DNA from: Mediterraneibacter catenae
GTDB lineage: Bacteria > Bacillota > Clostridia > Lachnospirales > Lachnospiraceae
Length of the DNA: 39,645 nucleotides
NCBI RefSeq assembly: GCF_008691045.1
Contig: NZ_VMSO01000025.1
Span: 1-39,645, forward strand
Reading direction: 5' to 3'
Both the position numbers and the translations under genes were made by a program. Shown one piece after another: positions 1 through 39,645 of the stretch. Under the pieces are notes generated by a model, which saw nothing but the letters and a program-made list of their open reading frames with translations, ran no database searches and was not told where the DNA came from. Numbering within the stretch: position 1 is the stretch's first letter; each line of letters starts with the position of its first letter.

Positions 1-207
1 ATCTTAGTCGAAAAAGATCCGGCTTTGTTCCTTCCGTTTGAAATTCGATTTTCGGGATGGGAAAGAAAGCAGCCGGGAGGTATGTATTGTGTACGCACCG
101 TCGGAGCGGCGTCGGCACTTAGAGCGCGTCTTCTGCGCTCTTATGTACCGTTACACCGCGACCGAGTGAAAACGTGTGCGCTAACAATACATACCTCCCG
201 GCGGACT
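1..207. repeat. Structured direct repeat, left copy (long imperfect hairpin plus coding-like flank)
   Basis: Positions 44-207 match 39482-39645 with four substitutions and no indels; positions 1-43 match 39440-39481 less well (about eight substitutions and one indel). Within it, GCCGGGAGGTATGTATTGT (72-90) is perfectly complementary to 184-202, giving a 19-bp terminal stem. Inside lie a secondary pairing (106-112 with 153-159) and an apical hairpin (121-127 with 135-141, 7-nt loop). It lies 3' of topB. The minus strand carries a 22-codon frame (187 to 119) that starts at TTG after GGGAGG. The flank 1-43 reads on the minus strand as a decayed copy of the protein-like sequence seen near 39440-39500. 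It could be a MITE, a structured RNA or a relic of a mobile gene; I do not recognise the family. Confidence 0.85.
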
Positions 208-239
208 CTTTCTCAGTCAGATAAATCCAGAATTTACCT

Positions 240-2468
240 TTATAAGCCCAGATTTTTAAATGCTTCAGCAAAGGCGTTATTGATTGGTTCTTTCGCTTCT
301 TTTGCCTGTTTTCGCATATAGGCTGCCACATCTCTTTTATTTGCACTTTTTCCTTCTTTTTTCTTGCGCTCCTGGAAGGAGGAGAGTTTTTCTTTGTGTC
401 CGCAGGAGCATACGAATCGCTGTGCCTCTCCTTTTCCGACCAGTTCCATCTTTTTATGGCAGACCGGGCAGCGTGCATTTGTGCGCCGGGAAATGGTCTC
501 TCTGTACCCGCACTCACGATCCTGACAGACGAGCATTTTTCCGTGTTTTCCGTTTACTTCCAGCATCAGTTTACCGCACTGGGGGCATTTGTGGCGGGTC
601 AGATTGTCATGGCGGAATGTGCCGTCAGCATTTTTGATATCGCTGATCAGAGTTTTTGTGTATTCTTCAATCTCATCTATGAACTTTCTATCGGATTCTT
701 TTCCCTGTGAGATGGCTTTCAGGCGCATTTCCCACTGTGCCGTGAGTTCCGGGCTCTTCAGATCGGCAGGCACGAGCGAGAGAAGCTGCTTTCCTTTGGA
801 TGTAATATGGATCTCATTTCCTTTCTTCTCCATGAGAAAACTGCCGAAGAGCTTTTCGATGATATCGGCACGGGTGGCGACTGTTCCTAATCCGCCGGTC
901 TCGCCGAGAGTGCGGACAAGCGTACGGTCTTTGTGGTGCATATATTTGGCCGGATTTTCCATAGCTGCGATGAGAGTTCCCTCTGTAAAATGTGCAGGAG
1001 GTTTTGTTTTGCCTTCTGTGACTGTCAGGGCAGTGACAGGCAGTTCGCTTCCCTTATGGATGCTCGAAAGTGCCTGGCTGGCAGATGCGGACAGAACCAT
1101 ATCCTGCCTCGGATCGCCAGTATGCTCATCCGACAGATCGTCTGAATCGGAATCCTGACAGTCCGTGCCGCAGACTTCTCGCCATCCTGCTTTTATGACC
1201 ACATTTCCCTTTGCGCGGAATGTCTCTTTTCCGATCATGCCGGTGACAGATGTCTCTTCATATTCACATGCCGGTGACAGCACGGCCAGAAAACGGCGGA
1301 CGACCATATCGTAGATCTTCCGCTCGTCGGCAGACATGTGCTCCAGCTGAACAAACTGTTCTGTCGGGATGATCGCGTGGTGGTCTGACACCTTTGTGTT
1401 ATCTACAAAGGACTTGTCAGGTCTGATCTCCTGCATGGAAAGTCTGGCGGCAGCTTTGCGGTAAGGGCCGACAGCACATGCTTTCAGGCGCTCTTTCAGT
1501 GTCCCTGTCATGTCTGTGGTGAGATAGCGGGAATCTGTACGTGGATAAGTGAGAACCTTATGGTTCTCGTAAAGCCGCTGCATGATATTCAGTGTCTCCT
1601 TGGCAGAATAGCCGTAACGCTGGTTGGCTTCTCTCTGCAGCGCAGTCAGATCATACAGGGCGGGAGAATAAGTTTTCTTTGTTTTCTTTTTAACCTCGGA
1701 AATGTGGATCTTATTTCCAGCATTTTTCCGGATTGTATCGATTTTTGCTTTGTCAAAAGTGCGTCCGGAATTGGTCTGCGCATCAGCCCAGGTAAAAGTA
1801 ATCCCTCCGGCTGCTGCTTTTAGTCCATAATATGATTTGGGAATAAAGTTTTTTATTTCTTCCTCTCTTGAAGCGATCATTGCCAGCGTAGGAGTCTGAA
1901 CTCTGCCGCAGGAGAGCTGTGCGTTATATTTGCAGGTGAGGGCACGAGTCGCATTGATACCTACTACCCAGTCAGCTTCTGCACGGGCCTCTGCTGCGCG
2001 ATACAGATTATCATAATCTTTTCCTGGCTTCAAATGGGCAAATCCTTCACGGATTGCTTTGTCTGTCACAGAGGAAATCCAGAGACGTTTGAGGGGCTTT
2101 TTATTTCCAGCTTTATCGAGGATCCAGCGGGCGACGAGCTCACCTTCACGGCCTGCATCCGTGGCGATAATGATATCCGAGATATCTTTTCGGAAAATCT
2201 GTTCTTTGACCGCGTGATACTGACGGGATGTCTGCCGGATCACGACCAGCTTCCAATGCTCAGGAAGCATGGGAAGAGTATCCATGCTCCAGGTTTTGTA
2301 CTGTTCCCCGTATTCTTCCGGGTCAGCCAGTGTGACCAGATGACCCAGAGCCCATGTGACAACATAATCGTTTCCTTCTATATAGGAATTACTCTTTTTG
2401 CTGCATCCGAGTACACGGGCGATATCCCGCGCGACGGAAGGTTTTTCTGCTATAACAAGATGTTTCAT
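240..2468 (-). CDS. topB: DNA topoisomerase III (type IA)
   Basis: A type IA topoisomerase that relaxes or decatenates DNA through a 5'-phosphotyrosine intermediate. The 742-residue protein begins with a Toprim domain (MKHLVIAEKPSVARDIARVL, then the acidic site in TDAGREGELVARWI near residue 105). The central archway and active-site region includes the YPRTDSRYL segment with the catalytic tyrosine, and HHAIIPTEQ follows. The C-terminus has zinc-ribbon-like cysteine pairs (CPQCGK, CQDREC, CPVCHKKM, CSCGH), typical of TopB proteins of Firmicutes and of ICE-borne relatives. The gene is intact; its terminal residues FKNLGL are followed at once by the structured repeat. Upstream it is separated by about 100 bp from the YitT gene on the same strand. 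Whether this is the housekeeping copy or one derived from a mobile element cannot be told from the window. Confidence 0.95.
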   Translation of the reverse strand: MKHLVIAEKPSVARDIARVLGCSKKSNSYIEGNDYVVTWALGHLVTLADPEEYGEQYKTWSMDTLPMLPEHWKLVVIRQTSRQYHAVKEQIFRKDISDIIIATDAGREGELVARWILDKAGNKKPLKRLWISSVTDKAIREGFAHLKPGKDYDNLYRAAEARAEADWVVGINATRALTCKYNAQLSCGRVQTPTLAMIASREEEIKNFIPKSYYGLKAAAGGITFTWADAQTNSGRTFDKAKIDTIRKNAGNKIHISEVKKKTKKTYSPALYDLTALQREANQRYGYSAKETLNIMQRLYENHKVLTYPRTDSRYLTTDMTGTLKERLKACAVGPYRKAAARLSMQEIRPDKSFVDNTKVSDHHAIIPTEQFVQLEHMSADERKIYDMVVRRFLAVLSPACEYEETSVTGMIGKETFRAKGNVVIKAGWREVCGTDCQDSDSDDLSDEHTGDPRQDMVLSASASQALSSIHKGSELPVTALTVTEGKTKPPAHFTEGTLIAAMENPAKYMHHKDRTLVRTLGETGGLGTVATRADIIEKLFGSFLMEKKGNEIHITSKGKQLLSLVPADLKSPELTAQWEMRLKAISQGKESDRKFIDEIEEYTKTLISDIKNADGTFRHDNLTRHKCPQCGKLMLEVNGKHGKMLVCQDRECGYRETISRRTNARCPVCHKKMELVGKGEAQRFVCSCGHKEKLSSFQERKKKEGKSANKRDVAAYMRKQAKEAKEPINNAFAEAFKNLGL

Positions 2469-2566
2469 TTATATACTTCTCCGTTTCTATAATATGATAA
2501 AAGTTTTTTTGACAAGTATTTCAATGCGGAGTGGTTTTCGGGATAGAAGGTGCGCTCCGGGCAGAT

Positions 2567-3409
2567 TTATACACTGTGAAATCCCTTTCCTATGATCTCG
2601 CTCGTATTGGAGATCAGGATAAATGCTTCCGGATCATTCTGCCGGATATAGTTCCTGAGACGAACTGCCTGTACCCGATTCAGGGCTGTGAAAATGATAT
2701 ATTTGTCTTTGCCCGAATAAGCGCCTTTTGCGTGGCATACGCTGGCACTCCTTGACAGCGTATGTACGATAAAATCACAGATTGGCTCCGGGTCGTCGCA
2801 CACGACATTAAAGTACTTCGACAAGTTGAAACTTTCAATGAAGTTGTCGATCATGAATGAACGGATCGCCAGACCGAGCACTGAGTAGAGACCGGTTTCA
2901 ATATCAAATATGAAGAAACCGGCAGCAGTGATCACGGCGTCAGAGATCATAAGCGCCCGCCCGATATCGAAACTGGAATATTTCTTCAGTATCATAGCTA
3001 TAATATCCGTACCTCCGCTGGAAGCTCCGATATTGAACAGAATAGCAGAGCCGAGGGCAGGTAATGCAATGGCAAAACACAGTTCCAGCATAGGCTGCTC
3101 TGTAAGCGCCCCGTCCATCGGAAAGATACGCTCCATCGCGGAGAGTGCAAAAGAGAGAAGGATGCTGCAGTATGCTGTTTTTGCCGCAAATTTTTTCCCC
3201 AGTATTACCAGACCGACGAGCAGCAGGATCATGCTCATGATCAGGTTAAAGTCACTTGCGGAAATCAGACCGGTCTTCGCCACGAGGACGGCAAGTCCGG
3301 TAATTCCTCCGAATGTAAAGTTATTCGTAAATTTGAAAAAATAAGTGCCAAATGCGATGAGAAGCGTGCTGAATGTCAGCATAAGAAAATATTTGATTTT
3401 ATCTTTCAT
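2567..3409 (-). CDS. YitT family membrane protein (DUF161 + DUF2179)
   Basis: A 280-residue integral membrane protein of the YitT/UPF0750 family. The N-terminal two thirds hold about five or six hydrophobic segments (starting KYFLMLTFSTLLIAFGTYFF), with the family-typical glycine-rich stretch GASSGGTDIIA. The C-terminal soluble DUF2179 domain is about 80 residues (SVCHAKGAYSGKDKYIIFTA onward). The function of the family is not firmly established. I chose the ATG at 3409 because AGGGGG lies about eight bases upstream on the minus strand; the open frame extends 80 codons further, but that part has no membrane or conserved character. The gene is divergent from the enolase-like gene, and a good sigma-A promoter lies at 3465-3493. 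Confidence 0.88.
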   Translation of the reverse strand: MKDKIKYFLMLTFSTLLIAFGTYFFKFTNNFTFGGITGLAVLVAKTGLISASDFNLIMSMILLLVGLVILGKKFAAKTAYCSILLSFALSAMERIFPMDGALTEQPMLELCFAIALPALGSAILFNIGASSGGTDIIAMILKKYSSFDIGRALMISDAVITAAGFFIFDIETGLYSVLGLAIRSFMIDNFIESFNLSKYFNVVCDDPEPICDFIVHTLSRSASVCHAKGAYSGKDKYIIFTALNRVQAVRLRNYIRQNDPEAFILISNTSEIIGKGFHSV

Positions 3410-3464
3410 ACTTCTGCCCCCTGAGATTTTGTAAAGTATTTTTGTACTTTTGCCGTCTAACCGA

Positions 3465-3493
3465 ATTGTAATCTCTGGAATATGAAAAGTCAA
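3465..3493 (-). promoter_or_regulatory. Sigma-A type promoter for the YitT gene
   Basis: On the minus strand TTGACT (3493-3488), a 17-nt spacer and TACAAT (3470-3465) lie 56 bp upstream of the chosen start. It is the only strong -35/-10 pair seen in the divergent interval. Confidence 0.6.
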
Positions 3494-3603
3494 TGCATTG
3501 AGAAAAGCCGGTGCGGAAATAATATGTTCTGTGTCACAGTCCACTATATGTATGTGAGCGGACTGTAACAGTTCCGGAGTCGTTGAAAGGGAGGGTGATA
3601 AAG

Positions 3604-4911
3604 TTGGAACAGTTGGATGTAAAGCTGCCGGTCCGTGATATATTCGCAAGAAAAATCTTTGACTGCAGGGGAAATCCGACGGTAGAGACGGAGGCGCTGG
3701 CCGGCGAGAATATCGTGGGAAGAGTTTCTGTGCCGTCCGGACTTATCAGTGCAGGTCTTGCGGCTGCAGAAACGGCAGTAAAAAGTCCGGAGAAAATGTC
3801 CGGTCTGGCTGACTGGGTGATCGAAAATATCAATACTCATATTGCGCAGGAACTGATCGGGAAAAATGTTTTTGATCAGGAAGAGATTGACAGTACAATG
3901 ATCCGTCTGGATGGCACGGAGGATAAGAGCGCTCTGGGAGCAGCGGCTTTATTCAGCGTATCAGCCGCAGCAGCCAGTGCAGCAGCGGCTGCGCTCGGAC
4001 TTCCCTTGTACCGCTATCTTGGCGGTGTTCAGGCAAAAGGCATTCCCATGCCCGCCGTATCGGTAATTAAAGGCGGGAAAGCGGGAGCACATGGCCCGGA
4101 CGTACGGGGAATTATGGTAGTACCGTCCGGCAGAGATACATTCTGCGGGCAGATCAGTGCATGTATCGAGATCGCGCGTATGTTCAGACAGATAGCGGAT
4201 GTCAGAGGGATTTCTGTGTCTGAAGAACCGGACGGAGGATATATAACGGAGCTTTTGGATATAAGAGAAGCTCTGCGTCTTCTCAGGGCCGCGGTAGAGC
4301 AGGCGGGATTCCGGTGGGGACGGGATGTGTCAGTGGCTTTGGATGCGGCGGCTTCAAGGATGTATGATCCTCTCGGGAAATGCTACAGATTTACAGAGGA
4401 AGGACAGCTCAAAGGCCGGGAAATATGCAGGAACACCCGGGAGATGATCGCATATTATGAGGGGCTGGCTGAGGAATTTCCAATCTCTTCTATAGAGGAT
4501 GCGCTGGATCAGGATGATTGGGAAGGCTGGGTGGAGCTCACAGAACGGATGGGAAGCAGGATACAGCTTGTGGGCGGTGCTTTATTTGACGGTAATCTTA
4601 AAAGACTGGAAAAAGGGATTCGTCTTGGTGCGGCAAATGCTGTTTCTGTCAGAACGGGCCAGACGGGCACGCTGACCGGGATGTCTGACATACTCAAAGC
4701 AGCACGGGAGGCAGGATATGGCGTGCTGTTTGCAGATCAGGAAGGGGAGACAGCAGATACACTGCAGGCGGATCTTGCGGTTGCATATGGGGCATCTAAA
4801 ATCCGATTCGGTGCTCCAGGCTATGCGGAAAATACAGAAAAATATAATCGGCTGCTGCGGATCGGTGAACGGATCGGGAAAACTGACGAGTGCGGCGCAG
4901 AAATGTATTGA
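3604..4911 (+). CDS. Enolase-like protein, predicted catalytically inactive
   Basis: Full-length enolase fold (about 435 residues), clearly alignable by eye to bacterial enolases: RKIFDCRGNPTVE at the start, RLDGTEDKSALGA, LPLYRYLGG, DVSVALDAAAS, SIEDALDQDDWEGW and KYNRLLRIGERIG. Many active-site positions differ. The GASTG loop is SGLISAG; the H-A-D-N and Q-E-F-M signatures are replaced (GKAGAHGPDVRGIM); the GDDLF metal aspartate is lost (VGGALF, about 323-327); the catalytic lysine of IKVNQ is arginine (R350); SHRSGE is ADQEGE (377-382); and the second lysine is R401. The metal ligands in LDAAAS and SIED remain. The start is TTG at 3604 with GGGAGG about nine bases upstream; an upstream in-frame TTG at 3583 has no ribosome site. 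A true enolase must be encoded elsewhere. Role unknown, perhaps structural, regulatory or a divergent enolase-superfamily activity. Confidence 0.85.
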   Translation: MEQLDVKLPVRDIFARKIFDCRGNPTVETEALAGENIVGRVSVPSGLISAGLAAAETAVKSPEKMSGLADWVIENINTHIAQELIGKNVFDQEEIDSTMIRLDGTEDKSALGAAALFSVSAAAASAAAAALGLPLYRYLGGVQAKGIPMPAVSVIKGGKAGAHGPDVRGIMVVPSGRDTFCGQISACIEIARMFRQIADVRGISVSEEPDGGYITELLDIREALRLLRAAVEQAGFRWGRDVSVALDAAASRMYDPLGKCYRFTEEGQLKGREICRNTREMIAYYEGLAEEFPISSIEDALDQDDWEGWVELTERMGSRIQLVGGALFDGNLKRLEKGIRLGAANAVSVRTGQTGTLTGMSDILKAAREAGYGVLFADQEGETADTLQADLAVAYGASKIRFGAPGYAENTEKYNRLLRIGERIGKTDECGAEMY

Positions 4912-4936
4912 CAGGGAGATGCGCGTTTTGTATCAT
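4908..4936 (+). promoter_or_regulatory. Sigma-A promoter for the two PH-domain genes
   Basis: TTGACA (4908-4913), 17-nt spacer, TATCAT (4931-4936). The -35 box overlaps the stop codon of the enolase-like gene. It gives a leader of roughly 80 nt before the ATG at 5020. Confidence 0.65.
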
Positions 4937-4972
4937 TGTATTAAACACACAGTACAAATAGACCGGGGATTT

Positions 4973-5006
4973 CCGGTGGGAGAGTTTCTTGCGCGGAACT
5001 CTCCGG
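4973..5006 (+). other. Leader hairpin ending just before the ribosome site
   Basis: GGAGAGTT (4979-4986) pairs with AACTCTCC (4997-5004), extended by CCGG/CCGG through a small bulge. The 3' arm ends two bases before AAGGAGG of the next gene. A weak candidate for a translational or attenuation element; no T-run follows. Confidence 0.3.
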
Positions 5007-5019
5007 TTAAGGAGGAAAA

Positions 5020-5562
5020 ATGTACGAAAAGCTTTCAAAACGTGCGCTGAGCTGTATGTATACGGCCGGTATAATAACAGGAGCGATCATTCTTGCGGTG
5101 ATCGGGGCAGTCGATTATTTTTGGATTTTTCCGAAAGATGTTACGATCGGAAAGTGGATTTCGCTTATTCTTGCAGTGCTCATACTTTTCGATGTACTGA
5201 TAAGTCCGTATTTCCGCTATCACCGGTATCGGTACAGTATAAATGACGAGTGTATTGATATCATCGAGGGATATCTGTTTGTAAAGCGCAATATTGTTCC
5301 GATCGAGCGTATCCACAAAATCCAGACTAAGAAAGGTCCGGTCGATCAGATGTTCCGTGTTGCAAAAGTGATCGTAACTACCGGAGGCGGGGATGTTACA
5401 CTCTCTTTTCTGGAAGATGAAAAAGCAGACCGGATTGCGGAAAGTCTGAGAAAACGGATCAATCAAATCGTGCTGGAACAGAGGGAGGCGCAGTCAGAAT
5501 TACAAGAACAGCTGTCGGAGAGAAATACGGAAGATCAGAGTGGGTCAGACATGAAAGGGTAA
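5020..5562 (+). CDS. PH domain-containing membrane protein, YdbS type
   Basis: A 180-residue protein with two N-terminal membrane segments (about residues 15-35 and 45-62) followed by one bacterial pleckstrin-homology domain of the DUF304/bPH2 type (YSINDECIDIIEGYLFVKRNIVPIERIHKIQ, then VTTGGGDVTLSFLEDEKADRI). The tail is hydrophilic, rich in Glu and Gln. The paired order of a short one-domain protein followed by a long multi-domain one is the YdbS-YdbT arrangement of Bacillus subtilis, which has been linked to resistance to some antimicrobial peptides in Bacillus. AAGGAGG precedes the ATG. It is followed after seven bases by the YdbT-type gene, so the two are surely co-transcribed. The biochemical function is unknown. 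Confidence 0.8.
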   Translation: MYEKLSKRALSCMYTAGIITGAIILAVIGAVDYFWIFPKDVTIGKWISLILAVLILFDVLISPYFRYHRYRYSINDECIDIIEGYLFVKRNIVPIERIHKIQTKKGPVDQMFRVAKVIVTTGGGDVTLSFLEDEKADRIAESLRKRINQIVLEQREAQSELQEQLSERNTEDQSGSDMKG

Positions 5563-5569
5563 ACCGGTT

Positions 5570-7120
5570 ATGGAAGAAAATAATGCAAGGCGGAACAAGA
5601 GATTCCGAAATCATATATCGATCATACTGGAACAGACGGGGGCAGTGATCATCGCTGTCTTTGTGCTTGTGGTTACGCAGCTTTTTCAGAGTTTTGATGA
5701 GATCACAAAGTCGGATCTGTCTTTTATCACAAGCAGGGGGCTGTTTATTTTACTGGGAGTAGCAGCGCTTTTGGCAGTCAGCCTGATCAGTCAGGTCCTT
5801 GTTTGGGCTAAGACATACATATCCATTGAAGAAAATGCGATCGTGATAGAGAAGGGCAGAGTCAATAAAAAGAAAAACACGATAGGCATTCGCAATATAT
5901 CCAATATCAACCTGGAACAGAATCTCATTGAGATGCTGTTCGGTACGTGCAAAGTGAAGCTTGACACGAACAGCCGGTCTACTGCAGACAGTACTGACGT
6001 AAAGATCGTGCTGAAGAAATCGGATGCCCTGTGGTTTCAGCAGGAAGTTATGAGAAGGATGGAGATAGCGGCAGGCAGGGTATCGGAGAGTGTGGCAGCA
6101 GATAAAAACGGCCGTGCTGCAGAAAACAGTTTCGCAGCATATTCTGCCGATACAGAGCCTGAGAAATATGATGTGCATGCAGATATGGCAGATATCCTTC
6201 AACATGGAGCGTTCTCGATCAGTGTGATTTCGGTCCTGATCTTCCTGCTGGTCCTTGTGGGCTCTGTAGTAAGTGCAGCGCAGATTCTCGGGCGGGCAGA
6301 TCTGATGGCATCTCTGGCAAGCGCTGCGGCCGGGATTTTTGTGGCGGCTTTTATCGTTCTGTCAACATTGTGGGATACAGTAAAGGATTTTGTCAGATAT
6401 TATAATTTCCGTGCAAAACGAAGGGGAAACAAAATCTATATCAGATATGGATTCCTGAAGAAAATAGACTACACGATTCCTGTTGACAAGATCCAGGCAC
6501 TAAAGATCAGACAGTCCTTTGTAGCACGGATCGGCCACAGATATATGGCGGAGATTGTTAATGTGGGAATGGGCGACGACCAGGAAGAGCAGCATTCTTT
6601 TCTGATCCTATACTGTAAGAAAGAGAAGTTAAAAGAGAGATTGTCCATACTTCTCCCGGAGTACGCATGTGCAGTGGATCAGCCTGCTGATCCACTGCCT
6701 GTGTCCGTATGGGGCGCATGGGCAGTTCCTGCTGTAATCGCTATTCTCTGTATGACGGGCGGTGCTTTTCTGTGCAATGAACTGACGGGAAATGCGTACT
6801 GTCTGTATGTATGGATTGCGCTGGCTGTTGTAGTGATCATGATGTTTACAGGTATGGTACTGAAATACCGTACGCAAGGAATCGGGGCGGATGAATCCTA
6901 TTTAAAGCTTGTAAATGGATATTTCTCAAAGCAGTATCTTACCGTCCGCTGCCGTGATATTCAGTATGCAATGTTTTCACAGAACTTTATCGCACGGTCA
7001 TGCGGCATAAAGAAAGGCGAGATTCATCTGCTTGCGTCCTCAGCCAATACTACACACGCTGTCCCATATTTCAAAGGCAGTAAAGACGAGGTGATAAAAA
7101 GGGGAATGCTTACCTTTTAA
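5570..7120 (+). CDS. PH domain-containing membrane protein, YdbT type
   Basis: A 516-residue partner of the upstream YdbS-type protein. Paired membrane segments occur at about 15-35 and 60-80, 210-235 and 245-265, and 385-405 and 415-435. Each pair is followed by a bPH2-like domain: YISIEENAIVIEKGRVNKKKNTIGIRNI, then IYIRYGFLKKIDYTIPVDKIQALKI, then YLKLVNGYFSKQYLTVRCRDIQ. Such triplication is usual in YdbT. A polar linker of about 40 residues (roughly 165-205) joins the first domain to the second membrane pair. The gene ends shortly before a strong hairpin at 7143-7179, which probably closes the transcript. Function in envelope homeostasis is an inference from the family. Confidence 0.8.
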   Translation: MEENNARRNKRFRNHISIILEQTGAVIIAVFVLVVTQLFQSFDEITKSDLSFITSRGLFILLGVAALLAVSLISQVLVWAKTYISIEENAIVIEKGRVNKKKNTIGIRNISNINLEQNLIEMLFGTCKVKLDTNSRSTADSTDVKIVLKKSDALWFQQEVMRRMEIAAGRVSESVAADKNGRAAENSFAAYSADTEPEKYDVHADMADILQHGAFSISVISVLIFLLVLVGSVVSAAQILGRADLMASLASAAAGIFVAAFIVLSTLWDTVKDFVRYYNFRAKRRGNKIYIRYGFLKKIDYTIPVDKIQALKIRQSFVARIGHRYMAEIVNVGMGDDQEEQHSFLILYCKKEKLKERLSILLPEYACAVDQPADPLPVSVWGAWAVPAVIAILCMTGGAFLCNELTGNAYCLYVWIALAVVVIMMFTGMVLKYRTQGIGADESYLKLVNGYFSKQYLTVRCRDIQYAMFSQNFIARSCGIKKGEIHLLASSANTTHAVPYFKGSKDEVIKRGMLTF

Positions 7121-7142
7121 ACTTTCGCAGATAGTGTTATAC

Positions 7143-7179
7143 TAATAGGGCGGTCTGTTGTCTGCAGACCGCCCTATTA
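7143..7179 (+). terminator. Strong hairpin after the YdbT-type gene
   Basis: A perfect 15-bp stem (7143-7157 with 7165-7179) with a 7-nt loop. The tail is AT-rich rather than a clean T-run, so it is a probable terminator or processing site. Confidence 0.6.
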
Positions 7180-7209
7180 TAATGATATTACCAGTAAGGA
7201 GACATAAGT

Positions 7210-10200
7210 ATGAGCATATATGACCTCACAGCATATGAAGTGATCCAGGACAAAGAACTGTCTGACCTGAAATCTCAGGGGATCCTGTTAAAACATAAGA
7301 AAAGCGGGGCGAGAGTGCTCCTGATGGAGAATGACGACGAGAACAAAGTGTTTGCCATCGGCTTCCGCACGCCGCCGTCCGACAGCACCGGGGTGCCACA
7401 TATTATGGAGCACTCTGTTCTGTGCGGATCAAAGGAGTTCCCGGTGAAAGACCCGTTTGTAGAGCTTGTAAAAGGCTCCCTCAATACATTCTTAAATGCG
7501 ATGACTTATCCGGATAAAACTGTGTATCCGGTTGCAAGCTGCAATGACAAGGATTTCCAGAACCTGATGCACGTATATATGGATGCGGTATTTTATCCAA
7601 ATATTTATCAGAATGACAAGACATTCCGCCAGGAGGGCTGGAGCTATCATCTGGATGACCCGGACGGAGAGCTGACGCTGTCGGGCGTTGTATACAATGA
7701 GATGAAAGGAGCTTTCTCGTCACCCGAAGGCGTGCTCGACCGCGTGATCCTGAATTCGCTCTTCCCGGATACTTCTTATGCAAATGAGTCCGGTGGTGAT
7801 CCCGAGGTGATTCCGGAGCTTACCTATGAACAGTTCCTTGATTTCCACCGGAAATATTATCATCCGTCCAACAGTTATATCTATCTCTATGGCGATATGG
7901 ACATGGAAGAGAAGCTGAGATGGCTGGATGAGAATTATCTTTCGGATTTTGATCAGATCCAGGTGGATTCTGCAATCCGGTACCAGCAGCCGTTTACGGG
8001 AATGAAAGAGATTGTTCGGGAATATTCCATAGCAAGCGATGAAAATATTTCCGATAATACTTATCTTTCTTACAATAAGGTGATCGGTACATCTCTGGAC
8101 GAGAAACTGTATCTGGCATTCCAGATCCTGGACTATGCGCTCCTGAGTGCTCCGGGCGCGCCTCTCAAGAAAGCGCTCCTTGATGCGGGGATAGGTAAGG
8201 ATATTATGGGTTCCTATGACAACGGTGTATATCAGCCAATCTTCTCTGTTATCGCGAAGAATGCCAACATGGAGCAGAAAGAAGAATTTATCCATGTGAT
8301 CGAGGATACTTTGAAGAATATTGCAGAGAAAGGCATTGACCGGAAAGCGCTGCGTGCCGGTATCAACTATCACGAGTTCCGTTTCCGCGAGGCTGATTTC
8401 GGAAATTATCCGCGAGGGCTGATGTACGGGCTGCAGCTCTTTGACAGCTGGCTCTATGATGAGGAGAAACCGTTCATCCATATGGAGGCAATCCCTACAT
8501 TCGAGTTCCTGAAAAGCCAGGTGGAGACCGGATATTTTGAAGATCTGATCCGGACATATCTGCTGGATAACACTCACGGTTCGATCGTGATCATCCGTCC
8601 GGAGCAGGGACGTACCGCGCGAATGGACCGGGAGCTTGCTGAGAAGCTCCAGAGCTATAAAGACAGCCTGTCACCGGAAGAGGTGGAAAACCTTGTGAGC
8701 GCGACGAAAGAGCTGGAAGCATATCAGGAGGAAGAGTCAGCTCCTGAAGACTTGGAGAAGATTCCAGTGCTCCATAGAGAGGATATTTCCAGGGAGATCG
8801 CGCCGATCTACAATGATGAAAAAGAGATTGACGGTGTGAAAATGGTGCACCATAATGTGGAAACGAACGGTATCGGCTATGTGACACTGATGTTTGACCT
8901 GTCCGGTATCAAAGAAGAGAAACTGCCCTATGTGGGTATCCTTCAGAGCGTACTGGGAATTATTGATACAACGAACTATGAATACGGTGAACTCTTCAAT
9001 GAGATAAATGTTCACACCGGCGGTATCGGTACATCTTTGGAGCTTTATACTGACGTAACGAAAGTAAAAGAAAAAGATTTCCGCGCAACATTTGAGATCA
9101 AAGGAAAGGCGCTGTATCCGAAGATGGATGTGCTTCTTTCCATGATGCGCGAGATCCTCATGGAATCAAAGCTGGATGACGAGAAGCGGCTCAAAGAGAT
9201 CCTTGCCATGCTGAAATCCCGCCTGCAGATGTCGTTCCTCTCTTCAGGACACACGACGGCGGCGCTCCGCTCCCTGTCCTATACATCGCCGATCGCCAAA
9301 TTTAAAGATGATACGGACGGTATCGGATACTATGAGGTGGTCAAAGAGATTGAGGAAGATTTCGAGGGACATAAGGAAGAACTGATCCGCAGCCTGAAGG
9401 CTATCGCCGCGAAGATCTTCCGCGCAGATAATATGATGATAAGCTATACATCGGCGGAAGAAGGTCTTGAACCCATGAAGAATGCATTTGCCGCAGTGGG
9501 CAGCAGGTTGAATGACACAGCGGATGCGGGAGCGGACGCAGATGCAGCAGGAGCGGATGTGCAGAACGCAGATGCCGGAGCTGCAGATGAGGTATCCGGT
9601 CCGTGTATCCTTCACTGCAGGAAGCGCAATGAGGGCTTCAAGACTTCATCGAAAGTGCAGTATGTGGCACGGACAGGTAACTTCATCGACGCCGGCGCCG
9701 AATATACGGGAGCTCTTCAGATCCTTAAAGTCATCTTAAGCTACGATTATCTCTGGCAAAATATCCGTGTCAAGGGCGGAGCTTACGGATGCATGAGCAA
9801 TTTCAACAGAATCGGCGAAGGATATCTCATCTCTTATAGAGATCCGAACCTGAAAAAGACGATGGATGTGTATGAGGGAGTTGTGGAGTATCTGAAGAAC
9901 TTCAATGTAAGCGACCGCGACATGAATAAATTCATCATCGGTACGATCAGCAATATTGACCGCCCGATGAATCCGTCCGCAAAAGGCAGCCGTTCCATGA
10001 ACCTGTATATGAACCGTGTCACGGAAGAGATGATCCGTGAGGAGCGCGCGCAGATCCTCGATGCGGATCAGGCCGATATCCGGGCGCTCGCGAAAGTGCT
10101 TGAGGCGATGCTGAGCGAGCATTCCCTCTGTGTGATCGGAAGCGAGGAGAAGATCGAAGAGAATAAAGATATGTTCATGGAAGTAAGGACATTAAGCTGA
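7210..10200 (+). CDS. M16C family zinc metallopeptidase (presequence-protease/insulinase-like)
   Basis: A 996-residue member of the M16C (PreP-like) peptidases, which degrade unstructured peptides inside a clamshell of two homologous halves. The inverted zinc motif HIMEH is at residues 64-68, with the distal glutamate in GVVYNEMKGAFSSPE about 105 residues further on. The C-terminal half contains the family substrate-contact region (YDYLWQNIRVKGGAYGCMSNF). No signal peptide is visible, so a cytoplasmic location is likely. Length is normal for the family. About residues 770-800 form an Ala/Asp/Gly low-complexity stretch (bases 9520-9600) that looks like an inserted linker between the third and fourth domains. 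The start has GTAAGGAGACATAAGT before ATG. A REP-like palindrome follows the stop codon. Confidence 0.92.
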   Translation: MSIYDLTAYEVIQDKELSDLKSQGILLKHKKSGARVLLMENDDENKVFAIGFRTPPSDSTGVPHIMEHSVLCGSKEFPVKDPFVELVKGSLNTFLNAMTYPDKTVYPVASCNDKDFQNLMHVYMDAVFYPNIYQNDKTFRQEGWSYHLDDPDGELTLSGVVYNEMKGAFSSPEGVLDRVILNSLFPDTSYANESGGDPEVIPELTYEQFLDFHRKYYHPSNSYIYLYGDMDMEEKLRWLDENYLSDFDQIQVDSAIRYQQPFTGMKEIVREYSIASDENISDNTYLSYNKVIGTSLDEKLYLAFQILDYALLSAPGAPLKKALLDAGIGKDIMGSYDNGVYQPIFSVIAKNANMEQKEEFIHVIEDTLKNIAEKGIDRKALRAGINYHEFRFREADFGNYPRGLMYGLQLFDSWLYDEEKPFIHMEAIPTFEFLKSQVETGYFEDLIRTYLLDNTHGSIVIIRPEQGRTARMDRELAEKLQSYKDSLSPEEVENLVSATKELEAYQEEESAPEDLEKIPVLHREDISREIAPIYNDEKEIDGVKMVHHNVETNGIGYVTLMFDLSGIKEEKLPYVGILQSVLGIIDTTNYEYGELFNEINVHTGGIGTSLELYTDVTKVKEKDFRATFEIKGKALYPKMDVLLSMMREILMESKLDDEKRLKEILAMLKSRLQMSFLSSGHTTAALRSLSYTSPIAKFKDDTDGIGYYEVVKEIEEDFEGHKEELIRSLKAIAAKIFRADNMMISYTSAEEGLEPMKNAFAAVGSRLNDTADAGADADAAGADVQNADAGAADEVSGPCILHCRKRNEGFKTSSKVQYVARTGNFIDAGAEYTGALQILKVILSYDYLWQNIRVKGGAYGCMSNFNRIGEGYLISYRDPNLKKTMDVYEGVVEYLKNFNVSDRDMNKFIIGTISNIDRPMNPSAKGSRSMNLYMNRVTEEMIREERAQILDADQADIRALAKVLEAMLSEHSLCVIGSEEKIEENKDMFMEVRTLS

Positions 10201-10220
10201 AATGTGAAAAAAGTGTGAAC

Positions 10221-10255
10221 GGGGACGTAGTAAAACCCGATTTTACTACGTCCCC
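10221..10255. repeat. REP-like palindrome, copy 1 (before era)
   Basis: GGGGACGTAGTAAAA, 5-nt loop CCCGA, then the exact reverse complement: a perfect 15-bp hairpin. The same arms recur at 16685-16721 and 17607-17641. The 3' arm ends 17 bases before the era start codon, directly ahead of its ribosome site. Confidence 0.9.
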
Positions 10256-10272
10256 AATGAAGAGGAGAATGT

Positions 10273-11169
10273 ATGAAAGATAACTTTAAATCCGGTTTTG
10301 TCACCCTGATCGGCAGACCGAATGTAGGAAAGTCTACCCTGATGAATCACCTGATCGGACAGAAGATCGCAATCACGTCAAACAAACCGCAGACAACGCG
10401 AAACCGCATCCAGACCGTCCTGACAACGGAAGACGGGCAGATTGTATTTGTAGATACGCCGGGTATCCATAAGGCAAAGAATAAGCTGGGTGAATATATG
10501 GTAAATATAGCTGAACGTTCATTAAATGAAGTGGATGTCGTGCTCTGGCTGGTGGAGCCTTCCACATTTATCGGTGCGGGAGAGCGGCACATCATCGATC
10601 AGTTAAAAAGAGTGAAAACTCCTGTCATCCTCGTGATCAACAAGATCGACATGGTGAAGAAGGAAGATCTGCTTCCGGCCATCGATACATACCGGAAGGA
10701 ATATGATTTCGCGGATATCGTGCCGGTGTCGGCAAGAAGCGGTGACAATACGGATGAACTTGTGAAAGTGATACTGAAATATCTTCCGTACGGCCCGCAG
10801 TTCTACGATGAGGATACAGTGACAGACCAGCCGGAGCGCCAGATTGTGGCGGAGCTGATCCGTGAGAAAGCGCTTCACTGTCTGAACGAAGAGATTCCTC
10901 ATGGTATTGCGGTTGCAATCGACCGTATGAAGATGGAGCGGAAAGTGATGCACATTGATGCGACGATCATCTGCGAGAGGGATTCCCATAAGGGGATTAT
11001 CATCGGAAAGCAGGGCGGCATGCTCAAGAAGATCGGAAGCACGGCACGTTATGAGATAGAGCGGATGCTGGACTGCAAGGTGAACCTGAAGCTCTGGGTG
11101 AAGGTACAGAAGAACTGGAGAGACAGCGATTACCTGATGAAGAACTTTGGGTATCGAGAAGATGAGTAG
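10273..11169 (+). CDS. era: GTPase Era
   Basis: A ribosome-associated GTPase needed for 16S rRNA maturation and 30S assembly. The 298-residue length is standard. The G domain shows G1 GRPNVGKST (14-22), G2 KPQTTRNRI, G3 DTPGIHK and G4 NKID; the C-terminal KH RNA-binding domain contains GIIIGKQGGMLKKIG. AGAGGAG precedes the ATG. The gene follows a REP-like palindrome and is followed by a hairpin at 11192. In related genomes era is normally close to yqzL and recO; here about 3 kb of accessory genes separate them. Confidence 0.97.
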   Translation: MKDNFKSGFVTLIGRPNVGKSTLMNHLIGQKIAITSNKPQTTRNRIQTVLTTEDGQIVFVDTPGIHKAKNKLGEYMVNIAERSLNEVDVVLWLVEPSTFIGAGERHIIDQLKRVKTPVILVINKIDMVKKEDLLPAIDTYRKEYDFADIVPVSARSGDNTDELVKVILKYLPYGPQFYDEDTVTDQPERQIVAELIREKALHCLNEEIPHGIAVAIDRMKMERKVMHIDATIICERDSHKGIIIGKQGGMLKKIGSTARYEIERMLDCKVNLKLWVKVQKNWRDSDYLMKNFGYREDE

Positions 11170-11191
11170 ATAATAAAATCGGAATAGTGAT

Positions 11192-11228
11192 CAGGCAGGA
11201 ATGATGTGTTAAAAGCCATTCCTGCCTG
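11192..11228 (+). terminator. Hairpin downstream of era
   Basis: A 12-bp perfect stem (11192-11203 with 11217-11228), 13-nt loop, no good T-run. Terminator-like. Confidence 0.45.
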
Positions 11229-11257
11229 CCTGCGTTTGGGCAAGCTGTTCTTATGTC

Positions 11258-11286
11258 TTGCTATTCCCGCGAAATTGTGCTATATT
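11258..11286 (+). promoter_or_regulatory. Candidate promoter for the DUF134-NifX gene
   Basis: TTGCTA (11258-11263), 17-nt spacer, TATATT (11281-11286), 39 bases before the start codon. Confidence 0.45.
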
Positions 11287-11325
11287 ATTTTCGACATATG
11301 ACGGAAATGAAAGAGAGGTATCTGT

Positions 11326-12120
11326 ATGGCAAGACCGAGAAGATGCAGGAGAGTCTGCGCCGAGCCTGATTACGGCAGCTTCAGACCAGACGGAATTCCT
11401 GGCGGTGTGAGTATAACGCTGACGGTCGATGAGTATGAAGTGATCCGGCTGATCGACCTGGAGAAGCTGACTCACGAACAATGTGCAAAACGGATGGATA
11501 TTTCCAGAACTACGGTGACGGAGATTTACGAAAGCGCCAGGGAGAAGATTGCGGACAGCATTGTAAACGGGAAAGTTCTGTTGATCTCGGGCGGAGACTA
11601 CCGGCTGTGTGATGGCTCGGCGATCCATTTCTGTCAGAAAAGATGCGGCAGACCGGAGGGCCTGAACACGCAGCTCATATCGGCGAAAGGAGAAAATGTA
11701 ATGAGGATAGCAGTAACATTTGAAAACGGAAATGTATTTCAGCATTTCGGACACACAGAGCAGTTCAAAATCTATGATGTGGAAAACGGACAGATCACAA
11801 AAGAACAGGTAGCAGATACTAACGGAAGCGGACACGGGGCACTGGCTGGATTCCTGACAGAACTGGGTGTTGATACACTGATCTGCGGCGGGATCGGCAT
11901 GGGCGCGAAGAATGCGCTTGCAGACGCAGGAATTAATTTATACGGCGGTGTCACAGGCGATGCCGACGAGGCTGTAAAAGCTCTTATAGAAGGAAATCTT
12001 GCATATAATCCGGATATCCAGTGTAGCCATCATGGAGAAGGACATCATGGGGAAGGGCATCACGGAGGACATTGCGGGGAAGATAAACACGGATGTCATG
12101 GAAACGGCGGCTGCCATTGA
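11326..12120 (+). CDS. DUF134 HTH protein fused to a NifX/dinitrogenase cofactor-type domain, His/Cys-rich tail
   Basis: A 264-residue fusion. Residues 1-110 are a DUF134/UPF0251 domain (MARPRRCRRVCAEPDYGSF; a sigma-r4-like HTH in LTHEQCAKRMDISRTTVTEIY), probably DNA-binding. Residues 126-225 are a dinitrogenase iron-molybdenum cofactor (NifX/NifB-C) domain (MRIAVTFENGNVFQHFGHTEQF, DTLICGGIGMGAKNAL). The last 30 residues are a repeat-like metal-binding tail rich in His, Gly and Cys (GEGHHGEGHHGGHCGEDKHG). A second start is plausible: AAAGGAG lies eight bases before the in-frame ATG at 11701 and could give a stand-alone 139-residue NifX-type protein. No nitrogenase genes are near, so a role in iron-sulphur or metal homeostasis is more likely than nitrogen fixation. 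It is flanked by its own promoter and terminator candidates. Confidence 0.85.
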   Translation: MARPRRCRRVCAEPDYGSFRPDGIPGGVSITLTVDEYEVIRLIDLEKLTHEQCAKRMDISRTTVTEIYESAREKIADSIVNGKVLLISGGDYRLCDGSAIHFCQKRCGRPEGLNTQLISAKGENVMRIAVTFENGNVFQHFGHTEQFKIYDVENGQITKEQVADTNGSGHGALAGFLTELGVDTLICGGIGMGAKNALADAGINLYGGVTGDADEAVKALIEGNLAYNPDIQCSHHGEGHHGEGHHGGHCGEDKHGCHGNGGCH

Positions 12121-12170
12121 GCAGCAGAGAGATACGCTTTCCAGTAAAATAGCATAATTTGCGTAAAAAT

Positions 12171-12207
12171 GACTTCTTTACATTTTAAAGGTAAAGAGGT
12201 CTTTTTT
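12171..12207 (+). terminator. Rho-independent terminator after the DUF134-NifX gene
   Basis: GACTTCTTTAC (12171-12181) pairs with GTAAAGAGGTC (12191-12201) with one wobble, followed by six T. Confidence 0.8.
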
Positions 12208-12241
12208 GCTGCTTTCCAATAAATATATCAGTATCCGTGGA

Positions 12242-12301
12242 TTGACATATATTCTACCTTGTATTACAATATAGTCAAAGCTATGTTGCATTACAAAGTA
12301 G
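12242..12301 (+). promoter_or_regulatory. padR operon promoter with two 21-bp operator dyads
   Basis: TTGACA (12242-12247), 17-nt spacer, TACAAT (12265-12270). Two 21-nt quasi-palindromes of the form CTA-nn-TTGYA-T-TACAA-nn-TAG lie at 12254-12274 (over the -10 box) and 12281-12301 (around +10 to +30), 27 bases apart centre to centre. They agree at 16 of 21 positions. The form fits PadR-family operators, and the position suggests that the downstream PadR represses its own operon. Confidence 0.7.
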
Positions 12302-12334
12302 TATGCGGTCAGTTAAAGTTAGGCAGGTGAAATT

Positions 12335-12670
12335 ATGATCCCGTCACAGATGTTGAAAGGGACGTTGGAAGGCTGTATTCTGGCGATTATCAGCAAAAAC
12401 GAAACATATGGATATGAAATATCCCGGCAGCTGGAGGAGTACGGGTTTGGCAGTGTAGCTGAGGGGACGATATATCCTCTTCTCCTGAGACTGGAGAAAA
12501 ATGAACTGGTGACAGCCGTATACCGTCAGTCGGAACTGGGACCCAAGAGAAAGTATTATTCACTGACAGATAAAGGAATAACAGAGCTGAGACAGTTCGC
12601 AGAAAATTACAGAGAGCTGTCTGCAGCAGTAGAGCGACTTTTTCATGATGTGGAGGGGGATATGAGATGA
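12335..12670 (+). CDS. PadR family transcriptional regulator
   Basis: A 111-residue winged-helix regulator of the short PadR type. Seen are the family start (IPSQMLKGTLEGCILAIISKN), the recognition region (YGYEISRQLEEYGFGSVAEGTIYPLLLRLEKN) and the wing GPKRKYYSLTDKGITEL. The C-terminal helix probably dimerises. Its stop overlaps the start of the next gene by four bases (ATGA), so it is translationally coupled to the membrane protein gene behind it. Self-repression through the two dyads in its promoter is inferred. PadR proteins often respond to membrane stress or small ligands and control neighbouring membrane proteins; the inducer is not evident here. Confidence 0.9.
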   Translation: MIPSQMLKGTLEGCILAIISKNETYGYEISRQLEEYGFGSVAEGTIYPLLLRLEKNELVTAVYRQSELGPKRKYYSLTDKGITELRQFAENYRELSAAVERLFHDVEGDMR

Positions 12671-13320
12671 GCAGAAGAGTCAAAGAGATGTTAAAGGAGA
12701 ACAATGAACTACAGGAACAGCTTTCTGATGACGGAAAGAAAGTTCTGACTGATATCGTAGTCTACCTGCGAGGGGTTCCGGTTTCGATGTATGAACAGGA
12801 ACGGGTCAGGAGAGACATTACGCAGATGCTCATAGACGGGGAAAAGAGGGGGAGTTCTGCCAGAGAAGTGATCGGAGAAGATTACCGCGAATTCTGTGAC
12901 AATATTGTGGGGGAAATACCACATATGACTTGGAAAGAAAAAATGTTTGTATCTGTCAGGGATACGCTGCCTGCCGTGGCCGTGCTGCTTGTGATCTGGT
13001 GTTTCGGCCGGCTGCTGGAAGTTTTGACCGGTGTACTGTCGACGTTTAACTGTCCGGTTACATTGGGCAATGTGCTGGGCGGAATTTTACTTCTGGCAGG
13101 ATCGGAAGGGCTTATCACACTTCTGACGAGATATTCATTTGAGAGCAGCAGAACCTTTAATGTGAAATGGGGAGCGGTACTGGCAGTTGTTTTTATTGCG
13201 GCAGTCTGCGTAAATTATCTGATCACATACAAATTGTTCAGTATTCATATCGGACTGGGAGTGGTTTTGGCACTGGCGGTGTACGGCGCATACCGGCTTA
13301 TAGACGACCGCATCGACTGA
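12667..13320 (+). CDS. PadR-associated membrane protein, paralogue 1 (DUF1048-like N-terminus)
   Basis: A 217-residue protein with an N-terminal soluble alpha-helical region of about 95 residues and four hydrophobic segments from about residue 98 onward. The soluble part contains DGKKVLTDIVVYLRG, QERVRRDITQMLIDGEKRG and VIGEDYREFCDNIVGEIP. This cytoplasmic module resembles the DUF1048-type proteins that commonly follow padR genes in Firmicutes; that assignment is tentative. It overlaps padR by four bases and is followed 44 bases later by a clear paralogue. It has no enzyme motifs. A role as a membrane sensor or effector under PadR control is a guess from context. Confidence 0.7.
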   Translation: MSRRVKEMLKENNELQEQLSDDGKKVLTDIVVYLRGVPVSMYEQERVRRDITQMLIDGEKRGSSAREVIGEDYREFCDNIVGEIPHMTWKEKMFVSVRDTLPAVAVLLVIWCFGRLLEVLTGVLSTFNCPVTLGNVLGGILLLAGSEGLITLLTRYSFESSRTFNVKWGAVLAVVFIAAVCVNYLITYKLFSIHIGLGVVLALAVYGAYRLIDDRID

Positions 13321-13364
13321 ATGCAGGGCGATGCGGTGCATATGGTATGAAGGAGGAGAAGAAT

Positions 13365-14030
13365 ATGAGTAAGAGGACGAGGATGCTCAGGAATGAAAGT
13401 GAGCAGATGTCAGAAAAGATTTCAAAGGACGGCAGAAAGGTGCTGGAAGATATGACCCTGTATATCAGAGGCGTTGATATCAGCGCATATGATCAGGAGA
13501 GAGTCCGCAGGGATATCACCCAGATGATACTGGATGGAGAACAGCGCGGCGATCCGGCGTCTTCTGTGATCGGAGAAGATTACAAGGTTTTTTGCGACAG
13601 TGTGCTGGAAGAGATACCGAGGCTTACTGCAGGTCAGAAGGTTATGATGACCATTCGTGACATGTGTGGAGCAATGGCCGTTCTTTCCCTGCTATGGGGA
13701 GGTTTATATCTTGCTTTGTCTGCTGGGTATGGAGATCTGAATTCGGTCGAACCGTCTTACACGACTGTTACTTCCGGAAGATTGCTGCAGTTAGTGATCA
13801 TCGCGGCAGCAGGGACATGGTTTGCCCGTATTTATTATCCCAACCCATATAAAAGCAGAGCTAAGCTCTGGCTGCAATACACCGTGCCGGCAATCATTGT
13901 TGTATTCATATCATCGCGTGTGGCAGTCATACTGAAGCAGCCTCTGTTTACCATACATGCCGTACTGCTCGTTCCAATCGCCGTTATACTGCTAATAATT
14001 TATAAGATCATTGATTCCCGTGTGGCCTGA
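13365..14030 (+). CDS. PadR-associated membrane protein, paralogue 2
   Basis: A 221-residue protein of the same build as its upstream neighbour: a soluble N-terminal module (DGRKVLEDMTLYIRGVDISA, QERVRRDITQMILDGEQRG, VIGEDYKVFCDSVLEEIP) and four C-terminal hydrophobic segments. The N-terminal modules share long near-identical blocks while the membrane parts diverge, so the pair arose by tandem duplication and the cytoplasmic part is under stronger constraint. The start is the ATG at 13365, preceded by AAGGAGGAG; the frame is open upstream to 13167 but there overlaps the previous gene. It is the last gene of the padR operon and is followed by about 300 bases of uncertain DNA. Confidence 0.75.
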   Translation: MSKRTRMLRNESEQMSEKISKDGRKVLEDMTLYIRGVDISAYDQERVRRDITQMILDGEQRGDPASSVIGEDYKVFCDSVLEEIPRLTAGQKVMMTIRDMCGAMAVLSLLWGGLYLALSAGYGDLNSVEPSYTTVTSGRLLQLVIIAAAGTWFARIYYPNPYKSRAKLWLQYTVPAIIVVFISSRVAVILKQPLFTIHAVLLVPIAVILLIIYKIIDSRVA

Positions 14031-14330
14031 ATGCAGCAGCACTTCAGGCTGTGCATTCGCAAAGCTGATTTTGTGTGCCTGTATACTGAAATCATATTTG
14101 CTATCTGAGAGAGAATTCACTATAATATCAAAAGAAACTGTCAAGGCTTCGCCCTGCAAAAAGTCCTGGTATTTTTTGCGGGGTATAGTGCTTTTAAGAA
14201 TCGGAGAACCTAATTGTATAATCTCTTCCGGTAAAGAAAATGAGCGTAAGTTTACGGGAAACGTTATGGCAGATGCTATCAGATTCCTGGAACAGACCGG
14301 CGGAGAAGACACGGAAGAAGAGGTGGACCG
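14031..14330. other. Interval without a convincing gene; possible gene remnants on both strands
   Basis: On the plus strand a frame runs from inside the previous gene to 14334 and ends ATGA-overlapped with the yqzL-like start; only its last 20-30 residues (MADAIRFLEQTGGEDTEEE) look protein-like and no ribosome site fits a start. On the minus strand a frame through 14220-14031 reads with alternating hydrophobic character (SFDIIVNSLSDSKYDFSIQA), faintly like the end of a DUF4352/DUF5067-type lipoprotein. Both may be remains left when accessory genes entered the era-recO interval. Low confidence. Confidence 0.3.
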
Positions 14331-14510
14331 ATGAAAGAGATATACTGGGACCAGTTTATGGCAAGCGGCAGGATCGACGATTATCTTAAATTTAAGATGT
14401 ATGAGGAAAACAGCAGCGCTATTACGGAGCAAAGCTGCAGAAAGGAACAGCGTGAATCAGATCGTACTTACGGGGATGGTTCTTTCGACCATGCCTATCG
14501 GGGAATATGA
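14331..14510 (+). CDS. yqzL: YqzL-like small protein
   Basis: A 59-codon frame beginning MKEIYWDQFMASGRIDDYLK, which matches the pattern of YqzL (about 47 residues in Bacillus subtilis: aromatic residues, a G-x-I-D-x-Y-L core, then an acidic helix). YqzL is encoded between era and recO in many Firmicutes, so position supports the call. Only the first 25 residues are conserved; the rest is arbitrary-looking and overlaps recO by 59 bases in another frame. The ATG overlaps the stop of a preceding frame (ATGA). Function unknown. Confidence 0.6.
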   Translation: MKEIYWDQFMASGRIDDYLKFKMYEENSSAITEQSCRKEQRESDRTYGDGSFDHAYRGI

Positions 14511-15192
14511 CCGGCGTGTGGTCATACTGACAAAAGAACAGGGAAAGATCTCCGCTTTCGCCCGGGGGGCAAGGCGGCCGAACAGCCCGCTTGTAGGCTC
14601 GGTCAATCCGTTTTCATTCGGAGAGTTTACGCTGTACGCGGGGAGGACATCATATACGATACAGTCGGCAAGTATTTCAAATTATTTTGCGGAGCTTCGG
14701 GAAGATATGGTGGGAGCTTACTACGGATTTTATTTTCTGGAGTTTGCCGATTATTATACAAAGGAATCCAATGATGAGCGGGAAATGTTAAAACTTCTGT
14801 ACCAGACAATGCGTGCGCTTATCAATCCGCATATTCCCGACCGGCTGATTCGTTATATATTTGAATTAAAAGCTCTGACCATCAACGGTCAGGGACCGCA
14901 GGTGTTTCAGTGTGTGAACTGTGGTGATAAAGATCGTCCGGCCGTGTTCAGCCCAGCAAAGGGCGGACTTGTCTGCAGTGAATGCGGTGGAAATGTTATT
15001 GACGGAATGATACTGGATAATTCAACTTTATATAGCATGCAATATATAGAATCCAGTACGATCGAGAAGCTTTACACATTCAATGTTACGGACAAAGTGC
15101 TGAATGAACTGGGAAAAGTGATGGAACGGCTCATGGAAGTATATGTGGATAAGCATTTTAAGTCGCTGGAGATACTGGAGACACTTACATAA
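14452..15192 (+). CDS. recO: DNA repair protein RecO
   Basis: The mediator that helps RecR load RecA onto SSB-coated single strands in the RecFOR pathway. The protein is 246 residues from the GTG at 14452. It has an N-terminal OB fold (VLTGMVLSTMPIGEYDRRVVILTKEQGKISAFARGARRP) and a helical C-terminal domain with a zinc-binding CVNCG...CSECG pair. The open frame extends to an ATG at 14401, but the extra 17 residues are not RecO-like and lie inside the yqzL-like frame. AAGGA sits five bases before the GTG, so I prefer the GTG. It is followed by glyS with its own promoter. Confidence 0.95.
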   Translation: MNQIVLTGMVLSTMPIGEYDRRVVILTKEQGKISAFARGARRPNSPLVGSVNPFSFGEFTLYAGRTSYTIQSASISNYFAELREDMVGAYYGFYFLEFADYYTKESNDEREMLKLLYQTMRALINPHIPDRLIRYIFELKALTINGQGPQVFQCVNCGDKDRPAVFSPAKGGLVCSECGGNVIDGMILDNSTLYSMQYIESSTIEKLYTFNVTDKVLNELGKVMERLMEVYVDKHFKSLEILETLT

Positions 15193-15208
15193 CATTACAT
15201 CCAATCCC

Positions 15209-15237
15209 TTGAAAAATACGGATACAGCCGTTATAAT
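15209..15237 (+). promoter_or_regulatory. glyS promoter
   Basis: TTGAAA (15209-15214), 17-nt spacer, consensus TATAAT (15232-15237). The leader to the ATG at 15277 is only about 30 nt, too short for a T-box. Confidence 0.75.
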
Positions 15238-15276
15238 AAGTACCGATTGAGAAAAAGAAATGTGAGGAACATAACA

Positions 15277-16677
15277 ATGGTTGAAAAGACAATGGATAAA
15301 ATTGTAGCACTCGCAAAGTCAAGAGGATTCGTATATCCGGGTTCCGAGATCTATGGCGGGCTTGCAAACACATGGGATTACGGCAATCTTGGTGTGGAAC
15401 TGAAAAATAATGTAAAGAAAGCATGGTGGAAGAAATTTGTACAGGAAAATCCGTATAATGTGGGTGTTGACTGTGCAATCCTGATGAACCCGCAGACATG
15501 GGTGGCTTCCGGACATCTCGGCGGTTTCAGCGACCCGCTGATGGACTGTAAAGAGTGCCATGAGCGTTTCCGCGCAGATAAGCTGATCGAAGATTACTGC
15601 GAAGAAAAAGGAATTACTTTAGAAGGCTCTGTGGACGGATGGTCCCAGGAGCAGATGACAGCATTTATCGAGGAACATCAGATTCCGTGTCCGACATGCG
15701 GAAAGCATAATTTTACGGATATCCGTCAGTTCAACCTGATGTTCAAGACATTCCAGGGCGTGACAGAAGATGCCAAGAATACTGTATATCTCCGCCCGGA
15801 GACTGCGCAGGGTATCTTTGTGAATTTCAAGAATGTACAGCGTACATCCAGAAAGAAACTTCCGTTTGGTATCGCCCAGATTGGAAAATCTTTCCGTAAC
15901 GAGATCACACCGGGGAACTTTACATTCCGTACAAGAGAGTTCGAGCAGATGGAACTTGAGTTCTTCTGCAAACCGGATACAGATCTTGAGTGGTTCGACT
16001 ACTGGAAGAGTTTCTGCCTGAACTGGCTGTCTTCACTCGGTCTTAAAGACGACGAAGTCCGCTATCGCGATCATGATAAAGAAGAGCTGTCCTTCTATAG
16101 CAAGGCGACTACAGACGTGGAGTTCCTCTTCCCGTTCGGATGGGGCGAGCTGTGGGGGATCGCTGATCGTACAGACTACGACCTGACACAGCATCAGAAC
16201 GTATCAGGTCAGGATCTGACGTATTTCGATGATGAGACTAAGGAAAAATACATTCCGTACGTTATTGAGCCGTCATTGGGAGCAGACCGTATGGTACTTG
16301 CATTCCTTTGCAGCGCTTACGACGAAGAAAATATCGGAACAGAGGAGAAGCCGGATATGCGTACAGTGCTTCACTTCCATCCGGCGCTGGCTCCGGTCAA
16401 GATCGGCGTGCTGCCGCTCTCTAAGAAGCTGAATGAAGGGGCAGAGAAAATCTTTGCAGAACTGAGCAAGTATTATAACTGCGAGTACGATGACCGTGGA
16501 AACATCGGAAAACGCTACCGCCGTCAGGATGAGATCGGAACACCTTTCTGTGTGACATACGATTTCGAGTCAGAAGAGGACGGAGCCGTAACTGTCCGTG
16601 ACCGCGATACCATGGAGCAGGAAAGAATTAAGATTGAAGATCTGAAAGCATATTTCGAGAAAAAATTCGAGTGGTAA
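15277..16677 (+). CDS. glyS: Glycyl-tRNA synthetase, dimeric alpha2 type
   Basis: A class II synthetase charging tRNA-Gly. The 466 residues match the single-chain bacterial/eukaryote-like enzyme, not the separate alpha and beta subunits. Seen are the N-terminal [20 protein letters not shown], two cysteine pairs within the insertion (CKECHERF and CPTCGKHNF), motif 2 ([21 protein letters not shown]), motif 3 ([10 protein letters not shown]) and a C-terminal anticodon-binding domain ([14 protein letters not shown] onward). I take the ATG at 15277, preceded by GAGGAAC; an upstream TTG in the same frame has no support. The gene has its own near-consensus promoter and no T-box, unlike many Firmicute synthetase genes. 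A REP-like palindrome follows the stop. Confidence 0.96.
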
Positions 16678-16684
16678 CTTCTTT

Positions 16685-16721
16685 CGGGGACGTAGTAAAA
16701 GTTGATTTCACTACGTCCCCG
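16685..16721. repeat. REP-like palindrome, copy 2 (upstream of the RAYT)
   Basis: CGGGGACGTAGTAAAA, 5-nt loop GTTGA, then a 16-nt 3' arm with one mismatch. It lies eight bases after the glyS stop codon. Confidence 0.9.
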
Positions 16722-16734
16722 ATTAAGAATCAAG

Positions 16735-16764
16735 GTGTCCCAAACTGAATTTTGCCCTGTCCCT
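16735..16764. repeat. Inner inverted repeat of the RAYT unit, left arm
   Basis: This 30-nt segment (GTGTCCCAAACTGAATTTTG and 10 more bases) is the reverse complement of 17563-17592 at 27 of 30 positions. It may be a recognition site of the transposase or a second class of palindrome half. Confidence 0.75.
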
Positions 16765-16788
16765 AATCATGGGAAAAGGGGTGAAACA

Positions 16789-17556
16789 ATGCCGCGTACT
16801 GCTCGTAGAAGAAGCGCTACCGACATATATCATGTGATAGCGAGAGGGATTAATAAAGAGCCTATTTTTAAGCAGAAAAGAGAGAAGAACAATTTCATAA
16901 GGCTTCTGACGAAGCATCTTAAAGATCATGATATCGAAATATATGCGTATGTTATTATGTCGACGCATTTTCATATTCTGATTCGTGTTGATCTGAAACT
17001 CTTATCAAGTTACTTAGCCATTGTCTTGGCAGAATTTGCAGAATACTACAACTATAAACATAGTCGGAACGGTCATGTATTTCAGGACAGGTTCAAAAGC
17101 GAATGTGTGGAAACAGAGCAGTATTTTTGGAACTGTATGAGGTATATCCATATGAATCCGGTCAATGCCAATCTTGTGAAGTATCCCTTAAATTATATTT
17201 ATTCAAGTCTTAAGGAATATGAAACTGAAAAAAGCCGGATAATACATCCGAAAGCGATAAAAATATATAAAGAAAAGTTTTCCGATTTTGAGGAATATCT
17301 TGATTTTCATAACAAGGGGCAAAAGCAGGTTTTTATAGATATACCTGAAGATGTAGAAATACAGCTTGTAAAAGCCGCTTTGACGATATTGAAGCAGGAA
17401 GCACATCTGCGTGGATTGGAAGGACCTTATGAGATTATTGAAGATATGAAAATGCGGGAACAGTATAAAGATCAGATTCAGAAGGAACTGAAACTCACGA
17501 AAGCAAAAACGGAACGATTGTATAGAAATGTAAAAAGTTGTATAATTAAAAAATGA
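16789..17556 (+). CDS. REP-associated tyrosine transposase (RAYT, IS200-like HUH family)
   Basis: A 255-residue Y1 HUH nuclease. The HUH histidines are H60 and H62 (MSTHFHILI) and the catalytic tyrosine is Y119 in the family motif RYIHMNPVNANL. The N-terminus MPRTARRRSATDIYHVIARG is typical of the transposase-IS200-like REP group; the C-terminal 70 residues are a lysine-rich helical extension. I chose the ATG at 16789, with AAAAGGGGTG before it; the frame is open 29 codons upstream but there covers the inverted repeat. The gene is richer in A and T than the adjacent glyS and aminopeptidase genes, suggesting acquisition. Such enzymes cut single-stranded REP hairpins and are thought to spread them; mobility of this copy itself is not shown. 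Confidence 0.9.
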   Translation: MPRTARRRSATDIYHVIARGINKEPIFKQKREKNNFIRLLTKHLKDHDIEIYAYVIMSTHFHILIRVDLKLLSSYLAIVLAEFAEYYNYKHSRNGHVFQDRFKSECVETEQYFWNCMRYIHMNPVNANLVKYPLNYIYSSLKEYETEKSRIIHPKAIKIYKEKFSDFEEYLDFHNKGQKQVFIDIPEDVEIQLVKAALTILKQEAHLRGLEGPYEIIEDMKMREQYKDQIQKELKLTKAKTERLYRNVKSCIIKK

Positions 17557-17562
17557 GCGAAA

Positions 17563-17592
17563 AGGGACAGGGTAAAGTTCAATTTGGGACAC
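17563..17592. repeat. Inner inverted repeat of the RAYT unit, right arm
   Basis: Reverse complement of 16735-16764 with three mismatches. It begins six bases after the transposase stop. Confidence 0.75.
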
Positions 17593-17606
17593 AGTAAAAC
17601 TAAATT

Positions 17607-17641
17607 GGGGACGTAGTAAAATGGGGTTTTACTACGTCCCC
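17607..17641. repeat. REP-like palindrome, copy 3 (before the aminopeptidase)
   Basis: GGGGACGTAGTAAAA, loop TGGGG, exact reverse complement. It ends 18 bases before the aminopeptidase ATG, the same spacing as copy 1 to era. Confidence 0.9.
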
Positions 17642-17659
17642 GAAAGGAAGGAAATCAAT

Positions 17660-19105
17660 ATGGACAGAAAAAATGCATGGAACACATACACCCAAGAACA
17701 GCTCGCAGAGCTGGACAGCATCAATGAAAAATATAAATCCTGCTTAAATGCAGGCAAGACGGAGCGCGAGTGTGTGGAGCTTGCCGTCAGCATGGCGGAG
17801 AAAGCCGGCTACCGGGATCTGAAAGATGTAATGGCAGTCGGGGAATGCCTTAAAACGGGTGATAAGGTTTATTCAGTGTGCATGAACAAGATGATCGCAC
17901 TTTTCCGCATTGGCGAGGAGCCGGTTTCGGCGGGTATGAATATCCTTGGCGCGCACATTGACTCTCCAAGGATCGATGTGAAACAGAATCCTCTCTATGA
18001 GAATGAAGGACTGGCATATCTGGACACCCACTATTACGGCGGGATTAAGAAGTATCAGTGGGTCGCCCAACCGCTTTCCCTTCACGGTGTCATTGTGAAG
18101 AAGGATGGAACGACTGTGAAAGTTTCTGTCGGAGAGGATGAAAATGATCCGGTATTTGTGATCACGGATCTCCTTATTCATCTCGCGCAGGAGCAGATGG
18201 AGAAGAAAGCCTCCAAAGTGATCGAGGGAGAAAAGCTGGATCTGTTGATTGGAAACCGTCCGGTGGAGGAAGTGATTGAAGAGCTGACATCATCAGATAC
18301 ATTAACAGCGGACATAGAAGATAAGAAATCAGAAAAAGCTCAGGCGAAAGAAGCAATCAAAGCAAATGTCCTCCGTATCCTGAAAGAAAAATATGACATA
18401 GATGAGGAGGATTTCCTCTCGGCTGAACTGGAGATCGTTCCGGCTGGAAAAGCAAGAGACTGCGGCTTTGACCGGAGCATGATCCTTTCCTACGGGCAGG
18501 ATGACAGAGTGTGTGCATTTACTTCCCTGTTTGCAATGCTCGATATTACCGAGGCAAAGAAAACAGGCTGCTGTCTCCTTGTCGATAAGGAAGAGATCGG
18601 CAGTGTCGGCGCGACCGGAATGCACTCGAAATTCTTTGAGAATACGGTTGCCGAACTGATTGCCCTGTCAGAGGGCGAATCAGAATTAAAAGTACGCCGC
18701 GCCCTGATGAATTCGAGGATGTTATCCTCCGATGTGAGCGCTGCCTACGATCCGATGTACGCAGAGGCATTTGAAAAACGCAGTTCCGCATTTTTCGGCA
18801 GCGGCATTACATTTAATAAATTTACAGGAAGCCGGGGAAAATCCGGATCTAACGATGCAAATGCAGAGTATATAGCGGCGCTCAGAAAAGCCATGGATGA
18901 TGACAATGTGGCTTATCAGTTCGCAGAGCTGGGAAGAGTCGATCTCGGCGGCGGCGGGACGATCGCCTACATCATGGCAAACTATGGAATGGAAGTGATC
19001 GACAGCGGAGTCGCAGTCCTGAATATGCACGCGCCATATGAGGTAACCAGTAAAGCTGATGTGTATGAAGCGGTGAAAGGGTACCGCACATTTTTGAGAA
19101 TGTAA
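17660..19105 (+). CDS. M18 family aminopeptidase
   Basis: A metal-dependent aminopeptidase of family M18 (bacterial aminopeptidase I), removing N-terminal residues from peptides in the cytoplasm. The 481 residues fit the family. Metal and catalytic motifs seen are LGAHIDSPRID (H99, D101), LLVDKEEIGSVGATGMHSKF (the Glu-Glu pair) and the late histidine in LNMHAPYEVTSKADVYE. About residues 200-240 form a charged helical insertion rich in Lys and Glu. The start is the ATG at 17660 with AAGGAAGG before it; an in-frame ATG at 17621 lies inside the REP palindrome and is rejected. Any transcript from upstream carries the palindrome hairpin immediately before the ribosome site. Confidence 0.92.
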   Translation: MDRKNAWNTYTQEQLAELDSINEKYKSCLNAGKTERECVELAVSMAEKAGYRDLKDVMAVGECLKTGDKVYSVCMNKMIALFRIGEEPVSAGMNILGAHIDSPRIDVKQNPLYENEGLAYLDTHYYGGIKKYQWVAQPLSLHGVIVKKDGTTVKVSVGEDENDPVFVITDLLIHLAQEQMEKKASKVIEGEKLDLLIGNRPVEEVIEELTSSDTLTADIEDKKSEKAQAKEAIKANVLRILKEKYDIDEEDFLSAELEIVPAGKARDCGFDRSMILSYGQDDRVCAFTSLFAMLDITEAKKTGCCLLVDKEEIGSVGATGMHSKFFENTVAELIALSEGESELKVRRALMNSRMLSSDVSAAYDPMYAEAFEKRSSAFFGSGITFNKFTGSRGKSGSNDANAEYIAALRKAMDDDNVAYQFAELGRVDLGGGGTIAYIMANYGMEVIDSGVAVLNMHAPYEVTSKADVYEAVKGYRTFLRM

Positions 19106-19159
19106 ACTGCGTTTTTTAAAAGCGGCATTATCGGAAGCTGGATAACGACAACAGAAAAT

Positions 19160-19204
19160 ATCCGGAGAGGACGGAAAAAGGATATATCCGTACCATCTCC
19201 GGAT
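19160..19204 (+). terminator. Compound hairpin between the aminopeptidase and ppdK
   Basis: ATCCGGAGA (19160-19168) pairs with TCTCCGGAT (19196-19204), with an inner ACGGA/TCCGT stem. There is no strong T-run, so this is a weak terminator call. Apart from this and the ppdK promoter, nothing else is seen in 19106-19350. Confidence 0.4.
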
Positions 19205-19264
19205 CATGTTATTTGTGCACACAAAACACGTGTAAAGATTGTGCATCGTTTCCAGATAAAACGC

Positions 19265-19293
19265 TTGACGCACAAGCCTGAAACCATTAAAAT
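19265..19293 (+). promoter_or_regulatory. ppdK promoter
   Basis: TTGACG (19265-19270), 17-nt spacer, TAAAAT (19288-19293). Confidence 0.55.
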
Positions 19294-19350
19294 ATTATAT
19301 GCGAAATAATGCGAAGTTATTAGCAAAATATTTGAGGAGGTCATTGGAAC

Positions 19351-21984
19351 ATGGCAACAAAATGGGTTTATATGTTCACAGAAGGTAACGCAACAATGAG
19401 AAACCTTCTTGGTGGAAAAGGTGCTAACCTCGCCGAGATGACAGGTCTTGGACTTCCTGTACCGCAGGGATTCACTGTTACGACAGAGGCTTGTACACAG
19501 TACTATGAGGATGGCAGACAGATCAACGACGAGATCATGGCTCAGATTATGGAGGCTATGACAAAGCTCGAGGAGATCACAGGAAAGAAATTCGGAGACA
19601 AAGAGAATCCGCTTCTCGTTTCTGTACGTTCCGGAGCAAGAGCTTCCATGCCGGGTATGATGGACACAATCCTGAACCTTGGTCTGAACGAGGAAGTTGT
19701 TGAAGCTCTGGCTGAGGCATCAGGCAATCCGCGCTGGGCTTGGGACTGCTACAGAAGATTCATCCAGATGTACTCTGACGTAGTTATGGAAGTAGGAAAG
19801 AAATACTTCGAAGAGCTCATCGACAAGATGAAAGAAGAAAAAGGTGTTACACAGGACGTTGAACTTACGGCAGAGGATCTTAAGACTCTGGCAGGACAGT
19901 TCAAGGCTGAGTACAAAGAGAAGATCGGTTCAGACTTCCCGGCTGATGCAAAAGAGCAGTTAGTAGGCGCTGTTAAGGCTGTATTCCGTTCATGGGACAA
20001 CCCGAGAGCAAACGTTTACCGTCGTGATAACGATATCCCATATTCATGGGGAACAGCTGTCAACGTACAGATGATGGCATTCGGTAATATGGGAGATGAC
20101 TGTGGTACAGGTGTTGCATTTACACGTGACCCGGCTACAGGAGCAAAAGGACTGTTTGGTGAGTTCCTTACAAACGCACAGGGCGAGGACGTTGTTGCCG
20201 GCGTTCGTACACCGATGCACATCTCCGAGATGGAAGAGAAATTCCCGGAGGCATTCAAGCAGTTCAATGAAGTGTGCCACACACTGGAGACACACTACAG
20301 AGATATGCAGGATATGGAGTTTACTGTAGAGCACGGTAAACTGTACATGCTTCAGACACGTAACGGTAAGAGAACAGCCCAGGCTGCTCTGAAGATCGCA
20401 TGCGACCTTGTTGACGAGGGTATGAGAACAGAGGAAGAAGCTGTAGCTATGATCGATCCGCGTAACCTTGACACGCTGCTTCATCCGCAGTTCGACGCTG
20501 CTGCTCTTAAAGCTGCCACACCGATGGGCAAAGGCCTTGGCGCTTCACCGGGAGCTGCATGCGGTAAAGTTGTCTTCACAGCTGACGATGCTGTAGAGTG
20601 GGCAGAGAGAGGCGAGAAAGTTATCCTTGTTCGTCTTGAGACATCACCGGAAGATATCACAGGTATGAAATCTGCTCAGGGTATCCTGACAGTCCGCGGT
20701 GGTATGACATCTCATGCAGCCGTTGTTGCACGTGGTATGGGCGAGTGCTGTGTATCTGGATGCGGCGACATCGTTATGGATGAGGCTAACAAGAAATTTA
20801 CACTTGGCGGAAAAGAGTTCCACGAGGGAGATGCAATCTCTATCGATGGTACAACAGGTAACATCTACGACGGAATCATCCCGACAGTAGACGCTACGAT
20901 CGCTGGTGAGTTCGGACGTATCATGGACTGGGCTGACAAGTACAGAACAATGAAAGTCCGCACAAATGCTGATACACCGGAAGATGCTAAGAAAGCTGTT
21001 GAGCTTGGCGCTGAAGGTATCGGACTCTGCCGTACAGAGCATATGTTCTTCGGCGAGGGAAGAATCGATGCATTCCGTGAGATGATCTGTGCTGAGACAG
21101 AGGAAGAGAGAGAGACAGCTCTTGAGAAAGTCCTTCCGTATCAGCAGGGAGACTTCGAGGCTCTGTACGAGGCTCTCGAGGGTAACCCGGTAACAATCCG
21201 TTTCCTTGATCCGCCGCTTCACGAGTTCGTTCCGACAGAGGAAGAGGACATCAAGAAACTGGCTGACGCTCAGGGCAAGACAGTTGAGCAGATCAAAGCG
21301 ATCATCGACAGCCTGCATGAGTTCAACCCGATGATGGGTCACCGTGGATGCCGTCTGGCAGTGACATATCCGGAGATCGCTAAGATGCAGACTAAGGCTG
21401 TTATCCGCGCGGCTATCAATGTGAAGAAGGCTCATCCGGACTGGAACATCGTTCCGGAGATCATGATTCCGCTCGTAGGCGACGTGAAAGAGCTTAAATA
21501 TGTTAAGAAGTTTGTTGTTGAGACAGCTGACGCTGAGATCGCAGCAGCAGGCAGCGACCTGAAGTATGAGGTTGGTACAATGATCGAGATCCCGAGAGCT
21601 GCTCTTACAGCTGACGAGATCGCAAAAGAAGCTGACTTCTTCTGCTTCGGTACAAACGACCTTACACAGATGACATACGGATTCTCCCGTGATGACGCTG
21701 GTAAGTTCCTCAACGCTTACTATGACGCTAAGATCTTTGAGAACGATCCGTTCGCAAAACTGGATCAGACAGGCGTTGGCAAGCTGATGAGCATGGCAAT
21801 CGAGTTAGGAAAACCGGTTAATCCGAACCTGCACGTAGGTATCTGCGGCGAGCACGGTGGAGATCCGAGCTCTGTAGAGTTCTGCAACAGCATCGGACTT
21901 GACTATGTATCCTGCTCACCGTTCCGTGTACCGGTTGCAAGACTGGCAGCAGCACAGGCAGCAATCGCTCAGAAGAACGCTTAA
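19351..21984 (+). CDS. ppdK: Pyruvate, phosphate dikinase
   Basis: Interconverts ATP, phosphate and pyruvate with AMP, pyrophosphate and phosphoenolpyruvate; in anaerobic Firmicutes it often works alongside or instead of pyruvate kinase. The 877 residues match the well-studied Clostridium symbiosum enzyme in length. Domains in order are the ATP-grasp nucleotide-binding half (GGKGANLAEMTGLGLPVPQG), the swivelling phosphohistidine domain (GGMTSHAAVVARGMG, His near 454) and the C-terminal PEP/pyruvate barrel (GIGLCRTEHMFF, FGTNDLTQMTYGFSRDD, HVGICGEHGGDP). GAGGAGG precedes the ATG. Codon use is strongly biased (Ala GCT, Thr ACA, frequent GTT) compared with its neighbours, as expected for a highly expressed gene. 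A strong terminator follows. Confidence 0.98.
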   Translation: MATKWVYMFTEGNATMRNLLGGKGANLAEMTGLGLPVPQGFTVTTEACTQYYEDGRQINDEIMAQIMEAMTKLEEITGKKFGDKENPLLVSVRSGARASMPGMMDTILNLGLNEEVVEALAEASGNPRWAWDCYRRFIQMYSDVVMEVGKKYFEELIDKMKEEKGVTQDVELTAEDLKTLAGQFKAEYKEKIGSDFPADAKEQLVGAVKAVFRSWDNPRANVYRRDNDIPYSWGTAVNVQMMAFGNMGDDCGTGVAFTRDPATGAKGLFGEFLTNAQGEDVVAGVRTPMHISEMEEKFPEAFKQFNEVCHTLETHYRDMQDMEFTVEHGKLYMLQTRNGKRTAQAALKIACDLVDEGMRTEEEAVAMIDPRNLDTLLHPQFDAAALKAATPMGKGLGASPGAACGKVVFTADDAVEWAERGEKVILVRLETSPEDITGMKSAQGILTVRGGMTSHAAVVARGMGECCVSGCGDIVMDEANKKFTLGGKEFHEGDAISIDGTTGNIYDGIIPTVDATIAGEFGRIMDWADKYRTMKVRTNADTPEDAKKAVELGAEGIGLCRTEHMFFGEGRIDAFREMICAETEEERETALEKVLPYQQGDFEALYEALEGNPVTIRFLDPPLHEFVPTEEEDIKKLADAQGKTVEQIKAIIDSLHEFNPMMGHRGCRLAVTYPEIAKMQTKAVIRAAINVKKAHPDWNIVPEIMIPLVGDVKELKYVKKFVVETADAEIAAAGSDLKYEVGTMIEIPRAALTADEIAKEADFFCFGTNDLTQMTYGFSRDDAGKFLNAYYDAKIFENDPFAKLDQTGVGKLMSMAIELGKPVNPNLHVGICGEHGGDPSSVEFCNSIGLDYVSCSPFRVPVARLAAAQAAIAQKNA

Positions 21985-22012
21985 TTTGATACACAGTTAA
22001 ACGAGTATAAAG

Positions 22013-22053
22013 AATCAGCCACACCCCTTCGGGTGTGGCTGATTGTGCTTTTC
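22013..22053 (+). terminator. Rho-independent terminator of ppdK
   Basis: A perfect 14-bp stem (22013-22026 with 22031-22044), CTTC loop, then GTGCTTTTCT. It may also serve the convergent VWA gene. Confidence 0.85.
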
Positions 22054-22092
22054 TATTCTATCAGGAAGACCGGAAACGGTCTTTTTATCCTG

Positions 22093-23475
22093 TCAGACTG
22101 TAACAATCGTGTCACAGCATTTGTAGTCTGTATCAATGTTGTGCGCAATGACTCTGGCCCTCAGATTCCTTGCACCGCACATACCTCTTCCAGCAGCGCA
22201 TGATACACTGAGATCATTCGGCAGTACAAAGCGGATACATTTTACAAGAATATCACGGCAGGCCGGATAGTTATGGGCAGGTATGGTGAATGTTTTTACT
22301 CCGCGGGGATACTCCGAGCCATTGCAGTCAATCTCGGTCAGGATGATGCCGAGCGCTACCCGTTTATACGGACATACACTCCGGACTGTCACGTTCAGTT
22401 CCACAATCCGACCGGTAGATTCCAGATAAGTGTCCCCCAGATCGACAACCGTGTAGTCCTCGCATCCGTCAACTGTGAAATTCACAGGTGTGGGACATGG
22501 TTCCGGTGTGACGGTGATTCCGCAGTCGACTTTTACCGCTGGATCAGGAAATGTGACAGAGTTTCCCTCTGTGTCCGAGTAGGTGATCGACTGGTTCACC
22601 GGTTTGGTGCCGGAACTCTGGGAAATATGCCTGATATAGAACTCAAGAGTTGCCCCTTCATTTCCGGATACTCCGAGTTCCGGAATTTTCCACTGCAGCG
22701 TAGTCGGATTAATCGACATTGCTGTCCCTTTTGTAGGAAGCAGAATGCTGGTGATGACAAAATCCGGATTGATGACTTCGTTGATCACGATGTTTGTCGC
22801 TCCGGGTCTGGAAATGTTGGCTGCCAGATCTGCAAATAAATCTTCGAGTTCAGAATCGTCAGGTGTAACAGCTACGTGAGATGCATCCGGATCAGTCGCC
22901 CAGTCATTGAGCACACTGACATCAATACCGTCAGCCCCGATAAGACCGATACAGTAGATGACAATTCCGGCAGCACGCGCGGCAGCTGCGACCGGCGCCG
23001 GGGGAGGTCCGGAAGTTGTTTTCCCGTCTGTAAACATCACGATGACTTTGGCGTTGGATGACATGGGGTCAAACAGGCCGGCTGCCACAGAAAATGCGTC
23101 GGCGTGGTTCGTTAATCCGCTGGCGCTCAGCGCATTTACAGCGGCTTTTAAGTCCGCTACAGAAGTAATGAGCTGCGTATCCGCCACTGCCGTATCGGAA
23201 AAACTGACGATGGCGATATGGCTTCCCGAGCCGATATTTCCATCCTGAGAACTGTCTGTCGCTTCATCGATAATATCGATAAAAGTATCTGCACCGGCTT
23301 TCAGATTCGTCAGCGGGCTTCCTGTCATACTGCCCGAGCGGTCCAGCACGAGGACAATATCTGTCGGATTGGACGAAATGTCGGGAGCGGCAGAGAGCGC
23401 AAGCGTTACTTTCAGAGTGCCGTCGCAGCCGATCTGAAGAGTATCAATCTGCTTATTAGAATTTGTAATACCCAT
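22093..23475 (-). CDS. VWA domain-containing protein with Cys-rich C-terminal domain
   Basis: A 460-residue protein. Residues of about 35-230 are a von Willebrand factor A domain with an intact MIDAS metal site (VLVLDRSGSMTGS, later FTDGKTTSG). Next comes a DUF11-like beta domain (TNIVINEVINPDFVITSI, then GATLEFYIRHIS, which recalls repeat proteins of cell surfaces). The last 130 residues are cysteine-rich (CPTPVNFTVDGCEDYTVVDL, then VSCAAGRGMCGARN and DYKCCDTIVTV). There is no signal peptide, although the fold types are usually extracytoplasmic, so export by an unusual route or deposition on spores is possible. The start is the ATG at 23475 after GGAGG; the 24 upstream codons lack support. 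A small HTH gene lies upstream on the same strand. I recall similar proteins in other Clostridia but know no demonstrated function. Confidence 0.8.
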   Translation of the reverse strand: MGITNSNKQIDTLQIGCDGTLKVTLALSAAPDISSNPTDIVLVLDRSGSMTGSPLTNLKAGADTFIDIIDEATDSSQDGNIGSGSHIAIVSFSDTAVADTQLITSVADLKAAVNALSASGLTNHADAFSVAAGLFDPMSSNAKVIVMFTDGKTTSGPPPAPVAAAARAAGIVIYCIGLIGADGIDVSVLNDWATDPDASHVAVTPDDSELEDLFADLAANISRPGATNIVINEVINPDFVITSILLPTKGTAMSINPTTLQWKIPELGVSGNEGATLEFYIRHISQSSGTKPVNQSITYSDTEGNSVTFPDPAVKVDCGITVTPEPCPTPVNFTVDGCEDYTVVDLGDTYLESTGRIVELNVTVRSVCPYKRVALGIILTEIDCNGSEYPRGVKTFTIPAHNYPACRDILVKCIRFVLPNDLSVSCAAGRGMCGARNLRARVIAHNIDTDYKCCDTIVTV

Positions 23476-23570
23476 TGTGTTACCTCCATATATTATTAGT
23501 TTGGAGAAGATGCATCCTCTTCTAATATCATATGAGGAAAGGGGCAAAAAGGTATTAGATGCAATAAAGA

Positions 23571-23822
23571 TTATGAAAAATGACCGTCGATCAATTCGTC
23601 ATAGGTAACTTCAAGCACTTCACAGAGCGCTTTCAGCTCAATGTCAGTAACATATCTTTTATTCGTTTCGATTCTGGTTATGACATTTTTGTCCATGTCG
23701 TATCCTTTTAATTGTAGATGATAGGCCAGGAGTCTCTGAGAATAGTTGCGTTTTTTACGCAGTTCTACAAGATTGGCGCTGATCAGATTTTTCTCCCCTG
23801 TCTTTGATCTTGGTTTCGGCAT
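23571..23822 (-). CDS. Small HTH (Cro/CI-like) transcriptional regulator
   Basis: An 83-residue protein with one XRE-type helix-turn-helix: LVELRKKRNYSQRLLAYHLQ, then VITRIETNKRYVTDIELKAL and the closing LEVTYDELIDGHFS. The start ATG at 23822 has AGGAGGG nine bases upstream; the longer frame adds unconserved residues. It lies 95 bases upstream of the VWA gene on the same strand and is divergent from the small anchored protein gene. The position suggests local regulation of one or both, which is inference. An imperfect dyad around ATGCAT lies between it and the VWA gene, near 23503-23524. Confidence 0.85.
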   Translation of the reverse strand: MPKPRSKTGEKNLISANLVELRKKRNYSQRLLAYHLQLKGYDMDKNVITRIETNKRYVTDIELKALCEVLEVTYDELIDGHFS

Positions 23823-23874
23823 ATGTATGGACCCTCCTTTCAGAATGTTTGTCTCATTTTCTGCACCACTTTCC

Positions 23875-23903
23875 TTGATTTTATATAACTGCAAATGTAT
23901 AAT
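23875..23903 (+). promoter_or_regulatory. Promoter for the small anchored protein gene
   Basis: TTGATT (23875-23880), 17-nt spacer, consensus TATAAT (23898-23903), 32 bases before the start codon. Confidence 0.7.
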
Positions 23904-23935
23904 CGGTTGTAAAAGTGAGACAAAAGGGAGCAAAG

Positions 23936-24412
23936 ATGACGAAACGCAACAAAATGAAGACAAAAATATTGACAGTTTTGTGTGCAGCCGCTGTTCTTAC
24001 AGTGTTTTGGCTTGCCTGTTCGGAGAAAGCAGAGCAGTGGCTGTGGGAACGGTCCGGTATTCCCGACGTGGTCAGCAGCACATGTGACGGATCGGAATGC
24101 CGCCTGACAGTAGTAGCTAATAGCGGATGCATTGAAGACAGGGAAGGATTTGCGCGTGAGGTCGCGCTGAAATACAGGGAAAATTCGTTTCGGTCGGTAC
24201 GATTTTCGAGGGATACCGGCGGACAGCCTTCCATAGTGGATATCGCTGTTTATTTAAAGAAAAAAGATATCGGGAAGACAGATCCGGTCATGCGGATCTG
24301 TCTGGAATTTTCAGAAACAGAAAGAACATATGAGAGCAGAGAAGACGCCGCGGGAGAGTGCAGAATATATATAGATGACAATAGAATCGGAAATGACCGG
24401 GGTGAGGATTGA
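23936..24412 (+). CDS. Small membrane-anchored or secreted protein of unknown function
   Basis: A 158-residue protein with a basic N-terminus and one hydrophobic stretch (KILTVLCAAAVLTVFWLAC, about 9-27), then a soluble region with cysteines spread along it (five after the membrane segment). The WLAC sequence only loosely resembles a lipobox, so a plain signal anchor is equally likely. No domain is recognised. AAAGGGAG lies just before the ATG at 23936; an earlier in-frame ATG at 23915 lacks a ribosome site. It has its own consensus promoter and precedes htrA by 139 bp on the same strand. A link to envelope protein quality control would be only a guess from the neighbour. Confidence 0.65.
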   Translation: MTKRNKMKTKILTVLCAAAVLTVFWLACSEKAEQWLWERSGIPDVVSSTCDGSECRLTVVANSGCIEDREGFAREVALKYRENSFRSVRFSRDTGGQPSIVDIAVYLKKKDIGKTDPVMRICLEFSETERTYESREDAAGECRIYIDDNRIGNDRGED

Positions 24413-24551
24413 GAAACTCAGAAAACGTATGCGGATATCACAGTTTTTTACAATCTTCTTCATAATTCCGTCACAAATTTCTTATATCTTATAAAGTGTA
24501 AAAACGAAACAGGTCCGAAAGGATCAATGAAAGGGAAAGAGGCAGAAGATT

Positions 24552-26084
24552 ATGAGTGAACAGTTTAATGATAATAAAAATGGTGAATATCATTTCACGG
24601 GTGAACAGTTAAATAATACATCAGCAAATGAAAATGCATTCAATGAAGCGTCAAGAAATGATGCGGCGAAGGATGCAGCATCGCAAAACGGATCGGCGCA
24701 GAACAACACATCTCAGTATGCCGGACCTCAAAACGCATCGTCACAGAATACATCATCATGGGGCAAGGCACCATACGGAACTGCATATAACAGCATGCCG
24801 CACAATGGAATGCCCCATACCGAAGCAAACGGACATGGAAGCAAACCGAAAGTAAAGAAACCCATGACAACAGGAAAGAAATGGGCGATGGTAGTGTCGA
24901 TGGCTCTGGTGTTCGGACTGATCGCAGGAGGCACAATGTTTGGAGTCAATTCGATAGGCAATCTTATTACCGGAAGAGGAAATAGCTACACGCAGCTTTC
25001 CCAGACACAGACAACAAGCGGTTCCGGTACGAGTTCATCATCTGACAGCAGTTCTGGTACAGTGGCCGAAGTTGCCTCAAATGCAATGCCGTCACTTGTT
25101 ACAATCTCTACAATGTCAGTTGAGGAGATGAGAAACTTCTTCGGCGGAACTCAGCAGTATGAGGTACAGGGAGCGGGAACCGGCGTCATCGTAGGAAAAA
25201 ATGATACAGAGCTCTTGATTGCTACAAACTACCATGTGGTAGAGGGTGCGACCAGCCTCTCTGTAGGATTTATCGATGAACACAGTGTAGAAGCTGAGAT
25301 AAAAGGGACGGATGTCAATAATGACCTTGCTGTTGTTGCAGTAAAATTGTCAGATATACCGGAAGAAACAATGAGTGAGATTAAGATCGCAACGATCGGA
25401 GATTCGGATGAACTGCAGCTCGGTGACCAGGTTGTTGCAATCGGAAATGCGCTTGGCTACGGACAGTCAGTAACAAGTGGTTACGTAAGTGCTCTTGACC
25501 GTGATCTGACTCTGACTTATTCAGATGGTACAACGATCGAGTCGACCGGCCTGATCCAGACGGATGCCGCGATTAACTCCGGTAACAGCGGTGGTGCTCT
25601 TCTGAATATGAAGGGTGAGCTGATCGGCATTAACGAGGCGAAGAGTTCCTCATCTACAAGCGGAGCTTCTGTAGATAATATCGGATTTGCAATTCCGATC
25701 GACAAAGCTCAGGATAGTCTCCAGGAGATGATGAATATGGAGACAAGAGAACGAGTAGATGAAAGCCAAGCTTCCTACATGGGAATCCAGGGATCAGATG
25801 TCTCTTCAGAAGTGACAGAACTGTATAATATACCGGCCGGTGTTGTTGTGGCACAGGTAGTAGAAAACAGCCCTGCAGATGAAGCGGGAATCCAGGAGGG
25901 CGACATTATTACAGAGCTGGACGGACGTACGATAAGCAGCATGTCACAGTTACAGGATACTCTCCAGTACTATGCGGCAGGTGAGACAGTAAATGTTGTA
26001 GTACAGAGATCCGGCAACGGCGGCTATGAGGCACAGACATTGAGCATCACGCTCGGTTCAGCAGCAGATGCACAGAATCAATAA
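24552..26084 (+). CDS. htrA: HtrA/DegP-like membrane-anchored serine protease
   Basis: A 510-residue S1C protease for envelope protein quality control. The first 100 residues are a disordered cytoplasmic tail rich in Asn, Ser, Gln and Ala with repetitive SQN/SQY words. One membrane segment (about 113-135, KWAMVVSMALVFGLIAGG) and a Ser/Thr linker follow. The protease domain has the triad H228 (ATNYHVVEGA), D258 (NNDLAVVAV) and S346 (NSGNSGGALL). A single C-terminal PDZ domain carries the usual VVENSPADEAGIQEGDIIT. Length and order match Firmicute HtrA/HtrB. The start has AAAGAGG before ATG. The last 38 bases overlap the end of the convergent permease gene. I could not find a convincing promoter in the 139-bp upstream gap. 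Confidence 0.95.
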   Translation: MSEQFNDNKNGEYHFTGEQLNNTSANENAFNEASRNDAAKDAASQNGSAQNNTSQYAGPQNASSQNTSSWGKAPYGTAYNSMPHNGMPHTEANGHGSKPKVKKPMTTGKKWAMVVSMALVFGLIAGGTMFGVNSIGNLITGRGNSYTQLSQTQTTSGSGTSSSSDSSSGTVAEVASNAMPSLVTISTMSVEEMRNFFGGTQQYEVQGAGTGVIVGKNDTELLIATNYHVVEGATSLSVGFIDEHSVEAEIKGTDVNNDLAVVAVKLSDIPEETMSEIKIATIGDSDELQLGDQVVAIGNALGYGQSVTSGYVSALDRDLTLTYSDGTTIESTGLIQTDAAINSGNSGGALLNMKGELIGINEAKSSSSTSGASVDNIGFAIPIDKAQDSLQEMMNMETRERVDESQASYMGIQGSDVSSEVTELYNIPAGVVVAQVVENSPADEAGIQEGDIITELDGRTISSMSQLQDTLQYYAAGETVNVVVQRSGNGGYEAQTLSITLGSAADAQNQ

Positions 26085-28218
26085 AAACAGGATTGACACA
26101 CATATAAGAAACAACAGGCGGCGGGAATTCTCCCGCCGCCTGTGTCGCATATCCTAAGGTGTTTCCGTTCCGATACCAGATATCAACATAATTTGATGAA
26201 AATGATGTGTTACCCATTATTCCTGCAGAATAAGGTTCTGTATATTCCAATATCAGGGAAATGTCTTCCGGATCAGAGGTTTCTATACGAGTCTCTTCAT
26301 TGTAAGTAGTTACTGTAGCATTGTCTGAAAGAGAGGAAACCAATTCCCCGTAATCTCCGTTCTGCCATGAATCAGAGGAGAGGGTAAATGTTATGGACTC
26401 TACTTCCTGGGGATCGATTTCCGAGCGCAGCGTACATCCATAGTCTTCCAGCAGATTCAGCGTATTTGTATAATCTGAATAAATGTACAGCATTGGCAGA
26501 GAAATTGTCATGGGCTCCCCGGCAGTATCTGCCTGGTAAGGATCAGGAAGATACAGGGTAAGTTCACCTACAGGAGTGCCGTCGATCAGAGTGTCAGCGC
26601 TTACAGACAGAACATCTTTCTCATATGCGTCCAGCAGGGCGTTGTACTGCGCTTTGTCCAGATCGGCTGCCTCTTCCTGCCCGTATAAATTAGTCAGATA
26701 GATGTCAGAGACGTCGCTTCGGTCAACATGAAAGATGGGAAAAATATCCCGTCTGTAATCCTCGCTCTGAAGTAATTCACGGAGTGCGTTTTCTGCTTTG
26801 TCAATATTAACAGCATACCGGCGCATTACTGTATTTCCGCCGGAAAGTTTGTACTGTAACAGAACGGCGGCATACCGGGAGGAATCAAAATCATCGGAGT
26901 AAGAATCCTGGGCATTTATTCCGTTTTTGAGATTATCAATCCCGTTTTCTGCCAATTCATAGAGAAGATCTGTATATTCGGCAGGGACGAAGTACCCGAG
27001 CTCTGAGGTGTAATAAGGCACAGTTTCCGGGTAAGAAAAATATTGAGAGAACGAATCAGGGTGAAAACTTATCGCCTCAATCTCGCCCCTCTCCGGCATG
27101 TATGTGTCGTATCCCGTGAGATCAAACTGGAAAATGCACAGGATAAGAGCGGTACCTCCAATTGTAATAAGCGAAGAACGCCATCCTTTGAGCAGCATCT
27201 TCATATCGTTATGATAGATAAATTCAGTAACAGCGCACAGCAGCACAGCAAAGAACAGACTAAGCGGAAGAAGCCAGAGTGTCTCGGAGGTCAGCGTCAG
27301 CTCCTGCGTCATAGAAGCAATAAAGATTGCGGTCGGGATGCAGATGAGTACTTTGGCAATAGGGGCGGCAAGTGGAAATGGCAAAGTATTTCCAGCTGCC
27401 TCGGACGGATACATCCGATAAAGAAGGACTGCGCCCGTGATCAGCAGGACCGAAACAAGAGCTGTACTGATCAAAAGGAGTGCACCGAGGGTTCCTCCTG
27501 CGCTGTCCGAGATCAGAGCATCGAACAGGCTGACAGGGGATATATGCAGGGCGAGTTTCTCTGGAAAAGATACTATGCCCGAGGAATAGGTTTTAAAAAA
27601 AGTAGCCTGGAGAGAGGTGAAATTACTTACTATCAGGAGAGGGTACACCATCACTGCCAGAGATGCGAGAAGGGCTGTAGCGGTCCGTCCGGTGAGCATA
27701 ACTGCCAGTACGCATGAATTGTATATAACAAACATTGCAAGGATACCGCCGGCGGCTGCCAGAGTGCAGTTCGCAGCTGCTTCCGGTGACATGATGTCGC
27801 TTGCAGCGCCAATGGCTGCTGCAAGTGAGGTGCAGATCAGATATGGAACCAGCAGTATGATCAGGCCGGCCAGGTATGCAGAGGAAAACCATTTTTCCCG
27901 GCGAACAGGCAGAGCGTGATAAAAATCCATTTTCTCCCGTGAATGAATGTAGCTAAAACCTGTCATCGCGGAAAGAATCGGGAGCAGAGCAAGGATTATG
28001 AAGAGATAGCCATTGTCTCCGTTTAGCAGTCCGGGTAAGCTTTCGGCGATGCTGCTTCGGGAAGAAGATCGCACAAGCTCCTCGGATCTGCTGCTCAGAT
28101 AGAGCATTGTGTTTACCGGGATGATGAGGAAGAAAATGACAGAAGACAGGGCAGTAAGCCAGCTTCTTTTCCGGATATCTTCCAATATAAGTCTAGCACA
28201 GGAAATCTTTGATGTCAT
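26047..28218 (-). CDS. ABC transporter permease with large C-terminal extracytoplasmic domain
   Basis: A 723-residue permease. The N-terminal half has about eight to ten hydrophobic segments (starting WLTALSSVIFFLIIPVNTML), with the sequence SREKMDFYHALPVRREKWFS typical of ABC-2 permeases of YtrA-controlled operons. After the last membrane segment near residue 355 comes a soluble, probably extracytoplasmic, domain of about 360 residues. I take the ATG at 28218 (GGAGG nine bases upstream), which overlaps the ATPase gene by 26 bases; the longer frame to 28257 is unlikely. The 3' end is odd: the frame runs through a 13-bp hairpin and overlaps the convergent htrA by 38 bases, as if an earlier stop codon had been lost. 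Substrate unknown; relatives respond to cell-wall antibiotics. Confidence 0.85.
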   Translation of the reverse strand: MTSKISCARLILEDIRKRSWLTALSSVIFFLIIPVNTMLYLSSRSEELVRSSSRSSIAESLPGLLNGDNGYLFIILALLPILSAMTGFSYIHSREKMDFYHALPVRREKWFSSAYLAGLIILLVPYLICTSLAAAIGAASDIMSPEAAANCTLAAAGGILAMFVIYNSCVLAVMLTGRTATALLASLAVMVYPLLIVSNFTSLQATFFKTYSSGIVSFPEKLALHISPVSLFDALISDSAGGTLGALLLISTALVSVLLITGAVLLYRMYPSEAAGNTLPFPLAAPIAKVLICIPTAIFIASMTQELTLTSETLWLLPLSLFFAVLLCAVTEFIYHNDMKMLLKGWRSSLITIGGTALILCIFQFDLTGYDTYMPERGEIEAISFHPDSFSQYFSYPETVPYYTSELGYFVPAEYTDLLYELAENGIDNLKNGINAQDSYSDDFDSSRYAAVLLQYKLSGGNTVMRRYAVNIDKAENALRELLQSEDYRRDIFPIFHVDRSDVSDIYLTNLYGQEEAADLDKAQYNALLDAYEKDVLSVSADTLIDGTPVGELTLYLPDPYQADTAGEPMTISLPMLYIYSDYTNTLNLLEDYGCTLRSEIDPQEVESITFTLSSDSWQNGDYGELVSSLSDNATVTTYNEETRIETSDPEDISLILEYTEPYSAGIMGNTSFSSNYVDIWYRNGNTLGYATQAAGEFPPPVVSYMCVNPVFIDSVHLLLNRA
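26114..26143. terminator. Hairpin between convergent htrA and ABC permease genes, inside the permease frame
   Basis: A perfect 13-bp stem (26114-26126 with 26131-26143), 4-nt loop. On the minus strand it is followed by TTGTTTCTTATA, a terminator-like tail, yet the permease frame reads through it for 32 more codons. Confidence 0.6.
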
Positions 28219-29095
28219 AACCAGCTGCCTCCGTTTCGCTAATAAATATTTCTTCAAGTGTCAGGGGAAGAGCCTCGACAAAGAGAGGAGCTTCCGCTTG
28301 TGCAAGTTGCAGTACTTCTGAGCGCTCTCCCCGGACAGTCAGAGTCAGGAGTGAACCGGTGCGCTCCAGTTTCAGAATGTGAAGACTTCGTATCAGCTTC
28401 TGCTCCCGGCAGGAATTGCGGAATACACACTGCAGCTTGCAGATATTGCGTTTGATCTGGTCCAGATCCTTAGTAAGCAGGAGTTTTCCACGGTGAAGCA
28501 GACCAATACTGTCGCAGATGTCTTCCAGTTCCCTCAAATTGTGCGAGGAGATTACCGGGGTAAAGTCGCGATTTATAATCTCTGCAGCAAACAGGCTTTT
28601 AACAGCCTGGCGAACTAAAGGATCCAGCCCGTCAAAAGTCTCATCACAGAGCAGATATTTTGTCCCGGAACATAAGCCCAGCAGTATATTTACCTGTTTT
28701 TTCATTCCTTTGGACAATGTACTGATCCTGCGTTTCGAATCGAGTCCGAATCTCCGGACAAGAGAGTCAAATCTTTTTCGGTCAAATGTCGGATAGATCA
28801 TGGCATAGTAATCACGCATCCTCAGTATATCAGCGTTTGGGAGAAAGTACGGCGAATCAGCAAGAAAACAGATTTGAGATTTTATCTCCGGGTTTTCGTA
28901 TACTGTTTTTCCGTCTGAGAGGATCTCTCCGCTGTCAGGCTTAACAATTCCGCTGATCATACGCATGAGAGTACTCTTCCCGGCGCCGTTGGATCCGATC
29001 AGGCCGAAGATCATACCGTTATGGATGGTTCCGGAGATATGATCTATGGCGTGGATGTCTGAAAATGTTTTGTCGATATCTTTTAATTCAATCAT
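28193..29095 (-). CDS. ABC transporter ATP-binding protein
   Basis: A 300-residue ATPase with Walker A GSNGAGKST (34-42), signature LSKGMKKQVN in place of the classic LSGGQ, Walker B YLLCDETFDGLDP and switch histidine in VISSHNLRELED. The modified signature is common in ABC-2 type ATPases of GntR-controlled operons. The ATG at 29095 is preceded by AAGGAGG and overlaps the GntR stop by eight bases; the frame upstream of it overlaps the regulator. It pairs with the downstream permease gene, with which it also overlaps, so regulator, ATPase and permease form one operon. Confidence 0.92.
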   Translation of the reverse strand: MIELKDIDKTFSDIHAIDHISGTIHNGMIFGLIGSNGAGKSTLMRMISGIVKPDSGEILSDGKTVYENPEIKSQICFLADSPYFLPNADILRMRDYYAMIYPTFDRKRFDSLVRRFGLDSKRRISTLSKGMKKQVNILLGLCSGTKYLLCDETFDGLDPLVRQAVKSLFAAEIINRDFTPVISSHNLRELEDICDSIGLLHRGKLLLTKDLDQIKRNICKLQCVFRNSCREQKLIRSLHILKLERTGSLLTLTVRGERSEVLQLAQAEAPLFVEALPLTLEEIFISETEAAGYDIKDFLC

Positions 29096-29465
29096 TTGTA
29101 TCCTCCTTTCCATACAGCATGTCAACGACTGCGATGAATTCTTTTCGTGAGATCCCAAGTTCTTTTCCCTGTATCAGAAGATTATTGACTTCTTTCAGGA
29201 GGGAGGCTTTTTCCTGCTCAGCAAGTCTGGCAGTATCCGCCACATAATTCCCGCGCCCTCTGACAGGATAAATATATCCCCGTTGTTCCAGCAGAGAGAA
29301 TGCCTTCTGTATAGTGTTCGGATTGATGGAAAGATCCATGGCAAGCGAACGTACAGAAGGCATCTGGCTGCCGGGAGGGAGTGCGTCCCGCAGGATCATC
29401 GCCTGGAAACGTTCAGCAATCTGTTCATATAGAGGCAGTTTGCTCTGATAGTCGATAGTAATCAT
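29088..29465 (-). CDS. GntR family regulator, YtrA subfamily
   Basis: A 125-residue repressor: a GntR winged helix (ITIDYQSKLPLYEQIAERFQ, then VRSLAMDLSINPNTIQKAFS and GYIYPVRGRGNYVAD) with only a short helical tail, the hallmark of the YtrA subfamily. It is the first gene of an ABC operon, as in Bacillus ytrABCDEF and bcrA-like systems. A dyad matching the known YtrA operator form lies over the predicted transcription start (29500-29524), so autoregulation is well supported by sequence. The inducing condition is probably a cell-envelope antibiotic or stress, from family knowledge. Confidence 0.9.
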   Translation of the reverse strand: MITIDYQSKLPLYEQIAERFQAMILRDALPPGSQMPSVRSLAMDLSINPNTIQKAFSLLEQRGYIYPVRGRGNYVADTARLAEQEKASLLKEVNNLLIQGKELGISRKEFIAVVDMLYGKEDTND

Positions 29466-29499
29466 AATTTCCCTCTTTTTGAAATATATAAGTGTTTGA

Positions 29500-29524
29500 A
29501 GTGTACTAGTATTAACGGTACGCT
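29500..29524 (-). promoter_or_regulatory. YtrA-type operator
   Basis: AGTGTA, 13 bases, TACGCT. The Bacillus YtrA site as I recall it is AGTGTA-N13-TACACT, so this differs at one position. It lies directly downstream of the -10 box of the operon promoter. Confidence 0.75.
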
Positions 29525-29525
29525 A

Positions 29526-29554
29526 AATATAACATGTAATGAATATAAAGTCAA
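29526..29554 (-). promoter_or_regulatory. Promoter of the GntR-ABC operon
   Basis: On the minus strand TTGACT (29554-29549), 17-nt spacer, TATATT (29531-29526). Confidence 0.7.
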
Positions 29555-29572
29555 TTTGAGAGGGAGAAAAGC

Positions 29573-29601
29573 TTGTGTATCGTAGAAAATAGTGCTATGA
29601 T
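29573..29601 (+). promoter_or_regulatory. Promoter of the folate operon
   Basis: TTGTGT (29573-29578), 17-nt spacer, TATGAT (29596-29601), about 67 bases before folC and divergent from the ABC operon promoter. Confidence 0.55.
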
Positions 29602-29668
29602 ATCCGTGTTCTGCTCTATGGGATGCAGAATAGATGTATAATTAAATACGGAAAGGAAACGATAGAAC

Positions 29669-31042
29669 GTGACCTATAGAGAAGCAAGGGTATATTTGGA
29701 CGAAATGTCGAAATACGGAAGTGTACTTGGCTTGGATACGATTCGAGGTCTGTTGCGTGAACTTGGGGATCCCCAGGATGACTTGAAGTTCATACATATT
29801 GCAGGAACGAATGGCAAGGGATCTGTGCTTGCATACACTTCGATGATATTGAGTGAGGCAGGATACAGGATCGGGCGGTATGTTTCACCGACAGTGGTTT
29901 CCTATCTGGAGCGGATTCAGATAGACACAGAGTGGATATCTGAGGACAAGTTCGCAGAACTGACCATGAGAGTAAGAGACGCTATTGCCCGGCTTGAGGC
30001 TGCGGGAAAAGAGATTCCCACAGTGTTTGAGATAGAGACGGCAATAGCTTTTTTATATTTTAAGGAAATGAAGTGTGATCTGGTTGTGTTGGAGGCCGGA
30101 CTTGGAGGCGAGCTGGATGCCACCAACATCATTAAAAATACAGTGTGCGCAGTATTTGCCAGCATCAGCCGGGATCATCTGGGAGTACTCGGGAATACGA
30201 TAACAGAGATCGCGGAGAATAAAGCCGGCATCATAAAGCCCGGCTGCGCGGTGGTTTCTGCCTGTCAGACAGATTGTGTGGCAGAGGTCATAAGAAGCAG
30301 GGCTCAGAGATATGGATGCACTTATGTCCAGGCAGAACCGGAGTGTGTGAAGATCGGGCAGGAAGATTATCACGGAATTTATTTTTCCTACAAGGAATTC
30401 ACAGAAATGCATACAGTGATGGCAGGAAAAAATCAGATAGGAAATGCCGCGGCCGTGCTGGAGCTTATCTGTGTGCTGCGTCGGATGGGATATCATATTG
30501 CGGATGATGCGGTAAGAAGAGGTATGGAACGTACAAAATGGCCGGGAAGATTCAGCTGTATCGGCGAAGAGCCGGTGTTTATCCTCGACGGCGCCCACAA
30601 CGAGGACGCAGCCCGAAAACTCAGAGAATCAGTGGAAGCCTATTTCCCGGGGCGCAGGCTGATCTGTATTATGGGAGTATTTAAAGACAAGGAATATGAC
30701 CGGATCGCGCGGATCATGGGCTCTCTGGCATCGGTGATCTATACAGTGGATCTGCCGGACAGGAAGCGTGGACTCCCGGCAGAAGACCTGGCGGAGATAC
30801 TGAAGGAATACTGTCCCTGTGTGAAGTGTCCGGGAAGATATGGACCGGGAGAAAAGCGCGGGCCGCAGAAGCAGTCAGCGCCGCGACAGGAAAGCAGAGA
30901 CAGCATGTCTCAGCAGTCATCTGTGGACTGCGCAGTGCAGGCGGCTCTTCTCGAGGCAGAGAGAAATGATGTGATCCTTGCCTTCGGGTCATTGTCCTAT
31001 CTGCATCAGGTAAAAGAAGCGTATGACAGAGCAGTATGGTAA
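29669..31042 (+). CDS. folC: Bifunctional dihydrofolate/folylpolyglutamate synthase
   Basis: Adds glutamate to dihydropteroate and to folates. A Mur-ligase-type fold of 457 residues: P-loop HIAGTNGKGSVLAYTSMIL near 42-60, the omega-loop region with YVSPTVVSYLERIQI, the metal-site segment LVVLEAGLGGELDATNI and C-terminal-domain start FILDGAHNEDAARKL. About residues 385-415 form a poorly conserved Gln/Arg/Ser-rich insertion (GEKRGPQKQSAPRQESRDS) between the last folded elements. The start is GTG at 29669 with GGAAAGGA upstream. It is the first gene of a folate operon: folE follows after 19 bases. Confidence 0.95.
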   Translation: MTYREARVYLDEMSKYGSVLGLDTIRGLLRELGDPQDDLKFIHIAGTNGKGSVLAYTSMILSEAGYRIGRYVSPTVVSYLERIQIDTEWISEDKFAELTMRVRDAIARLEAAGKEIPTVFEIETAIAFLYFKEMKCDLVVLEAGLGGELDATNIIKNTVCAVFASISRDHLGVLGNTITEIAENKAGIIKPGCAVVSACQTDCVAEVIRSRAQRYGCTYVQAEPECVKIGQEDYHGIYFSYKEFTEMHTVMAGKNQIGNAAAVLELICVLRRMGYHIADDAVRRGMERTKWPGRFSCIGEEPVFILDGAHNEDAARKLRESVEAYFPGRRLICIMGVFKDKEYDRIARIMGSLASVIYTVDLPDRKRGLPAEDLAEILKEYCPCVKCPGRYGPGEKRGPQKQSAPRQESRDSMSQQSSVDCAVQAALLEAERNDVILAFGSLSYLHQVKEAYDRAVW

Positions 31043-31061
31043 AAGGAAAGAGGAGTAAGAG

Positions 31062-31625
31062 ATGATCGATCATGATAAGATAGAACAGGCAGTGAGACTT
31101 TTCCTTGAGGGGATCGGGGAGGACGTCACGCGGGAAGGTCTGCAAGATACACCTGACCGGATCGCCAGGATGTGCGAGGAGCTGTACGGGGGCATGGAAG
31201 ACGACGCATCGGTGCATCTGTCGAAGACATTTTCTGTTGACAGCAATGAAATGGTGATAGAGAAAGATATTACATTTTATTCTACATGCGAGCACCATAT
31301 TCTTCCGTTTTACGGTAAGGCGCATATTGCGTATATTCCGGATGGGAAAGTCGTGGGCTTAAGCAAACTTGCGAGGACGGTGGAAGTATTTGCCAGGCGG
31401 CTGCAGCTCCAGGAACAGCTTACAGGGCAGATCGCGGATGCCCTGATGGAATATATGCAGCCGAAAGGAGCTCTCGTGATGGTTGAAGCAGAGCATATGT
31501 GCATGACCATGCGCGGGATCAAGAAGCCGGGAAGCCGTACCGTGACAATGGCGAAGCGGGGCGTGTTCGAGTCGGATCCGTCGCTGGAAGAGAGATTCTT
31601 CCGGATGATCGGGACAAACGTATAA
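31062..31625 (+). CDS. folE: GTP cyclohydrolase I (type IA)
   Basis: Converts GTP to 7,8-dihydroneopterin triphosphate, the first step to folate. The 187 residues are standard. Zinc ligands are seen in [12 protein letters not shown] and in [17 protein letters not shown]; the core [25 protein letters not shown] is invariant-like. GGAGTAAGAG precedes the ATG. It sits between folC and the HD hydrolase gene (71 bases downstream). Confidence 0.97.
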
Positions 31626-31696
31626 GCAGGACGGAACACAGGCAGGATTGGACATCAGACGGATGAGAGAGCCGGCACTGAAGAAAGGACTACAAA

Positions 31697-32197
31697 ATGA
31701 ACGGGATGAAAAGAGTGAACGCGATCCTTGCCCATCCGCTGTATCGTGAATGTTACACGAGACTTGAGGAATTGGAGAAAGACCGTATCTTCTGTCGTCA
31801 CCAGATGACACATCTGCTCGATGTGGCGAGGATTGCATATATTTCTAATATGGAGCAGGGACTCGGAATTGAAAAAGAAGTAATTTATGCGGCGGCTCTT
31901 CTGCATGATATAGGGAAATATGTTCAGTATGAGGATGGAACGCCTCACGAACAGTCGGGAGAAAAGATCGCTTCTGAAATCCTCGGGTCGCTTTCGGAAA
32001 AAGATGCTTTTTCCGATGAGGAGAATCGCATGATCCTGACGGCTATCCGGGGGCATCGGAGACTGAGAGAAGATGCAGACGTCCTTGAGAAACTTTTGTA
32101 TACAAGCGATAAAGCGTCCCGAATGTGTTTTGCATGTCCGGCAGAGGGTGAATGCGACTGGAGCACAGAAAAGAAGAATATGGAGCTGAAAATATAG
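31697..32197 (+). CDS. HD domain phosphohydrolase in the folate operon
   Basis: A 166-residue HD-superfamily protein. Metal-site motifs in order are CRHQMTHLLDVARIAY, the HD pair in AALLHDIGKYVQYEDGTPHE, HRRL and YTSDKASR. The C-terminus has a cysteine cluster (CFACPAEGECDW) that may bind metal. AAGAAAGGA precedes the ATG. It lies inside the folate operon between folE and folP. The product of FolE must lose its phosphates before FolB acts, and no FolQ-type Nudix gene is seen in the operon, so this protein is a candidate for that step; this is inference from context. A general nucleotidase or (p)ppGpp-like hydrolase remains possible. Confidence 0.85.
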   Translation: MNGMKRVNAILAHPLYRECYTRLEELEKDRIFCRHQMTHLLDVARIAYISNMEQGLGIEKEVIYAAALLHDIGKYVQYEDGTPHEQSGEKIASEILGSLSEKDAFSDEENRMILTAIRGHRRLREDADVLEKLLYTSDKASRMCFACPAEGECDWSTEKKNMELKI

Positions 32198-32257
32198 ACG
32201 GAAGGTATGCCAGCAGCTTTGCAGCTAAAGAGAATCAAAAACAGGGAGACTACAATT

Positions 32258-33082
32258 ATGAAAATAGGCAGCAGGGAATTTGATACAGAACACCAGACAT
32301 ATATTATGGGAATCCTGAATGTGACCCCGGATTCTTTTTCCGACGGAGGAAAGTACAGCCGGATCGACGCAGCGCTTGAGCATGCGGAGGAGATGATCGG
32401 CGAAGGCGCGGATATCATCGATGTGGGCGGCGAATCCACCAGGCCGGGACATGTGCAGATCACAGATGAAGAAGAGATAGCCAGAGTAGTCCCGGTCATT
32501 GAGGCGCTGAAGTCACGATTTAACATACCGGTCTCAGTGGACACCTACAAAAGCGCGGTGGCCCGGGCAGCGCTTCAGGCGGGAGCAGATCTTGTCAATG
32601 ATATCTGGGGATTGAAATATGATCCTCAGATGGCGCAGATTATTGCCGGGAGCGGCGCAGCATGCTGCCTGATGCACAACAGGGATAATACCGATTACGG
32701 GCAGTTTATCCCGGAGTTTATGGAAGATATGAGGGAGTGTCTTAAAATTGCGGATAAGGCGGGAATTGCGCGGGATAAGATCATCCTCGATCCGGGCGTG
32801 GGCTTCGGGAAGACGTACGAGATGAACCTGGAGATCATCAGCCGGCTGGAAGTGATGCACGAGCTGGGGCTCCCGATCCTTCTGGGAACATCGAGGAAAT
32901 CTGTGATCGGGCTGACACTGGACCTGCCGCCGGCGGAACGGGAAGAGGGAACGCTCGTGACTACGGTCTATGGAGTGCAGAAAAGATGCGCTTTTGTACG
33001 AGTGCATGATGTGGAGAAAAATAAGAGGGCAGTGCGTATGACGCAGGCGCTGATGAAATACGGAGATGTAAGACATGGATAA
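32258..33082 (+). CDS. folP: Dihydropteroate synthase
   Basis: Condenses hydroxymethyl-dihydropterin pyrophosphate with p-aminobenzoate; the target of sulfonamides. A TIM barrel of 274 residues: MGILNVTPDSFSDGGKY and DVGGESTRPGH (the two signature loops), VSVDTYKSAVARAAL, DILDPGVGFGKT-like segment (IILDPGVGFGKTYEMN) and LLGTSRKSVIG. I chose the ATG at 32258 after AGGGAG; the 17 upstream codons are not DHPS-like. Its stop overlaps the start of the folB-folK fusion by eight bases. Confidence 0.97.
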   Translation: MKIGSREFDTEHQTYIMGILNVTPDSFSDGGKYSRIDAALEHAEEMIGEGADIIDVGGESTRPGHVQITDEEEIARVVPVIEALKSRFNIPVSVDTYKSAVARAALQAGADLVNDIWGLKYDPQMAQIIAGSGAACCLMHNRDNTDYGQFIPEFMEDMRECLKIADKAGIARDKIILDPGVGFGKTYEMNLEIISRLEVMHELGLPILLGTSRKSVIGLTLDLPPAEREEGTLVTTVYGVQKRCAFVRVHDVEKNKRAVRMTQALMKYGDVRHG

Positions 33083-33890
33083 GATAAAAATCAAAGATCT
33101 CGAAATATTTGCAAATCACGGTGTATTTCCGGAGGAGAATGTACTGGGGCAGAAGTTCGTTGTGTCTGCGGAGCTTTATACGGATACGAGAAGAGCCGGC
33201 AGGACTGATGATCTGACGGAGTCCATCCATTACGGACAGGTCAGTGCATTTATTGACATGTGGCTGAAAAAGCATACATATAAACTGCTGGAGAGCGCGG
33301 CGGAGAATCTTGCAGAAGAGCTGCTGCTGAAATATCCGGGGCTGAAAGCGATACGCCTGGAGATCAAGAAACCGTGGGCGCCGATCCGGCTGCCTCTCAA
33401 GACCGTGAGTGTGGAGATCGAGAGGGCGAAACATACTGTATACATTGCCATGGGCTCCAATATGGGCGACAGGGAAAAGTATATCAAAGATGCAGTCCAG
33501 AAGCTGGACGCAGTCAGAGGATGTACAGTCAGATCAGTCTCAGAACTCATTGAGACGCCGCCCTACGGAGTGACAGATCAGGATGATTTCCTGAACGGAT
33601 GCCTTGAACTTGAGACGCTGCTCACCCCGCGGGAACTCTTAAAAGAACTGAACCGGATCGAGGCAGAATCAGGGCGCGAGCGCATTGTACACTGGGGACC
33701 GCGGACACTGGATCTGGATATCATTTTCTATGACGATATAACAGTTCAGGAAAAAGACTTGTGCATCCCGCATGTGGAGATGCACAAGAGAAAATTTGTT
33801 CTGGAGCCGCTGTCGCAGATCGCTCCGTACAAGCGTCATCCGGTGTACGGAAAGACCGTGACGGAGATGCTGGAAACGCTTATTCTGTAA
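33075..33890 (+). CDS. folB-folK: Dihydroneopterin aldolase / HPPK fusion
   Basis: A two-domain folate enzyme of 271 residues. Residues 1-117 are dihydroneopterin aldolase (IKIKDLEIFANHGVFPEE, HYGQVSAFIDMW, IRLEIKKPWAPI). Residues 120-271 are hydroxymethyl-dihydropterin pyrophosphokinase (YIAMGSNMGDREKYI, ETPPYGVTDQDDFLNGCLE, and the ATP/metal motif HWGPRTLDLDIIFYDD). The fusion is common in Clostridia and channels two successive steps. With folE, folP and folC it completes most of the pathway; pABA synthesis and dihydrofolate reductase genes are not in the window. Its last 11 bases overlap the end of the convergent DUF4179 gene. Confidence 0.96.
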   Translation: MDKIKIKDLEIFANHGVFPEENVLGQKFVVSAELYTDTRRAGRTDDLTESIHYGQVSAFIDMWLKKHTYKLLESAAENLAEELLLKYPGLKAIRLEIKKPWAPIRLPLKTVSVEIERAKHTVYIAMGSNMGDREKYIKDAVQKLDAVRGCTVRSVSELIETPPYGVTDQDDFLNGCLELETLLTPRELLKELNRIEAESGRERIVHWGPRTLDLDIIFYDDITVQEKDLCIPHVEMHKRKFVLEPLSQIAPYKRHPVYGKTVTEMLETLIL

Positions 33891-35304
33891 CTTTCACATA
33901 TAGCTCCGGCGTGTCTGCGGCTACGGCGCCGATGTTAAAATACTGCATATACGCACTGTCCAGACAGTCATTGTCTGCAACATAGACGGAGGTGCATTCA
34001 ATCTCTTCCCCGGGATGAATAGTGGTAAAGAGTTCTTCTGTCTCTCCGTTATTTGGCGCACTTTGATAGAACGGGAAGCCGTTAGTTGTAAGCCTTTTCC
34101 AGCTTTCCTGCGCCGGAGAGGATTTGTCACGGGGCTGGGAAAGTCTGTAAGTCCCGTTCCCATTTTCATCAAGATGCCGCAGGAAAGGAGAGAGATAGAC
34201 GTCCTGTGCCGTGTCTCCGGTATTGCGGATTTTTGTCGTTACGATGATGAAAGAAGCTTCTGCACTTTCTGTCTTCCGACTGGCCGCGTTCGTAAAACGT
34301 TCATGGGGCTTTAAAGAACCGTCCTCATTCACGTATTCCGCCAGTGTAGAGTCATAGTCTACAATAAAATTCTCTTCTGGAAATTCATCAGGTGGCAGGG
34401 TATCCGTGACCTGGATATCAACAGCCTGATACTCGATTCCGTGATCGTATATGCTGCCATCAATCTTCATTACGTCATTCAGCCCGCGGATGGAATCATC
34501 GGTGATACCGGAGGCTGCATTCTTGATCTCATTCTCAATCCTCTGATTCTCCTCGTTTATCGCTGCAATTTCTTCTTCTGTCGGATATGGAACCGTGGTG
34601 TCGAGTACTTCGATGTCCAGTCCCTCTGCGACTCTTACCGCCTCATCATCTGCCAGATCAGGACCGTCCAGATATACATGCACGGCATAGCCCCATTCCT
34701 CGTTGAATACAAAGATGTTCTGTATGGTTTCATCACTGTCAATATAGTCTCCCTCACTGGAAAAAATATCTACGCTCATTCCCTGGATATCGACTGTCTT
34801 GACAAAGCTGTCCTCGTTAAACGGAGCATGGAGCGGATCGTCCTGCGTCTGAGATATCTCATAAAGTTCGGCTGCGTTGTACGGGATGACCGACATGCTT
34901 CCTCCTGTTTCCTCGTTGTACCATTTGCTTTCGTATGGCCCTTCTTCCTGATAGACATATCCCTCCGGAACGTAACCCGGTGTGACCTGGATCTCATGTG
35001 CTTCTTTTTCCGCCGGGTCAATAGCAAGAGAATAGGTAAGTTTATCCCCTTCCTGCGTGAGCTGTGCACTGAAAAACTGTCCTGCCGCGTAAACCGTGAC
35101 TCCCAGACCTGCGACCAGCGCGGCAGCCGCGGCGATCGTCCCCCATGCCTTTCGTTTTCTTTTGTGAACCCTGCGGGTCCTGTTCTCGTTTGTGAGTCCA
35201 AGATCACGGTATGTGTCGTTGATCTTCTGCTCGACAGGATCTGGAATTTTTACGCTGCTTTTTAAGATGCGTTCCATTTCTTCCTGAGAATATATTTTCT
35301 TCAA
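33880..35304 (-). CDS. DUF4179 domain membrane protein, probable anti-sigma factor
   Basis: A 474-residue single-pass membrane protein. A cytoplasmic N-terminal region of about 50 residues ends in a basic patch (RRVHKRKRKAWG). It is followed by a membrane segment (about 54-75, TIAAAAALVAGLGVTVYAAG) and a large extracytoplasmic domain, acidic in many places. This is the DUF4179 architecture that is repeatedly encoded after ECF sigma genes in Lachnospiraceae. The start lies 15 bases after the sigma gene stop with GAGGAGG before it. By analogy, the N-terminal tail holds the sigma factor and the outside domain senses envelope state. Substrates or signals are unknown. Confidence 0.85.
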   Translation of the reverse strand: MKKIYSQEEMERILKSSVKIPDPVEQKINDTYRDLGLTNENRTRRVHKRKRKAWGTIAAAAALVAGLGVTVYAAGQFFSAQLTQEGDKLTYSLAIDPAEKEAHEIQVTPGYVPEGYVYQEEGPYESKWYNEETGGSMSVIPYNAAELYEISQTQDDPLHAPFNEDSFVKTVDIQGMSVDIFSSEGDYIDSDETIQNIFVFNEEWGYAVHVYLDGPDLADDEAVRVAEGLDIEVLDTTVPYPTEEEIAAINEENQRIENEIKNAASGITDDSIRGLNDVMKIDGSIYDHGIEYQAVDIQVTDTLPPDEFPEENFIVDYDSTLAEYVNEDGSLKPHERFTNAASRKTESAEASFIIVTTKIRNTGDTAQDVYLSPFLRHLDENGNGTYRLSQPRDKSSPAQESWKRLTTNGFPFYQSAPNNGETEELFTTIHPGEEIECTSVYVADNDCLDSAYMQYFNIGAVAADTPELYVKVTE

Positions 35305-35319
35305 ATTTCGTCCTCCTCT

Positions 35320-35868
35320 CTAATTTTGATGAACTGTTTCCTGTACGGTCCAGAGTTCCCTGAACTTACTGCGCCCTCTGGAAAGCCGTGTTTTTACTGT
35401 GTTTTCCTCCATATCAAGAAGCTGGGCAATCTCGCTGATCTTAAATCCTTCTCCATAGTATAGAAGGAGTATTGTCCGGTATTTTTCATCGAGGGAATTC
35501 ATAAGTTCATTGAATTCGTAATTATTAAGTTCCATACTGCTTTCCCCATATTCGGGAAATTCGCTGACAGGATGTTCCCGTTTATTTTTGCGGAGAATAT
35601 CGATACATTTATTGATCAGGATACGAGTCAGCCAGGTGCGGAAATATTGAGCCTCCGCCAGATGGCTGATAGACCTGTAGCAGGTCTCGATCGTGTCCTG
35701 AATGGCGTCTGCGATATCTTCGTCATTTGTAAAATAAGACCGGGCAACTTTATACATACTCTGTTTATTCATTTCTATCAGCCGGACAAATGCCCGTCCG
35801 TCGCCCTGCTGTGCTTTTGTGACAAGATGTTCCAGAGAGATCCCCTCCTTTCTTTCTGCCGGGTACAT
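35320..35868 (-). CDS. ECF-type RNA polymerase sigma factor
   Basis: A sigma-70 family ECF factor of about 182 residues. Region 2 is SMYKVARSYFTNDEDIADAI, then YFRTWLTRILINKCIDILRK; region 4 is LDEKYRTILLLYYGEGFKIS followed by EENTVKTRLSRGRSKFREL. I use the ATG at 35868 (GGAGG 11 bases upstream). A second strong GGAGGGG lies six bases before an in-frame CTG, just before the usual ECF N-terminus (EHLVTKAQQGDG), so the true start could be that CTG; the frame upstream to 35997 is not plausible. The promoter upstream has ECF-type boxes, suggesting positive autoregulation; the next gene is the likely anti-sigma factor. Confidence 0.9.
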   Translation of the reverse strand: MYPAERKEGISLEHLVTKAQQGDGRAFVRLIEMNKQSMYKVARSYFTNDEDIADAIQDTIETCYRSISHLAEAQYFRTWLTRILINKCIDILRKNKREHPVSEFPEYGESSMELNNYEFNELMNSLDEKYRTILLLYYGEGFKISEIAQLLDMEENTVKTRLSRGRSKFRELWTVQETVHQN

Positions 35869-35957
35869 GGAAGCTGTTTCCTCCTTTCCGGTACTAGCTG
35901 CGAAATTACAAGGCTTGGAGCGTATTGTCCCCTTGTACACTGACGCTACATAAATTA

Positions 35958-35984
35958 GACGGAGAAAATTGATAAAAAGTTTCA
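35958..35984 (-). promoter_or_regulatory. ECF-type autoregulatory promoter
   Basis: On the minus strand TGAAAC (35984-35979), 17-nt spacer, CGTC (35961-35958), followed by TAAT. This is the generic ECF promoter form (GAAAC -35, CGTC -10), placed about 90 bases before the sigma gene start. Confidence 0.65.
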
Positions 35985-36171
35985 CATATATCAACATTTT
36001 ATCATAGCATTATCCTTTGTACGCCGGCGCTGAGATAATTTTCGGAAAAAACATGTATAATAAATCAATAGTGTGGATATTCTACGATCCCTCTGGTAAA
36101 ATAATGACAATAGAGAAAATTCAATTAAGAAGAAATATGTGCGGAAATCAAGCCAAAGGAGGAACGATGTT

Positions 36172-37881
36172 ATGCAGGTCATTGATTTTAAAGACGCCAG
36201 ATGCCGGCACTGTTACAAATGTGTGCGCCACTGTGCGGTGAAAGCCATATCAGTCAGGGATGAACAGGCGCGTATCATGGTGGATCACTGCATTAACTGC
36301 GGACGATGCCTGGAAGTCTGTCCCCAGAATGCGAAGACATTTGCCAGTGATCTTGATCATGTGAAGTCATATTTAGAACAGGGATATAAAACAGTCATAT
36401 CAATTGCCCCCTCCTATGCCGGCGTACTGGACTTTGAGAGGCCCGGGCAGATTGTAGATGCACTTCAGAGACTTGGATTTTATGAGGTACGTGAGACTGC
36501 TGAAGGAGCAGCTCTTGTGACGCATGAATATAAGAAGCTGGTCAGAGCAGGCGAGATGTCCAATATTATTACAACATGCTGCCCCAGTGTGAATGACCTG
36601 ATCGAGAAGTATTATCCGGACTGTGCGAAGCTGATGGCACCTGTGGTTTCTCCGATGATCGCCCACGGGCGTTACATAAAGAAAATGTACGGACCTGACG
36701 TGAAAGTTGTATTTCTGGGACCGTGTATCGCAAAAAAGCAGGAGGCTATCGGTGATGAGAGGGTGAGAGGCGCCATCGATGCGATACTGACATTTGAAGA
36801 ACTAGCGCTGTGGCTGAAAGATGCCGGGATCGATCTTCATGCCTGCGAGGACAAACCGATGGGGAATCCCGATCCGAAGATCAATCGGCTGTATCCGGTG
36901 AGCGGCGGCGTGATCCAGTCCGTGATCACGGAAGAGGATGCAGACGGATATCATAAAGTGTTCGTGGACGGGCTTGAGAACTGTATGGAAATGCTGGAGT
37001 GTTTAAGAAACGGAGAACTCGACCACTGTTTCATAGAAGCGAACGTGTGTGAGGGCGGATGTGCGAAAGGACCGGCATCTGCGCACTGGAATACATCTTA
37101 TGTAAAGACAAAAGTAAAGATCGAAAATGTCGTCTCCTACAAAGCCGCCAGGGATCTGCCGGAGATGAGCGCGGATGAAATGCATAAGAAATTCGGAGAT
37201 CACAGTATCTCGGATATCCGGCCGTCTGAGGAGCAGATCAGAAGGATTCTGCGCTCTACCGGGAAATACACCCCGGAGGACGAATTGAATTGCGGGGCCT
37301 GCGGATATTCTACCTGCCGGGAGAAGGCTGTTGCTGTATTCCAGGGGAAGGCAGAACTCTCTATGTGCATGCCGTATGCGCTGGCGCAGGCGGAGTCCAT
37401 GTCAAATGTGGTAATGGATGTGACCCCGAATATGATCTTTGTTGTCGGAAACGATATGAAGATTCTCGACTGCAATATAAAAGCGCAGGAACTGCTTAGA
37501 GTGGGGCATGAAGAAGCGGTCCAGAGGTATATTTTCGAGTTCATCGAGACAGAAGATATCGAGACGGTCCTTCTTACGAGAGAACCTGTTCTGCGTAAAA
37601 AGATAAAACTGGAAAAGGGGACTGTCATAGCGGAAGAGACAATCGTATACATAGAGAAACTGGATGCCCTTCTTGTCATGTTCCGGGATGTGACGAGAGA
37701 AGAAAAGATCAAAGAACAGCATTATAATCTCAAAGTAGAGACAGTGGAGATGGCGCAGAAGGTCATTGAAAAACAAATGATGGTGGCACAGGAGATTGCA
37801 GGGCTTCTTGGAGAGACGACTGCAGAGACGAAAGTGACGCTCACCAAATTGAGAGATTCAATCCTGAATGAGGAAGATTAG
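36172..37881 (+). CDS. [FeFe]-hydrogenase-like protein with PAS domain (putative sensory hydrogenase)
   Basis: A 569-residue modular iron-sulphur protein. Order: two 4Fe-4S ferredoxin motifs (CRHCYKCVRHC and CINCGRCLEVCP, about 11-60); an [FeFe]-hydrogenase large-subunit domain whose H-cluster cysteine motifs are ITTCCPSV, FLGPCIAKKQE and EANVCEGGCAKGP; a four-cysteine Fe-S domain (CGACGYSTCREKAV...MC, about 371-400); a PAS domain (about 410-515); and a short coiled coil. The motifs depart from catalytic enzymes (MPC is GPC, and VMAC is EANVC) but keep all H-cluster cysteines. This resembles the PAS-linked hydrogenases proposed to sense H2 (group C). No maturases are nearby. The start ATG at 36172 follows AAAGGAGG. 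It is in an operon with the PP2C-type phosphatase 47 bases downstream, a likely output partner. Confidence 0.88.
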   Translation: MQVIDFKDARCRHCYKCVRHCAVKAISVRDEQARIMVDHCINCGRCLEVCPQNAKTFASDLDHVKSYLEQGYKTVISIAPSYAGVLDFERPGQIVDALQRLGFYEVRETAEGAALVTHEYKKLVRAGEMSNIITTCCPSVNDLIEKYYPDCAKLMAPVVSPMIAHGRYIKKMYGPDVKVVFLGPCIAKKQEAIGDERVRGAIDAILTFEELALWLKDAGIDLHACEDKPMGNPDPKINRLYPVSGGVIQSVITEEDADGYHKVFVDGLENCMEMLECLRNGELDHCFIEANVCEGGCAKGPASAHWNTSYVKTKVKIENVVSYKAARDLPEMSADEMHKKFGDHSISDIRPSEEQIRRILRSTGKYTPEDELNCGACGYSTCREKAVAVFQGKAELSMCMPYALAQAESMSNVVMDVTPNMIFVVGNDMKILDCNIKAQELLRVGHEEAVQRYIFEFIETEDIETVLLTREPVLRKKIKLEKGTVIAEETIVYIEKLDALLVMFRDVTREEKIKEQHYNLKVETVEMAQKVIEKQMMVAQEIAGLLGETTAETKVTLTKLRDSILNEED

Positions 37882-37928
37882 CGAAAAAACCGGTCCAGAC
37901 AGCCGGAGAAGAAAGGTGGGATCAGCCT

Positions 37929-39104
37929 ATGAGTGTGAGTATCGATGTGGCATGGAAGAGCCTGAATAAATATCAGGAAGAATTGTGCGGAGATAAAGTG
38001 GAAATCATTAAGACCGAGGATTCGGATATCGTGATCCTTGCCGACGGAATGGGCAGCGGCGTCAAAGCAAATATTCTGGCAACGCTGACTTCAAAGATAC
38101 TGGGAACCATGCTCTACGAAGGAGCAGAGATTGAATCCTGTGTGGAGACGATCGCAAAGACGCTTCCCATCTGTAAAGTGAGAAAAGTAGCTTATGCGAC
38201 ATTTTCCATTCTTCAGATATTCCACAATGGAAACGCTTATCTGGCAGAATTTGATAATCCGTCGTGTGTGTTTATCCGGGATGGGAAGATCGTGGATTAT
38301 CCTTGTGAGACTCGTGAAATTGAGGGAAAGAGGATCCGCGAATACTGGTTTGCGGTGAAGAAAAATGACTGTTTCGTCCTGATGAGCGACGGCGTTGTCT
38401 ACGCCGGAGCAGGTTCTATCCTGAATCTTCAGGGGTGGACATGGGAGGCGGTGGCGGAATATACACTGAAATGTACGAAGAAGTCGCTCTCTGCTTCAAG
38501 GCTGGCCGTTATGCTGAGCCAGGCATGCGATGAGCTGTACGAGGAGAGACCCGGGGACGACACGACAGTAGCGGTGGCCAGAGTTATAGAGAGGCGTGTG
38601 GTCAATATCTTTACAGGACCGCCGAAAGCAAAAGAAGATGATGAACGGCTGATGCATGATTTCATTCATTCCGAAGGGAAGAAGGTTATCGCAGGGGGAA
38701 CAAGCGCTAATATCGCTGCCAGGGTGCTGGGGCGTGAGATCACGACAAAAGTGGACAGCCGTAATCCAGACGTGCCGCCCATGGCTGTGATAGATGGTAT
38801 TGACCTTGTGACTGAGGGCGTGCTGACTCTGGGGAAGAGTCTTAAGCTTCTTAAAAAATATGTGAATGACGAATTTGACGCAGAATTCTTTGATGAACTG
38901 GATGCCGATAATGGAGCCTCGCGTCTGGCAAAACTCCTCATTGAAGAGTGCACGGAGCTGAATCTCTTTGTCGGGACAGCAATTAATGAAGCCCACAAAG
39001 ATTCAGAGCTGAATTTTGAGCTGAGCATGAGACAGAATCTGGTGGAACAGCTGATCAGGACGATGGAAAAGGCGGGGAAACATGTGAAAGTGAAGTATTA
39101 TTAA
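37929..39104 (+). CDS. SpoIIE/PP2C-type protein phosphatase with extra C-terminal domain
   Basis: A 391-residue protein. Residues 1-215 are a PP2C (SpoIIE-like) phosphatase with metal-binding acidic motifs ILADGMGSGVKAN, VLMSDGVVYAGAG and PGDDTTVAVARV; GMGSG is the usual SpoIIE loop. Residues of about 220-391 form an unassigned domain beginning after the linker PPKAKEDDERLMHDF, with a glycine-rich motif VIAGGTSANIAARVLGREI and a helical end. No membrane segment. AGAAAGGTGGGA precedes the ATG. The pairing with the PAS-hydrogenase-like gene suggests that redox or H2 signals control dephosphorylation of a partner (perhaps an anti-sigma antagonist, the usual SpoIIE-type substrate); this is inference. 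Confidence 0.88.
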   Translation: MSVSIDVAWKSLNKYQEELCGDKVEIIKTEDSDIVILADGMGSGVKANILATLTSKILGTMLYEGAEIESCVETIAKTLPICKVRKVAYATFSILQIFHNGNAYLAEFDNPSCVFIRDGKIVDYPCETREIEGKRIREYWFAVKKNDCFVLMSDGVVYAGAGSILNLQGWTWEAVAEYTLKCTKKSLSASRLAVMLSQACDELYEERPGDDTTVAVARVIERRVVNIFTGPPKAKEDDERLMHDFIHSEGKKVIAGGTSANIAARVLGREITTKVDSRNPDVPPMAVIDGIDLVTEGVLTLGKSLKLLKKYVNDEFDAEFFDELDADNGASRLAKLLIEECTELNLFVGTAINEAHKDSELNFELSMRQNLVEQLIRTMEKAGKHVKVKYY

Positions 39105-39439
39105 ATTCCGGATTTATCGAACAGAAGCCACTGCGGTAAATAGTAAAGATATGCTAACCGAACAGTGGACACAGAAAAAGAAGATACTGCAACGCTGTGC
39201 CGACCCGCTTTACCTCATCCCCTCGAATCCATGTAACGCGGTATTAAAACACTCGTTCATTGGAACTCGCATTTTAATATCGCTAACATGGAGAACGAGG
39301 TGTATTCGGAACGCTCCATGTCGATGCACAGCTTATGCAGTATCTTCTTTTTCTGCTGTCTCATCCGGCCAGTAGTATACTTATCTTCAGCCGCAGCACC
39401 ATCTTTCAACAAATCCTCATCCTGCTCGGTAGAAAAGGG
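39105..39439. other. Degenerate region with an inverted duplication
   Basis: No confident gene. A 20-nt segment CAGAAAAAGAAGATACTGCA (39172-39191) recurs exactly inverted at 39336-39355 with weaker similarity around it. Both arms read as protein-like QKKKIL, on the plus and minus strands respectively. A minus-strand frame from the adjacent repeat through to 39257 (FFDYDPFSTEQDEDLL, then GRMRQQKKKIL) looks like the remnant of a gene. I do not recognise the family; decayed mobile DNA is the best guess. Confidence 0.5.
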
Positions 39440-39645
39440 ATCGTAGTCGAAAAAGTGCGGGACATGTTCTTTCCGTTTGAATTCGATTTTCGGGATGGGA
39501 AAGAAAGCAGACGGGAGGTATGTATTGTGTACGCACCGTTGGAGCGGCGTCGGCACTTAGAGCGCGTCTTCTGCGCTCTTATGTACCGTTACGCCGCGAC
39601 CGAGTGAAAACGTGTGCGCTAGCAATACATACCTCCCGGCGGACT
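39440..39645. repeat. Structured direct repeat, right copy
   Basis: The second copy of the element at 1-207, in the same orientation; it reaches the window edge, so its right flank is not visible. The terminal stem is CGGGAGGTATGTATTG (39512-39527) with 39623-39638. The inner GCGGCGT/ACGCCGC pairing is perfect here, and the apical hairpin matches the left copy. The minus-strand 22-codon frame (39625 to 39557) encodes the same peptide as the left copy. Its left flank reads on the minus strand as PIPKIEFKRKEHVPHFFDYD, of which the left copy keeps a frameshifted and stop-containing version. Confidence 0.85.

What the first reader, a model, noticed from the sequence alone, without database searches (positions are those of the whole stretch)
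1..207. 164-nt structured repeat bounding the window, better conserved than its flanks
Positions 44-207 and 39482-39645 differ at 4 of 164 bases, while the adjoining 43 bases differ at about 8 plus an indel. The conserved part folds on itself: a 19-bp terminal stem (72-90 with 184-202), an internal stem (106-112 with 153-159) and an apical hairpin (121-127 with 135-141). The change at 155 versus 39593 keeps pairing as a G-U wobble if the minus strand is transcribed. Conservation sharply limited to a foldable unit suggests a mobile hairpin element (MITE, REPIN-like) or a structured RNA family not known to me.
Basis: partly seen in the sequence, partly recalled or inferred. Interest (0 to 1): 0.7.

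Follow-up and report, generated by a model that had tools for sequence, protein, structure and literature searches.

The report
Mobile hairpin repeat behind stop codons
The sequence at both ends of this window is one of 26 copies in its genome of a folded, non-coding element that keeps its shape while the letters of its stem change, and it likely moves between genes in one family of gut bacteria and would serve them as a signal that ends transcription.

Summary
The window is a whole contig; at least 19 of 126 contig ends fall in elements of this kind. The 164-nt unit is one module of larger non-coding elements (456-893 bp in 12 complete ones) with inverted ends, starting 0-1 nt after a stop codon in 16 of 19 cases. 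A covariance model finds 26 copies here, copies in 44 of 58 genomes of the genus (apparently Mediterraneibacter), in 10 of 14 listed same-family genomes of other genera, and none outside the family in two samples. 28 of 40 base pairs show changes on both sides; no Rfam family matches. Presence differs between species at four of four orthologous sites; at three a close relative carries other modules or the opposite orientation. At some orthologous sites both stem arms differ while flank and head stay nearly identical. Best reading: a new family of non-autonomous mobile hairpin element, likely seated in place of terminators in Mediterraneibacter. Movement and terminator function are inferred.

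The parts
1..239 (-). Left element, truncated by the contig start; read on the minus strand it lies right behind the stop codon (240-242) of a topoisomerase gene (240-2468, minus)
220..235 (-). Outer inverted-repeat motif (minus strand AAATTCTGGATTTATC); as drawn it begins 4 nt after the stop codon
44..207 (-).
72..90 (.). Outer stem, arm a (19 bp with 184-202); the part that changes fast but stays matched in other copies
184..202 (.). Outer stem, arm b
91..183 (-). Conserved head: small hairpin plus long bulged stem with apical hairpin 121-127/135-141
39105..39645 (+). Right element, truncated by the contig end; starts directly after the stop codon (39102-39104) of a SpoIIE-domain gene (37929-39104, plus)
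39105..39118 (+). Outer inverted-repeat motif ATTCCGGATTTATC
39165..39360 (.). Second foldback module ('D'); by eye also at the orthologous site and at the rnfB site in G004
39482..39645 (-). Hairpin module (copy 2), at the far end of the right element and facing away from the SpoIIE-domain gene

Best explanation
The 164-nt unit is the hairpin module of a multicopy, non-coding element that likely spreads as a non-autonomous mobile repeat and, in Mediterraneibacter, likely takes the place of the intrinsic terminator right behind a gene's stop codon. Shown: a conserved three-way-junction head sits on a long stem whose letters differ between copies but stay complementary; copies are numerous, homogeneous within some genomes, patchily present at orthologous sites and modular. 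Inferred: the folded form, as single-stranded DNA or RNA, is what an enzyme working in trans recognises, so stem sequence is free to change; insertion next to or over a terminator is tolerated because the new hairpin with its T-rich edges would end transcription or protect the 3' end on either strand; the matched arms would be renewed by copying one arm from the other.
For: 26 covariance-model matches in the genome, up to 47 in a relative. Homogeneity: in G000 the within-genome median identity is 0.96 against 0.70 to other genomes; the nearest neighbour is in the same genome for 52 of 95 copies, shuffles mean 8.2, maximum 19. Presence/absence at 4 of 4 orthologous sites: the hairpin lies within 550 nt behind the stop in 11 of 82 same-genus orthologues; 36 of the other 71 show a terminator-like hairpin within 200 nt by a simple rule. 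Close relatives carry other modules or the reverse orientation at rnfB, glyA and the SpoIIE-domain gene. Structure: 28 of 40 pairs with double changes, 95.5% of cells paired, 0 of 500 shuffles reach the covariation score, slid controls 26-42% paired. Placement: upstream gene on the same strand in 91 of 111 places with an ORF called, stop 20-35 nt away in 53 of those 91. T-rich edge after the stem in 44 of 118 copies against 15.7% of 4970 random places.
Against: No transposase linked: genomes without PF01797 have up to 28 copies, and other transposase families were not tested. No target-site duplication: the longest shared junction string is 4 nt in 12 complete elements. In other genera orientation to genes is unbiased (-,- 12; +,+ 11; -,+ 6; +,- 5 of 39) and the T-edge is near background (9 of 39), so a terminator role is not a family-wide property. 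Several genomes (DWUT, DWVT, DWXK, DWYB, CALWFV, G082, G119) have only 0 or 1 copies whose nearest neighbour is in the same genome, which looks like old inheritance. The terminator rule hits only 3 of the 11 sites that carry the hairpin, although it cannot score so large a hairpin. One of the five covariation measures, further pair types, is not above shuffles (85 of 500 reach it).
Confidence: 0.55

Rival explanations
1. A family of structured RNAs acting in cis in 3' untranslated regions (processing, stability, protein binding), inherited mainly vertically, with no mobility of its own.
For: Head conserved across genera of the family with strong covariation; 3'-end bias and sense orientation in Mediterraneibacter; copies shared at orthologous sites between genomes, seen as 87 flank-matched pairs, not independent.
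Against: Unbiased orientation in other genera including six divergent intergenic regions; homogeneous sets in G000, CAMMSL and DXIU; presence/absence at 4 of 4 sites and module swaps; G-U not favoured over A-C in the outer stem on the gene-sense strand.
Confidence: 0.25
2. Simply oversized bidirectional intrinsic terminators between convergent genes, whose arms are kept matched by replication template switching; the head is a passive loop.
For: Position of the hairpin, and terminator-like hairpins at about half of the sites without it; T-rich edges in 44 of 118 copies; arms change as matched pairs.
Against: The head keeps specific bases and internal bulges across genera, which a passive loop would not; in G007 two inverted hairpins flank a terminator-like hairpin, presumably the native one; 16 to 47 copies in several genomes.
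Confidence: 0.12
3. A REP/REPIN-type element moved by the IS200-like transposase, one of which lies in this very window (16702-17556).
For: Palindromic, extragenic, in several loci as inverted pairs about 300 nt apart; a PF01797 protein is encoded in the window.
Against: No GTAG/CTAC in window 1-240; that transposase is flanked by its own, different palindromes; G065, G072 and G074 have 28, 28 and 16 copies without any PF01797 match.
Confidence: 0.05

Closest known systems
EFAR repeats of Enterococcus (MITE-like; PMC3733652 names them among bacterial MITEs, passage seen; modular assembly and stem-loop targets are recalled, the original paper was not found in the held library)
   Same: Modular palindromic elements of variable length that, as recalled, settle at stem-loops behind genes and keep part of the target stem
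   Different: No sequence link could be tested; here a conserved three-way-junction head with freely changing matched arms is found across genera of one family
YPAL/RU-2, ERIC, RUP and NEMIS/Correia elements (MITE-like; review PMC2229807, passages seen)
   Same: Small non-coding foldback repeats (107-168 bp for those whose size I saw), mostly intergenic; YPAL targets lie at or next to dyad symmetry and filled and empty sites are known
   Different: Their copies are, as recalled, recognised by sequence; here stem sequence differs between copies, and no TA ends or target-site duplication were found
REP/REPIN with RAYT transposase (PMC3733652 and PMC8266576, passages seen)
   Same: Extragenic hairpins, predominantly downstream of genes, folded single strand recognised
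   Different: REP stems are 5-13 bp with a GTAG or CGTC tag; here 19 bp and more, no tag at the hairpin, no link to PF01797
Intrinsic (rho-independent) terminators
   Same: Hairpin with T-rich edge behind the stop codon, between convergent genes
   Different: A structured head of about 95 nt instead of a short loop, multicopy homologous family, arbitrary orientation in other genera

Membership tests
REP/REPIN | GTAG (or CGTC) tag beside a 5-13 bp stem | tested here: not met
   No GTAG or CTAC in window 1-240; in the right element GTAG at 39429 and 39443 only, outside the hairpin; stem 19 bp; CGTC was not scanned for; definition from PMC3733652 passages
REP/REPIN | Cognate RAYT (PF01797) in the genome | tested here: not met
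   G065, G072, G074 have 28, 28, 16 copies and no PF01797 match
MITE | Short non-coding element with terminal inverted repeats | tested here: met
   ATTCCGGATTTATC...GATAAATCCGGAAT-type ends in 12 complete elements of G000 out of 17 tried; 76 pattern hits with up to 3 mismatches against 0 for the reversed control
MITE | Target-site duplication | tested here: not met
   Longest string shared across junctions is 4 nt in 12 complete elements; exact junctions uncertain
MITE | Cognate transposase with the same terminal repeats | tested here: inconclusive
   Only PF01797 was counted across genomes; coding elements with these ends were not searched for systematically
EFAR-like terminator-targeting repeat | Empty sites carry a stem-loop/terminator at the insertion point | tested here: inconclusive
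   36 of 71 orthologues without the hairpin show a terminator-like hairpin within 200 nt; flanks too diverged to define exact junctions
Rfam RNA families | Match to a curated covariance model | tested here: not met
   0 at gathering score in the window; nothing on the hairpin at E up to 5 in 8 loci
Intrinsic terminator | Hairpin followed by a T-run | tested here: inconclusive
   T-rich edge in 44 of 118 copies vs 15.7% random; 9 of 39 in other genera
Intrinsic terminator | Transcription ends there | not testable with these tools
   No RNA data available

The most novel reading that the evidence does not exclude
A shape-encoded mobile element: an unknown enzyme recognises only the folded three-way-junction head, while the long stem is exchanged or rebuilt as a matched pair of arms, so the element travels and renews itself by fold rather than by sequence. 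At one ileS-leader site a 199-nt identical run ends about 40 nt before the hairpin model in two genomes and the head is 95% identical, while both arms differ at about half of their positions yet pair. I saw no such mode of mobile-repeat evolution in the searches named.
Probability: 0.25. Interest if true: 0.85.

Novelty: new variant of a known kind. Interest (0 to 1): 0.6.

Why it matters
Many gut and poultry bacteria of one family carry up to tens of copies of a folded element, not described in the searches made here, at the ends of their genes, and assemblies seem to break at it. If it moves by shape, it gives a testable system for how a mobile repeat can keep a fold while freely replacing its stem, and for how bacteria swap transcription-ending signals.

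Tried and rejected
Rejected: chance or assembly artefact (26 copies, with differing neighbouring genes); phage or plasmid origin (no match in viral contigs, plasmids or phages, each with one pattern or one copy); known Rfam family; RAYT as mover. Which strand is folded as RNA was left open. A first reading that every copy is a terminator was withdrawn after other genera showed no orientation bias and little T-edge.

Limits of the counts; the 87 flank-matched pairs reuse loci and fall on few sites (by my reading the two ileS hairpins, two sites of genus g26, one further site), so 36 of 87 is not a count of independent events; its flanks include coding sequence, which inflates their identity; the switch at L096/L279 could be a short recombination tract from a more distant strain. 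Alignment A2 keeps 72 of 113 distinct segments: L112, L180, L181, one with N and those 92% or more alike were dropped. L026 and L028 were left out because no long frame ends there; L016 counts among the 16 but its frame is only 82 codons and overlaps what looks like a divergent gene; 82 of 86 same-genus loci were used (L244, L355, L357, L381 are cut); L194, L203, L205, L207, L216, L342, L370 and L377 end 23-484 nt after the stop, so a hairpin further on would be missed; in a few (L210, L226, L369) the terminator-like hit belongs to another module; 39 of 40 fetched loci (L324 left out). The gene context comes from a simple ORF caller. The whole-genome copy number depends on how many candidates a call scores (26, 24 and 14).

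Papers: EFAR was found only as one mention. Searches for a prior description gave none; I saw passages only of PMC3733652, PMC8040213, PMC8266576 and PMC2229807. PMC8040213 reports 250 palindromic candidate RNAs, 230 of them predicted terminators; its tables could not be read, so an unnamed earlier listing is possible.

Full report
What is there. The window is the complete contig C18 of a 3.18-Mb genome in 63 contigs. Blast finds 38 matches to the 164 bases in that genome, 19 of them over at least 162 bases at 92-100% identity. Taking the outer-motif hits with the contig lengths, at least 19 of 126 contig ends fall inside such an element (not always in the hairpin module itself), so the assembly appears to break there; that is why the repeat bounds the window.

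Anatomy in this genome. Read on the strand of the neighbouring gene, the order is: stop codon, outer motif AATTCCGGATTTATC, the hairpin module, further foldback modules, and the outer motif inverted, in several cases followed directly by the stop codon of a convergent gene. The motif (counted from ATTC) lies 0-1 nt after the stop codon in 16 of 19 elements with an upstream frame, and 3-6 nt in the other three, the window's left copy among them. Twelve complete elements, of 17 tried, measure 456-893 bp. Inside them different modules follow the hairpin; the window's right element carries one I call D (39165-39360), with the hairpin at its far end.

The family. A covariance model (R1) built from a 72-sequence alignment (A2) finds 26 copies in this genome and copies in 44 of 58 genomes of the genus, up to 47. 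In a sample of 146 genomes of the order, 11 including the own have copies; all belong to the same family: 10 of the 14 listed same-family genomes of other genera, and none of the rest. In a class sample 7 of 245 have copies, again all in that family, partly the same genomes. No Rfam family matches the hairpin, and viral contigs, phages and plasmids gave nothing.

Structure. On A2, aligned without structure, 28 of 40 pairs show changes on both sides, 95.5% of cells pair, no shuffle of 500 reaches the covariation score 0.510 (shuffles 0.177), and structures slid by 1-3 columns pair in only 26-42% of cells; one of the five measures, further pair types, is not above shuffles. On 45 matches from other genera, aligned to the model and therefore biased towards it, 39 of 40 pairs show double changes. 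The head is a small hairpin plus a long bulged stem with near-invariant bases; the outer stem has little conserved sequence beyond its inner end.

Position. Of 124 distinct places, nearly all from the genus, the upstream gene was called in 111 and runs in the same direction as the hairpin in 91; its stop lies 20-35 nt away in 53 of these 91. In 39 places of other genera the neighbours are -,- in 12, +,+ in 11, -,+ in 6 and +,- in 5, the remaining 5 lacking one neighbour. So the 3'-end habit belongs to Mediterraneibacter, not to the family. A T-rich edge follows the stem in 44 of 118 Mediterraneibacter copies against 15.7% of random places, an A-rich edge precedes it in 40 of 118 against 18.2%; elsewhere 9 and 11 of 39.

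Empty and filled sites. I compared four genes across relatives: rnfB and glyA (my names, from the sequence) next to other copies, and the two genes next to the window's copies. The hairpin lies within 550 nt behind the stop in 11 of 82 same-genus orthologues (ten by the model, plus L342, cut by a contig end, by eye). Of the 71 others, 36 show a terminator-like hairpin with T-run within 200 nt by a simple rule; eight of the 82 are cut short by contig ends. At rnfB, G000 has the hairpin plus one module, G004 has two other modules between the same kind of ends, G002 has another module as far as its contig runs, and G007 has two inverted hairpins around a terminator-like hairpin that is presumably the native one. 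At the SpoIIE-domain gene the hairpin faces away from the gene in G000 and lies next to it in G002, while G004 starts with module D and has no hairpin by the model. At glyA, G002 has another module and G004 only a terminator-like hairpin. This turnover is what a mobile, modular repeat would leave.

Homogeneity and age. In G000 the 19 copies compared are 0.96 identical (median) within the genome and 0.70 to others; CAMMSL (0.95) and DXIU (0.83) also stand apart. In DWUT, DWVT, DWXK, DWYB, CALWFV, G082 and G119 the nearest relative of a copy is nearly always in another genome. The family thus looks old, with recent amplification in some lineages.

The odd thing: matched arms that switch. Among 87 pairs of copies with both flanks orthologous, 36 have mean arm identity below 0.72 (random arms 0.61 +/- 0.11), while flanks are 80-99.6% and heads 73-100% identical, and each copy's own arms form 13-22 pairs. 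Examples are L303/L305 and L302/L309 between two species of another genus and L096/L279 before ileS, where a 199-nt identical run ends about 40 nt before the model match and the head is 95% identical. The pairs are not independent, and a short recombination tract is possible for the ileS case. In L303/L305 the head is 98% identical while the outer arms differ, which fits arm replacement better than exchange of the whole unit. Copying of one arm from the other during replication, with the head held by selection, is the simplest inferred mechanism; why the head is held is unknown.

Strand. On the gene-sense strand the outer stem shows 58 A-C against 13 G-U cells in A2 and 34 against 14 in A3; the head shows 20 against 53 and 9 against 22, but in A2 13 G-U remain if one pair that is mostly U-G is set aside.

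Comparison. It works like the MITE-like foldback repeats of bacteria (EFAR, YPAL, ERIC, RUP, NEMIS; PMC3733652 and PMC2229807, passages). It is not a REP/REPIN by the tests made. It differs in that shape, not sequence, is shared along the stem. I class it as a new variant of a known kind. The weakest links are the mover, which was not found, and function, for which there are no expression data here.

Noticed in passing
window 16702-17556, 16685-16728, 17606-17649, 10220-10263: A 284-aa IS200-like (RAYT-like) protein flanked by palindromes GGGGACGTAGTAAAA..TTTTACTACGTCCCC, with a third palindrome at 10220: it looks like a REP-type system of its own, distinct in sequence from the 164-nt family.
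   Followed up: partly
L004, L009, L013, L007, L195 and window 39165-39360: At least four other foldback modules occur in the same elements; one has a recurring loop like TGTCTGAG..CGAGTT on varying stems and appears behind glyA in other species (L232, L238). They look like separate structured families.
   Followed up: partly
L046, L096, L154, L174, L279 (ileS leader): An inverted pair of the hairpin sits before ileS (named from sequence) in several genomes, behind a terminator; in L046 a T-box match below Rfam's cut-off lies there.
   Followed up: partly
L004 2152-2314: Glycine riboswitch match downstream of one element.
   Followed up: no
L210 (G015, rnfB site): A composite of another type, with different inverted ends (AAATACATCTTT..) around a GC-rich hairpin, occupies the same site.
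   Followed up: no
G000 assembly: At least 19 of 126 contig ends lie in elements with the outer motif, so assemblies of the genus probably break at them.
   Followed up: no
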